Assembly (NCBI GenBank): GCA_019695335.1
Contig: JAIBAF010000023.1
Coordinates: 1-49,640 of the forward strand
Origin: a bacterium
Lineage (GTDB): Bacteria; CLD3; SB21
DNA: 49,640 bases
Reading direction: 5' to 3'
Shown here: positions 1-49,640 of the stretch, one piece after another
Numbering within the stretch: position 1 is the first letter of the stretch
How the letters are laid out: each line of letters begins with the position of its first letter
The notes under the pieces: generated by a model
What the model was told of the DNA's origin: nothing
Databases searched by the model: none
Seen by the model: only the letters and a program-made list of their open reading frames with translations
Made by a program: the position numbers and the translations under genes

Positions 1-67
1 TCATCTTATTTTTGATACTTTGCGTCGGTTTTTTGAAAAAAACATTAATTTTTCGTAAGGAATTTTT

Positions 68-1178
68 ATGATTTCGATGTCTGAATTAGAATCATTGCTT
101 GAGTCCGCACAATCAAAAGTCAATGAAATGCGGAGGTATCTTTGACGTCGATAACCGGCAAACTAAGATAGCCAGGCTTGAACATGAGTCATCGGCGCCT
201 GATTTCTGGAATGATAATCAACGTGCACAACAGATCATGCAGGAATTATCCGTCGAAAAAAACTGGGTTGACAGTTGGACACGATTAGCAACTCAAGTTC
301 GCGATGCCAATGAATTATTTGAGATGGCAAAAAACGAAAAAGATGAGCTGACGTTGTCATCCATTGCGTCAGACGTACAATCGGTGTATGCGGAGCTATC
401 TCGACTTGAAATGCGGGCACTTTTTACTAATCCAGAAGATTTAAAAACAGCAATCCTTACTATTCATCCTGGAGCCGGTGGAACTGAATCGCAAGACTGG
501 GCGGAAATGCTGATGCGTATGTATCAGCGGTGGTCTGTCAATCACGGATACGGGATCGAAATTTTGGATATTCAGGACGGCGATGGCGCCGGTATTAAAA
601 GTGTTACGCTTGAAATTCGAGGTGAGTATGCGTATGGTATGCTCAAAACTGAAAGCGGTGTTCATAGATTAGTCCGTATTTCACCTTTTGACTCCAATGC
701 ACGGCGTCACACGTCGTTCGCATCCGTTTTTGCTATGCCAGAAATGGAGCAATCAGAAACCAAAATTGAGGTTAACCCTGCTGATATAAAAATGGATACG
801 TACCGTTCAGGTGGAAAAGGCGGACAGAATGTGAACAAGGTTGAAACGGCTGTACGCTTAACTCATATTCCTACCGGAATTGTGGTGGCCTGCCAGAGTG
901 AACGTTCGCAATTCAAAAACCGCGAGTTGGCTATGAAACTACTGATTTCAAAACTATATCAATTGCAAAAAAAAGCTGAACGAGAAAAATTAGATAAAAT
1001 TGAGAGTACTAAATCCGATATTGCATGGGGCAATCAAATTCGTTCGTACGTTTTCCATCCGTACAATCTCGTTAAAGATCATAGAACTGACGTGGAAACC
1101 AGTAATACACAAGCGGTGATGGATGGAGATATCGACATGTTTATCGAAGCATGTCTGAAAAATAAAGTTGTTCAATAA
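68..1178 (+). CDS. prfB: Peptide chain release factor 2, made by programmed +1 frameshift
   Basis: RF2 releases finished peptides at UGA and UAA codons. The reading frame begins at ATG 68, six bases after AAGGA, and runs 25 codons to an in-frame TGA at 143-145. The rest of the protein lies in the +1 frame from GAC at 144, giving about 369 residues, normal for RF2. The stop-recognition motif SPF (in VRISPFDSN) identifies RF2 rather than RF1. The catalytic GGQ lies at about residues 251-253 in [11 protein letters not shown]. The frameshift site is described separately. An ATG at 99 in the downstream frame would give a shorter open frame, but its first residues do not resemble RF2 and it has no ribosome-binding site. 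argS follows 12 bases later. Confidence 0.97.
131..146 (+). promoter_or_regulatory. prfB programmed +1 frameshift site
   Basis: The codons read CGG AGG TAT CTT TGA C. A Shine-Dalgarno-like CGGAGG sits three bases before the slippery CTT, which is followed by an in-frame TGA and then C. The TAT-CTT-TGA-C core equals the classic E. coli RF2 site. When RF2 is scarce, ribosomes pause at TGA and slip forward onto TTT/GAC, so RF2 regulates its own synthesis. The match is direct; the mechanism comes from the family. Confidence 0.96.
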
Positions 1179-1190
1179 TTTTGGAGTATA

Positions 1191-2891
1191 ATGAAAGCAC
1201 AGCTCGAATCAATGATCCGGAAAACTCTGTCATCCATGGGAATTCAGTATACCGGAGATATTGTTTTTACGAGAACCAAAGATAAAAAATTTGGCGACGT
1301 TTCGACCAACATTGCGATGGTTTTGGCAAAGATTGAGCGTAAAAACCCCAAAGCGGTTGCACAGGATATTGTGGACAGACTGACATTGGATTCTTCTTTA
1401 ATTGAAAAAGCTGAGATTGCGGGCAGCGGCTTTATTAATTTTTTCTTCGGAAAAAATTATTTGTTCTCTGAAATCAAAGTCATTCTTGAGCAAGGAGAGC
1501 GTTACGGCAGTCATACAGCAGGTAATGGAAAGAGAGTTAATGTAGAGTTCGTCAGCGCGAATCCGACCGGTCCACTAAGTATCGGGCATGGCCGGCAAGC
1601 TGTTCTAGGGGATGTCATTAGCCGCATTATGGAAAATGGCGGTTATAACGTAACGCGCGAATATTATTTTAATAATGCCGGTATGCAGATGAAGCGGCTG
1701 GGCGAATCTGTGCGGTTACGCTACTTGGAGCTATTAGGCGAAACTATCACATTTCCTGAAAAACATTATGAAGGACTTTATATAATCGATATCGCAAAAC
1801 AAATTCTTGATGAACACGGAGATTCGTGGAGAGACAAAGATTATTTGCCTTTTAAAAAGGTCGCCGAAGATATCTTATTTGCGAATATCCGACAAGTGCT
1901 GAAACGGATTGATCTGGAGTTTGACGTTTATTTCAATGAAGATTCGCTCTATCAAAACGGTAAAATCGAGTCTTTAGTTCAAACATTTAAAGACCGGCAA
2001 CTGGCTTATGAAAAAGAAAATGCTCTATGGATCAAGACATCAGAATTTAAATACGATCAAGGCCAAAAAGCTGAAAATGATAAAGTCATTATCAAAGCGA
2101 CAGGGGAACCCACGTATCGATTGCCGGACATGGCTTACCATATCAACAAATTTGAACGCAATTTCGATTTGATGATCGATATTTTTGGTGCTGATCATAT
2201 TGCCGAATATCCAGACGTATTGGCTGCGCTTAAAGCGCTGGGATATCCGACAGAACGTGTTCATGTTATTGTTCACCAATTTGTCACTTTATCCAAAGAA
2301 GGCGAAATTTTAAAAATGTCGAAGCGCAAAGCCAATTTCATTACCATTGATGAATTGGTTGATTTGCTGGGTTCGGATGTTTTCCGTTATTTTCTGATTA
2401 TGCGCAGTCATCATTCACATCTTAATTTCGATCTGGAATTAGCTCAAAAAGAAACGATGGAAAACCCTGTCTATTATGTACAAAATGCTCATGCGAGGAT
2501 ATGCTCCATTGAAGCAAAAGCAGCCGAGAGGGGTGTTTTAATTGATCAAAATTCAGATGTAAATTTATCTTTATTGATAGATGAAATCGAGCGGGATATT
2601 GTTCAGAAACTTACGGAATATCCGGAATTGACACGTCGCTTGTTAGATACGTTTGAAGCGCATCCGATTACAACATATCTTGAAGAATTAGCGGCGCTTT
2701 ATCACCGCTATCAAACAGCCGGAAAAAAAGACGATCGCCTGCGGGTCGTTACGAATGATTCCGAATTAACGAAAGCACGGCTGGTTCTATGCCGTGTAAC
2801 CAAAACAGTATTGGCTAATGGCTTAAAGTTGCTCGGAATTTCGCAACCAGTGCGGATGTCCCGTGAAATTGAATCAGAAACAGCAGATTAA
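1191..2891 (+). CDS. argS: Arginyl-tRNA synthetase
   Basis: A class I aminoacyl-tRNA synthetase that charges tRNA-Arg with arginine in the cytoplasm. The 566-residue length fits the family. The N-terminal domain precedes the class I HIGH-type signature SIGHGRQ at about residues 130-136 (NPTGPLSIGHGRQ), and the KMSKR loop is intact at 375-379. The C-terminal part resembles the helical anticodon-binding (DALR) domain, ending with ANGLKLLGISQPVRM. The ATG start is 12 bases after prfB, so the two are probably co-transcribed. A tRNA-Arg(CCT) gene lies about 5 kb downstream. Confidence 0.97.
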   Translation: MKAQLESMIRKTLSSMGIQYTGDIVFTRTKDKKFGDVSTNIAMVLAKIERKNPKAVAQDIVDRLTLDSSLIEKAEIAGSGFINFFFGKNYLFSEIKVILEQGERYGSHTAGNGKRVNVEFVSANPTGPLSIGHGRQAVLGDVISRIMENGGYNVTREYYFNNAGMQMKRLGESVRLRYLELLGETITFPEKHYEGLYIIDIAKQILDEHGDSWRDKDYLPFKKVAEDILFANIRQVLKRIDLEFDVYFNEDSLYQNGKIESLVQTFKDRQLAYEKENALWIKTSEFKYDQGQKAENDKVIIKATGEPTYRLPDMAYHINKFERNFDLMIDIFGADHIAEYPDVLAALKALGYPTERVHVIVHQFVTLSKEGEILKMSKRKANFITIDELVDLLGSDVFRYFLIMRSHHSHLNFDLELAQKETMENPVYYVQNAHARICSIEAKAAERGVLIDQNSDVNLSLLIDEIERDIVQKLTEYPELTRRLLDTFEAHPITTYLEELAALYHRYQTAGKKDDRLRVVTNDSELTKARLVLCRVTKTVLANGLKLLGISQPVRMSREIESETAD

Positions 2892-2956
2892 AGCCGTTGA
2901 CTTTACATGCTGCTTTATCTATATTTTTGCCCATTTTTAGAAACAGGAGTGTCACT

Positions 2957-3865
2957 TTGGGAATTCTTGTAGTTGGTTCGGTGGCGTTGGATTCTGTTGA
3001 AACGCCTTACGGTAAAGCTGAAAACGCGGTTGGGGGTTCGGCCACATTTTTTAGTGCATCGGCCAGTTATTTTGCTCCGGTCAATCTGGTAGGAGTTGTA
3101 GGTGAAGATTATCCGATGCACGAAATTGAATTTTTAAAAAAACGAAACGTCGATTTTACCGGTTTGCAAGTTGTAAAAGGTGAAACCTTTAAATGGGCCG
3201 GACGCTACAATTATGATTTGAATCAACGTGATACCATTTATACGCACCTGAATGTTTTTCAGGATTTCAAACCGATCATTCCCGATACGTACAAAAATGC
3301 CGAATTTGTTTTTTTGGGCAACATTGCTCCTGAACTCCAGTACGACGTTTTGGAGCAGGTAAAATCGCCGAAATTAGTCGTGTTAGATACCATGAATTTT
3401 TGGATCGAGGGAAGTCAGAAGGCGCTGCGTAAAACGCTTGAACGCGTTGATATTTTTGTTCTCAATGATTCGGAAGCGCGGCAGTTGGCCAATCATCCCA
3501 ACTTGATGCGTGCGGCCAAAATCATTTTTGGAATGGGCCCCAAAGTGGTTGTCATCAAAAAAGGTGAACATGGAGCCGCCCTGCTCACAAAAGACAATGA
3601 ATTTTTCGTTCCGGCTTACCCGCTTGAAGAAGTTTTTGACCCAACAGGTGCAGGCGATACGTTTGCCGGGGGCTTCGTCGGATATCTTGCCAAATGCAAC
3701 GATGTAACGGAAGCCAATCTTCGTCGTGCTGTAGTGTACGGCAGTGCGATGGCGTCGTTTTGCGTACAGGATTTTAGTATCAATGCTTTGCGTAATTTAA
3801 CGGAAAAGCAGATTCTTGATCGCGTTCTTACATTCAAAAACATTAGTCATTTTGATGCCCAATAA
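2957..3865 (+). CDS. PfkB/ribokinase-family sugar or nucleoside kinase
   Basis: A kinase of the PfkB family that phosphorylates a sugar, nucleoside or similar alcohol with ATP. The C-terminal signature DPTGAGDTFAGGF starts near residue 228, with the catalytic base Asp at about 234 in GAGD. An N-terminal GGSATFFS stretch forms part of the substrate pocket. I chose the TTG at 2957 (302 residues, MGILVVGSVALDS) because AGGAG lies seven bases upstream and this is the usual N-terminus. An earlier in-frame TTG at 2897 would add 20 hydrophobic residues without a ribosome-binding site. The substrate cannot be told from sequence alone. Confidence 0.88.
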   Translation: MGILVVGSVALDSVETPYGKAENAVGGSATFFSASASYFAPVNLVGVVGEDYPMHEIEFLKKRNVDFTGLQVVKGETFKWAGRYNYDLNQRDTIYTHLNVFQDFKPIIPDTYKNAEFVFLGNIAPELQYDVLEQVKSPKLVVLDTMNFWIEGSQKALRKTLERVDIFVLNDSEARQLANHPNLMRAAKIIFGMGPKVVVIKKGEHGAALLTKDNEFFVPAYPLEEVFDPTGAGDTFAGGFVGYLAKCNDVTEANLRRAVVYGSAMASFCVQDFSINALRNLTEKQILDRVLTFKNISHFDAQ

Positions 3866-3902
3866 CTTTAGCCTAATTTGATTTTTTCTCCGAAAGGGTG
3901 CT

Positions 3903-4370
3903 ATGAAATTAAGCGAAATACTTACCGAGCAATTAATCAAAATTCCTCTCGAAAAATTTGATAAAAAAGATATTATTGCCGAAATGATTGAGGTTTTGTC
4001 TCACTCAGGGAAAGTGTTGGATAAGGAAAAAGTTGTTCAAGCCGTTCTGGAACGGGAACAAATGATGAGCACCGGTATTGGTAATAGCGTTGCCATTCCC
4101 CATGGAAAGTCGCAAGGCGTTCAGGATCTGATTGTTGCTTTGGGAATTACATCACAGGATGTTAATTTCGATGCCTTGGATGGCAAACCTGTGCGCATCG
4201 TATTCATGCTGGTTGGCCCGGAAAAATCGTCAAGCATTCATATTAAGATGTTGTCGCGTATTTCCCGGCTTCTCAATCAAGCCGCTTTCAGGAAAAAAAT
4301 CATCGACTGCAAAAATGCCCACGATGCTTTGCAAATTATTGTTGACGAAGAGAAATTGTTAGAAGGCTAA
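3903..4370 (+). CDS. ptsN: PTS EIIA (fructose/nitrogen-regulatory type) domain protein
   Basis: A single-domain EIIA of the PTS fructose/Ntr class, 155 residues. The phosphorylated histidine is probably His67 in AIPHGK, within the signature STGIGNSVAIPHGK, and VFMLVGPEKSSSIHIK follows as in PtsN. Such stand-alone proteins usually regulate rather than transport, for example potassium or nitrogen responses. No EIIB/EIIC, HPr or EI gene is present here, which supports a regulatory role. A GGGTG sequence precedes the ATG. The gene ends convergently with yhbY, and the two stop codons overlap (4367-4370). The family is clear; the ptsN name is a best guess. Confidence 0.85.
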   Translation: MKLSEILTEQLIKIPLEKFDKKDIIAEMIEVLSHSGKVLDKEKVVQAVLEREQMMSTGIGNSVAIPHGKSQGVQDLIVALGITSQDVNFDALDGKPVRIVFMLVGPEKSSSIHIKMLSRISRLLNQAAFRKKIIDCKNAHDALQIIVDEEKLLEG

Positions 4371-4660
4371 GGGAGTTCGATTTTTGGATTTTTGTGATCG
4401 CGTTTGAATAATAAAATTGTATGGCCTACGATTTGAACGGTCGTCGAGCCGGTTCCTTCCTCTACTTTTTCAGAAACTACTTCTTCAGTGTCCTCACAAC
4501 CGTCCTGCACTTTTATTTTCAGAAGTTCTTTTGTATTAAACCCATTTCGTATTGACAAAAGTGTGTTGTCAGTAACACCCATTTTGCCGATCATGATAGT
4601 AGGTTTGATTGTCTGTCCGAGTGAGCGCAAAAAACTTTTCTGTTTTCCTGTTAGTTCCAT
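4367..4660 (-). CDS. yhbY: YhbY-like CRM-domain RNA-binding protein
   Basis: A 97-residue CRS1-YhbY (CRM) domain protein, which binds pre-50S ribosomal particles and helps assembly. The family opening MELTGKQKSFLRSLGQ is present, followed by PTIMIGKMGVTD, which corresponds to the GxxG-type loop, and the C-terminal VQIVGHTILLFKR strand. The ATG at 4660 was chosen because the family begins here. A longer frame back to 4726 would run into the upstream membrane-protein gene, whose stop lies only 7 bases before this start. The gene converges on and overlaps the ptsN stop. Confidence 0.9.
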   Translation of the reverse strand: MELTGKQKSFLRSLGQTIKPTIMIGKMGVTDNTLLSIRNGFNTKELLKIKVQDGCEDTEEVVSEKVEEGTGSTTVQIVGHTILLFKRDHKNPKIELP

Positions 4661-4667
4661 TAAACTG

Positions 4668-5222
4668 TTATTGGTTCCTGTGTTTGAGTAACGTGACGCA
4701 CAGGATAATAATACCAGCAAGGACAAAAGTCAACGGCCAATATACTTTTGCTAAGAAAATAAAATCGTAAGGAATTATCATCAATTCTCTCGCCAATTGT
4801 AATGCCCCGAATCCAGCCAATAATATGCCCGTGACTAACGACATCCAACGGCGTACGTTCAATACATAATTGATAATGAGCGCCAGTCCGGCGCTAAGAA
4901 AATAGACTGGCCATAATTTATTCATCGACAACGCCGTCGAATAATCCAAATACAAATGAAATCCGCCGATCAACAACAGAAAAGTACCCCAAAAAATATT
5001 ATTTTTCTTTCGGATGATCGTTTGAATCAATAAACCGGCTCCGATGACAACGAAGCCATACCGCTCAATCCAATGCCAATTGATCAGATGCAGGTTCCAT
5101 AAGAGCCACATCGCACCGACTGCAATCAGCAGCATTCCCATAGTTAAGTATTTACGAGGACGTGTCTCATATACCGGATGCACGGTATATTCATTTTGTG
5201 CAGACGTTTGTGTTTCGTTCAT
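4668..5222 (-). CDS. LiaF/LiaI-like multi-pass membrane protein
   Basis: A 184-residue membrane protein with a short polar N-terminus and about six hydrophobic segments, such as MLLIAVGAMWLLWNLHLI, YGFVVIGAGLLIQTII and LTFVLAGIIILCVTLL. The repeated (M/F)G.(L/F)LL.GG spacing resembles the LiaF/LiaI-type transmembrane domain family found next to PspC proteins. Those families act in envelope-stress sensing. It lies 20 bases downstream of the double-PspC gene and is probably co-transcribed with it and yhbY. The exact function is unknown. Confidence 0.7.
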   Translation of the reverse strand: MNETQTSAQNEYTVHPVYETRPRKYLTMGMLLIAVGAMWLLWNLHLINWHWIERYGFVVIGAGLLIQTIIRKKNNIFWGTFLLLIGGFHLYLDYSTALSMNKLWPVYFLSAGLALIINYVLNVRRWMSLVTGILLAGFGALQLARELMIIPYDFIFLAKVYWPLTFVLAGIIILCVTLLKHRNQ

Positions 5223-5242
5223 AAAATAAATCCTTCTGAGGA

Positions 5243-5953
5243 TTAAGATTCTTTTTTGACCGTTTTCGAGCTGAAAATATTCTGATTGTCTTCATCCGGA
5301 GTCAGGAATGCAATCAGTAAATAAATAACGACACCTATTGGTGGCGTGATAAAAGTAATAATAACCCATAAAATTCTAATGATGGAAACATCGATGTGCA
5401 GCCTGGTTGCCAACCCGGCACAAATTCCAAATATCTTTTTCTGTTTTGAACTACGCCTGAAATTGGAAAAATCAGTATGACCTTTATTTTCGGTTTCAGT
5501 CGGATTTTTTCTGGTACCTCTGGCTATCAGGATTATACCGCCGAGAATAAACATGCCCGGTAAGAACCAATCCCACATAAAATGCCGCCAGAACCAACGA
5601 AATTCAAACATATCCAGATCGTCAAGAAAAATAATGGCGCCTATAAGGATTAGAATCGAACCCCAGAACAAACCGTGGTTAAAATTTTTGGTAGCATTGA
5701 TTTTGACTTGTTCGTCGGGTGTTAATGATGTTGTCGATAGATGAACAGGATTAACCGGAACCAAAACCATAGCCGTTATATATGCCACGATACCCGCGCC
5801 ACCAAAAAAAATCGATATAGTCCAAAGCACACGGACTAACGCCGTATTCAAACCGAAATATTCGGCTACGCCTGCGCAAACGCCATCAATGATTTTGTCA
5901 TGACGGGATTTGTAAAGTCTTTTAACGTCGTTTTGAGGTTCGTGCGATTCCAT
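5243..5953 (-). CDS. Membrane protein with two PspC domains
   Basis: A 236-residue membrane protein with two PspC domains. The first, near residues 12-68, reads KRLYKSRHDKIIDGVCAGVA and is followed by a TM helix. The second, near 168-225, contains KKIFGICAGLATRLHID and ends in a TM helix. Both keep the family pattern: basic residues, G(V/I)CAGLA, then VR(V/I)LW. Two further hydrophobic segments lie between them. PspC proteins sense or report inner-membrane stress. Here PspC is joined not to the pspA operon but to a LiaF-like protein. CTCCTTT on the plus strand just upstream of the start gives an AAAGGAG ribosome-binding site. Confidence 0.88.
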   Translation of the reverse strand: MESHEPQNDVKRLYKSRHDKIIDGVCAGVAEYFGLNTALVRVLWTISIFFGGAGIVAYITAMVLVPVNPVHLSTTSLTPDEQVKINATKNFNHGLFWGSILILIGAIIFLDDLDMFEFRWFWRHFMWDWFLPGMFILGGIILIARGTRKNPTETENKGHTDFSNFRRSSKQKKIFGICAGLATRLHIDVSIIRILWVIITFITPPIGVVIYLLIAFLTPDEDNQNIFSSKTVKKES

Positions 5954-6038
5954 AGAATATTCTCCTTTGGTAATCCTGCTTTGATGTGTTGAACGTTATT
6001 CCGTCAAAAAGGTTGCACACTCAGCGTGGTGTAAACTC

Positions 6039-6067
6039 TTGACAAACACCCTTCAAATGATTAATTT
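6039..6067 (+). promoter_or_regulatory. Possible promoter for hrcA-grpE
   Basis: TTGACA at 6039-6044 is a perfect -35 hexamer. It is followed after 17 bases by TAATTT, a weak -10. It lies in the divergent gap between the PspC gene and hrcA. I saw no CIRCE inverted repeat (TTAGCACTC-N9-GAGTGCTAA) around it, although hrcA is often self-regulated through one. Confidence 0.35.
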
Positions 6068-6129
6068 AGATCGCTCTTAAGCTAAAATGCGCTAAACGCT
6101 TGATTTTAGAGGTTTCACAAGGAGTTCCA

Positions 6130-7188
6130 ATGCTTGCATCAGAGCGTGAACGGCTCATTTTGAAATATGCCGTTCATCAATTCATTGATACCGGTAATCC
6201 GGTCGGTTCGAGGTTTTTATCAAAAAAATTACCAGTCGAATGGAGTGCAGCTACCATCAGGAATACGATGGCCGATTTGGAAGAACAAGGCTATCTTAAT
6301 CACCCTTACAAATCAGCCGGCCGTATTCCAACCGATAAAGGTTATCGTACGTATGTCGACAACATGCTTGAGATAGAAAAACTGACTGAAGACGAGAAAT
6401 CCATCATTACTTTAGCGATTCAGGAAATAGCCAATGATATTTCCAGAATATCTGAAGGTATGGATGAGATTTTGTATCATTGCTCGCGAGCTTTGGCTAA
6501 AATTTCAAATGAATTGGGAATTATTTTATCTCCTCGTTTTAACTTGTGTGTATTTGATCGTCTGGATTTGATCAGAATTGCCGAGGATCGTGTTCTGATA
6601 GAATTACGTTTAAAAACCGGTTTTGTAAAAACCGTCGTAATGGACATTCGGTCGCACGTATCGTGGAACGACCTTTTAAGTATTAGCCAAATTTTGAACG
6701 AACGATTGAGCGGCTTGTCCGTTGCTAAAATCCGATCAACGATCGCGGAAAGAATAAAAGACACGGAAAGACGTTTTGATCATAATCAACGAGGATTGGT
6801 GCAATTACTCATACAATCAGCGGATCGGCTTTTTGATTTTGACAAAACGAATGTATTCAATTATGCCGGAACGAATAATATTCTGAGCAAACCTGATTTT
6901 ACAAATCAGGGCGAGGTGTTGTCCCTGATCGAACTCTTGGAAGATAAAAGCGGATTTATTGAAGTTCTGAATGCCCGCGAGCATCAAGAAGGCACTCTGG
7001 TCACGATCGGTACAGAAAATCATGCAAAAATAATCAACGGCTGCAGCGTCGTAACGGCTAACTATAAATTGGGTGATGTGACGGGTACTGTCGGTGTGAT
7101 CGGCCCCAAACGAATGCCATACGGTAAAATAATTCCTCTGGTGCAATATACCGCCAAAGCGCTCGAAAAAATGTTTAACGAAAATTAA
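6130..7188 (+). CDS. hrcA: Heat-inducible transcription repressor HrcA
   Basis: HrcA represses chaperone genes by binding CIRCE operators and is released on heat shock, when GroEL is occupied. The N-terminal winged helix (residues about 1-80) contains the family motif SAATIRNTMADLEEQGYL and SAGRIPTDKGYR. The C-terminal part ends with VIGPKRMPYGKIIPLV. The length of 352 residues is normal. ATG 6130 follows AAGGAG by five bases; an in-frame TTG at 6100 has no such site. grpE follows 39 bases later. Neither dnaK nor dnaJ is nearby. Confidence 0.95.
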   Translation: MLASERERLILKYAVHQFIDTGNPVGSRFLSKKLPVEWSAATIRNTMADLEEQGYLNHPYKSAGRIPTDKGYRTYVDNMLEIEKLTEDEKSIITLAIQEIANDISRISEGMDEILYHCSRALAKISNELGIILSPRFNLCVFDRLDLIRIAEDRVLIELRLKTGFVKTVVMDIRSHVSWNDLLSISQILNERLSGLSVAKIRSTIAERIKDTERRFDHNQRGLVQLLIQSADRLFDFDKTNVFNYAGTNNILSKPDFTNQGEVLSLIELLEDKSGFIEVLNAREHQEGTLVTIGTENHAKIINGCSVVTANYKLGDVTGTVGVIGPKRMPYGKIIPLVQYTAKALEKMFNEN

Positions 7189-7227
7189 AATAAAATTCAT
7201 ATAAAAAATTCAATAACAGGAGTTCGA

Positions 7228-7785
7228 ATGAGCGAAGAGAGCAATGCAATTCATGAAGAAAAAATGGAAGAAGAGAACCTAGACGAAACATTGGAAGAAT
7301 CTTCTGGAGAAAAAGCCGAAGAAACTCCTGAAAACGAATTGGTCAGGGATGATGCAGAAGTCTGGAAAGAACAATATCTTCGAACTGTCGCGGAGTTTGA
7401 TAATTTTAAGAAACGTCAGCAAAAGGAAAACGCTCAAGTAGTGGCATTTGCCAATGAACGGCTCATGATCGAAATTTTGCCGGTAATCGACGATATGGAA
7501 AGAGCCATTAAAGCGGCTCAAAGTCTTGAAATTAACGATCAAAAGATTCAACAACACGTGCAAGGCTTTGAATTTATTTATAAAAAGCTGATGAAGGTTC
7601 TCGAGTCAAAAGGACTGAAAGCGATGGAATCCATTGGCAAAACCATGGATGTTCATCTTCATGATGCATTGATGCAAGTTGATGCCCCTGATAAGGAGCC
7701 TAACACGATTCTCGATGAACATGAAAAAGGATATTATTTAAACGAGAAAGTCATCCGCCACGCCAAAGTGATCGTAAGCAAGTAA
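7228..7785 (+). CDS. grpE: GrpE nucleotide-exchange factor
   Basis: GrpE drives ADP release from DnaK. The 185-residue protein opens with about 45 very acidic residues and then a coiled-coil region (EQYLRTVAEFDNFKKRQQKE). The C-terminal beta-domain carries the family signature region HLHDALMQVDAPDKEPNT and ends with YYLNEKVIRHAKVIVSK. AGGAG lies seven bases before ATG. The gene forms an operon with hrcA, as in many bacteria, but the usual dnaK-dnaJ continuation is replaced by a tRNA gene. Confidence 0.96.
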   Translation: MSEESNAIHEEKMEEENLDETLEESSGEKAEETPENELVRDDAEVWKEQYLRTVAEFDNFKKRQQKENAQVVAFANERLMIEILPVIDDMERAIKAAQSLEINDQKIQQHVQGFEFIYKKLMKVLESKGLKAMESIGKTMDVHLHDALMQVDAPDKEPNTILDEHEKGYYLNEKVIRHAKVIVSK

Positions 7786-7858
7786 CCGCTATTTTTCTTG
7801 CCTTTTGAGGCTCAAGAAAGTATATTGGGCACGTTTTTGTAACTTCATACATTCTGTT

Positions 7859-7932
7859 GCCCTTGTAGCTCAGTTGGATAGAGCAGCGGTTTCCTAAACC
7901 GTTGGTCGTGCGTTCAAGTCGCGCCAAGGGCA
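7859..7932 (+). tRNA. tRNA-Arg (anticodon CCT)
   Basis: The cloverleaf folds by hand. The acceptor stem GCCCTTG pairs fully with CAAGGGC, with discriminator A. The D arm is GCTC/GAGC. The anticodon stem GCGGT/ACCGT encloses loop TTCCTAA with anticodon CCT (reads AGG). The T arm GTGCG/CGCGC encloses TTCAAGT. CCA is not encoded. It lies between grpE and a TPR gene. Confidence 0.95.
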
Positions 7933-7971
7933 CTGATGACTAAAGATTCAGAAAAGGAGTTTTAAACTTCC

Positions 7972-8646
7972 ATGTTAACCCCAAGAAAAAAGCTTACACG
8001 TAAAGAACTGCATAAAGACCCGCTTTTGGAGAAAGTCGCTTTGGTAACCGATATGGCGCAAGTACATAGCCAGAAATTGTCTTATGTTGCTATTGGCGTG
8101 ATAGCGGTTATTGCCATCATTTATTTTTATGTAAAGTATCAAAAAGAAGTGGATGCCGAATCGGTAAATAAATTGGTGACGGCCGAGCAGATTTTTTATT
8201 CAGGAGATTATAAAGAAGCCATTCGCAGGTTAGAAAAATATTGTACTGATTTTGAAGGTACTCAAGGCGGTGGTCTGGGTACTTTTTATCTGGCAAGTTC
8301 TTATTACAATACTGATCAATTTGATTTTGCGTTGAATTATTTCAATCAATACATCGACGACTACGGCGATAATTCGCTTCTTGTAATTTCATCAATGGCC
8401 GGTATTGCAGCCTGCTATGAAGGCCAGAATAAATATGAGGAAGCGGCGCAACAATACGAAAAAGTTGCTAATAAATATCCGGATTTTTATCTTCGTGGTG
8501 AATATATGATGGATGCGGCCCGATGCTATAAAGCTCTGGGCAAAATCGATATTGCAAAACAATGGTTCGATAAAATCATAAAGGAATTGCCTGAAACGGT
8601 CTATAGCCGTGATGCTAAACTTGCTTTGGACGAACTGGGCGCATAG
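7972..8646 (+). CDS. Membrane-anchored tetratricopeptide-repeat protein
   Basis: A 224-residue protein with a basic N-terminus, one TM helix near residues 42-60 (YVAIGVIAVIAIIYFYV) and a C-terminal solenoid of about four TPR-like repeats. Typical helix pairs are YKEAIRRLEKYC, FDFALNYFNQYI, YEEAAQQYEKVA and IDIAKQWFDKII. This plan (short cytoplasmic tail, one TM, periplasmic TPRs) resembles YfgM, which assists periplasmic folding beside SecYEG, and BamD-like scaffolds. The role is inferred from fold only. AAGGAG lies about 12 bases before the ATG. Confidence 0.82.
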   Translation: MLTPRKKLTRKELHKDPLLEKVALVTDMAQVHSQKLSYVAIGVIAVIAIIYFYVKYQKEVDAESVNKLVTAEQIFYSGDYKEAIRRLEKYCTDFEGTQGGGLGTFYLASSYYNTDQFDFALNYFNQYIDDYGDNSLLVISSMAGIAACYEGQNKYEEAAQQYEKVANKYPDFYLRGEYMMDAARCYKALGKIDIAKQWFDKIIKELPETVYSRDAKLALDELGA

Positions 8647-8727
8647 ACAGTTAAATTTGTAATAATCATGGATTACTGAATGCATAATGTATTTGGTAAT
8701 CCTTTTTTTATTTTATTACTTTACAAT

Positions 8728-9186
8728 ATGAAAAAGAAAAGAGCATTCGAGCCGGTTGTTCGGGCAGTTATTATTCATAACGGCCATTTGTTGGTAAATT
8801 CATGGATTGACGGTTATACATTTTTACCCGGCGGTAAAGTCGAAAACGGCGAGACACTGGAGAAAGCCCTTTTACGTGAAATGAAAGAAGAGCTCGGGCA
8901 AAAAGTTAAAGTTGGATCTTTAATCTATTTTGTAGAAAACGTTTTTAAACAAGACCGAAAATATAAACACGAATACGGATGGTATTTCAAAACGACGGTT
9001 AAACGATTTCTTAAACCGGACGAATGTATCGTCAATCCCGATCACGAGGATCTGATCATTCATTATGTGCCACTGGATAAATTGTCGTCCATTGATCTGA
9101 GACCCCGGGTTATTCGCGACCACCTTGTACGTGATTTTCATGCCCAATTCAAACACGGTCTGCGTCACTTGGTTACATTCAAATGA
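8728..9186 (+). CDS. Nudix hydrolase
   Basis: A Nudix-family pyrophosphatase that cleaves a nucleoside diphosphate linked to some other moiety. The complete Nudix box reads GGKVENGETLEKALLREM, then KEELG, matching GX5EX7REUXEEXGU. I prefer the ATG at 8728 (152 residues, MKKKRAFEPVVRA) because Nudix proteins normally begin just before this first strand. An in-frame ATG at 8680 would add 16 hydrophobic residues. Neither has a clear ribosome-binding site. Its stop overlaps the GH57 start by four bases (ATGA), so the two are translationally coupled. The substrate cannot be assigned. Confidence 0.88.
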   Translation: MKKKRAFEPVVRAVIIHNGHLLVNSWIDGYTFLPGGKVENGETLEKALLREMKEELGQKVKVGSLIYFVENVFKQDRKYKHEYGWYFKTTVKRFLKPDECIVNPDHEDLIIHYVPLDKLSSIDLRPRVIRDHLVRDFHAQFKHGLRHLVTFK

Positions 9187-11300
9187 GCGTGCATTCCGAT
9201 CAAAAAATACGTCTGGCTTTCTTGTGGCATCAGCATCAGCCGTTTTACAAAGTTCAAACGAGTGACGGCAAAACGGTCTACCAGATGCCATGGGTGCGGC
9301 TTCATGCCGTTAAAGATTATTATGATATTCCTCGTTATTTAGAAGATTTTCCCGTCATCAAACAAAATTTTAATTTGGTTCCGTCATTGTTGATTCAATT
9401 AGAAGATTATGTGAATCAACGTGCAGTTGATAACATTCTGTTGCTGACTTTTAAAACGCCCAATGAACTTACGGAACCGGAAAAAGATCGCGTATTGGAT
9501 CTCTTTTTTATGGCTAATTATGACCGTTTGATCAAACCTCATTCCCGCTACCATGAACTTTGGAAAAAAAAGCAATCCAAAGTCCGCTACTCCGAACAAG
9601 ATTGGCTTGATCTTCAGGTTTGGTATAATTTATGTTGGGTCGGTCCTTTCTGGCAAGAGCAAACACCATTCAAAGAGTTGTTGGCCAAAGGCGAACACTT
9701 TTCTGATGAAGACAAACGTGCGCTGATTGAGGGACATTATATGATCATGCGCGAAGTGATTCCTATGTATCGCCGATTGTATGAGAAAAAGCAAATTGAA
9801 TTGTCAGTCAGTCCGTTTTATCATTGCATTTTACCTGTTCTTTGTGATTCAGCTATCGCTCAAGAATGTGATCCAAACTTGATCAGGCCCGAAGTCCATT
9901 TTAAATCTCCCGAGGATGCCTCGACTCAACTTCAAACGGCGGTCGATTATTTTCGGCGCGTTGTGGGTGACGCTCCGGAAGGAATGTGGCCTTCCGAAGG
10001 CAGCGTCAGCGAAGAAGCGCTTGGGCTGATCGCAAGGTCAGGCATACGGTGGATCGCAACGGATGAAGAAATTCTGTATCATTCGGAAGTTGATGAAAAA
10101 AATAAATACAGGCCGTATCGTTTTCAAACCGGAAATAATGAAATCAAAATAGTTTTTCGGGATCACGCGTTATCTGATTCAATAGGTTTCAGATATGCCG
10201 GCATGCCGCCCAAAGACTCCGTTAAAGAATTTATCGATACTATTGAACATATAAGGGCGTCTTTGATCGAATCCGGGAAAAGCCCCGAAAATTATATGGT
10301 CAGTGTAATTCTGGACGGAGAAAACTGTTGGGAATATTATCCGGAGAACGGACGAAAGTTTCTAAAACAATTGTATACAACTCTATCGAAAAGTAAAACC
10401 ATTGAGACATGTACGATCAGTGAATTTTTAAAACAACAAGATACTCTGGCTATCATTAAGAGATTATTTCCGGGTTCATGGATTAGCCATAATTTCAGGA
10501 TTTGGATTGGCGGTCATGCGGAAAAAAACCTTGCGTGGAAATATCTTCACGTAGCTCGGGAGCATTTGATCAAAAGCCAGTCACGTATGTCATCGGAGAA
10601 TGTTAAATTAGCGTGGGAAGAAATTTATATTGCCGAAGGAAGTGATTGGTTTTGGTGGTTTGGTGACGACCATCACGCTCACAACAAAAACGAATTTGAC
10701 GTATTATTCCGATACCATTTAATGCAAGTTTATAAGCTGATCGGCGACGATGTTCCCGAATATTTAAATATGCCGATCATGAAAACTATTGGCGAGATAC
10801 CGGCTCAACGAAAACCGACGGCCCCGTTATATCCAAAAATAGACGGCCGGGAAAGTCATTTTTTCGAATGGCAGGCTGCTGGACAATTCAGCGCTAAGCT
10901 TGACGGCGATACAATGAGCATTATCAATGACTGGATTGAGATGATTTATTACGGTTTCAATGAAGAAAAATTATTTATCCGTATCGATTTTGTAGGGAAA
11001 AAAATAGAAAAATTTAAACGATCGGAAAAGCTTGCGTTAGGCTTGACCTTTCAAACTTTGCATAAAGTTATCTTTTATTCTAAACATATTGAGTCGCCTA
11101 TTCAATGCGAGTATTTTTTTGGTAATTTATTTGAATGCGCTATCAATTTGAGATCATTGGAAATAAACCGCAGACAACAATTGCAATTGGTAGTATCCGT
11201 TATACAGGATGAAAGGGAATTGATCCGGATGCCTTCGCGCGATTCCTATTTAATCGATTTTCCAGATGAATTTTTTGATAAATACTTATGGTCTGTATAG
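9183..11300 (+). CDS. Glycoside hydrolase family 57 protein (alpha-amylase-like)
   Basis: A 705-residue GH57 enzyme acting on alpha-glucans or related sugars, probably cytoplasmic since no signal peptide is seen. The family opening LAFLWHQHQPFY is present. The likely nucleophile is Glu272 in MWPSEGSVS and the likely acid/base is Asp378 in VILDGENCWEYY. FWWFGDDHH marks the C-terminal part of the catalytic region, followed by an approximately 150-residue C-terminal domain. Members include alpha-amylase, 4-alpha-glucanotransferase and branching enzyme; specificity cannot be read here. It overlaps the Nudix gene by four bases. Confidence 0.92.
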   Translation: MSVHSDQKIRLAFLWHQHQPFYKVQTSDGKTVYQMPWVRLHAVKDYYDIPRYLEDFPVIKQNFNLVPSLLIQLEDYVNQRAVDNILLLTFKTPNELTEPEKDRVLDLFFMANYDRLIKPHSRYHELWKKKQSKVRYSEQDWLDLQVWYNLCWVGPFWQEQTPFKELLAKGEHFSDEDKRALIEGHYMIMREVIPMYRRLYEKKQIELSVSPFYHCILPVLCDSAIAQECDPNLIRPEVHFKSPEDASTQLQTAVDYFRRVVGDAPEGMWPSEGSVSEEALGLIARSGIRWIATDEEILYHSEVDEKNKYRPYRFQTGNNEIKIVFRDHALSDSIGFRYAGMPPKDSVKEFIDTIEHIRASLIESGKSPENYMVSVILDGENCWEYYPENGRKFLKQLYTTLSKSKTIETCTISEFLKQQDTLAIIKRLFPGSWISHNFRIWIGGHAEKNLAWKYLHVAREHLIKSQSRMSSENVKLAWEEIYIAEGSDWFWWFGDDHHAHNKNEFDVLFRYHLMQVYKLIGDDVPEYLNMPIMKTIGEIPAQRKPTAPLYPKIDGRESHFFEWQAAGQFSAKLDGDTMSIINDWIEMIYYGFNEEKLFIRIDFVGKKIEKFKRSEKLALGLTFQTLHKVIFYSKHIESPIQCEYFFGNLFECAINLRSLEINRRQQLQLVVSVIQDERELIRMPSRDSYLIDFPDEFFDKYLWSV

Positions 11301-11331
11301 TTATAGTTAAAAACTAAAAGGAATTACGATC

Positions 11332-12204
11332 ATGACGAATGTTCCGAATAATTTTTTAGGCATTGAAAAACAGTACAGTGATTACAAAACTTCGAAGATT
11401 GCGGTGTTGCCAATTCCATACGAAGCAACAACCAGTTATGGTCACGGTACAAAACTTGGACCGAAAGCAATTATTAAAGCATCGCAAATCGTTGAATATT
11501 ACGATGAAGAACTTGATCAGGAATCGTTTAAAAAGTTTGGCATTGCTACTTTAAAGCCTATCAACTTTGGTAAGAAAAAAGGCGCTCCGGCAATGGCGTT
11601 AATTGAAAAATCAGTGGATAAAATATTGGAGGATGAAAAATTCCCGGTTTGTTTGGGCGGCGAACATACTGTTTCTTCTCCTATTGTGAAATCTTTCTAT
11701 AAAAAATTAGGGGATAATTTTTCTGTATTGCAGATTGATGCTCACTCAGACCTGCGCGACACTTATGAAGGCTCGCCATGGAGTCACGCTTGTGTCATGC
11801 GCCGTATCTGGGAATTCAATCAAAATATAGTACAGGTGGGAATCCGCGCTCAATGTTCGGAAGAACGTGATCTCATCGTTAATAACCGAATCAATACTTT
11901 TTACGCAAAAGATCTTCAGGCAACGGATTGGATGGAAACTGCAATTTCAAAATTAAAAGAAAATGTTTATGTAACGATCGATTGCGACGGGTTCGATCCG
12001 AGTATTATTCCGGCAACCGGAACGCCTGAACCGGGAGGGTTGTTCTGGTATGAAACTGTGAAGTTTTTGCGGCAGGTTTTCGAACGACGAAAAGTTATCG
12101 GCTTTGATGTTGTCGAGTTGGCGCCAGTCAAACAGTTAAGCCATTCCGATTTTACTCTCGCGAAATTGACGTACAAACTAATGGGCTACGCATTTATGAA
12201 GTAA
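11332..12204 (+). CDS. speB: Agmatinase / arginase-family ureohydrolase
   Basis: A Mn-dependent ureohydrolase of 290 residues, most likely agmatinase (agmatine to putrescine plus urea). The metal-binding motifs are present: GGEHTVS, QIDAHSDLRDTYEG with WSHA, and TIDCDGFDPS. The stretch PATGTPEPGG is characteristic of the family. Agmatinase is favoured over arginase by the DAHSDLRD and TGTPEPGG patterns; formiminoglutamase or guanidinobutyrase remain possible. AAGGAA precedes the ATG. The gene ends 20 bases before a strong terminator. Confidence 0.88.
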   Translation: MTNVPNNFLGIEKQYSDYKTSKIAVLPIPYEATTSYGHGTKLGPKAIIKASQIVEYYDEELDQESFKKFGIATLKPINFGKKKGAPAMALIEKSVDKILEDEKFPVCLGGEHTVSSPIVKSFYKKLGDNFSVLQIDAHSDLRDTYEGSPWSHACVMRRIWEFNQNIVQVGIRAQCSEERDLIVNNRINTFYAKDLQATDWMETAISKLKENVYVTIDCDGFDPSIIPATGTPEPGGLFWYETVKFLRQVFERRKVIGFDVVELAPVKQLSHSDFTLAKLTYKLMGYAFMK

Positions 12205-12224
12205 GAACGTTGCATATGGAAAAT

Positions 12225-12256
12225 AAAAAAAGGCCAGTTATCGCTGGCCTTTTTTC
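12225..12256. terminator. Bidirectional rho-independent terminator
   Basis: AGGCCAG (12231-12237) pairs with CTGGCCT (12244-12250). It is flanked by seven A residues on the left and six T residues on the right, so it works on both strands. It lies between the convergent speB and the CNB/receiver gene. Confidence 0.92.
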
Positions 12257-12274
12257 ATTAGGACTCAAATTTAT

Positions 12275-13360
12275 TTACGAAAGAATTTTTACAACGGTAT
12301 CGGCGAGTGCAGACACATCTTGTGAATCAACGAGCGAAGCTTGCGGAATTGTCTTAAGTTTTTTCACCATATCGTCATCGGTGCTGGCATCCGTAATGAA
12401 GATAAACGGTATGCTTTCGTAGCCGGAATTTTCTCGAATTTGCATGCAAAAGTCGTAACCGGATAATTCTTCATATTTGAAATCCGAAATGATGACATCC
12501 GGTTTGATGGCTTTCATCGCCGTAATGCCCTCGGTAATATCGCCGGCGCTCTTGACGGTATGTCCAAGACTTCCAAGGTTTCTTTCAATAACTTTTCTGA
12601 CAACCATGCTGTGGTTGATCACAAGAATGGTACCTGTCGTTTTGTGGGTTTTTTGTTCCTCTGAGTTATCAAATGAAATAATTTTAGGCTTGATGACAAA
12701 TTGCCCGTCTTCCCATCCCATCATGGTGTCCATTGCTTCATCATCATTCATGTTGCCCAATTTAACCGTTTGCAAAACACCTTTTTCAAACTCCACTACG
12801 GCTTTATCGGCGCCGTTGACAATCTCCAATGTGCCGGTAAGGGAGTTGGATTCACAAAACGCAATAACTTCGGTAATATGTTTGTCCCGGAGACTTCCGC
12901 TGGGACCGGCCGGTTGTCCCGTAGATTTCAGCTGTTTGGCTTTTTCAGAGATGACGGCATTGGTGTCTCGTAAACGCTGGCTCATGATCTTGCTCATGGC
13001 GATTGAAATCGACGGATATTTTTCAAGAATGACGTCAAAATCCTGTTTTTCGAGAACGAAGGTTTCTGTATCTTCCGTTGCAGCGATGGTAGCCGACCGC
13101 GGTTCTCCGGTCAACAACGCCATTTCCCCGAAGTAGTTTCCGGAAGCGATATGGGCCAATACTTCACCATTGGCAGCCAAAACGGCAACTTTGCCGCTCA
13201 GGACGATCCACATTTTATCGCCAGGATCGCCAATCTTGCAAATCGTGCTGTTCGTTTTAAATTGTTTAAATTTAAGTTTTTCAGTGATAAAATCGATGCT
13301 GTCGCGGCCAAGTGAACGGAAAAAGGGAACTTCTTTAAGAATTTCACCAATTTGAATCAT
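12275..13360 (-). CDS. Cyclic-nucleotide-binding / DUF4388 / degenerate receiver protein
   Basis: A 361-residue three-part signalling protein with no DNA-binding or enzymatic domain. Residues 1-135 are a cyclic-nucleotide-binding (Crp-type) domain with phosphate-binding cassette YFGEMALLTGEPRSA. Residues about 155-230 resemble DUF4388 (PatA-type): SLTGTLEIVNG, VVEFEKGVLQ and a DDEAMDTMMGWEDGQF segment. Residues 243-361 are a receiver domain in which the acidic pair is replaced by Asn-His (TILVINHS), while the phospho-acceptor Asp293 remains and the conserved Lys is missing. It may therefore act as an adaptor switched by cNMP rather than phosphate. A GGGAGG site precedes ATG. Confidence 0.85.
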   Translation of the reverse strand: MIQIGEILKEVPFFRSLGRDSIDFITEKLKFKQFKTNSTICKIGDPGDKMWIVLSGKVAVLAANGEVLAHIASGNYFGEMALLTGEPRSATIAATEDTETFVLEKQDFDVILEKYPSISIAMSKIMSQRLRDTNAVISEKAKQLKSTGQPAGPSGSLRDKHITEVIAFCESNSLTGTLEIVNGADKAVVEFEKGVLQTVKLGNMNDDEAMDTMMGWEDGQFVIKPKIISFDNSEEQKTHKTTGTILVINHSMVVRKVIERNLGSLGHTVKSAGDITEGITAMKAIKPDVIISDFKYEELSGYDFCMQIRENSGYESIPFIFITDASTDDDMVKKLKTIPQASLVDSQDVSALADTVVKILS

Positions 13361-13439
13361 TGAATTGCCTCCCTACGGGAACTCGGGGTTGAAATAGATC
13401 GAAAAGAGCATTGTTAAAAAGCGGTAGAAAGTAATCAAA

Positions 13440-13646
13440 TTAGTTATCGATAGCAAGTTTTTTTAGAATGTACAAAGCCAGCATAATGATCAAAATAACG
13501 ATGATAACCGTCTGACTAAATGGATTTGTGACTTTAGTTTGCCGAGGAAATTTGATACGTTGACGTCGCTTAGTATCCGGATCTTTTTCCGGTTTGTAAT
13601 ACATCGGCCGGTAATCGAAACGTTTGTGGTGTGGTTGTTTAAACAT
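13440..13646 (-). CDS. Small basic single-TM membrane protein
   Basis: A 68-residue protein that I do not recognise. The first 45 residues are rich in Lys, Arg, His and Pro (DPDTKRRQRIKF). Then comes one TM helix near residues 46-62 (TVIIVILIIMLALYIL) and a short polar end. Its ATG directly abuts the stop codon of the dipeptide epimerase gene (13647-13649), which argues for translational coupling and so for a real gene. A tail-anchored topology with a cytoplasmic basic region is likely. Confidence 0.65.
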   Translation of the reverse strand: MFKQPHHKRFDYRPMYYKPEKDPDTKRRQRIKFPRQTKVTNPFSQTVIIVILIIMLALYILKKLAIDN

Positions 13647-14660
13647 TTAATTGAGTCCTATTCCTGGGGATGAAGGCAGTTGAATGCGACCGAGCTTGAC
13701 GGTAAAGCCTTTGTAGGGATCGTTGCTGATCAGCCAGTGGCCATCAAGATCGGCGTAATCGACCAACGGGCTCAGATGAGCCATGGCTGTTGTGCCCACC
13801 GACGTCTGAATCATACAACCGATCATAGTTTTTAAATTATGGCGTCGTGCAGTTCGGATCATTTTCAATGCTTCAAGCAAACCACCGCATTTATCCAGTT
13901 TGATGTTAATGCCGTCGAAACATTCAGCGACTGATGCGATATCATTGACGGCTAAAATATTTTCATCCGCAATGACCGGCAGGGCGGTGCGTTTATGCAG
14001 CCAAATCATATCGTCCAAATTTTCTTTCGGTAATGGTTGTTCAACCAGTTCAACATTTTGTTTGCTTAACCAATCGATTTTTTTTGCTGCTTCGTCTTTG
14101 TTCCAACCCTCGTTAATATCCACGCGAAGCGTTTTGTCAGTATGCTGACGAATAGTCTTTAGAATTTCGTAATCGTAATCGCCTTTACCCAATTTGATTT
14201 TCAGAATCGGAAAATCTTCAGCTTCCAAGATTTTAACGGCCAAAACTTCCGGCTGATCAATGCCAATGGTGAACGAAGTTATTGGAGTACGGGTTGCATC
14301 AATTTGGAGAAGTTTATGCAATGAAATATTTTGTTTTTTTCCCATCCAGTCCAATACGGCCATGATGATCGCCGATCGAGCCGACGCAGCCTTGGGAAAT
14401 AACTGTAACAATTGATCGTTCAGCGATTCAACTGGGAATGGGAATTGTATGTTATGCAACACAGTGCGAGCTTTTTCTAAAATTGCTACTACGGTTTGGG
14501 GTGTTTCGCCATAATATGAGGATGGAGTGGCTTCACCAATACCTTTCAGACCTTCTGCTGAACATTCTACAAGGATAACTTTTTTTTCAGTAATAGCGGA
14601 ATCGGATAAGACGAACGGATGACGCAAAGTCAGTGTGATTTCTTTCCATGTTAGTTCCAT
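13647..14660 (-). CDS. Dipeptide epimerase (enolase superfamily)
   Basis: A 337-residue muconate-lactonizing subgroup enolase-superfamily enzyme, most like L-Ala-D/L-Glu epimerase, which recycles murein dipeptides. The first catalytic lysine lies in LKIKLG (KxK). Metal ligands are in LRVDINEGWN, LVEQPL and IADENI. The second catalytic lysine lies in INIKLDKCGG. DLDGH near the C-terminus fits dipeptide epimerases. Substrate assignment within this superfamily is always tentative. It lies three bases after the M50 protease gene and directly before the small TM gene. Its neighbours include cell-wall amidases, which fits peptidoglycan recycling. Confidence 0.85.
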   Translation of the reverse strand: MELTWKEITLTLRHPFVLSDSAITEKKVILVECSAEGLKGIGEATPSSYYGETPQTVVAILEKARTVLHNIQFPFPVESLNDQLLQLFPKAASARSAIIMAVLDWMGKKQNISLHKLLQIDATRTPITSFTIGIDQPEVLAVKILEAEDFPILKIKLGKGDYDYEILKTIRQHTDKTLRVDINEGWNKDEAAKKIDWLSKQNVELVEQPLPKENLDDMIWLHKRTALPVIADENILAVNDIASVAECFDGINIKLDKCGGLLEALKMIRTARRHNLKTMIGCMIQTSVGTTAMAHLSPLVDYADLDGHWLISNDPYKGFTVKLGRIQLPSSPGIGLN

Positions 14661-14663
14661 ACC

Positions 14664-15326
14664 TTACGATAAGGTTTGAATTAAACTTGCCATGAGGCCG
14701 AATAATTCATTCAGAATCGGATTAATCACACGCCCAATGATACCTGTTGCCATCATGGCCACGAGAATGAACATTCCCATAAATCCAAGGCTTCGGTATT
14801 GATCGCCGAGGTGATCGGGTAACATACATGCAACGACATGTGATCCATCCAAAGGAGGTATCGGTAGCAAGTTAAACACGGCAAGAACGAGATTAATTTG
14901 GATACTATATACCAGTAAAGAGGAGGCAAATTGGTTGAAACTTTTCATGCTCCCTGTAGAGTTTTCGGATTGAGGTAATGCGATCATAAGAGCTGCGATC
15001 AAGAGCGCTGAAATAATGGCTATAATAAAATTAGAAGCCGGTCCGGCCATAGAAACGTAAATATCATCGCGTTTGTAACTACGAAAATTGTTGGGATTGA
15101 CAGGGACAGGCTTAGCCCAGCCGAACATCAGTCCTGCATTGCTGACGATCAGCAGTATTGGGATAATAATCGTTCCCCACAGATCGATATGTTTGATCGG
15201 ATTTAACGTAATACGTCCTTCACGATCGGCCGTGTCGTCACCGCACCACTTTGCGACAATACCGTGTGCGCATTCATGAATTACTACTGCGAATACTAAA
15301 ACCGGTAAAAAAATAAGTTGACTCAA
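14664..15326 (-). CDS. Site-2-protease-family (M50) membrane metalloprotease
   Basis: A 220-residue polytopic zinc protease of the compact S2P/Rip type. The first TM helix carries the zinc motif HECAH (VVIHECAHGIVAK). The third ligand lies in NLLPIPPLDGSH. Hydrophobic segments around LWGTIIIPILLIVSNAGLMFG, FIIAIISALLIAALMIAL and MFILVAMMATGIIG complete the core. It has no PDZ domain, unlike RseP. Such proteins cleave membrane-bound substrates, but the target is unknown. The gene lies just upstream of the epimerase in the same transcriptional direction. Confidence 0.9.
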   Translation of the reverse strand: MSQLIFLPVLVFAVVIHECAHGIVAKWCGDDTADREGRITLNPIKHIDLWGTIIIPILLIVSNAGLMFGWAKPVPVNPNNFRSYKRDDIYVSMAGPASNFIIAIISALLIAALMIALPQSENSTGSMKSFNQFASSLLVYSIQINLVLAVFNLLPIPPLDGSHVVACMLPDHLGDQYRSLGFMGMFILVAMMATGIIGRVINPILNELFGLMASLIQTLS

Positions 15327-15410
15327 TGCAAGACCTTTCGATAAGGGTTATTTATAAGCGGCTTTTATGTACTTAAAATCACTCTAAAAGTCAAATTAAA
15401 CGCGGTGAAG

Positions 15411-16118
15411 TTATTCCTCTTCATCATTGGTTGTTTGTTTTTCATGATATCGCTTGCCTGCTATGAGAATCACAAATTCACCTCGGGGTGCATTTTTTTT
15501 GAAATACTGGGTAATTTCAGATACGGAACCGCTGAGAATTTGTTCAAATTTTTTGGTCAGTTCACGTCCTATGACCACCATTCGATTTCCCAAATTGGCT
15601 TCGATTTCTTCAAGTGTTTTAATAACGCGAAAAGGGGATTCATACAAGATGATGGTACGATCTTCCGTCGCAAGTTTTTCCCAACGAGCTTTACGGCCTT
15701 TTTTATGAGGCAAAAAACCTTCAAATACGAAGCTGTCGGTTGGCAGGCCCGCTACCGATATGGCGGCAATGGCCGCATTGGCGCCCGGAATTGGAACAAC
15801 CGCAATCTGATGTTTATGCGCTTCACGGACCAATTTAAACGCAGGATCGGAAATAGTAGGCGTACCGGCATCGGAGACCACGGCAACATTTTTTCCTTCT
15901 GCGAGCAGAGCAATGATCTCAGGAATTTTCCGTGCTTCATTATGTTCGAAGAAACTGGTCAATTGATTATGAATACCATAGTGATCAAGAAGGATTTTCG
16001 TCGTACGTGTATCTTCACATGCAATCAGATGGACCTCTTTTAAAATCCGAACAGCTCGCAATGTAATATCCTCGAGATGGCCGATCGGCGTAGCGACGAT
16101 GAACAGTTGTCCGCTCAT
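15411..16118 (-). CDS. rsmI: 16S rRNA (cytidine1402-2'-O)-methyltransferase
   Basis: RsmI methylates the ribose of C1402 in 16S rRNA using SAM. The 235-residue sequence has the tetrapyrrole-methylase fold, with signatures LFIVATPIGHLEDIT, IACEDTRTT, VSDAGTPTISDP and PIPGANAAIAA, and GFLPHKKGRK after the core. Length is slightly shorter than E. coli (about 286). Its ATG overlaps the rnpA stop by four bases, so the two are coupled. An 84-base gap separates it from the next gene on the strand. Confidence 0.95.
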   Translation of the reverse strand: MSGQLFIVATPIGHLEDITLRAVRILKEVHLIACEDTRTTKILLDHYGIHNQLTSFFEHNEARKIPEIIALLAEGKNVAVVSDAGTPTISDPAFKLVREAHKHQIAVVPIPGANAAIAAISVAGLPTDSFVFEGFLPHKKGRKARWEKLATEDRTIILYESPFRVIKTLEEIEANLGNRMVVIGRELTKKFEQILSGSVSEITQYFKKNAPRGEFVILIAGKRYHEKQTTNDEEE

Positions 16119-16471
16119 GATTGTTTTTGCCGGGTTATCGTTGAAATCGTTTCAAGAATGTCGTCAGACACAGAATGAAAATCAGCTTTAAGGACTGATA
16201 TTTGAGCAATGATCAGCACTTCGTATCCTGCAAATAACGTTTGATGGAGTCTGAAGATTTCTCTGAAGCGTCGTTTCCACAAGTTACGTGTGACTGCGGG
16301 TCCAATTTTTTTCCCTACAATAAATGCTACTCGTGGAGAAGAGCCTTCCGGCAGTTGCAAAAAATGAATGTGGACAAATTGCCCGGAACGCCGCCGGCCT
16401 TGCGTAAACAGCCGGTCGAAATCCGTCCGGTTTCGGAGGACCATGATTTTCGATAGTTTAGCGCCGGCCAT
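16115..16471 (-). CDS. rnpA: Ribonuclease P protein component
   Basis: RnpA is the protein partner of the RNase P ribozyme, which trims tRNA 5' ends. The family signature TRNLWKRRFREIFR is present, preceded by RVAFIVGKKIGPAV. The N-terminal KLSKIMVLRNRTDFDRLF matches family starts. I chose ATG 16471 (118 residues). A TTG at 16483 overlaps the upstream kinase stop by four bases and is also possible (122 residues). The gene is not beside rpmH and dnaA, its usual place; it lies between a sensor kinase and rsmI. Confidence 0.93.
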   Translation of the reverse strand: MAGAKLSKIMVLRNRTDFDRLFTQGRRRSGQFVHIHFLQLPEGSSPRVAFIVGKKIGPAVTRNLWKRRFREIFRLHQTLFAGYEVLIIAQISVLKADFHSVSDDILETISTITRQKQS

Positions 16472-16479
16472 AATTTTAA

Positions 16480-17580
16480 TCAACGTAAAGGAAGCGAAAA
16501 ATAAAATGCAGCGCCGGTCGGAAAATGCGAGGGCGGCGATACGACGTGAATGGCGCCCTTATGCGCCTCAATCACCAGCTTGCAGAAAGTTAATCCCAAA
16601 CCGGTTCCTAGTTTGTTTTTGGATTTGGTATGGGAAGATTGTCCGAATTTTTCAAAGATAACTTCCTGCGATTCTTTTGGAATATTGCTGCCGTGATTGA
16701 TCACGCCGATATCAACTTTTCCTGTTGTGTCCTGAGATGCTTCAACGATAATCGTAGTGTTCGGATCGGCAAATTTGACAGCATTGCTGAGTAAGTTCGT
16801 CACAACGCGGCCGATCAGGATGCGATCCAGTTCGCAAAAAATTTCATCGTTTTTGGAGACAATTTCAAGGTTCAGATTGTTGTGTATCGTCAAAGGTTTG
16901 ATGCGTTGAATGTTTTCTTTCAAAAGATCAAGGATCGATGAATCTTCCTTGTGCAATTCCATCTTGTGCGATTCCAGTTTGCTGATGTCCAGCAAATTGT
17001 TGATCAGTAGCAAAGCCTCTTCGACATCGGCTGACGCAATTCTCAGAAGATCAATCGACTTGCTGTCATCTTGAGGCAAATTTGCGTTAATCAATTCCAG
17101 CGACATTTTGATCGACGTCATAGGTGTACGAAGATCATGCACGATCATGCGCGTCATATCTTCTTTCAATTGTTCAAGTTTGTCGACTTCGTCGTTCAGA
17201 GCTTTGGATTGAAGGAGCGCTTTCATACGTGCGGCCAAAATCACAGCGTCAAACGGACGCGTCAGGAAATCATCTGCACCGGATTCAATGCCCTTGACGT
17301 TGTCTTCGACTTTATCCAGGGCCGTAATCATGATCACAGGAATATAACGGGTAGTTTCCTGGCTTTTAAGACGTTTGCAGACTTCGAATCCGTCCATCTC
17401 AGGCATCATTACGTCGAGCAAAATCAGGTCGGGTTTAATTTTTCCGATCAACGTCAGCGCTTCTTTACCGTTTCTCGCGTGAACTACTTCATGTCCCATC
17501 GGATCGAGAAAACTTTCCATCATCATACGGTTGAGCTCGCTGTCGTCTACAACCATTATTTTTTTTCCGGCAGATTCCAT
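16480..17580 (-). CDS. Receiver-histidine kinase hybrid (no TM)
   Basis: A 366-residue soluble signalling protein. An N-terminal receiver (residues 8-125) has the full acidic pocket (MVVDDSE), phospho-Asp in LILLDVMMPEMDGF, T in MITA and a K-site changed to TRPF. A coiled linker leads to HisKA with phospho-His in MIVHDLRTPM, then HATPase with NLLSNAVKFAD and LGTGLGLTF. The receiver-first order suggests it is controlled by an upstream kinase and signals onward to an unknown response regulator. The Lys of the usual KPF is replaced by Arg, which may alter switching. The gene lies four bases after the amidase gene. Confidence 0.92.
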   Translation of the reverse strand: MESAGKKIMVVDDSELNRMMMESFLDPMGHEVVHARNGKEALTLIGKIKPDLILLDVMMPEMDGFEVCKRLKSQETTRYIPVIMITALDKVEDNVKGIESGADDFLTRPFDAVILAARMKALLQSKALNDEVDKLEQLKEDMTRMIVHDLRTPMTSIKMSLELINANLPQDDSKSIDLLRIASADVEEALLLINNLLDISKLESHKMELHKEDSSILDLLKENIQRIKPLTIHNNLNLEIVSKNDEIFCELDRILIGRVVTNLLSNAVKFADPNTTIIVEASQDTTGKVDIGVINHGSNIPKESQEVIFEKFGQSSHTKSKNKLGTGLGLTFCKLVIEAHKGAIHVVSPPSHFPTGAAFYFSLPLR

Positions 17581-17584
17581 ACGC

Positions 17585-19408
17585 TTACTGGGTTATTTTT
17601 AAAAAATTTTTAATTCCGTTTTTGATAGCGGCTACAACCTTTTTCTGGAATTTTTCATTCGACGCCAACAATTCTTGTTCGGGTAATGTCAGAAAAGCAC
17701 ATTCAACCAAAACAGCTGGCATTTCGGAATTTCGACAGACGGCAATATTACCTTGAAAAACTCCAAAATCGGGCAATTGGGTTTCTTTGATCATCGATTG
17801 TTGGATAGTTTCCGCCAGCAATTTACTTTGCGGGTGATAATAAATAACGCTCGGGCCGAAATTGGGATCAAAAGGATTGACGCCGTCCGGCTGGGCATTA
17901 TGATGGATACTGACAAAAAGATCGCAGTGATTTTCATTCGCAATAGCAACCCGATCATACAGCCCTACCTGCTTGACGGTATCCGTACGTGTCATGATAA
18001 CAATTGCACCTTCTTTTTCCAATTCATTTTTTAATTTTTGAGCAACGAGGAGATTAACATATTGTTCGGTCAATCCTCTGGGACCGGTCGCACCGATATC
18101 AGTCGAATGGCCCGCATCCACGCAAATTCTAAGGCCGCTTAGCTTCGATGATTTGGGTTTATGGCGAATATTCCAGATCAGGTTGGTTCCGTCATAAAAA
18201 GTTTGATAACCCCAGTAATGCGGATTTTTCAGAACCACATTGAGTTGGTAAACTCCGTTTTCCGGTTGAGACCAATATGCGTGCGTGATGTCTCCTGCGC
18301 TATTTTCAAACCTGATCCAATCCGTGTCGCTGATTCCGCCAAAAATTCTTAATTGAAGCTCATTGGCAGAAACCTGACGAACGACAAACGGTAATTTTTC
18401 GGACATGAAAACTTTAAATTGCGTATGGTTTGATTCATTTTTGACGCGTACAACCGGGATAGTACTTTGCGGTAAAGGTGTTCCTTCCGCTAAAAATTTT
18501 ACGTTAGCTAAAGGGAGCCATGCCGAATGCTCCGATGAAAGTTGCAATTTTACCTGGTCGGCCATCCTTCCTGTAACTGCAGCACGGACACCTTTGGGCA
18601 GGAAATAATAATAGGCGCGATTCGGTGCAACTGTCGCATTGTTGATATCGCCTGTGAGTTCGACAATCTTGTAATTTTTAAAAACTGAAAGTGACGCTTT
18701 AGCCCATGCGTTGACCCGGCTATCATCTTTCAACAATGTAAAACGCAGGCGTGCATTGCTGAAATTCATTCCTTCTCTGAAAATAAAAGTTGTCGTATAA
18801 ATGCCCGGGACAGGTTGTCGTCGGGATGCTTTTCCCTTGCCAAAAAAGGCATTACCGAAATCGTCCATCAAGCCGGTTTCGGTTTCTGTCATCGGGATTG
18901 AATCAACGATCATTTTTCCTGACGAATCAATCAGGCTGGCAAATGCCTGCGCCTGAGGAGTTCCACGCACACTTAATACGAGGTGGTCTCCCTTTTGGAG
19001 ACTGGCTGAATATTGTGGAAAAAGATAATTGGTATCAATCACAAGTGAATCTTCAGGCAAAGGCTTCATTGGCAAAGGAATTTTGACATTGCGAATAAAT
19101 GTAGACGTTGAATCTCCGGATATGATTCGGCAAGTCATTTTAAAATTGAGTTGATCGTCCACAAGATCCGGATCAATTCCTATAAATCCGATAAACGTGC
19201 CGTCTGAGTTGAGTCTGACTGATTGTCCGTTGATCTCAAGCTTGGCATTGGGAATAAGAACCCGGCCGAGGGTGATCGTTGAATCATAAGTGCTCAAGGT
19301 CAAATTTTCGCGGGGATAAATCAGGCGGATTGCATCCGGTGATTGTGATGAAAGGGCAGACCAATTTCCGTTGCAGAAAATTGCCATCGCGATGAATAAA
19401 CATTTCAT
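17585..19408 (-). CDS. Secreted N-acetylmuramoyl-L-alanine amidase
   Basis: A 607-residue zinc amidase that cuts the bond between muramic acid and the stem peptide. A signal peptide (MKCLFIAMAIFCNGNWSALS) is followed by about 400 residues of beta-rich repeats, including YPRENLTLSTYDSTITLGR and AMIN-like stretches. The C-terminal Amidase_3 domain begins near residue 425. Zinc ligands are in VDAGHSTD, in GLTEQYVN and in VSIHHNAQ, and the catalytic Glu lies in VLVECAFLTL. All catalytic residues are intact, unlike the amidase-like gene at 20082-20639. It lies between a TPR gene and a kinase gene in one tight run. Confidence 0.92.
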   Translation of the reverse strand: MKCLFIAMAIFCNGNWSALSSQSPDAIRLIYPRENLTLSTYDSTITLGRVLIPNAKLEINGQSVRLNSDGTFIGFIGIDPDLVDDQLNFKMTCRIISGDSTSTFIRNVKIPLPMKPLPEDSLVIDTNYLFPQYSASLQKGDHLVLSVRGTPQAQAFASLIDSSGKMIVDSIPMTETETGLMDDFGNAFFGKGKASRRQPVPGIYTTTFIFREGMNFSNARLRFTLLKDDSRVNAWAKASLSVFKNYKIVELTGDINNATVAPNRAYYYFLPKGVRAAVTGRMADQVKLQLSSEHSAWLPLANVKFLAEGTPLPQSTIPVVRVKNESNHTQFKVFMSEKLPFVVRQVSANELQLRIFGGISDTDWIRFENSAGDITHAYWSQPENGVYQLNVVLKNPHYWGYQTFYDGTNLIWNIRHKPKSSKLSGLRICVDAGHSTDIGATGPRGLTEQYVNLLVAQKLKNELEKEGAIVIMTRTDTVKQVGLYDRVAIANENHCDLFVSIHHNAQPDGVNPFDPNFGPSVIYYHPQSKLLAETIQQSMIKETQLPDFGVFQGNIAVCRNSEMPAVLVECAFLTLPEQELLASNEKFQKKVVAAIKNGIKNFLKITQ

Positions 19409-19421
19409 GCAAGGTTTCAGA

Positions 19422-19937
19422 TTAATTCCTACGATTCAACAAGGTTTTCATACGGTGAATGGATTCCTTGGCCAATTCATATTCCGGATAAATTGCCAAA
19501 GCTTTTTCATATTGTTCGAGCGCTTCAAACCATTCTCCGCGGGCTTCATAAATACGCCCGAGATTGAAATACGGATAATGGCGTGCTTCATACCGTTCGG
19601 CAGCCATCGACTTTTCAAGCCAAGGGATGGCTTCGTCGTATTGCTTCATCGCTATCAAATAGGCACCAATATCATTATACGGATTACCGAAACTCGGATC
19701 GATTTCAATCGCTTGTTCGCACTCTGCAATGGCTGAATTCAGATCGCCCAAAAGGCTGTAAACCCATCCCAGGAATGTATGCGCTTCAGCCGTTGCAAAA
19801 TGGGAAATGGATTTTTTGTATAACTCAACGGCCTCATTCAGACGGCCGCCAATCTGCACTTCGTAAGCGCGGTGAAAGTAATATTCCGCTTCTTTAAGCT
19901 GAGCGTTCTCGTTCTTTCGGAAAGTTTCTTCAAACAT
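19422..19937 (-). CDS. Tetratricopeptide-repeat protein
   Basis: A 171-residue protein made almost entirely of about four TPR motifs: AEYYFHRAYEVQIGGRLNEA, AHTFLGWVYSLLGDLNSA, GNPYNDIGAYLIAMKQYDEA and HYPYFNLGRIYEARGEWFEA. No signal peptide or TM is seen, so it is probably cytoplasmic. TPRs mediate protein contacts. The partner is not evident, but the gene starts the run containing the amidase and kinase, 13 bases before the amidase. No good Shine-Dalgarno sequence was found. Confidence 0.85.
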   Translation of the reverse strand: MFEETFRKNENAQLKEAEYYFHRAYEVQIGGRLNEAVELYKKSISHFATAEAHTFLGWVYSLLGDLNSAIAECEQAIEIDPSFGNPYNDIGAYLIAMKQYDEAIPWLEKSMAAERYEARHYPYFNLGRIYEARGEWFEALEQYEKALAIYPEYELAKESIHRMKTLLNRRN

Positions 19938-20028
19938 AACATGGAGGGGATTATAATTAAATTATGATAACGACAAACCTCAACAATTTCAAGCAATTTT
20001 GTCGCGGGAAGAAGAGGGAACACGGATG

Positions 20029-20063
20029 GAAAAGAAAAAATGGGCGCCAATAGGACGCCCATT
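20029..20063 (-). terminator. Rho-independent terminator (minus strand)
   Basis: AATGGGCG and CGCCCATT form an eight-pair stem with a nine-base loop. On the minus strand the stem is followed by TTTTTTCTTTTC. It ends the amidase-like transcript and separates it from the TPR-amidase run. Confidence 0.88.
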
Positions 20064-20081
20064 CTAAAATTGAAAATCATG

Positions 20082-20639
20082 TTATCGCGATGCATTCAGA
20101 TAACGAATAATGCCTTTGCCGATTCCGGTTGCAATGTTCTTATGAACCTGGCTTTCGGTCACTTTATTTTTGAATTCTTCTTTAAAGCCGACCGAAATTA
20201 ATGCCGACAGTGCCTGCGTAGCCACGACTGGCTCCAGTTCGGAATGTTTATCACGCTGTTCATTGAAAACGCCGTGATAATACATGTCGATGTGATCGCG
20301 CAAACCTTTGGTGACGGTTATGGCCAATGCTTTGCATTTTTCCGAATTATGTTTACGCGTGCTGCGGTAAAATCCTCTGAGCCCTACGCCTGCCGAGTCG
20401 CGGTAAAAATCCAGATGAACGGAAATAAGAAGGTCTTCTGTATGCATGCTTTCGATGAGAGCAATGGCATTTTTAGTTTGAACGATCTCGATTTTTTGTT
20501 GACTGATTTCGGACTGAGCGGCGAGGAATTCCGCGCAAAATTTTACGGTTTCCGCGCTGTCCGCCGATCCAACGATTTCGTTGCCGTATACGTCTTTACC
20601 CGTTTTGAATCCTGAACCTGCTTCGAGATAAATTTTCAT
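20082..20639 (-). CDS. Amidase_3-like protein with lost catalytic residues
   Basis: A 185-residue protein whose layout follows the zinc amidase (Amidase_3) fold: a first strand and loop (MKIYLEAGSGF), a middle LLISVHLDFYRDSAGVGLRGFY and a C-terminal helix GKGIIRYLNASR. The usual DAGHGG is EAGSGF, so the first zinc ligand His is gone. The position of the final catalytic Glu appears as ALISVGF. Only the His of SVHLD is kept. It may be a pseudoenzyme that binds cell wall or regulates an amidase, or a different enzyme of the same fold. No signal peptide is present. AGAGGAGC lies before the ATG. Confidence 0.55.
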   Translation of the reverse strand: MKIYLEAGSGFKTGKDVYGNEIVGSADSAETVKFCAEFLAAQSEISQQKIEIVQTKNAIALIESMHTEDLLISVHLDFYRDSAGVGLRGFYRSTRKHNSEKCKALAITVTKGLRDHIDMYYHGVFNEQRDKHSELEPVVATQALSALISVGFKEEFKNKVTESQVHKNIATGIGKGIIRYLNASR

Positions 20640-20904
20640 AACGACACGCTCCTCTGAATTTTTTTCGCGGCAAAAATCTAAAGAGTAATATCCTAAAATT
20701 CAAGTGAAATAAGTCGCGATTAAACCATTTCACCGTTCAAGCGTTCCAATTTCACATTGAAATGACCTTGTTATGTCACGAAGATTCCGTCACATTGTTC
20801 ATACATCTGCGTAGGAATAAAAAACGATGAAAAGTGTTTTAATGATATATCCAATCCTGACATTATTGGAAAAGTTAAATTTAACATAACCAAAGAGGTG
20901 CGAC

Positions 20905-21084
20905 ATGCTATCGACTATCGTGAGAAAGGGTGAACCCTTCGAGAAGGCGGTGCGACGGTTTGAAACGGAATGCCGCAAAGCGCGGATCATTCAGACCTAT
21001 GTCGAAAAAGCCAATTACGTAAGTCCCAGCGAACGTAAACATCAGTCCCGCCGGCGGCGACGTCATGTTCATCCTGTCAATTGA
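20905..21084 (+). CDS. rpsU: Ribosomal protein bS21
   Basis: A 59-residue small-subunit protein involved in translation initiation. The translation begins MLSTIVRKGEPFEKAVRRF and contains CRKARIIQ and the basic end HQSRRRRRHVH, matching bS21. AGAGGTG lies a few bases before ATG. It is a single-gene unit ending at a strong terminator. Confidence 0.96.
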   Translation: MLSTIVRKGEPFEKAVRRFETECRKARIIQTYVEKANYVSPSERKHQSRRRRRHVHPVN

Positions 21085-21089
21085 TTTAT

Positions 21090-21128
21090 AAAAAATCGCG
21101 AGCTTGAAAGTTCGCGATTTTTATTTTT
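21090..21128 (+). terminator. Rho-independent terminator after rpsU
   Basis: AAAATCGCGA and TCGCGATTTT form a perfect ten-pair stem around the ten-base loop GCTTGAAAGT, followed by a T-rich run. It lies six bases after the rpsU stop. Confidence 0.93.
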
Positions 21129-21269
21129 CCTATTTTTTTAAGGAATAAAAATTACCGCATCGGGTTGTAATGGGCAATTTACTCCGTACGAAACAATTTT
21201 AGATTTTTCAATTTGTATTCCTTACATTGACTAATCGTTAAGCTTTTCTAAACAATTTGAGGAGAGAAT

Positions 21270-22598
21270 GTGGAATCACTGGTCATTATCGGTAATGGCA
21301 TTACCGGCATTACGACGGCGCGGTTGGTTCGAAAACAAAGCGACCGGCCGATTATCGTTATTTCAGATGAAACAGATTTCTTCTATTCACGCCCGGCGCT
21401 CATGTATATTTACATGGGTCATATGAAATTTGAGCACACTAAACCGTACGAAGATTGGTTCTGGGAGAAAAATAAAATCCAGCTTTTGCGTGCAACGGTC
21501 ATGTCGATCGACACGGATGCAAAATCGATTGTGCTCAACAACGGTCAAAAGCTGCCCTACGGACAACTCGTGATTGCAACCGGTTCACGTACCAATAAAT
21601 TCGGATGGCCCGGACAAGATCTTCCGGGCGTGCAAGGGCTTTACGGGATGAGAGATATTGAATTGATGGAAAAAAATACGAGCAATATTTCAAAAGCCGT
21701 GATTGTTGGGGGAGGGTTGATCGGAATCGAAATGGCCGAAATGCTTCATTCACGCAATATTCCCGTTACTTTTCTGGTTCGCGAAACTAATTATTGGGAT
21801 AACATTCTTCCACAGGAAGAAGCAAAACTTGTGGGCAGGCATATTGGTGAATATGGAATTGACCTCAGACTGGGCACTCAATTAAAAGAAATTCTTGCTG
21901 GTAATGATGGCCGCGTGCGTGCCATTGTGACGGATAAAGGCGAGGAGATTGGATGCCAATTCGTTGGTCTCACGGCAGGCGTTGCCCCAAATACAGACGT
22001 TGCCAAAAATTCTAAAATCGAGATCAATCGAGGCGTACTAGTCAATGAATTTCTCGAGACTAATATTGCGGATGTTTATGCGGCGGGCGATTGTGCTGAA
22101 TTCAAAATGAACAGGCCTCGCCATCCTAAAATTGAGCAACTATGGTATACCGGACGCATGCAAGCTGAAGTTTTAGCTAAAACATTGTGCGGCAATAGAA
22201 CAGCTTATGATCGTGGAGTATGGTTTAATTCTGCTAAATTTTTCGATATTGAATATCAGACATACGGTTTTGTGAGTAATGTACCGGTGCAAGATGAAGA
22301 ATCATTGTATTGGGAACATCCGGATGGCAAACATAGCATCCGTATCGTTTATCATAAAACCGGTCAGACGGTGATCGGATTTAATTTATTTGGGATCCGT
22401 TACAGGCAGGCGATTTGTGAACGGTGGATCAAAGAACAACGTACCATCGAATATGTATTGGAAAATCTGGGTGCGGCCAATTTCGATCCTGAATTTTTCA
22501 GTGAGTTTGAGAAGGAAGCGATTGATTTATTCAATTCCAAACACCCGGAACGCAAAGTATTTCTTAAACGTCGCCGCGGATTATTCCAAAATGCATGA
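21270..22598 (+). CDS. FAD-dependent NAD(P)H oxidoreductase (NirB/rubredoxin-reductase-like)
   Basis: A 442-residue two-dinucleotide-fold flavoprotein. The FAD-binding N-terminus reads LVIIGNGITGITTAR, the NAD(P)-binding site lies in AVIVGGGLIGIEMAE, and the second FAD motif is VYAAGDCAEF. The family includes rubredoxin/ferredoxin reductases and the N-terminus of NirB. About 120 extra C-terminal residues of unknown role follow. The start is GTG 21270, five bases after AGGAG; an ATG two bases earlier is out of frame. The polyferredoxin gene follows after 24 bases, suggesting that electrons from NAD(P)H pass through this enzyme to or from that membrane protein. Confidence 0.88.
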   Translation: MESLVIIGNGITGITTARLVRKQSDRPIIVISDETDFFYSRPALMYIYMGHMKFEHTKPYEDWFWEKNKIQLLRATVMSIDTDAKSIVLNNGQKLPYGQLVIATGSRTNKFGWPGQDLPGVQGLYGMRDIELMEKNTSNISKAVIVGGGLIGIEMAEMLHSRNIPVTFLVRETNYWDNILPQEEAKLVGRHIGEYGIDLRLGTQLKEILAGNDGRVRAIVTDKGEEIGCQFVGLTAGVAPNTDVAKNSKIEINRGVLVNEFLETNIADVYAAGDCAEFKMNRPRHPKIEQLWYTGRMQAEVLAKTLCGNRTAYDRGVWFNSAKFFDIEYQTYGFVSNVPVQDEESLYWEHPDGKHSIRIVYHKTGQTVIGFNLFGIRYRQAICERWIKEQRTIEYVLENLGAANFDPEFFSEFEKEAIDLFNSKHPERKVFLKRRRGLFQNA

Positions 22599-22622
22599 GA
22601 TTAAATTTTAATAGAGGTTTAT

Positions 22623-23930
22623 ATGCAGCCGATTTCGATTGAATTACCGCATCACAATTATTCCGCGATCAAGAAAACCGGTTTGGTTTTATGCGTCGTT
22701 GGTTTTTTATTCATGATGATGGGGTTGATGGAGGTTTCGCGTTCCAATCCGGTTATGTTTTTTCTTTTGAGTGCCGGATTGATTATAGCCGGAGCGCTCG
22801 TATTTATTTTGCCGCAATTGAAGGAATCGCCGGCAGGGATTAAGCACAATCGTTTATTTTTTTTGTCGGCGACGTCGCGCGGACTGTTGGGTTGGGCTGC
22901 GGCCGTTTTTTTTACGGGATTTTATGTCATTCTGTACTGGTTTCCACAATATTTGGAAAATTTGATTCGTACGACCGATTGGTTAAGCTTTATTGTACGT
23001 GGTAAAGCGGCTGATCAATGGTTTTTGTATGGTTTCTATTATACGTTGGCGGTTATCGTCATGGGAATACGCATGATCGTCAAAAATCGACACAGCCGGT
23101 ACCAAATTATCCGGACGTGTTCGGTTATGTTTTTTCAACTTGGATTTTCATTTCTGATTCCGGGTTTATTGCAGCTTTTTAATCAACCTGAATTTTATTT
23201 TACGTATTTTTGGCCGTTGAAATATTCGTATTTATTTCCCAACGACGTTCACTGGCTTATGAGTCAGCCCGGAGGATTGGGCACGTTCATGATATTTTGG
23301 GGCGCGATAATGTCATTTGTTGCAACGCCAGTGCTGACTTATTTCTTCGGCAAACGTTGGTATTGTTCATGGGTGTGCGGCTGCGGAGGATTAGCCGAAA
23401 CGTTGGGCGATCCGTATCGCCAACTGTCCAATAAATCGCTGATGTCGTGGAAAATTGAACGGTATCTGATCTACAGTATTTTAGTTTTTGTCGTGATAAC
23501 GACTTTATTACTGTGGATTAATTCTGTAACTCAGGGTGCGATGTTTGGTTCATGGTCACAAACTTTTTCAAGCGCTTACGGCTTTTACATCGGAGCTTTA
23601 TTTTCGGGCGTCATCGGAGTCGGTTTTTACCCATTGATGGGTAGCCGCGTGTGGTGCCGTTTCGGATGTCCGATGGCCGCCGTATTAGGCTTGATACAAA
23701 AATACTGGTCTCGTTTTCGAATAACGTCCAATGGCGGTCAGTGCATCAGTTGTGGTAATTGTTCAACGTATTGTGAGATGGGTATTGATGTGCGGGCGTA
23801 TGCCATGAAAGGTCAAAATATTATTCGCGCTTCGTGTGTTGGTTGCGGTATTTGTTCAGCCGTGTGCCCGCGCGGCGTGCTGAATCTTGAAAACGGACCG
23901 TTGGAAGGACGTTATAATTTAGGTCGATAG
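22623..23930 (+). CDS. Membrane polyferredoxin (NapH/CcoG/NosR-like)
   Basis: A 435-residue membrane iron-sulfur protein with about eight TM helices. A C-terminal cytoplasmic ferredoxin domain has two 4Fe-4S motifs: CISCGNCSTYC and CVGCGICSAVCP. Two further Cys-rich loops follow TM helices, WYCSWVCGCGG and VWCRFGCPMAAVLG, as in NapH, NosR and CcoG. Such proteins move electrons across or along the membrane to periplasmic enzymes or metal centres. No nitrate, nitrous oxide or cytochrome oxidase gene lies near, so the acceptor is unknown. It is probably an operon partner of the flavin oxidoreductase. Confidence 0.88.
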   Translation: MQPISIELPHHNYSAIKKTGLVLCVVGFLFMMMGLMEVSRSNPVMFFLLSAGLIIAGALVFILPQLKESPAGIKHNRLFFLSATSRGLLGWAAAVFFTGFYVILYWFPQYLENLIRTTDWLSFIVRGKAADQWFLYGFYYTLAVIVMGIRMIVKNRHSRYQIIRTCSVMFFQLGFSFLIPGLLQLFNQPEFYFTYFWPLKYSYLFPNDVHWLMSQPGGLGTFMIFWGAIMSFVATPVLTYFFGKRWYCSWVCGCGGLAETLGDPYRQLSNKSLMSWKIERYLIYSILVFVVITTLLLWINSVTQGAMFGSWSQTFSSAYGFYIGALFSGVIGVGFYPLMGSRVWCRFGCPMAAVLGLIQKYWSRFRITSNGGQCISCGNCSTYCEMGIDVRAYAMKGQNIIRASCVGCGICSAVCPRGVLNLENGPLEGRYNLGR

Positions 23931-23999
23931 GGAAAAATTGGTTTGTGAATTTAGGCGGCGTTAACTACATTCTAAAAAACTGAACCGCCAATTAATCGC

Positions 24000-26432
24000 A
24001 TGCCATTAGATTTACGAAATTTCTACTTATTTAGAGCAATACTGGTTTGGATGGTATGCTCCCTCTTTTTTTTTGGTACACTCTTCGGCCAAAAAAGAAA
24101 AACCCGCTCAGTACGAAGTTCGGATAAAATCATAACCGTTGCATTGGACGGTTCAGGGCAATTTTCGTCAATTCAGGAAGCCATTGATTTTGCCGAATTC
24201 AATTCACGCATCAAGATCAAAAGCGGTATTTACCATGAAGCATTGATGCTGAAAAGCTTTGTGAATATTGACGGAGAAGGCGTCGGCAAAACGATTATCA
24301 TATCTGATGGGGATCAACCTGTTTTACAGGCCTATAATCTCAGCGGCGGTTTGATGACTGACTTATCGTTTGAATTTAGTAAACCGACAGCCCTCCCTGT
24401 TTTTACGGCACGGTATTCCACATTTACAATTGAAAAATGTTCATTCCGTTTCGGGACTTATGGCGCGGACATTTCATCGAATAGTTCCGTTCAAATGCGT
24501 CAATGTACATTTGCCAGTAACTCCGTCTCAGGGGTCAGAATTGACAAACGCAGTACTGGAACCGTTTCAGGTGGACTGATTTTTAATAACGGAGGAGACG
24601 GTATTCAATTCATCGCTTACGCCAGTTCCTCAGTTGAACATAACATAATCAGGAATAATGCGGGACATGGAATTATTCTGGACAAAAATTCTGTCAACAG
24701 AATTACAGGTAATTATATCTATGATAATGGCAAAAATGGAATTCACGTTACCGGTAATGCAAGCCCGATTTTAAAAAATAATACCATCCTGAAAAACGGT
24801 AAAGATAGCAACGATACGTTCGGCTATGGTATTTTCATCAGCAACACCGCTTCAATGACGCTGATCAATAATAACATCGTCAAAAATAAATTTGGAATTG
24901 GCGTAGTCAATACCCGCGACATTCAATTATCGTATAATAATCTTTGGTCGAACAAAGATAATAATTATGTCAACATAAGCCCTTCCTCAACCGATGTGAG
25001 TTTCGATCCCAAATTTGTCAATGAACTGCAAAACGATTTTCGAATCGATACGAGTTCGGCATTATACGTTGCCGGCGAAAAAAAATTATCGATTGGTGCG
25101 GATTATGATTTCGTAAAAAGTCAGAATAAACAGCGAACGGATTATTTAAAAACGCAGGCGACGAAAGAACTTGCCCGTGGCAACTGGTATCTTGCTTATC
25201 AGTCGGCGCAGGAGATTGTCAGCATCGACAAGGATGATCAGGAAGGTAAGACGCTTCTTAAAAAATCCGGGAGCGAATTGGCCGGTCATTATATCATCCA
25301 GGCCCGGGATGAATTTGAAAACGATAATATTAATCTGGCAAATAATTTTTTGCGGATGGCGTTTACATACGATCCCGAGAGCAGTGAAGGCAAAGAACTC
25401 AAAGATCGGATCGACGAACAGTCACGGTTGGATCAAATCAAATTTTTTGGCGTGCTTGGGCTGGCTATTGCAGGGACATTTGGGCTGGGATTTTGGGCGC
25501 GTAAACGAATTCAAATCAGCGAATTACGGCGTCAGGCGAAGTGGTGGCTGGATGATGCGGAGGAACACGTGGAGTTGGCCCGTGGAGCTGAAAGTGATAA
25601 GCATGCGCCTGATGACATGAAGTTGGCCGTCGATCAATTTAAAGAAGCACAAACGTCATTTGAACATAAAGATTATGAAATGTGCGATCGTCATTGCAGT
25701 GAAACCGTCCGGCTTTCCAACCGCGCCCGTGAAGCAGCCGACCGGTATAAACAAATTCGTAAAGATGCTCTCTTTGAGGTCAGCAATGCCGAAGCTGAAA
25801 TGCGTAGTTTCCGGGAAAGTGATATTTTTGTAAAGTTCGCCGACGGCGCAAAGGAATTGGCTTTTTACCTAGAACGCGCGCAGGATGCGTTGCTTCATCA
25901 GCAATTTGTACTAGCCAAAGAAATTGCCGAAGATATTCAGAACTCTATTCGTCAGTTCAAAGATGATTATCATAAAGAGAGTGAATCCGAAGTTCTGAAG
26001 CTGATTGAACAATCGGAAGAATTGACTATCGCGGCACTGGCCAGTAATACCAGCGCCGATATCATTATGGCCGTTATCGATTTCAAAGCCGAGCTGGAAT
26101 TACTCAAAACCGGTTTTAAAAATGGCCAAATTACCATCGACGAAGTGAAACCGCAAATTGTGCAGATCAAAGATTTTATCGAGGAAGTTCTACGTATCGG
26201 CTCTTCCGAAGAAACAGTGCCACGATCCGGCCGTAAGAAAACTTTCTATGAAATTTTGGGAGTGAAAGAAGATGCGACCGTTGAACAGATTAAATCGGTT
26301 TATCGAAAACTCAGTATGATTTATCATCCCGATATGAATGTTGCTGATGAACTGGGCATTGCCGGGGATAATCGGTTTAAAGAAATCAAAGAAGCTTACG
26401 AAGCGCTTATGACTGAGAAAGCCGGAAAATAG
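24000..26432 (+). CDS. Beta-helix / TM / J-domain fusion protein
   Basis: An 810-residue protein that I cannot match to a described architecture. A hydrophobic signal or anchor (ILVWMVCSLFFFGTLFG) is followed, at residues 40-370, by a right-handed parallel beta-helix of NosD/pectinesterase type (ITVALDGSGQFSSIQEAIDF; repeats such as GDGIQFIAYASSSVEHNIIR). TPR-like helices (375-475) precede a TM segment at about 480-500. A long helical, partly coiled region leads to a C-terminal J domain at about 746-806 with intact HPD at 776-778 (YHPDMN). The predicted topology puts the beta-helix outside and the J domain in the cytoplasm, where it would recruit DnaK. A histidine kinase gene follows after eight bases. 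The start has no clear ribosome-binding site. Confidence 0.85.
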   Translation: MPLDLRNFYLFRAILVWMVCSLFFFGTLFGQKRKTRSVRSSDKIITVALDGSGQFSSIQEAIDFAEFNSRIKIKSGIYHEALMLKSFVNIDGEGVGKTIIISDGDQPVLQAYNLSGGLMTDLSFEFSKPTALPVFTARYSTFTIEKCSFRFGTYGADISSNSSVQMRQCTFASNSVSGVRIDKRSTGTVSGGLIFNNGGDGIQFIAYASSSVEHNIIRNNAGHGIILDKNSVNRITGNYIYDNGKNGIHVTGNASPILKNNTILKNGKDSNDTFGYGIFISNTASMTLINNNIVKNKFGIGVVNTRDIQLSYNNLWSNKDNNYVNISPSSTDVSFDPKFVNELQNDFRIDTSSALYVAGEKKLSIGADYDFVKSQNKQRTDYLKTQATKELARGNWYLAYQSAQEIVSIDKDDQEGKTLLKKSGSELAGHYIIQARDEFENDNINLANNFLRMAFTYDPESSEGKELKDRIDEQSRLDQIKFFGVLGLAIAGTFGLGFWARKRIQISELRRQAKWWLDDAEEHVELARGAESDKHAPDDMKLAVDQFKEAQTSFEHKDYEMCDRHCSETVRLSNRAREAADRYKQIRKDALFEVSNAEAEMRSFRESDIFVKFADGAKELAFYLERAQDALLHQQFVLAKEIAEDIQNSIRQFKDDYHKESESEVLKLIEQSEELTIAALASNTSADIIMAVIDFKAELELLKTGFKNGQITIDEVKPQIVQIKDFIEEVLRIGSSEETVPRSGRKKTFYEILGVKEDATVEQIKSVYRKLSMIYHPDMNVADELGIAGDNRFKEIKEAYEALMTEKAGK

Positions 26433-26440
26433 GAGCAAGA

Positions 26441-27817
26441 TTGAGTATTAAAAATTTTTTCAAGCGTGGAGCACAATCGTCAAAAAAACCGCTTGTAATT
26501 TTTTGTATCATTGTTGTATTGCTGACTGCACAGATCGGTTGGTGGATGTATTTCCAGATTCAGCAGAATAATGTCTTGCACGGTCTTCATGAAAACATAT
26601 TACAAATTCGAGGCCGTCAGACGCTGACGGAAATTAATCAGGCGTACGGCAGTTTGGTGATTCAAAATATACGGCATGGTTTTTTTGGCAGTCCTATCAT
26701 TGCACGCCACGTTCCGATTGAAGAAATCAGTGGTACTCCGGCCATGCCTCCGATTTTTTTGAATGGCCAATGGAATTCATTTTATGTAACCAACGGCGTA
26801 ATTTATTATAAAGATTTTGACGACAGAGTTTATCGTACTGTTGTAAACTGGGATCTTATTCAGGAATTTTTGGGCCGGGGCGATGAGACTTATCTAGTCG
26901 GTCCGACGCATGATTACACTAGCGGTCAATTTATATCCGGGCCTTCACCGTGGTTGATTCTTCCAGTCGACATTAAAGTCAAATCCGATGTTCTGAGTAA
27001 TTTAGATAGTCGTTCAGATCGCAAAACAGCTATGTTTGTTTCGGAGGGTGTTTTTTTCTGCATCCTTTTGCTGGTTGGAATTTATCTGATGTTTCTCGCT
27101 TTCAGGAGAGAGGTATTACTGCAATCCTATCAGAAAAATTTTATTCTGAGCGTGACGCATGAATTCAAATCGCCGCTAGCCTCGTTGAAATTGTATATTC
27201 AAACATTGTCGTCACGCGAGGTTCCGCTGGAGAAACGAAAAAACTTTTTGATACATTCTCTCCACGACGTTGAGCGACTCGAAAAATTAGTTGAAAATGT
27301 TTTGGAAGCTGCACGGCTTGATCGCGATGACTATCAATATGTCATGAAACCGTTGGACTTGTCGGAAGTTGCTCAGCAATCGCTAAAAAAAATCGAACAT
27401 TATGCTAATGAAGAAACGGTGCAACTTGATACCGATATTCATTCTTCCGTTGTAATCAAAGGCGATCAGCATGCTATTTACTCGGTCTTTGATAACCTGA
27501 TAGAGAATGCCGTCAAATATTCGGTGACTCCCAAAAAAATTTCGATAAAATTATACACCCTTCAGCGTCAAGCGGTTTTTGAAATTCGTGATAATGGCGT
27601 CGGAATTGAAAAAAAAGAAATGGAGTGGATTTTTCAGAAATTTTATCGTGTTGGCAATGAAATGACCCGCAATACTAAGGGCACCGGCATCGGCTTATTT
27701 ATTGTCAAAAAAATTGTTACGCGTCATAAAGGTGATATCCGCGTTCATAGCGATGGATTGAATCAAGGTACAACTTTTACTGTGACTTTCCCGTTGTTTA
27801 ATGAAACCAAGGAATAA
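26441..27817 (+). CDS. Membrane sensor histidine kinase
   Basis: A 458-residue classical sensor kinase. TM1 (VIFCIIVVLLTAQIGWWMYF) and TM2 (GVFFCILLLVGIYLMFLAF) enclose an extracytoplasmic domain of about 150 residues that I do not recognise. HisKA has phospho-His240 in SVTHEFKSPLAS. HATPase_c shows FDNLIENAVKYS, DNGVGIEKKE and GTGIGLFIVK. The start is TTG 26441, seven bases after AGGAG. It lies directly behind the beta-helix/J-domain gene and overlaps or abuts its regulator, so the three genes form one operon. The signal is unknown. Confidence 0.93.
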   Translation: MSIKNFFKRGAQSSKKPLVIFCIIVVLLTAQIGWWMYFQIQQNNVLHGLHENILQIRGRQTLTEINQAYGSLVIQNIRHGFFGSPIIARHVPIEEISGTPAMPPIFLNGQWNSFYVTNGVIYYKDFDDRVYRTVVNWDLIQEFLGRGDETYLVGPTHDYTSGQFISGPSPWLILPVDIKVKSDVLSNLDSRSDRKTAMFVSEGVFFCILLLVGIYLMFLAFRREVLLQSYQKNFILSVTHEFKSPLASLKLYIQTLSSREVPLEKRKNFLIHSLHDVERLEKLVENVLEAARLDRDDYQYVMKPLDLSEVAQQSLKKIEHYANEETVQLDTDIHSSVVIKGDQHAIYSVFDNLIENAVKYSVTPKKISIKLYTLQRQAVFEIRDNGVGIEKKEMEWIFQKFYRVGNEMTRNTKGTGIGLFIVKKIVTRHKGDIRVHSDGLNQGTTFTVTFPLFNETKE

Positions 27818-27824
27818 TTTTTAT

Positions 27825-28523
27825 ATGTTGCAAAAAATCCTGTTAGTCGAAGATGAAAAAAATATAGCTGAATCGTTGGTATTCAACCTTGAACATGAAT
27901 ACGATGTTGTGTGGGCCGAAACCGGAGAAAAAGCTCTTAAAGAGTGGGGAGATAACCAATTTGATTTGATCGTGCTGGATGTCATGTTGCCGCGTTTGAG
28001 CGGCTTTGACGTATGCAAAACCATTCGTCAGGAAGATGTACAGACGCCGATTCTATTTCTGACGGCCAAGAATCAAGAACGGGATCGGATTGAAGGCTTT
28101 CAGATCGGTGGAGACGATTATTTAGGTAAACCATTTAATCTGGACGAATTTCTACTCCGTGTGAAAGCGCTCATTCGCCGCAGTCAACGGACTCCGATCG
28201 TGAGTGCGGAATTGCCCAATCACTATCATTTCGGGCTGGCGACGATCGATTTTGAAAACTATGAAGCGACAGCCAATGGACAGAAAATTCCGCTTACCAA
28301 GAAAGAATGTTTGTTGATGAAGCTGTTGATCGAGAATGAAGGACAGGTTGTGACTCGCGACGAGATTTTGTCTAAAGTTTGGGGTTATGAAACGTTGCCG
28401 TCTACACGTACGATCGATAATTTTATTGTAAAATTACGCAGTTATTTCGAACCGAATCCGAAAGAACCCCGATTTATTCATTCAATTCGCGGTGTGGGAT
28501 ATAAGTTTACTAAAAGTGAGTGA
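27825..28523 (+). CDS. OmpR-family response regulator
   Basis: A 232-residue receiver plus winged-helix DNA-binding protein. The receiver has LLVEDEKN, phospho-Asp52 in LIVLDVMLPRLSGF, FLTAK and KPFNLDE. The C-terminal Trans_reg_C domain shows LTKKECLLMKLLIENEGQVV, STRTIDNFIVKLR and FIHSIRGVGYKF. I chose ATG 27825 because the receiver starts there. An in-frame ATG at 27801 lies inside the kinase gene and adds eight residues. AAGGA precedes the chosen start by about 11 bases. It is the cognate partner of the kinase by position. Confidence 0.94.
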   Translation: MLQKILLVEDEKNIAESLVFNLEHEYDVVWAETGEKALKEWGDNQFDLIVLDVMLPRLSGFDVCKTIRQEDVQTPILFLTAKNQERDRIEGFQIGGDDYLGKPFNLDEFLLRVKALIRRSQRTPIVSAELPNHYHFGLATIDFENYEATANGQKIPLTKKECLLMKLLIENEGQVVTRDEILSKVWGYETLPSTRTIDNFIVKLRSYFEPNPKEPRFIHSIRGVGYKFTKSE

Positions 28524-28531
28524 GGTTAAAG

Positions 28532-29599
28532 CTACTTGACCAGCACCATTTTTTTGGTCAAAACTGATCCATCGAAAGCAAGTCTTACAAAGTAAATTCC
28601 ACTCGGCACAACGGCATTTTTATAGTCCATTCCGTCCCATGTGAATTCGTGAACGCCCACTTCTTTTTCGCCTTCATATAAAGTTCGAATGTTATTACCG
28701 AGAAGATCATATACTCGAAGCTCTACAAAACCTGATTGACGCAATTCAAATTTGATGGTTGTTGAGAGATTAAAAGGATTAGGATAATTTTGTTCGAGCG
28801 AAAACGTTTCAGGGCCGACAGTTTTGACTTTTTTGCTGCTGCGGCTGTTTTGTCTCTGAGCAATTTTTTGCACCGAGTTGAAGATAGTATCCTCTCCGGC
28901 AAAAAAGCGCACTTGATCCAGATTGGCTTTGAGAAAATTGGGTACTGACGATTTGGTCAGAGCGCCGATATAACTTGTAGCGCCTGTATTAACCTGCGTG
29001 ATTTTAGTGAAGGGTAATTGCTTTACGATTCGTCCATTAACATAAAAAGTAATACTGTCATGCGCCCCATCGCAGTATGCGCCAAGGTGAACCCAGCGGC
29101 TCGCGTCCAAAGTTGTATCGGATGAAAATATTTCGCTGTGACCCTCGCGGATTTCAAGTTTTGGAATATTATTTTCGATGAAAAATCTGTAGCCAGATAC
29201 AAATCCGTTGTCGGCGTTAATAATTTCGCCATTCACATTGGTTGAATAAAGATACAACCACATCGACACCGTATAAGCAACGTGACCGTTAAGATTAATG
29301 TCGGCGTTAGCGGGCAATTTTAAGAAATGACCGATGCCATCAAGTAAAAGGTAATTACCACCTGCCGGGCTTGGTTTCATAAACCGGGCAATTTCAAAAT
29401 TACCTTTCTGTAAATAATCTTTGCTGATTACTTCCTGGATCCATTCCCCTGACGAATCATCTTTGTAAAAAGAATAGTTATCCGTGTCGCCAAAATTCAG
29501 TTCCAACTTCAACTGAGCGACACTACTCCCGCTGATAAAAAAAGCAAGGAGAACTATGAAGGGGTTAAAAAAGTAAATTAGTTTCGTAACAAGGACCAT
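28532..29599 (-). CDS. Secreted LamG-domain protein with T9SS sorting tail
   Basis: A 355-residue exported protein. A signal peptide (FFNPFIVLLAFFISGSSVAQ) is followed by a LamG/concanavalin-like lectin domain at residues about 75-245 (YTVSMWLYLYS, HDSITFYVNGRIVKQL, LDQVRFFAGE). The C-terminal type IX secretion signal begins with NYPNPFNLSTTIKFEL and ends GIYFVRLAF then KKMVLVK. Such domains guide export across the outer membrane and are usually cleaved. The lectin-type domain suggests glycan binding, but no enzyme domain is attached. The gene converges on the OmpR-type regulator gene with an eight-base gap. Confidence 0.9.
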   Translation of the reverse strand: MVLVTKLIYFFNPFIVLLAFFISGSSVAQLKLELNFGDTDNYSFYKDDSSGEWIQEVISKDYLQKGNFEIARFMKPSPAGGNYLLLDGIGHFLKLPANADINLNGHVAYTVSMWLYLYSTNVNGEIINADNGFVSGYRFFIENNIPKLEIREGHSEIFSSDTTLDASRWVHLGAYCDGAHDSITFYVNGRIVKQLPFTKITQVNTGATSYIGALTKSSVPNFLKANLDQVRFFAGEDTIFNSVQKIAQRQNSRSSKKVKTVGPETFSLEQNYPNPFNLSTTIKFELRQSGFVELRVYDLLGNNIRTLYEGEKEVGVHEFTWDGMDYKNAVVPSGIYFVRLAFDGSVLTKKMVLVK

Positions 29600-29764
29600 T
29601 CACACCTCATATTTAGTGCAATTAAGTCTTTGTTTATATTAATATAAGTAATTAATGGGGAACCAAAAGAAGAGCACTAAATCAATATAAGGTGCCTCTG
29701 ATCATATTTCAAGTTAAAAAGTGGAAAAAATGTTAATTATGATGGAAACGAGGGAGGAATCAAA

Positions 29765-29795
29765 CAAAAAAGCCCGGCTTTTAACCGGGCTTTTC
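29765..29795 (-). terminator. Rho-independent terminator (minus strand)
   Basis: GCCCGG (29772-29777) pairs with CCGGGC (29785-29790), and flanking A/T tracts extend the stem. On the minus strand it is followed by TTTTTTG. It lies just after the BoxB-like stop codon at 29801. Confidence 0.9.
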
Positions 29796-29800
29796 AGTCA

Positions 29801-30934
29801 TTAATCCATTTGTTTAAGCGGCTTAAATTCAATCCAGTCATTTTCCTTGAAAATATCTTTCAGGAAATCTTTGTCTTTTTGTGACGGAAGAACTTCCGCT
29901 TTGTGTTTCTCGCATTGTTCCGGCGTCAGCATTTTGCCATCTACGCTGTATGGCTGATGAGCATACAGACCGATACTCCGGTTAAATTTCACATCAGGCA
30001 CGATCAGTTTTTGTTGGTCTCTGGGGATCAACATGTTCATGTCCTCGATGAGTTTGGCAATCTCGGCAATATAGAGGCTGCGTGCCATCTGATTTAATTC
30101 TTCTTTCTTCGCTTCTTCATCCGTTTCGTCTTCATTGAACCGACCTTTGAGTCCCCAGACGTAAGCCCAATGCGCATTGGAAGAGCCGTCATTGCCGAAA
30201 AGATCGTACGCGGTCGGTACCCATTTATTGAAATATTTTTGAATGATTTCGACAGGAATTTTTCCGGCCTTCAAAATACGTTTCAATCCATTATTGCCTG
30301 TCCCCAAATGGAAGGCTTCTTCCTTGAGCATGGGTCCCATGCTCATGGCCAGCGGCATAAATGCAGAATGGCTTAGCATTTTGAGCTGGAATTTTCCATC
30401 GCGATCAATGAATTCGGTATACGTATACATATCGAGCCAATTGTCCATCACTTCATTGAAGGAGCCAAGCAGGCGTTTTTGTTCATAGGCGCGACGATCA
30501 AGCAGTTTCATGGCTTCTTTTCGTCCGCCTTCACCGAAATGTGTTACAAGGATATGGCTCATCTGCCAGCCATGACGCATTTCTTCAGCATTGATCCGCA
30601 TGAGGGCGTAAGTGTCGTAATCGCTCGGAGCACGGTCGACGAGATAACGCTGTTGCTCGACGGAGGCAAATTCCGTATCGCCCTGAAATACGATCAACTG
30701 TTGCAAAGCGTCGCGGATATTTTGATTGGGAATATCCAAAACACGCTCCCATTTTCTATCACCGCGAAAGTCGCCAAATTGGATTTCATTGTATTTGCAA
30801 TGCTCGTATTTCGGTTCCAGCAGGTAGGTAGGAAGAAAACGCTTGAAAGTTTTTTCGTCGAACCCGATATCCTTTTTCCATTCTTGGAATAAGTCCACCC
30901 AGTCGTCAAACGTCGAGACCTGAGCTTTTAACAT
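29801..30934 (-). CDS. BoxB/PaaA-like di-iron oxygenase
   Basis: A 377-residue ferritin-like di-iron protein closest, from memory, to benzoyl-CoA 2,3-epoxidase subunit BoxB and more distantly to PaaA. Shared stretches are IVFQGDTEFASVEQQ, GSFNEVMDNW and DRDGKFQL. Probable iron ligands are Glu88, Glu118-His121 (EEMRH), Glu174 and Glu206-His209 (EEAFH). It is shorter than BoxB (about 470). No reductase (BoxA/PaaE), BoxC or CoA ligase gene is nearby. It is the second gene of a TetR operon (36-base gap, AAGGAAG before ATG). It may oxidise an aromatic or acyl-CoA; the substrate is unknown. Confidence 0.8.
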   Translation of the reverse strand: MLKAQVSTFDDWVDLFQEWKKDIGFDEKTFKRFLPTYLLEPKYEHCKYNEIQFGDFRGDRKWERVLDIPNQNIRDALQQLIVFQGDTEFASVEQQRYLVDRAPSDYDTYALMRINAEEMRHGWQMSHILVTHFGEGGRKEAMKLLDRRAYEQKRLLGSFNEVMDNWLDMYTYTEFIDRDGKFQLKMLSHSAFMPLAMSMGPMLKEEAFHLGTGNNGLKRILKAGKIPVEIIQKYFNKWVPTAYDLFGNDGSSNAHWAYVWGLKGRFNEDETDEEAKKEELNQMARSLYIAEIAKLIEDMNMLIPRDQQKLIVPDVKFNRSIGLYAHQPYSVDGKMLTPEQCEKHKAEVLPSQKDKDFLKDIFKENDWIEFKPLKQMD

Positions 30935-30970
30935 AGCTGCTTCCTTTGGTTTTAGTGATATAGTAATACT

Positions 30971-31618
30971 TCAAACATTGACAAAACCGTTTAAAAATAT
31001 CTCAACCATTTGTTCAGATATTTTGGCAATATTAGCCGGACTGTGTTCGCGTTTGTCAGGATTGTACCATGTATACGTCCAGTTCATCATACCAAAAAGT
31101 GACAATGCTGCGATTTTGATAGGTTGATTGAGTTTCAGATTTTTCTGATTGTATTCTTCCCGCTGAATGTCGAGTAATAATCTTTCAAGAATATCTAAGT
31201 ATTGCCGTTTTTTGTCGTTGATCAGAATGTAGTATTCGCCGGTAAGCGAATCGGATTCATGCGCCAGCACTTTCATGGCATCCAGGTGCGTAACAAAATA
31301 TTGCAAATGATTTTGTACGAGGATTTTCAGCTTTTCTCTGGAACTTGCTTCGTGTTCAAGTTTTTCGGCAAGCGAACCCATGACCGTATCAAACGAATAC
31401 CGTGAAATCAAAAAGAGCAGTTCTTCTTTGGTTTTGAAATAATAATACAAGCCGGCAAGGCTGGTATTCATTTCCCGGGCAATGTCGCGAATAGATGTAT
31501 TGTGATAGCCATTCTTGGCGAAAAGCGCTGCACATTGCTCCAGCAGATCTCTCAATTTGAGATGATATCGGTCAGTGGCAACGTTGTTTTCTGCGCTATG
31601 GTCTAAAGCATTAAACAT
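30971..31618 (-). CDS. TetR/AcrR-family repressor
   Basis: A 215-residue repressor. The N-terminal helix-turn-helix reads FAKNGYHNTSIRDIAREMNT followed by LAGLYYYFKTKEELL, typical of TetR. The C-terminal ligand domain is of the fatty-acid/CoA-responsive type (FadR/PsrA-like) by general appearance only. A perfect palindrome lies 22 bases before its start, so autoregulation is likely. The gene precedes the BoxB-like gene and should control it. The CoA-type ligand is inferred from the oxygenase's family. Confidence 0.9.
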   Translation of the reverse strand: MFNALDHSAENNVATDRYHLKLRDLLEQCAALFAKNGYHNTSIRDIAREMNTSLAGLYYYFKTKEELLFLISRYSFDTVMGSLAEKLEHEASSREKLKILVQNHLQYFVTHLDAMKVLAHESDSLTGEYYILINDKKRQYLDILERLLLDIQREEYNQKNLKLNQPIKIAALSLFGMMNWTYTWYNPDKREHSPANIAKISEQMVEIFLNGFVNV

Positions 31619-31639
31619 AAAAATTGTGGTTCTGGTAAA

Positions 31640-31657
31640 TTCGAACGAACGTTCGAA
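31640..31657. promoter_or_regulatory. Palindromic TetR-type operator
   Basis: TTCGAACG-AA-CGTTCGAA is a perfect 8+2+8 inverted repeat just upstream of the TetR gene, in the divergent gap before rsmA. Size, symmetry and place fit a TetR autorepression site. It could also affect the rsmA-mgtE promoter. Confidence 0.75.
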
Positions 31658-31834
31658 ATATAGGAGTCAACTTGCTCAATGGCAAGCTTTTTTTGCGTAG
31701 TTAAAACACAACAGAAAAGATTTGGATTGCGGATCGTAGGCCGCCATTATGCCAAAATTGGCTTGAATATCCTTTGCCAATTTTTTACCTTGAGCGGCGC
31801 TTTACGATCCTTCAATGACATAAAATTTTACACT

Positions 31835-32602
31835 GTGGCAGCACCTTCGCTTCCCAAAAAACGCTTGAGCCAGAATTTTTTGATTGATAAAAATATTGTC
31901 AAAAAAATTGTAACATCGTCTGGAATTCATGCAGGAGATACGGTAGTAGAAATAGGTTGCGGACAAGGTGCGTTGACTGAAATGCTGATTGAAAAAGCCA
32001 GCCGATTGTATGGAATCGAATATGATACGCAACTCATCCCGACTTTGAATGAAAAATTCGGATCGAAAGAAACGTTCCGGTTGATTCAAGATAATGTCCT
32101 GGAGTTCGATTGGGATCGAATCGATGCACCGAATTTCAAAGTCATTGGTAATCTTCCGTATCACATTACCAGTCCTATTATTTTTAAAATAATCGATAAA
32201 CGCGATCATATTGAAACGTTTACGATGATGATTCAGAAGGAAGTGGCGCAAAGAATTGTTGCCGCGCCGTCGTCCAAAGTTTATGGGATTTTATCAGTCT
32301 TTTGCCAGTTCCATGCTGATTGTAAAAAATTATTTGACGTACCGCCAACGGCGTTTTTTCCGAGGCCTAAAGTCTATTCGTCCATTGTCCAAATGAAGTT
32401 CAGGCCGTTTGTCGTTGAGGTTTCCAACTACGAAATTTTCAGGACTGTAGTCCGGCAGAGTTTCAATCAACGCAGAAAAATGATGCGTAATTCTCTGGCT
32501 GAGTTAATTCAGAATAAGGCGATTCACTTTGATTTCGAACGGCGCCCTGAAACATTATCCGTTCGTGAATTTGTAGAATTGAGTAATACCATCGCTTCTT
32601 AA
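31835..32602 (+). CDS. rsmA: 16S rRNA dimethyladenosine transferase
   Basis: RsmA (KsgA) dimethylates A1518 and A1519 of 16S rRNA with SAM during 30S maturation. The family opening KKRLSQNFLIDKNIVKKI is followed by the SAM site VVEIGCGQGALTE and the catalytic NLPYHITSPIIFK. The C-terminus ends with LSVREFVELSNTI. I chose GTG 31835 (255 residues), which gives the normal N-terminus. An in-frame ATG at 31679 would add 52 residues unlike any RsmA and lies in a hairpin (CTTGC...GCAAG) before a T-tract. No strong ribosome-binding site supports either start. mgtE follows. Confidence 0.93.
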   Translation: MAAPSLPKKRLSQNFLIDKNIVKKIVTSSGIHAGDTVVEIGCGQGALTEMLIEKASRLYGIEYDTQLIPTLNEKFGSKETFRLIQDNVLEFDWDRIDAPNFKVIGNLPYHITSPIIFKIIDKRDHIETFTMMIQKEVAQRIVAAPSSKVYGILSVFCQFHADCKKLFDVPPTAFFPRPKVYSSIVQMKFRPFVVEVSNYEIFRTVVRQSFNQRRKMMRNSLAELIQNKAIHFDFERRPETLSVREFVELSNTIAS

Positions 32603-32612
32603 GGAACCAGAC

Positions 32613-33974
32613 GTGCGATCTAAATCTGAAATCGAAATTGACAAGGAATTTATCAGCGATATCAAGGATCTCGTCGATTCGAAAGCCGAGTATTTGTTGA
32701 AAAATATCCTTGAAGATCTGCATCCGGTGGATATTTCCGAGATTCTCGATCACCTCGATGAAGAGGAACGTAACTACGTTTTCCAGATTCTGGGTACGGA
32801 AAAAGCCTCGCAGGTAATTCTTGAACTCGACCAGGCTTCGCGCGAAGATATTTTAGAGAATCTTGATGAAGAACAAATTTCAGACATCATCGAGGAAATG
32901 CAATCGGATGATGCGGCGAATATTGTTCAAGAACTGGACGGTGAGACCCAGCAGATCGTTTTAAGTCAGTTGGACTACGAAGAGTCGCAGGAAGTTCAGC
33001 AACTTCTTAAATACGACGAGGATTCGGCCGGCGGTCTGATGCAGTTAGAATTTGTCGACGTATATGATACCGAGACCATTGCCGAAGCGATCGAAGAAAT
33101 CCGTCAAAAATCTACCGAAGTTCAGAAGATTTACGATATTTATGTCGTTAATACGCATGGAAATCTGGTAGGTACTGTTTCAACGGAAACACTCCTCGTC
33201 GTCGCGCCCAACAAATTAGTTTCGGAAGTGATGAATCCGGATGTAATTTTTGCCAAAACCGATTTGGATCAGGAAGAAGTTGCCAAATTATTCAAAAAAT
33301 ATGACCTGGTTACTTTGCCGGTTGTGACGTTATCAGGTAAGTTAGTTGGAAGAATTACGATTGACGACATTGTAGACGTTATTGAACAGGAAGCGTCGGA
33401 AGACGTGTCCAAAATGGCAGGATCCGTCGATGAAGAAGTTACGGAAACGTCGACGTTCCGTATATCGCGCTCGCGCCTGCCTTGGCTCATGACGGCATTA
33501 GCGGGAGAATTAGTCGCAGCTTTCGTGCTAAGCCGTTTTGAAAGTTCGCTCAACCAGATTTTAGCGCTGGCGTTTTTTGTGCCGATCATTATGGCGATGG
33601 CAGGTAATATTGCCATCCAGTGTTCGTCTATTGTTATCCGTGGATTGGCGACCGGAGAAATCGGACTTCTCGACTTACAACGCCAGTTGCTCAAAGAAAT
33701 CCGAGTCGCATCAATTAACGGGCTAATCCTCGGAGCGTTACTTGCCGGAGTCGTTTCCATTTGGATTGGTGATTTTCATATTGCGCTGGTTGTCGGCATT
33801 GCATTGATTTGCGTGATTTTTTTTGCGGCGTTCAATGGGACGTTATTTCCACTGTTACTCAAGCGCATGCAAGTCGATCCGGCGTTAGCCGCAGGTCCGT
33901 TTGTAACAATGACAAACGATACCTTGGGGATTATGATTTATCTCGGTATTGCTACTGCATTTCTACTTAAATAG
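32613..33974 (+). CDS. mgtE: MgtE-family magnesium transporter
   Basis: A 453-residue Mg2+ channel of the inner membrane. The acidic N-domain (residues about 20-125) has the repeated ..ILEDLHPVDISEILDHLDEE type helices that sense cytoplasmic Mg2+. Two CBS domains follow (about 130-255; YDIYVVNTHGNLVGTVS and LPVVTLSGKLVGRI). Five TM helices end the protein, with PIIMAMAGNIAIQCSS lining the pore and PFVTMTNDTLGI near the C-terminus. The GTG start at 32613 lies just after AAGGAACC and ten bases after the rsmA stop, so they are co-transcribed. No M-box riboswitch is visible. Confidence 0.95.
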   Translation: MRSKSEIEIDKEFISDIKDLVDSKAEYLLKNILEDLHPVDISEILDHLDEEERNYVFQILGTEKASQVILELDQASREDILENLDEEQISDIIEEMQSDDAANIVQELDGETQQIVLSQLDYEESQEVQQLLKYDEDSAGGLMQLEFVDVYDTETIAEAIEEIRQKSTEVQKIYDIYVVNTHGNLVGTVSTETLLVVAPNKLVSEVMNPDVIFAKTDLDQEEVAKLFKKYDLVTLPVVTLSGKLVGRITIDDIVDVIEQEASEDVSKMAGSVDEEVTETSTFRISRSRLPWLMTALAGELVAAFVLSRFESSLNQILALAFFVPIIMAMAGNIAIQCSSIVIRGLATGEIGLLDLQRQLLKEIRVASINGLILGALLAGVVSIWIGDFHIALVVGIALICVIFFAAFNGTLFPLLLKRMQVDPALAAGPFVTMTNDTLGIMIYLGIATAFLLK

Positions 33975-33980
33975 AGTTGA

Positions 33981-34352
33981 TCAGGGCTTTTCAATAACGA
34001 CGGTTGCCGTTGCATAATGTTGTGAATGAGAGAGTGATACGTGAACAGTAGCTTTTTCAAGAAAACGGGCGAGAGTGTTTTGGAAACGAAAATGCGGAAC
34101 ACCGTTGGTTTGCGTATCGATCGCCGCTTCTAACCAATCGAAATTGTGGAATTTTCCTTCACGAGTAGCCTTAATTAATGCTTCTTTTGCCGCAAATCGT
34201 ACCGCTAACGACGGGTACGGATTTTTTTTAGCCATCGCGTACCGGATTTCTTCCTGAGTGAAAATTCTCGTAAGAAATTTATCACCATATTGGCGATGGC
34301 TTTTCGCGATCCGTTCGATTTCAATAATGTCTGTTCCAATTCCAATGATCAT
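33981..34352 (-). CDS. acpS: Holo-[acyl-carrier-protein] synthase
   Basis: AcpS moves 4'-phosphopantetheine from CoA to the serine of acyl carrier protein. The 123-residue sequence has the two family motifs: MIIGIGTDIIEIERI with the Mg-binding Asp, and FAAKEALIKA. VHVSLSHSQHYATATVV closes the domain. The length is typical. The gene converges on mgtE with a six-base gap and follows the NtrC-type regulator gene, nine bases downstream of it. The link to signalling is probably positional only. Confidence 0.95.
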   Translation of the reverse strand: MIIGIGTDIIEIERIAKSHRQYGDKFLTRIFTQEEIRYAMAKKNPYPSLAVRFAAKEALIKATREGKFHNFDWLEAAIDTQTNGVPHFRFQNTLARFLEKATVHVSLSHSQHYATATVVIEKP

Positions 34353-34361
34353 TGTATAGCC

Positions 34362-35837
34362 TTAATCGATATTATACTCTTTCATTTTTTTATATAAAGC
34401 AGGGCGGCTTATTCCCAACTTACGTGCAGCCTCGGCGCGATTGCCGGTCACATCGGACAATGCTTTGATAATGGCGATTTTTTCGATATCGCAAACGGCC
34501 AATTCAACAATGTCTTTCAGAGTATGGTTTTGCTTCAATAGGTCGTGAATAAGTTCGGTTTGTTTAAGAGACTGATCCCAGCTCCGGTTTTCCGATTGAT
34601 GAAAACCAACTTCCTGCCGGCTGACGCGTCCGATCTTGACGATATTTTTTGGGAGTGTATTGGGATCGATCGCGTTGCCAGACGAAATAACAACCGAACG
34701 TTCAATCACATTTTCGAGTTCACGAATATTGCCCGGCCAATCGTGTTCGAGCAATTGAGCCATCGCAGTTTCATTTACGCTGTGAATATGTTTATCGTTG
34801 AGACGATTATATTTATCTAAAAAATAATTGACTAAAAGAGGAATATCCTCTTTCCGGTCGCGCAAGGGCGGAACATTCAGCGTAATGACCGCAAGACGAT
34901 AATACAAATCTTCACGAAATAGATTTTCAGTAATCATCTGCTGGATGGGTTTGTTTGTTGCCGCGATAATGCGAACATTGAAATGTACGCCGGTATTACT
35001 GCCGACAGGGCGGATTTCTCGTTCCTGCAATGCTCTAAGCAATTTAGCTTGAATGGGCAAACTTACGTCACCGATTTCATCTAAAAATAAAGTTCCGTTA
35101 TCCGCTTCCTTAAAGATTCCTTTTTTATCGCTGATCGCACCGGTGAATGCGCCTCGGACGTGACCGAATAATTCGCTTTCAAGCAGGGTTTCCGGAATCG
35201 CACCGCAATTGATTGCGATAAACGGCTGGCTCCGCCGTGAACTTTCCTGATGAATTGCCTTTGCGATGAGTTCTTTTCCGGTGCCGCTCTCGCCTTCAAC
35301 CAATACGGTCGAATCGCTTTTCGCAACGACGCGGATCAAATCAAAAATCTTAGTAATACTTTTGCTTTTACCGATGATACGATTAAAACCGACACCGTCT
35401 TTTTCGCTGAGTTTTTCACGCAGCGCTTTGACTTCAGAATTGAGCCGATGGTATTCAAGCGCTTTACGTAAAGTGATCAGTAATTCATCGCGTTGAAAAG
35501 GTTTCGTAATATAATCATAAGCGCCTAATTTAATCGCTTTGACTGCATCTTCGATTGTGCCGACGCCCGTCAGTATCATAAAAGGCGTTTCGGGTTTTAC
35601 CGATTTAGCTTGCCTAAGTAATTCAATTCCGTTCATATCTCCCATGGCCAGATCGGAAATGATAAGATCGAAATCCTGAGCCTGGATCATTTCCCACGCC
35701 ATTTCACCGTTCATCGCCGTGAGTACTTCGACGGATCCGTCATAATGCGCGTCATTTAATGCCGAAGGCGTAATAATTTTTTTAAATAATGCGAGAATAT
35801 TTTTTTCGTCGTCAACGACCAGAATTTTAGCAGTCAA
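34362..35837 (-). CDS. NtrC-family sigma-54-dependent response regulator
   Basis: A 491-residue activator that opens sigma-54 promoters. The receiver (1-125) has LVVDDEKN, phospho-Asp in LIISDLAMGDMNG and KPFQRDE. The AAA+ domain (about 160-385) has Walker A GESGTGKE, the sigma-54 contact loop GAFTGA, Walker B GTLFLDEIGD and FREDLYYRLAV. A Fis-type helix-turn-helix ends it (GNRAEAARKLGISRPALYKK). It lies nine bases after the PAS receiver-kinase gene, its likely phosphate donor. Target promoters were not found in this window. Confidence 0.96.
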   Translation of the reverse strand: MTAKILVVDDEKNILALFKKIITPSALNDAHYDGSVEVLTAMNGEMAWEMIQAQDFDLIISDLAMGDMNGIELLRQAKSVKPETPFMILTGVGTIEDAVKAIKLGAYDYITKPFQRDELLITLRKALEYHRLNSEVKALREKLSEKDGVGFNRIIGKSKSITKIFDLIRVVAKSDSTVLVEGESGTGKELIAKAIHQESSRRSQPFIAINCGAIPETLLESELFGHVRGAFTGAISDKKGIFKEADNGTLFLDEIGDVSLPIQAKLLRALQEREIRPVGSNTGVHFNVRIIAATNKPIQQMITENLFREDLYYRLAVITLNVPPLRDRKEDIPLLVNYFLDKYNRLNDKHIHSVNETAMAQLLEHDWPGNIRELENVIERSVVISSGNAIDPNTLPKNIVKIGRVSRQEVGFHQSENRSWDQSLKQTELIHDLLKQNHTLKDIVELAVCDIEKIAIIKALSDVTGNRAEAARKLGISRPALYKKMKEYNID

Positions 35838-35846
35838 TGTTACCTC

Positions 35847-37379
35847 TTAGTTTTGCAATACCGGTAATATTATCAAAAACTGTGTTCCTTTGCCAAGGTG
35901 GCTTTGAACACTGATTGTCCCCTGGTGTTCATGAATAATCGCTTTACAGATCGAAAGACCTAAGCCAGAACCTTGTCCCTTTTTGGTTGTGAAAAACGGA
36001 TCGAAAATGAACGGAATTTTTTCACCGGGAATTCCGGCGCCGGTATCAGTAAACCGGATATTAATATTGTCGGAGTCGTAATTTATAGTTACGTCAATAG
36101 TGCCGCCGTCAGGCATCGCTTGTATGGCATTGAGGAGCATATTGATAAAAACCTGACGCATTTTCGGAGCATCCATCCACGAGTCCGGAATATTAGATTC
36201 ATAAGATTCCGTCAGCACAATTTTATTTTTTTTGAGTAAATGGCGGATCAGCCCGATACTGCCTTGCATCAGTTCGATTACACTGGTTAAGGAGCGAACG
36301 AGTTCACCGGGTCGGGCGTATGCGAGTAAATCCTGAACCACTTTGCCGCAACGTGCCGTCTCATGTTCAATGATTTCCAATTCCTTCCGGACGGGATCGT
36401 GGGTACCGATTTCAGTCAGCAATGACTGAGTGAATCCAAGGATAATGCATAAAGGATTATTGATTTCATGAGCCACACCTGCTGCAAGAGTGCCGATGCT
36501 GGCCAGTTTCGACGATTCAATTAATTGATTCTCCAGCATTTTCTTTTCGGTAATATCCTTGATGGATTCCACGAAAGAAATAACCCGGCCTTGACGGTCG
36601 TGAACAGGATATGTGCTGATTTGGTAAAACCGGTTGTCATGCTGGATTTCTGCTAGTTTGGATTGACCGGTTGCAAGCGTTTCCGATGCCGGGCAATTGT
36701 CACAGATTTTTTCATGATTAAAAAATAATTGATGGCAATGTAACGGTACTGGCGATTCCGATTCAAAACTTTTAATTCCGGTGGTCAAAGATGGAAAGGC
36801 TCGCGCGGCCGCGTGATTAAATCGTTGAATCTGGAAGTGAACATTTTGAACACTGATCGGATCGGTAATGCTGTCGAAAACGGATTGAAGATAATTTTTA
36901 ATATCCTGAAGTTGTACCTGGAGCTTTTGATTTTCTATTTTGACATCGTTGAGCGTCAGAACGTTGATAATGACATTGATCAGTTCCTTATGCCCGAACG
37001 GTTTGAGCAGATATGCGCTGAGCCCCATTTTGAGCAATTCCTGCTGCTCTTTGTAGTTGTCTGTTTTAGCCGTCAGCATAATAACCGGCGTATCGCGAAC
37101 GGAAATATACGATCCATCGGTAAGGAGCTTTTTGTATACTTCCGCGCCGTTGATTCCAGGCATCATGTAATCAAGAAGAATCACATCCGGTTTTTGTTGA
37201 ATAACTGCTGCCAAAGCTTCTTGCCCGTCGGTCGCCAATATGCAATTGATATCCGCCGATTGAAGCATCATTTTGATCGTGTTAAGGACTACCGCATCGT
37301 CGTCGACAACAAGAATAGTTCGACCGACCAGTGAGGGATGCGGATTGAGAGAAGGATATTGTTGAACGATCGGTTCCAT
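35847..37379 (-). CDS. Receiver-PAS-histidine kinase, NtrB-like
   Basis: A 510-residue cytoplasmic kinase. The receiver (residues 17-140) has LVVDDDAV, VILLDYMMPGINGAE and KPFGHKE. A PAS domain (about 165-290) contains three closely spaced cysteines (CHQLFF...CDNCPAS), a pattern seen in some redox or metal-responsive PAS domains. HisKA has AGVAHEINNPLCIIL and HATPase has NMLLNAIQAMPDGG and GQGSGLGLSICK. The dimerisation and catalytic parts are NtrB-like, fitting the adjacent NtrC-type gene. The receiver lets another kinase tune it. It lies one base after the CMD-fold gene. Confidence 0.93.
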   Translation of the reverse strand: MEPIVQQYPSLNPHPSLVGRTILVVDDDAVVLNTIKMMLQSADINCILATDGQEALAAVIQQKPDVILLDYMMPGINGAEVYKKLLTDGSYISVRDTPVIMLTAKTDNYKEQQELLKMGLSAYLLKPFGHKELINVIINVLTLNDVKIENQKLQVQLQDIKNYLQSVFDSITDPISVQNVHFQIQRFNHAAARAFPSLTTGIKSFESESPVPLHCHQLFFNHEKICDNCPASETLATGQSKLAEIQHDNRFYQISTYPVHDRQGRVISFVESIKDITEKKMLENQLIESSKLASIGTLAAGVAHEINNPLCIILGFTQSLLTEIGTHDPVRKELEIIEHETARCGKVVQDLLAYARPGELVRSLTSVIELMQGSIGLIRHLLKKNKIVLTESYESNIPDSWMDAPKMRQVFINMLLNAIQAMPDGGTIDVTINYDSDNINIRFTDTGAGIPGEKIPFIFDPFFTTKKGQGSGLGLSICKAIIHEHQGTISVQSHLGKGTQFLIILPVLQN

Positions 37380-37380
37380 T

Positions 37381-38058
37381 TTATTCCAGAGTATCTTTCA
37401 TGAGGCTCATCGCATGGTCGATATGTTCTTGAGAGATGAATAAGCGTAACGAAAAAATGGTTTCACGAATTGCTTCAATGCCGGCTCCGAGATGAAAAGC
37501 GCCTTTCAGATGCGAGATCAGTTGCCGTGTGCGCCCAAGTACAGCCAACGTCGATACGATGCATAATTCACGATCAAGGGCCGACAACACCGGACGGCTC
37601 AGGACTTTTCCGTAACCTTCGCGAATCATCCATTGATGCAGGTCCATGCTGAGCGATTGCATGTTGCTCATTAGTTTATCGAAATTTTTTCTGTAAACCT
37701 CTTTGCAAAGGCGTTCACCGTCATTTTGAATTGCATCGTTACTACGGTGATCTTGAAAATCTTCGTTGGATATTCCATGAAGATGGGCTTGTTTTTGCAA
37801 TACCAGCAAACCTTCAATGGCATTGGGAAATCCGCAAAACAAATAATTTTGAAGAATAACTTCCTTTAATTGAAGTACCGGAACAGACTCGGCGATTCCT
37901 AATGCAATACATTCATTGGTTTCGTAATCCCGCAACAATGCATTGGCGGCTGCCAGAATTACACAAACACGTTGCGGCCGGGATAAAGCCGGACGCTGCA
38001 ACATCACGTCAACGTCGTTTCGAAAGGTTTGGTTCAAAGAAAGGAAATGGTAATTCAA
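37381..38058 (-). CDS. Duplicated carboxymuconolactone-decarboxylase-fold protein
   Basis: A 225-residue protein with two CMD (AhpD-like) domains. The first contains LSRPQRVCVILAAANALL and LKEVILQNYLFCGFPNAIEG. The second contains LSALDRELCIVSTLAVLGR, then QLISHLKGAFHLGAG. Both match the decarboxylase type (VLLQ..VYAGFPAA pattern) rather than the CxxC peroxidase type. Its stop almost touches the start of the PAS kinase gene, so it is co-transcribed with the two-component pair. It may bind a ligand for the kinase or act as an enzyme; neither is shown. The start used is TTG 38058; ATG 38004 is an alternative. Confidence 0.72.
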   Translation of the reverse strand: MNYHFLSLNQTFRNDVDVMLQRPALSRPQRVCVILAAANALLRDYETNECIALGIAESVPVLQLKEVILQNYLFCGFPNAIEGLLVLQKQAHLHGISNEDFQDHRSNDAIQNDGERLCKEVYRKNFDKLMSNMQSLSMDLHQWMIREGYGKVLSRPVLSALDRELCIVSTLAVLGRTRQLISHLKGAFHLGAGIEAIRETIFSLRLFISQEHIDHAMSLMKDTLE

Positions 38059-38194
38059 AAAACTACTGTGTAATGATACGGCAAAAAAATGTAAGCATCA
38101 AGGAAGGATACAAGGACAACATGACAATCTTTTTTTAATGCATTTTGTCGCCTGAATGATTATTTTCACGCGCTTTTTAAAATGAAACGTTTAT

Positions 38195-39514
38195 ATGAAA
38201 TTCAGTGCGCATATCGATAAAAGTATTTGGCTAACCCTCGACAGAGGACTGTTTGCGCTGTATGGTTTATTATTTAATCTAATCCTGATCCGCCATTTGC
38301 CGACAGCCGAATACACCTATTATGTATTGGTGTATCAATCATTATTTATGTTTCTTGTTGCTTTATGCAGCAGTTTTGCCTTACAGCCGATGATGAAGTA
38401 TGCTGCAGGGAATAAAGATGTCGCTTCTTTTATTTCGATTGGTATTATTATGTATTCGCTGGCCGCATTGCTATTAACGATAATGTGCCTGGCATCTACG
38501 CCGTGGATTGATCAGTGGTTTAAATTGGACGGATTAGGAAAACGAGTATGGTATATTCCATGGTTTTTTCTCGCTTTTTCATTGAGGCTTATTTTCCAAT
38601 ATATATTTCAATCCACTTACCGCCTGAAAGAGATTTTCTTAACTAACTTAGTATTTTCCGTCATATCATTGAGCTGGCTTTTTTTATGGATTTTTGTTTC
38701 ATATGAGTATAATGCGGAAGATGTATTTATGAATATCGGTTTATCGTCTATCGTTGCTACAATTGTGAGCGTTGTATACGGATGGAATACGTTTAAATTT
38801 AGTTTACGCCAGTCTGTCGACCAATGGAGACAAATGCTCTCATTTGGGACTTATGGTACTGCGAATACCAGTTCATTTTTTATTTTTGGATATTTAGATA
38901 ATTACTTAATTGCGTTTTTTTCAACACCATTTCAAGTCAATATCTATAATGTCGCGAGGATATTTTATCGTGTTTTTGATGTTTTTGCACAAATTGTACA
39001 AGGATTGTTAATTCCTACCGTTTCAAAACTTCATACTCAGCTGGACTATATCACTTTGAGGCAAGTATTTGAAAAAGCTGTTTGCTTTTCTTCAATTGCC
39101 TTGCTGCCGGTTTTTTTCATTTATTTATTCTTTGCGGATGTTCTTTTTGGGATAATGTTTGGACTGAAATATCAAGAAGGCATTTCTATTTTATACATTT
39201 TCAGTTTTCATGCGCTGATAGTTCCTTGGACGTCGGTTGCAGGGAGTTACTATGTTGGAATTGACAAAATGAAGATTGCACTAATGATCAATAGTGCATA
39301 TATTGGCTTGTCTTTGCTGTTCTATTTTATATTGATACCAAGTTATCAAGCCAAAGGCGCTGCGTTGGCTGTTTTGTTCTCTACAATTGTTGCCACATTT
39401 ATTCATGTAGTCGTTATTCATAAACTCATTCGTTTTAGCTTTTTAGGTATTATTTCAAGAATCCACGATATTTTAAATTTCTGTAAAACCACCATATTGA
39501 ATATCAAAACCTAG
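38195..39514 (+). CDS. Polysaccharide flippase (Wzx/MATE-like)
   Basis: A 439-residue membrane protein with about twelve TM helices and the polysaccharide-biosynthesis flippase pattern (DRGLFALYGLLFNLILIRHLPTAEY type N-terminus, SLFMFLVALCSSFALQPMM). Such proteins flip lipid-linked glycan repeat units across the inner membrane. The ATG starts 14 bases after GCGC with no strong ribosome-binding site. It is the first gene of a run of glycan genes, which supports the role. The substrate is unknown. Confidence 0.88.
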   Translation: MKFSAHIDKSIWLTLDRGLFALYGLLFNLILIRHLPTAEYTYYVLVYQSLFMFLVALCSSFALQPMMKYAAGNKDVASFISIGIIMYSLAALLLTIMCLASTPWIDQWFKLDGLGKRVWYIPWFFLAFSLRLIFQYIFQSTYRLKEIFLTNLVFSVISLSWLFLWIFVSYEYNAEDVFMNIGLSSIVATIVSVVYGWNTFKFSLRQSVDQWRQMLSFGTYGTANTSSFFIFGYLDNYLIAFFSTPFQVNIYNVARIFYRVFDVFAQIVQGLLIPTVSKLHTQLDYITLRQVFEKAVCFSSIALLPVFFIYLFFADVLFGIMFGLKYQEGISILYIFSFHALIVPWTSVAGSYYVGIDKMKIALMINSAYIGLSLLFYFILIPSYQAKGAALAVLFSTIVATFIHVVVIHKLIRFSFLGIISRIHDILNFCKTTILNIKT

Positions 39515-39521
39515 CTTTTTT

Positions 39522-40274
39522 ATGGCCGAGCACAGAACTGAAAGTAAAGTCAAAGACTTTTACGAACAATTTACAGAATCACATATTCTCTATGATCGAT
39601 TGACATATAATCGCCGTTATATTCATATCCACAAGCTTATTAGAGAATTTGTACGTCCGGGTATGGAAGTTCTTGAGCTTGGCTGCGGAACGGGAATTAC
39701 GTCTAAAAAAATTCTTGAATGTGGCGCGAAAGTGACTGGTATTGATTTATCCGAGAATAATATTCGTTTTGCGAAGGCGGTTGTCAAAGGTGGTAATTTT
39801 TTAGCGCAAGATGTTTTAACGCTCAATCTGAATAAAGTATTTGATGTGATTACTCTATTCGATTTCATGGAGCACATTCCGAAAGAACATCATACCCATC
39901 TTTTTAATATTGTTCGGAGTCATTGTCATTCCTCAACCGTGATCATAATTAATATTCCAAATCCACGATCATTGGCATATTTGCGAGAACACCAACCGGA
40001 TGCTTTACAAATTGTTGATGAAGAAGTTACCATTGATGATTTTGCCGCTTTATGTCGACAGGCCGGGTTATACATTCAACGATATGTTACAAATGATATT
40101 TTCCAGAAGGAAGATTATGATGAATTGATTCTTAAAGTATCAAAACCCAGAATAAATATTCCCGTGCAGGAAGGAGTTCTCCATTTCATTGCGAGAAAGT
40201 TATGGTGGGCGTTGAAAGGGCCTATCCTTAGGAAAATATACTCATACAAGTTAAACAAAGTATCTCGAGCATGA
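39522..40274 (+). CDS. SAM-dependent methyltransferase (UbiG-like class I)
   Basis: A 250-residue class I methyltransferase. Motif I is VLELGCGTGITSK, the acidic post-I residue is in TGIDLSENNI, and DVITLFDFMEHIP matches motif II/III. The C-terminal ~60 residues are basic and may contact membrane or partner. In this locus it probably methylates a sugar or glycan end, which can stop chain growth; that is inference from context. It starts seven bases after the flippase stop and overlaps the glycosyltransferase by four bases. Confidence 0.88.
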   Translation: MAEHRTESKVKDFYEQFTESHILYDRLTYNRRYIHIHKLIREFVRPGMEVLELGCGTGITSKKILECGAKVTGIDLSENNIRFAKAVVKGGNFLAQDVLTLNLNKVFDVITLFDFMEHIPKEHHTHLFNIVRSHCHSSTVIIINIPNPRSLAYLREHQPDALQIVDEEVTIDDFAALCRQAGLYIQRYVTNDIFQKEDYDELILKVSKPRINIPVQEGVLHFIARKLWWALKGPILRKIYSYKLNKVSRA

Positions 40275-41512
40275 CCGTAGTATATCTTTTTGAAGATTTA
40301 TATGTTTGGATGATGGAAGAGATTTATCATCTCCAGAAAAAAGGTGTAAAAGTTATTCCAGTTTGCATTCGCCCTCGAAAAGCTTCAAATCTTTCAAAAG
40401 ATTTTTTGGGCGAAGACTTAATGCTCATTGCAGAAGAGACTACTTTTTTGCATGAATCTTTAATCAATCCCAAAGTAATCGCTAATCATCTTTATTTCTG
40501 GTTAGTACTTCCACACAAAATGTGTGCGCTGTTTTGTTTTCTTGTATTTAGAACGCTAGGGATGGGTGCTCCCCGGGAATTTAAGTTCAGAGATTGGAAG
40601 GTTTTTTTCTTTTTTCCACAACTTGCTTTTTTTCTGAAATCCAAAGGTTTGAAAACAGTTCACTGCCATTTTGCAAGTTATGCCGCCACTTATGTTTTTT
40701 ATTTTTCAAAGATTTCTGAAGTTGAATACTATTTGACCGTTCATGCCGCCGACATTTTTTTAAAAAATAATTTTCGGAAAGAAAAATTATTTACGGCAAA
40801 CAAAATTTTTTCGATCTCGAAATACAATAAAGAATTCTTGATTGATTGTTATGGTGAAGCCATTCGTGACAAAATTATTGTTAATCATACCGGTACGGAC
40901 ATAAATTTTTTCTCGCCTTCCAATAAGCCTCGTAAGGATGTTTTTGTAATCATGTCTCTTGCATTATTAGTCGAGCACAAAGGGTTGAGGTATTTATTTG
41001 AAGCCTGTAAAATTCTTAAAAGCCGTGGTTTAGAATTTATTCTGCACATGTACGGAACTGGCCCTGAAGTCAACCGATTAAAAGAAATTGTAAAGAACAA
41101 TAAACTTGATAACGTAGTTGTTTTTATGGGAAGAATTGCCCGTGAAGATATTCCCGAAGCATTTAATTTAAGTTCAGTTTTTGTTTTGCCATCCGTCATT
41201 GCATCCAGCAATGGACTCCGGGAAGGCATTCCTCAAGTATTCAAAGAATGTATGGCGTGCGGTTTACCGGCAATCTCAACTTATACGGGCGGTATTCCTG
41301 AAGTTATCGATGATGGAGTCAACGGGTATTTAGTACATGAGCGTGATTCAGAAACCTTGGCTAACAGAATAGAATATCTGATCCGTCATACAGATGAAAG
41401 AGAACGAATGAGTCAGAATGCTCGTACAAAGATCGTGAACGATTTTAATATTGATAAACATACTAATAAAATAATCGAAGTCATTACTCAATATTCTAAA
41501 TTTTTGAAATGA
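40271..41512 (+). CDS. GT4-family glycosyltransferase
   Basis: A 413-residue GT-B fold glycosyltransferase. The C-terminal domain has the EX7E motif EGIPQVFKE, followed by CMACGLPAISTYTGGIPEVI and NGYLV, typical of retaining GT4 enzymes. HCHFASYAATYVFYFSK in the N-domain resembles colanic-acid type glycosyltransferases. It adds a sugar from a nucleotide donor, perhaps the GDP-heptose made by downstream genes (inference). The start overlaps the methyltransferase stop, and its stop overlaps the epimerase start (ATGA). Confidence 0.92.
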   Translation: MTVVYLFEDLYVWMMEEIYHLQKKGVKVIPVCIRPRKASNLSKDFLGEDLMLIAEETTFLHESLINPKVIANHLYFWLVLPHKMCALFCFLVFRTLGMGAPREFKFRDWKVFFFFPQLAFFLKSKGLKTVHCHFASYAATYVFYFSKISEVEYYLTVHAADIFLKNNFRKEKLFTANKIFSISKYNKEFLIDCYGEAIRDKIIVNHTGTDINFFSPSNKPRKDVFVIMSLALLVEHKGLRYLFEACKILKSRGLEFILHMYGTGPEVNRLKEIVKNNKLDNVVVFMGRIAREDIPEAFNLSSVFVLPSVIASSNGLREGIPQVFKECMACGLPAISTYTGGIPEVIDDGVNGYLVHERDSETLANRIEYLIRHTDERERMSQNARTKIVNDFNIDKHTNKIIEVITQYSKFLK

Positions 41513-42450
41513 AAAAATTTTTTATAACAGGTGGTGCAGGCTTTATCGGTAGTAATTTAGTAAAAAATTTACTCAGTGACGGCCATAGTGTAACGGTGTA
41601 TGATAATTTAAGCCTGGGCAAAGAAGAATTCATCAAAGAGTTTTTTGGCAGCCGGCAGTTCTGCTTCATCAAGGCTGATTTGCTTGACAGCGATCAATTG
41701 CAAAAAGCGATTAAGGGACATGAAACAGTTTTTCATTTGGCGGCTAATTCTGATATAAGTTTTGGCGCAAAATACACTGACGTTGATCTGAAACAAGGAA
41801 CATTGGCCACCTACAATGTGCTGGAAACGATGCGCCTGAATACTATATCTCAAATTATTTTTGCTTCGACTTCAGCGGTCTATGGTGAGGCTAAGAAACT
41901 ACCGAGCTATGAAGACGACGGCCCACTGTTTCCAATATCTTTATACGGGGCCAGTAAATTGGCATGCGAAGGAATGCTCAGCGCTTTTTGCCATAATTAT
42001 GGAATGAAAGCATGGATATTCAGATTTGGAAATATAGTTGGACGAAACGGAACTCATGGAGCGCTTGTTGATTTCATTAAAAAACTTCGTACTAATCCAA
42101 CCGAACTTGAAGTATTGGGTGATGGTAAACAGGCCAAGCCGTATTTGCATGTTTCAGAATGCGTCAGCGGTATGTTATATGGACATCGCAATTCTAAAGA
42201 ATACATTAATTATTTTCATTTGGCATGTGATGGCGCAACCGATGTTACGACTATTGCTAAAACTGTAATTGAAGAAATGGGGCTGAAGAATGTCAATGTA
42301 AGATATACCGGCGGTGAACGCGGATGGCAGGGTGACGTTCCGCAAGTGAGACTTTCTCCTGATAAATTGGCTAAACTTGGGTGGCGAGCACAATATTCAT
42401 CTGACGAAGCGGTTCGAGTGGCAGTAAAGGATTTATTAATGCAATTGTGA
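41509..42450 (+). CDS. NAD-dependent sugar epimerase/dehydratase
   Basis: A 313-residue short-chain (extended SDR) nucleotide-sugar enzyme. The NAD site is ITGGAGFIGSNLVKNLL. The catalytic triad is visible as Ser/Thr in ASTSAVYGE and YxxxK in YGASKLACE. VFHLAANSDISF is usual for UDP-glucose or GDP-sugar 4-epimerases. The substrate may be a GDP-heptose or UDP-sugar; neighbours suggest the first. It is coupled by four-base overlaps to the genes on both sides. Confidence 0.92.
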   Translation: MKKFFITGGAGFIGSNLVKNLLSDGHSVTVYDNLSLGKEEFIKEFFGSRQFCFIKADLLDSDQLQKAIKGHETVFHLAANSDISFGAKYTDVDLKQGTLATYNVLETMRLNTISQIIFASTSAVYGEAKKLPSYEDDGPLFPISLYGASKLACEGMLSAFCHNYGMKAWIFRFGNIVGRNGTHGALVDFIKKLRTNPTELEVLGDGKQAKPYLHVSECVSGMLYGHRNSKEYINYFHLACDGATDVTTIAKTVIEEMGLKNVNVRYTGGERGWQGDVPQVRLSPDKLAKLGWRAQYSSDEAVRVAVKDLLMQL

Positions 42451-43166
42451 GATTACAGATGCAGATTGTAATTATGGCCGGAGGAATGGGTACCCGTTTA
42501 AGGCCTCTTACTTATGAAATTCCTAAACCAATGGTTGTGGTGGGTGGAAAGCCTTATTTATACTATCAATTAAAATACCTTCAAAAATTCGGTTATACCG
42601 ATGTATTAATTCTGATTGGGTATTTGGGGCACTATATCCAAGACTATTTTAAAGATGGAGACGATCTTGGATTGAATATTTCCTATTCCATTGAAAATGA
42701 GCCACTGGGGACTGGTGGGGCATTAAAAGGCGCTCAATCATTACTACAAGAAGTATTTATGCTGATTTATGGGGATTCCTTCCTACCTATTGATCTGAAA
42801 AATCTTGAGAATAGTTTCAATTACTCAAGCATGGCAGGGATGGTTGTTGTATATGACAATCGAGAAAATACGGACGTAACAAGTAACATTGCTGTTGATG
42901 CACAGGACACTATTTTGAAGTATAAAAAGAATTCAAACGACCATGATCTGAATTATGTAGATGCCGGTATTTCTATTTTTAATAAGAATGTCTGTGACTT
43001 AATTCCGGATAAGAAAAAAAAATCATTGGAAGAGGAGATTTTTCCAAGCTTGGTTGAACAGCGTAAACTCTTTGCGTATATCACCAATCAGCGTTTTTAT
43101 GATATTGGTAACATACAACGATTAAGTGTTTTTGAAAATTATATCACTAACCATCCGATAATGTAA
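42447..43166 (+). CDS. hddC: Sugar-1-phosphate nucleotidyltransferase, HddC-like
   Basis: A 239-residue nucleotidyltransferase. The activation motif is MAGGMGTRLRPLTYEIPKPM, and LIYGDSFLPIDL carries the metal-binding Asp. Its length and the adjacent HddA- and GmhA-like genes favour HddC, which makes GDP-D-glycero-alpha-D-manno-heptose from heptose-1-phosphate. Mannose-1-phosphate or glucose-1-phosphate transferases look similar. Start GTG 42447 overlaps the epimerase stop by four bases; ATG 42459 is an alternative giving MQIVIMAGG. Confidence 0.82.
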   Translation: MRLQMQIVIMAGGMGTRLRPLTYEIPKPMVVVGGKPYLYYQLKYLQKFGYTDVLILIGYLGHYIQDYFKDGDDLGLNISYSIENEPLGTGGALKGAQSLLQEVFMLIYGDSFLPIDLKNLENSFNYSSMAGMVVVYDNRENTDVTSNIAVDAQDTILKYKKNSNDHDLNYVDAGISIFNKNVCDLIPDKKKKSLEEEIFPSLVEQRKLFAYITNQRFYDIGNIQRLSVFENYITNHPIM

Positions 43167-44140
43167 TGATTATTTCAAGGACTCCTTTTAGAATTAGTTT
43201 TTCAGGTGGGGGAACGGACTTGCGGGAATTTTATCAGCATGATTTTGGGGCTGTAACCAGCACGGCCATTAATAAATATATGTATATAACCGTCAACAAG
43301 CGGTTTGACCACACAATTCGAGTGAGTTACTCCAAGACCGAAATTGTTGATTCAGTGGAACAGATTCATCATCCGATCGTTCGCGAAGCGTTGAAAAAAG
43401 TAGGATTAAAGGAGGCATTGGAAATTGTATCGGTCGCCGATATTCCATCTCAAGCTGGTCTTGGGTCGTCCAGCAGTTTTACAGTAGGATTATTACATGC
43501 TTTATACGCGTATAAAGGTGAATTTATATCAGCCGAACGTCTGGCAAAAGAAGCTTGTGAGCTTGAGATTGAAGTTCTTCGCGAACCGATTGGAAAACAA
43601 GATCAATACATTGCCGCTTTCGGTGGATTACAGAATATTCGCTTTAATTCAGATGAAACTGTTTTTGTCGACCCTGTAATTTGTTCAACGGATAGGAAAC
43701 AAATATTTAATTCCCATTTACTGATGTTTTATACAGGGCAGACCAGAGCGGCCTCATCTATTTTAAACGAACAAAAAAAACAAACTGTAAATAAATTTAA
43801 TTTTTTAAAACAAATGCGGGATTATGCTTTTGAAATAAGCTCGATTTTAACCTCGGATCGAGATATTAGTGAAATCGGAAAGCTGCTTGATGCTTCGTGG
43901 CAATTGAAGCGTAGTTTGACGGAAACCATAAGCAATGTTGATGTCGACAAAATTTATGCATTAGCATTGCAGAATGGAGCATTGGGCGGCAAGCTTTTAG
44001 GCGCAGGTGGAGGCGGGTTTATTTTGCTTTTTGCAGAACCTAACAAGCAAAAAGAACTTCGCCAGGCATTGGGTTTTTTGCAAGAGGTAATATTTTCTTT
44101 TGAGCCGCAAGGCAGTAAAATCATTTACGTAGGTCATTAA
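43166..44140 (+). CDS. hddA: GHMP-family sugar kinase, HddA-like
   Basis: A 324-residue GHMP kinase. The N-terminus MIISRTPFRISFSGGGTDL is that of D-glycero-alpha-D-manno-heptose 7-phosphate kinase and fucose kinases. The ATP loop is SQAGLGSSSSFTVG and the C-terminal motif is GKLLGAGGGGFILLF. With GmhA and HddC it would convert sedoheptulose-7-phosphate through heptose-7-phosphate to the 1,7-bisphosphate. Start ATG 43166 overlaps the hddC stop by one base. Confidence 0.87.
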   Translation: MIISRTPFRISFSGGGTDLREFYQHDFGAVTSTAINKYMYITVNKRFDHTIRVSYSKTEIVDSVEQIHHPIVREALKKVGLKEALEIVSVADIPSQAGLGSSSSFTVGLLHALYAYKGEFISAERLAKEACELEIEVLREPIGKQDQYIAAFGGLQNIRFNSDETVFVDPVICSTDRKQIFNSHLLMFYTGQTRAASSILNEQKKQTVNKFNFLKQMRDYAFEISSILTSDRDISEIGKLLDASWQLKRSLTETISNVDVDKIYALALQNGALGGKLLGAGGGGFILLFAEPNKQKELRQALGFLQEVIFSFEPQGSKIIYVGH

Positions 44141-44159
44141 CTCTGAAACGGGAGGGCAT

Positions 44160-46904
44160 ATGAAAGTGGAACGGTATTTACCAGCGACATGTACGTTTCT
44201 GTACATTCTTTTTTCAATATTATTTTTTCAAAATATTGGTTATTCACAGAAATTCAAACAAGCAGTCGGTAGCCAATTCATAAAAGTTGAAGGAATTATA
44301 GCTGCCGACAGCGGAAGCTCACTCGGCGCATCGTGGTGTGATTTTGACAATGACGGCGACCTGGATTTATTTGTTGCCTGCGGAACGGAAGGTTCATCCG
44401 AAAACAATCGCATGTATCGCAATGACGGTGGCGGAATATTTTTTAAAATTACTGACAAAATAATCGTCAATGATGGGGGAAAATCGCAAGCCGGTTCATG
44501 GGCTGACTATGACAATGACGGTGATTTTGATTTGTTTGTTGCTAATTATAATCAAAAGAATTTTTTATACCGTAATGACGGTAATTCGAATTTTACAAAA
44601 ATAACTGAAGGACCGGTTGTAAATGATATAATGAATGCAGTTGCCGGAAGTTGGTCCGATTATGACAATGATGGCGATTTAGATCTTTTCGTTGCCAATC
44701 AATACGGACAGGCTAATGCGTTATATCAGAATCAGGGTAACGGAGCTTTTGTGAAGGTAACTTCCGGAGATATTGTGACCACTGTCGGCAATTCACGTTT
44801 TGGCTGTTGGGGAGACTATGATAATGACGGTAATGACGATTTATATGTTACAAATTGGTATGGGAGTAACTTTCTGTTTCATAACAACGGTAACGGTTCT
44901 TTTACGAGAATTACTACGGGTGCCATTGTGACGGATTCAGATAATTCTGAGAGTTGTAACTGGATCGATTACAATAACGACGGTTTTTTGGATTTATTTG
45001 TTGTCAATCATTTAAGTGCAAATTGTTTGTACCGTAATAATGGAAATGGTACATTTACAAAAATTACAAGCTTGGCGCTTGTTACTGAACACGGAGCTTA
45101 TGCAGGTGCGGCATGGGCTGATTTTGATAACGACGGGGATTTGGATGTATTTTTGTCCGGAGGAGGCAACAGCGCCAATGCCAATTATTTGTATAGAAAT
45201 GACGGAAACGATACGTTTACACAAATATCGGATTCACCACTTACGACAGAGATTTATTCAACATATGGATGTATTTGGGGTGACTACGATGATGATGGGG
45301 ACGCTGATATATTCTTGAGTAATATCGGCAATGTTGCAAATTCTCTATTTCAAAATTCAGGGAATTCTAATCATTGGCTGCAAATAAAATGTGTCGGAGT
45401 AATATCTAATAAATCCGCTATAGGCGCTAAACTAAGAGTCAAAGCGACCATCAATGGGATTCAAAAATGGCAACTACAAGAACTTCAAGTGTTGTCAGGC
45501 AACCGCAGCCAAAATAATTTGAGTGGTAATTTCGGTCTTGGCGATGCGATCGTTGTCGATTCTTTGATTATTGAATGGCCGTCCGGAATTGTCACCAAGA
45601 GAACTAACGTCGCAGTTGATCAATTTCTGACCATCCAGGAAGTAACAGAGGAAGTGACGCTGGCGCTCAATCAAAATTTTACATTTCCCGGGCAAACCGG
45701 AGTGTTGGAAATGAGCCTTGAGAATTCGAAATTAGTAAGCGGTCTGCAATTTAACTTAATGAGTGATCCCAATGTTGTGAAAATCGATTCGATCAAATTG
45801 CTTAATCGTGCCGGTGAAATGGAGATCCTTTTTAACAAGGACATCCAAAAAGCAATTGTATTTTCATCAAGTCAAAAAACTATTGAATCCGGAGATGGCG
45901 TAATTGGCAGGCTTTATTATTCTGTAAATGCTGCATCACAACTTTTTGATACTGTTGATGTATTGATCGACAATATTTTGGCAAGCGGAACAAATAATCA
46001 ACCTGCATCCGTTTATGTTGTACCGGGAAAAGTTATAACCGCTATCCGAGGGGATGTTAACTTAGATCAATCCGTGAATGTATTGGACGTACAAGAAACA
46101 GCCCGAATTATCGTCGGGCTGCCGGTATTCACGCAGCCTTCATTGGAAAATAAAGAAAAAATTGCAGACGTTTATCCTGAGCATGATGGTGACGGTGAAG
46201 TCAATCTTTTCGATCTGAATACGATTATTGAATGGAGCCTTGGAGAAGGCGGATTACTTAAAACTTACTTCTCTGCGTCGTCGATTGATTCAATGGTGAT
46301 TTATTCCGGCAGCACGGTTGATTTAGGAGGTATTCAATTTGATATTCATAACGCAACGATCGTCTCTGTCAAGCTCGGCGTTTCAGCTTCAACAATGCAG
46401 TTGGCGTTTAATAGCACACGTGTTTTAGTATATTCATTAAATGATGAAACAATTGCTCCAGGTTATCATCCGGTAGCAACGATTTATTATGAAACAGGGG
46501 GAAGCCCGGTTGTTTCAAATATCGTTGCCGGTAATACAAGCGGACAAGGCTTATATACCGCTTCTAATGGCAATACCATAATGGTTGATGCAATGCCAGT
46601 TGATCCGGAACATCCAAAAATTCCAACTCAGGTTTTCTTGCATCAAAATTATCCTAATCCCTTTAATCCTGAAACAACGATTAAATATGAATTAATTACG
46701 CGGGCTAAAATTAAGCTTGCGATATTTAATGCGTTAGGGCAGGAAGTTGTGACGTTGGTCAATTCCATTCAGGAACCGGGTTTTAAGGCAATTAAATGGA
46801 GCGGACAGGATCACACCGGCAAGACGGTAAGTTCGGGCATTTATTTTTATCGATTACAAGTCGACAAACGGGTTTTTAGCAAAAAAATGTTATTCATTAA
46901 ATAG
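44160..46904 (+). CDS. T9SS-exported FG-GAP / ASPIC / cohesin-dockerin-like protein
   Basis: A 914-residue secreted protein. After a signal peptide (LYILFSILFFQNIGYSQ) come seven FG-GAP/VCBS repeats at residues 55-400, each with a DxDxDG-type calcium loop (DFDNDGDLDLF). Then comes an ASPIC/UnbV-like domain at about 402-480 (NHWLQIKCVGV, LIIEWPSGIV). Two cohesin-like beta domains (about 495-625 and 700-815) flank a dockerin-like pair of calcium loops (DVNLDQSVNVLD from 632; DGDGEVNLFDLN from 676). A T9SS tail ends it (NYPNPFNPETTIKYEL ... KKMLFIK). It is probably a large surface or secreted binding protein. A signal-bearing gene inside a glycan operon is unusual. GGGAGG precedes the ATG. Confidence 0.85.
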   Translation: MKVERYLPATCTFLYILFSILFFQNIGYSQKFKQAVGSQFIKVEGIIAADSGSSLGASWCDFDNDGDLDLFVACGTEGSSENNRMYRNDGGGIFFKITDKIIVNDGGKSQAGSWADYDNDGDFDLFVANYNQKNFLYRNDGNSNFTKITEGPVVNDIMNAVAGSWSDYDNDGDLDLFVANQYGQANALYQNQGNGAFVKVTSGDIVTTVGNSRFGCWGDYDNDGNDDLYVTNWYGSNFLFHNNGNGSFTRITTGAIVTDSDNSESCNWIDYNNDGFLDLFVVNHLSANCLYRNNGNGTFTKITSLALVTEHGAYAGAAWADFDNDGDLDVFLSGGGNSANANYLYRNDGNDTFTQISDSPLTTEIYSTYGCIWGDYDDDGDADIFLSNIGNVANSLFQNSGNSNHWLQIKCVGVISNKSAIGAKLRVKATINGIQKWQLQELQVLSGNRSQNNLSGNFGLGDAIVVDSLIIEWPSGIVTKRTNVAVDQFLTIQEVTEEVTLALNQNFTFPGQTGVLEMSLENSKLVSGLQFNLMSDPNVVKIDSIKLLNRAGEMEILFNKDIQKAIVFSSSQKTIESGDGVIGRLYYSVNAASQLFDTVDVLIDNILASGTNNQPASVYVVPGKVITAIRGDVNLDQSVNVLDVQETARIIVGLPVFTQPSLENKEKIADVYPEHDGDGEVNLFDLNTIIEWSLGEGGLLKTYFSASSIDSMVIYSGSTVDLGGIQFDIHNATIVSVKLGVSASTMQLAFNSTRVLVYSLNDETIAPGYHPVATIYYETGGSPVVSNIVAGNTSGQGLYTASNGNTIMVDAMPVDPEHPKIPTQVFLHQNYPNPFNPETTIKYELITRAKIKLAIFNALGQEVVTLVNSIQEPGFKAIKWSGQDHTGKTVSSGIYFYRLQVDKRVFSKKMLFIK
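44310..45330 (+). repeat. Seven tandem FG-GAP/VCBS coding repeats
   Basis: Aspartate-rich calcium loops begin at 44340, 44505, 44658, 44814, 44967, 45120 and 45282, with spacing of 51-55 codons. Each is preceded by a G(S/A/C)W motif and followed by DLF(V/L). The repeats form a beta-propeller-like domain in the protein above. Confidence 0.88.
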
Positions 46905-46911
46905 GAGTTGA

Positions 46912-47523
46912 ATGAACCAGCTACAGAAAAATTTTGCCGAATCAAACACCGCCGTAGATTATGTACGGCGGTATTTGAAATATTTGTCCGAATTATTATC
47001 TCATTTAGATGCGAATAAAATTGCTGAAATCATTGATTTATTATATCAGGCTCGGAATGACGGCCGCACGGTTTATTTAATTGGCAATGGCGGTAGCGCT
47101 GCATGTTCATCACATTGGGCCAATGATTTGTGCAACGGAACCAAAGTTAAAGGCAAAAAATTTATCCGAGCTGTGAGTTTAACCGACAACGTAGCGACGC
47201 TAACCGCGCTGGGCAATGATATAGGATACGACAATATTTTTGTTGCGCAATTGGAAAACCTTTTGCAATCGGGAGATATCGTCATTGGAATTTCAGCCAG
47301 TGGTAACTCACCGAATGTAGTTAAGGCATTCGAATATGCCAATTCGGTAGGAGCAATCACTGTTGGACTAATTGGCTTCGACGGAGGCAAAATGAAGGAA
47401 CAATCGAAAGTAGTTTTGCATATTGTTACTGGAAAAGGCGAATACGGACCAGTCGAAGATATTCAGATGATTTTAGATCACGTCATGACGACTTTTCTGA
47501 GGCAGAAAATAGAAAAAGAATAA
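46912..47523 (+). CDS. gmhA: Sedoheptulose-7-phosphate isomerase
   Basis: GmhA turns sedoheptulose-7-phosphate into D-glycero-D-manno-heptose-7-phosphate, the first step of heptose synthesis. The 203-residue SIS-domain protein has the substrate loop GNGGSAACSSHWANDL, then ISASGNSPNV, and the C-terminal VEDIQMILDHVMTTFL typical of GmhA. The ATG lies eight bases after the FG-GAP gene stop, with AGGAG before it. It completes a trio with HddA and HddC; no GmhB phosphatase is seen in the window. Confidence 0.94.
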   Translation: MNQLQKNFAESNTAVDYVRRYLKYLSELLSHLDANKIAEIIDLLYQARNDGRTVYLIGNGGSAACSSHWANDLCNGTKVKGKKFIRAVSLTDNVATLTALGNDIGYDNIFVAQLENLLQSGDIVIGISASGNSPNVVKAFEYANSVGAITVGLIGFDGGKMKEQSKVVLHIVTGKGEYGPVEDIQMILDHVMTTFLRQKIEKE

Positions 47524-47539
47524 GCGTCCGGGAAAATTT

Positions 47540-48790
47540 TTATTTTTCTTTTGGTATCGTAATTACGAACTCCGAGCCTTTACCGATCACGCTCCATACG
47601 TCGATCGTTCCACTATGCTTTTCGATAATGCCATAACTAATCGTTAATCCCAACCCGGTGCCTTCTTCTTCGCTCTTGGTCGTAAAACCGCTCTCAAAAA
47701 TCCGTGGCAGATTTTCAGCGGAAATTCCGCTTCCGTCGTCTTTGATGGAAATCTTGACTGAACCGTTTTCATTCCATGTTTTGATCCAAATATTGCCTTG
47801 GTCTTTTATCGATTGAGCGGCATTGTAAATCAGGTTGAGCATTACTTGTGTCAACGGTCCCGCCAAACCTTTGATGGTTGCAACAGGCTGATAATCGCGA
47901 TGGAAATGAACGGCGTATTTATATTTATTTTTGAGCAGATTAATAGCGCGTTCGATCTGATCAATTATATTGACGCTTGTCCACTCTGCATCATCCAGCC
48001 TTGAAAATCCTCTGATATCCTGAATAATATCACGGGCCAGATCTGAAGCATTGTGAATAGTATTTAAAATGGATTCAAATTCCGTGATCGAAAATTCAAG
48101 ATTATTTTGATGAATCCATTCTGTTATACGTTGCAAATCTTCGAAAGAACCGGCCTTCAACGTGCGATCAAACAAAACTTTTAAAAGAGCCCACTCATGT
48201 TTGGCCAGGATTGAAGCCTGATGCATGTTCGAAATCGGATTACCCAGTTCATGGCCGACGGCGCTCATGAGTTTTCCCAACGTCGTCATTTTCTCAGCCT
48301 GTATCAATTGGTTCTGGGCTTTTTCGAGTTCCTGGTAAGCAATTTCAAATGCTTTTTTATGAAAATAATGCTCGGCGGCCCGTTTGATATTGATCCGCAA
48401 CGTTTCAAGATCGAAAGGTTTCAGGATAAATTTATAAATAAAACCTTTGTTGATGGCATCCATCATCACGCTAACATCCGAATACGCGCTAACCATGATC
48501 CGGATAGCATCGGGAACGATTTTTTGAGACTTCTCAAGAAAATCGGTGCCGTTCATATCCTGCATTTTTTGATCGGACAGGATCACAATAATATCCCGAT
48601 GAGCTTCCAGAATTTTTAATCCTTCCGTACCGCCGGGCGCAGTAAAAATTTCATAATCGTCGCTTAATCCGCGTTGAATAACGCTTAAAATCGATGGTTC
48701 ATCATCCACGCATAATACTTTGGTCTTGTGTTCAGGATCAAATTGAGGGATTTTACTGAGCAGTTGTTTACTGATTGTTTTAAGAGGCAT
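47540..48790 (-). CDS. Receiver-histidine kinase hybrid
   Basis: A 416-residue cytoplasmic protein. The receiver (about 24-140) has VLCVDDEPS, VILSDQKMQDMNG and KPFDLETL. A coiled linker leads to HisKA with SAVGHELGNPISN and HATPase with LNLIYNAAQSIKD and EGTGLGLTIS. HisKA has an insert of about 40 residues between its helices. Start ATG 48790 (MPLKTISK) has CAGGAA before it and overlaps the upstream kinase gene by 11 bases; a longer frame back to 48844 would overlap that gene further. The two form a chain in which one kinase may feed the other's receiver. Confidence 0.9.
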   Translation of the reverse strand: MPLKTISKQLLSKIPQFDPEHKTKVLCVDDEPSILSVIQRGLSDDYEIFTAPGGTEGLKILEAHRDIIVILSDQKMQDMNGTDFLEKSQKIVPDAIRIMVSAYSDVSVMMDAINKGFIYKFILKPFDLETLRINIKRAAEHYFHKKAFEIAYQELEKAQNQLIQAEKMTTLGKLMSAVGHELGNPISNMHQASILAKHEWALLKVLFDRTLKAGSFEDLQRITEWIHQNNLEFSITEFESILNTIHNASDLARDIIQDIRGFSRLDDAEWTSVNIIDQIERAINLLKNKYKYAVHFHRDYQPVATIKGLAGPLTQVMLNLIYNAAQSIKDQGNIWIKTWNENGSVKISIKDDGSGISAENLPRIFESGFTTKSEEEGTGLGLTISYGIIEKHSGTIDVWSVIGKGSEFVITIPKEK

Positions 48791-49640
48791 GATTTTCCTG
48801 TGAATGTAACGTGAAAGTAAAGCGAGTGCCTTTTCCATTTTCACTTTCGACCCAGATGCGCCCGCCGTGTAATTCGATAATTTTTTTTGTAATCGCCATT
48901 CCTAAGCCCGTGCCGCGTTCGCCGTTCGTACCGACACGGCTCAGGTCGCTGAATTTATTGAATACCTGATCGATCTTTTCGTTTGGAATACCACGGCCGC
49001 TGTCTTCAACCGATATTTGAATTTCTTCTTGGCTGCCGAAAACTGATATCTGAACTTGACCACCACGATCGGTGAATTTTACAGCGTTGCTTAATAAGTT
49101 GCTGACGGCTTGCCACATTTTTTCTTTATCAATTTTGACAAGCAATTCGCTGTAACTTGGTTTAAATTCAATTTTAATTTCTTTTTGTTTGGCAACAGTT
49201 CGTATTTCTTCGATTTGTTCCCGAATGAGTTTGATGATATCACGGTTTTCAAGCTGAAGTTCAACTTTGCCGGCCTCGATTTTGGCGATGTCCAGCAGGT
49301 TGTTGATCAGTATTAACATGTGTTCAGATGCCCGGTGCATGAGTTCCAGATCATCCGCTAAATATTCGTCAGCTTTGTAATTTTGGTTTTTGGTTTCGTC
49401 CAAAATGACTTTGCTGGTACATAAAATCGAATTGAGCGGATTGCGGAGGTCGTGCGCTGCAATATTCAGAAACTCGTCTTTCAATTGATTCAATTCGCGA
49501 AGCTGTTCGTTTTTTTCCTGCAATTCCTGAGTACGCTCAGCAATGCGGTTTTCAAGGGCGCGGTTACGTTCATGAATCTTACGAAGCCGAAATTGATATC
49601 CGGTATATAAAGCTGCAATTAGTAATATACCGCACAGACT
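48780..49640 (-). CDS. Sensor histidine kinase, partial (runs off right edge)
   Basis: The open frame has no stop up to the window end, so at least 286 residues are seen and the N-terminus is missing. The first visible residues form a TM end (CGILLIAALYTGYQFRLRKI) followed by IHERNRALENRIAERTQEL, the linker typical of kinases whose periplasmic part is a two-component propeller with a Y_Y_Y domain. HisKA has IAAHDLRNPLNS and HATPase has NLLSNAVKFTD and GTGLGMAITKKI. A TTG at 49521-49523 in this frame is internal, not the start. The downstream receiver-kinase gene overlaps its end. Confidence 0.9.
   Translation of the reverse strand, partial: SLCGILLIAALYTGYQFRLRKIHERNRALENRIAERTQELQEKNEQLRELNQLKDEFLNIAAHDLRNPLNSILCTSKVILDETKNQNYKADEYLADDLELMHRASEHMLILINNLLDIAKIEAGKVELQLENRDIIKLIREQIEEIRTVAKQKEIKIEFKPSYSELLVKIDKEKMWQAVSNLLSNAVKFTDRGGQVQISVFGSQEEIQISVEDSGRGIPNEKIDQVFNKFSDLSRVGTNGERGTGLGMAITKKIIELHGGRIWVESENGKGTRFTFTLHSQENHAS

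Follow-up and report, generated by a model that had tools for sequence, protein, structure and literature searches.

A reading frame which joins a parallel beta-helix, a transmembrane helix and a J domain, and which is followed directly by genes for a sensor kinase and a response regulator, raises the question whether an event outside the cytoplasm could be coupled to DnaK at the membrane. Such a frame was pointed out in an earlier note on the bacterial DNA analysed here, a stretch of 49,640 nucleotides referred to as the window, with the suggestion that the outside event recruits DnaK and that the kinase and regulator report or control this step. The protein encoded at 24000–26432 is called BHJ in the following, and the features of the locus are collected in Table 1.

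Table 1. Features of the BHJ locus, with positions in the window
Feature	Position	Strand	Basis
rpsU, ribosomal protein S21, short ORF under the size cut-off of the ORF list	20905-21084	+	
FAD/NAD oxidoreductase (flavoprotein), conserved upstream neighbour, judged outside the module	21270..22598	+	Pfam; occurs without BHJ in the sister family
Polyferredoxin of the NapH type, membrane protein; conserved neighbour upstream, likewise outside the module	22623..23930	+	Pfam; occurs without BHJ in the sister family
BHJ gene, 810 aa: signal, beta-helix, TPR-like region, TM, helical linker, J domain	24000..26432	+	ORF list, Pfam, AlphaFold2, hydropathy
Parallel beta-helix, residues 44-324, PF13229/NosD/CASH type, predicted periplasmic	24129..24971	+	Pfam, AlphaFold2, Foldseek
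TPR-like helical hairpins, residues 367-478, predicted periplasmic	25098..25433	+	AlphaFold2, Foldseek
TM helix, residues ~482-500, K/R-rich C-terminal flank	25443..25499	+	AlphaFold2, hydropathy
Helical region, predicted cytoplasmic, residues 503-745	25506..26234	+	AlphaFold2; mean pairwise identity 53-60%
J domain, residues 746-810, HPD 776-778	26235..26429	+	Pfam, alignment, dN/dS
Two-TM sensor histidine kinase, 458 aa, TTG start, HisKA + HATPase_c, ~155-aa fast-evolving periplasmic domain	26441..27817	+	ORF list, Pfam
OmpR/PhoB-family response regulator, 240 aa, Response_reg + Trans_reg_C	27801..28523	+	ORF list, Pfam

The succession of parts read in the earlier note, a signal, a beta-helix, TPR-like helices, a transmembrane helix, a linker and a J domain with its HPD motif at 776–778, was recovered concordantly by Pfam, AlphaFold2 and hydropathy analysis. 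Pfam matched Beta_helix PF13229 (E=1.3e-22) and NosD PF05048 (E=2.6e-16) as well as DnaJ PF00226 at residues 749–807 (E=2.1e-17, 63.4 bits against a cut-off of 27.8); a DUF4398 hit at residues 517–584 (E=1e-4) lay under the cut-off and was read as helical resemblance. The structure prediction proposed in the note was made with AlphaFold2 on the seven orthologues described below and reached a mean pLDDT of 79.7. It yielded a beta-helix at 44–324, hairpins at 367–478, helices up to 735 and a C-terminal J fold at 749–809, with the transmembrane segment contained in one long helix from 462 to 533; the pTM of 0.45 marks the orientation of the domains as uncertain, and confidence is low in the transmembrane segment and in the loop after HPD. 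Foldseek matched the beta-helix part to the mannuronan epimerases AlgE4, AlgE6 and AlgG, to pectin methylesterases and to NosD (7osf). While these enzymes and the NosD/CASH-type proteins, all periplasmic or secreted, share the fold with BHJ, the alignment of the seven orthologues contains no invariant histidine in the beta-helix, and no catalytic function was therefore assigned to it; nor could a ligand site be identified in BHJ. The TPR and J co-chaperone P58IPK (DNAJC3) was also among the matches of the model. It shares with BHJ the combination of TPR and C-terminal J domain but is a soluble protein of the ER lumen with both parts on the same side of the membrane, whereas in BHJ they are predicted on opposite sides, and with a TM-score of 0.09 the likeness is weak.

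Hydropathy gave two clear peaks, the signal at about residues 10–28 and the transmembrane helix at about 482–500, and a weak third hydrophobic segment near residue 675 inside a conserved helix of the predicted cytoplasmic part. Directly after the transmembrane helix, the flank has a net charge between +3 and +6 in six orthologues, and in the seventh (locus L041) no hydrophobic segment of BHJ rises above the cut-off. Because of this positive flank the positive-inside rule predicts the J domain on the inner rather than the outer side, as the earlier note had it. These predictions argue strongly for a beta-helix outside and a J domain in the cytoplasm together with DnaK, whether the signal is cleaved or uncleaved. 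The transmembrane segment is variable in sequence and conserved in hydrophobicity; its mean pairwise identity among the orthologues is 38%, that of the beta-helix 54%.

Within BHJ, conservation is highest in the J domain. Its mean pairwise identity is 77%, compared with 53–60% in the other folded parts, and between the two closest species its dN/dS is 0.019, compared with 0.053 for BHJ as a whole. The HPD motif which the note had described as intact (H776-P777-D778), lying within the PF00226 match, is unchanged in all seven orthologues. Most positions which it shares with DnaJ and the CbpA-like protein of this genome are likewise invariant in BHJ, most residues at the DnaK-facing positions of DnaJ are kept, and the closest solved sequences are those of E. 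coli DnaJ, including the chain from its complex with DnaK (5NRO). Across the family, the identity to the copy in the window's genome is 66–78% for the J domain of BHJ (outside the genus), 68–79% for that of the CbpA-like protein and 75–86% for that of DnaJ. As judged from these comparisons the J domain of BHJ is constrained about as strongly as those of DnaJ and the CbpA-like protein within the family. Two deviations might suggest that it has been kept as a structural or oligomerisation element after loss of its DnaK function: the position of R36 in E. coli DnaJ is occupied by methionine or alanine, and the loop following HPD is three residues longer than in that protein. With an invariant HPD and with conservation and dN/dS values resembling those of active J domains, such a loss is very improbable, and the sequences speak strongly for a functional J domain with DnaK as its partner. 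DnaJ models align to BHJ over the J-domain part only, the zinc-finger and beta-sandwich regions of DnaJ and CbpA being absent. By domain content, a J domain with HPD without the rest of DnaJ, BHJ is a class C J-domain protein, a heterogeneous class which includes transmembrane members and shares only the J domain with DnaJ and CbpA (PMC8215388).

A partner is encoded in the same genome. The earlier note had remarked that the hrcA-grpE operon lacks dnaJ, and this is true for the window, where the identity of grpE was confirmed, but the implied absence of dnaJ from the organism was ruled out: a complete DnaJ gene is located on contig C31, and complete DnaK and CbpA-like genes are clustered on contig C3 with those of Lon, HtpX and a DegP-like protease (these three named from sequence reading). 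Among the three J-domain proteins of the genome BHJ is the only one with this membrane architecture.

The phylum sample comprised nine genomes, seven of the window's family and two of a sister family. Full-length BHJ is present in all seven of the former, which represent four genera, at 44–88% identity, and is absent from both of the latter. BHJ, kinase and regulator are adjacent and in the same order in each of the seven. As six other genomes contain the full-length protein in this gene order, an assembly join of two genes at 24000–26432 is excluded. More generally, although all relatives found come from draft or MAG-type genomes, the idea that fusion or linkage is an artefact, be it a join or a chance neighbourhood, has next to no probability in view of seven separate assemblies from four genera with the same protein and order and a dN/dS of 0.053 over the whole length of BHJ. 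Profile searches, which scored few candidates per genome so that a diverged homologue could escape, covered 377 further genomes from across the bacteria, 396 of one large phylum and 133 of another, and a full-length relative turned up in none of them. A short-pattern scan through the genomes of 84,980 species found four loci, of which three match contigs of the family already sampled in length or position and the fourth is the contig of genome G005. Within the genomes searched, BHJ is restricted to one family.

Directly after BHJ, as had been noted, follow the kinase, whose start lies 8 bases downstream in the window (2–15 bases across the seven family genomes), and the OmpR-type regulator, whose frame overlaps that of the kinase by 17 bases. 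By their Pfam domains (HisKA and HATPase_c, REC and Trans_reg_C) the two form an OmpR/PhoB-type two-component system; with 195.6 bits against a cut-off of 270 for the regulator and 181.3 against 334 for the kinase, they fall short of the equivalogs of the phosphate system PhoR/PhoB. The periplasmic part of the kinase evolves fast (39% mean pairwise identity) and is longer in the window's family than in the sister-family genome G001, which would suit a new periplasmic partner; Foldseek matches of the kinase model were mostly kinase cores, and the sensor domain gave no indication of the identity of its signal.

The pair is also found without BHJ. Both genomes of the sister family contain regulator orthologues (51–58% identity, paralogues at most 42%), a kinase from that family used as query retrieves the window kinase as clear best match (234 versus 112 bits), and no J gene stands alongside the pair there. 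A kinase match at E<=1e-60 was obtained in 23 of 386 genomes, and a J-domain HMM applied to flanks of about 1.5 kb around the kinase loci was positive only at the seven loci of the window's family. By this distribution the kinase-regulator pair is older than its linkage to BHJ; since no J gene accompanies the orthologous pairs of the sister family or the similar ones of other phyla, it would work without the J protein, and a single lineage would have either gained BHJ next to this old pair or retained it there. Thus the linkage to the kinase claimed before holds throughout one family and does not extend to the related pairs outside it. Architecture, conservation and adjacency of BHJ are computational observations; the adjacency could mean shared regulation alone, and the set of seven BHJ sequences is too small for coevolution analysis. 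Related kinase-regulator pairs adjoin hemL (glutamate-1-semialdehyde aminomutase) in genomes G304 (L113) and G163 (L116) and, read by eye, probably hemE in G312 (L124); the ancestral signal of the pair may be connected with heme or with the redox state of the envelope. About 50 bp upstream of BHJ in L041 (G005) there is a direct-repeat-like sequence with the spacing of a PhoB-type operator, ATATCAG-N4-ATGTCAG, which was noticed by eye and is without statistical support.

Upstream of BHJ lie the genes of a flavoprotein and a NapH-like protein, preceded by a strong terminator at 21091–21122 just after rpsU. Both show the same degree of conservation in the sister family, where no BHJ gene adjoins them. 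A hairpin separates the NapH-like gene from BHJ in the genera g2, g3 and g4 (z = -5.5, -2.7 and -4.8; that of g2 without a clear U-run), indicating that BHJ, kinase and regulator form a transcription unit of their own there, and no hairpin was found at this place in the window's genus. A five-gene redox-chaperone operon was therefore rejected as the unit. Further upstream, before the flavoprotein gene, two other genera have a gene for an SO_0444-type Cu/Zn efflux transporter (L039:16971-18080, confirmed; L040:16760-17821, by eye) as well as an FG-GAP protein gene. On the other side, convergent with the regulator, the window contains at 28532–29599 on the minus strand a gene whose product combines a LamG domain with a sorting domain for type IX secretion; this gene is conserved beside the regulator in all but one of the seven genomes, and in the exception, L040, the corresponding stretch reads as N.

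It was considered whether BHJ, the flavoprotein and the NapH-like protein form a NosD-like unit for metal or redox maturation, in which the J domain would aid the loading of an exported redox enzyme. The beta-helix matches NosD in both Pfam and Foldseek, the redox genes are directly upstream of BHJ wherever the contig extends, and the Cu/Zn efflux gene occurs upstream in the genome of another genus; the independent conservation of the two redox genes in the sister family, the hairpins in three genera and a score of 35.3 bits for the NosD model TIGR04247, far from its NCBIfam cut-off of 300, nevertheless render this account improbable. The conserved neighbours of BHJ (flavoprotein, NapH-like protein, kinase and regulator) include no nosZFY genes.

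For a membrane J protein which acts on signal transduction a precedent is known. E. coli DjlA has one transmembrane helix and a C-terminal cytoplasmic J domain, activates the Rcs phosphorelay in dependence on DnaK and GrpE, an effect lost upon H233Q mutation, and needs its membrane anchoring, the sequence of the transmembrane helix itself being replaceable (PMC11709261). In Caulobacter, DjlA is a membrane J protein which serves envelope proteins and requires its J histidine (PMC10754441). BHJ resembles DjlA in the single transmembrane helix, free to vary in sequence in both, in the C-terminal J domain, predicted to be cytoplasmic, and in having a domain between the two. DjlA differs in its short N-terminal periplasmic stretch and its TerB-like domain, whereas BHJ has about 450 periplasmic residues; no TerB match was found in BHJ by Pfam at E<=0.1, the region between membrane and J domain consists of helical hairpins in the model, and the DjlA family model PRK09430 gave 26.5 bits with a cut-off of 162. 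E. coli DjlB and DjlC serve Hsp70 at the plasma membrane as membrane-anchored class C J proteins (PMC8215388), a class and location which they would have in common with BHJ, but they are tail-anchored, have no periplasmic domain and work with a dedicated Hsp70, HscC. Searches of the openly licensed literature found no beta-helix/J fusion, and within this scope the earlier statement of a layout without a described system stands for the exact domain order; as DjlA is a close functional precedent (PMC11709261), it does not stand for the function. BHJ belongs to a known kind of protein, the class C J-domain proteins, in a layout not reported before, with DjlA as the known functional parallel.

On the strength of the DjlA precedents from E. 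coli and Caulobacter, BHJ is read as a recruiter of DnaK at the inner membrane, acting in a family-restricted envelope-stress module together with the older kinase-regulator pair, and we regard this reading as moderately probable. BHJ would be a class C J-domain protein which crosses the inner membrane once and whose J domain, on the cytoplasmic side, recruits and stimulates the cell's DnaK at the membrane, while the periplasmic beta-helix and TPR-like region would bind an envelope ligand, either a surface polymer or an exported protein, and this binding would position or gate the recruitment. The co-transcribed kinase and regulator would be an older envelope-sensing pair to which BHJ was joined in the window's family; expression of BHJ is most likely governed by the regulator, and the kinase for its part may be a client of DnaK and BHJ, as RcsD and IgaA are for DjlA in E. 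coli. Ligand binding, gating, autoregulation and action on the kinase are steps which we infer. Small heat-shock protein genes are located beyond the regulator in g2, g3 and g4, followed by lon in g2 and g4, where the contig continues (loci among L037–L041; L098), and in the window's genus this pair has moved elsewhere; the nearby hsp20 and lon genes are a faint hint at proteostasis.

It is possible, though not likely, that BHJ acts at the membrane solely as a chaperone, in export or in the biogenesis of membrane proteins, and takes DnaK to envelope proteins which are emerging or retained, the kinase and regulator setting only its level and receiving no signal from it. In favour of this role, Caulobacter DjlA is induced together with proteins to which it binds, namely outer-membrane proteins and components of efflux systems (PMC10754441). 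In other genera hsp20 and lon are found close by, and the kinase pair predates the linkage and functions where BHJ is absent. Such a role would, however, not need a large periplasmic beta-helix and TPR-like region, and the adjacency to the kinase is retained down to 44% identity, although regulation alone could explain the latter. A complete transmembrane relay, in which a ligand of the beta-helix alters the recruitment of DnaK by the J domain and DnaK in turn remodels the co-encoded kinase, goes beyond the preferred reading of BHJ as a membrane recruiter of DnaK and is rather unlikely.

While membrane-anchored J proteins of the DjlA type are known, their trigger is not, and BHJ adds to such a protein a large periplasmic domain beside a fixed kinase-regulator pair. 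The family therefore offers a natural case in which it can be asked whether the recruitment of DnaK is under the control of an outside signal and whether DnaK tunes a kinase, with the genomes that contain the kinase pair but no J protein as an evolutionary control. If the relay were true, Hsp70 would be built into the wiring of a two-component signalling system.
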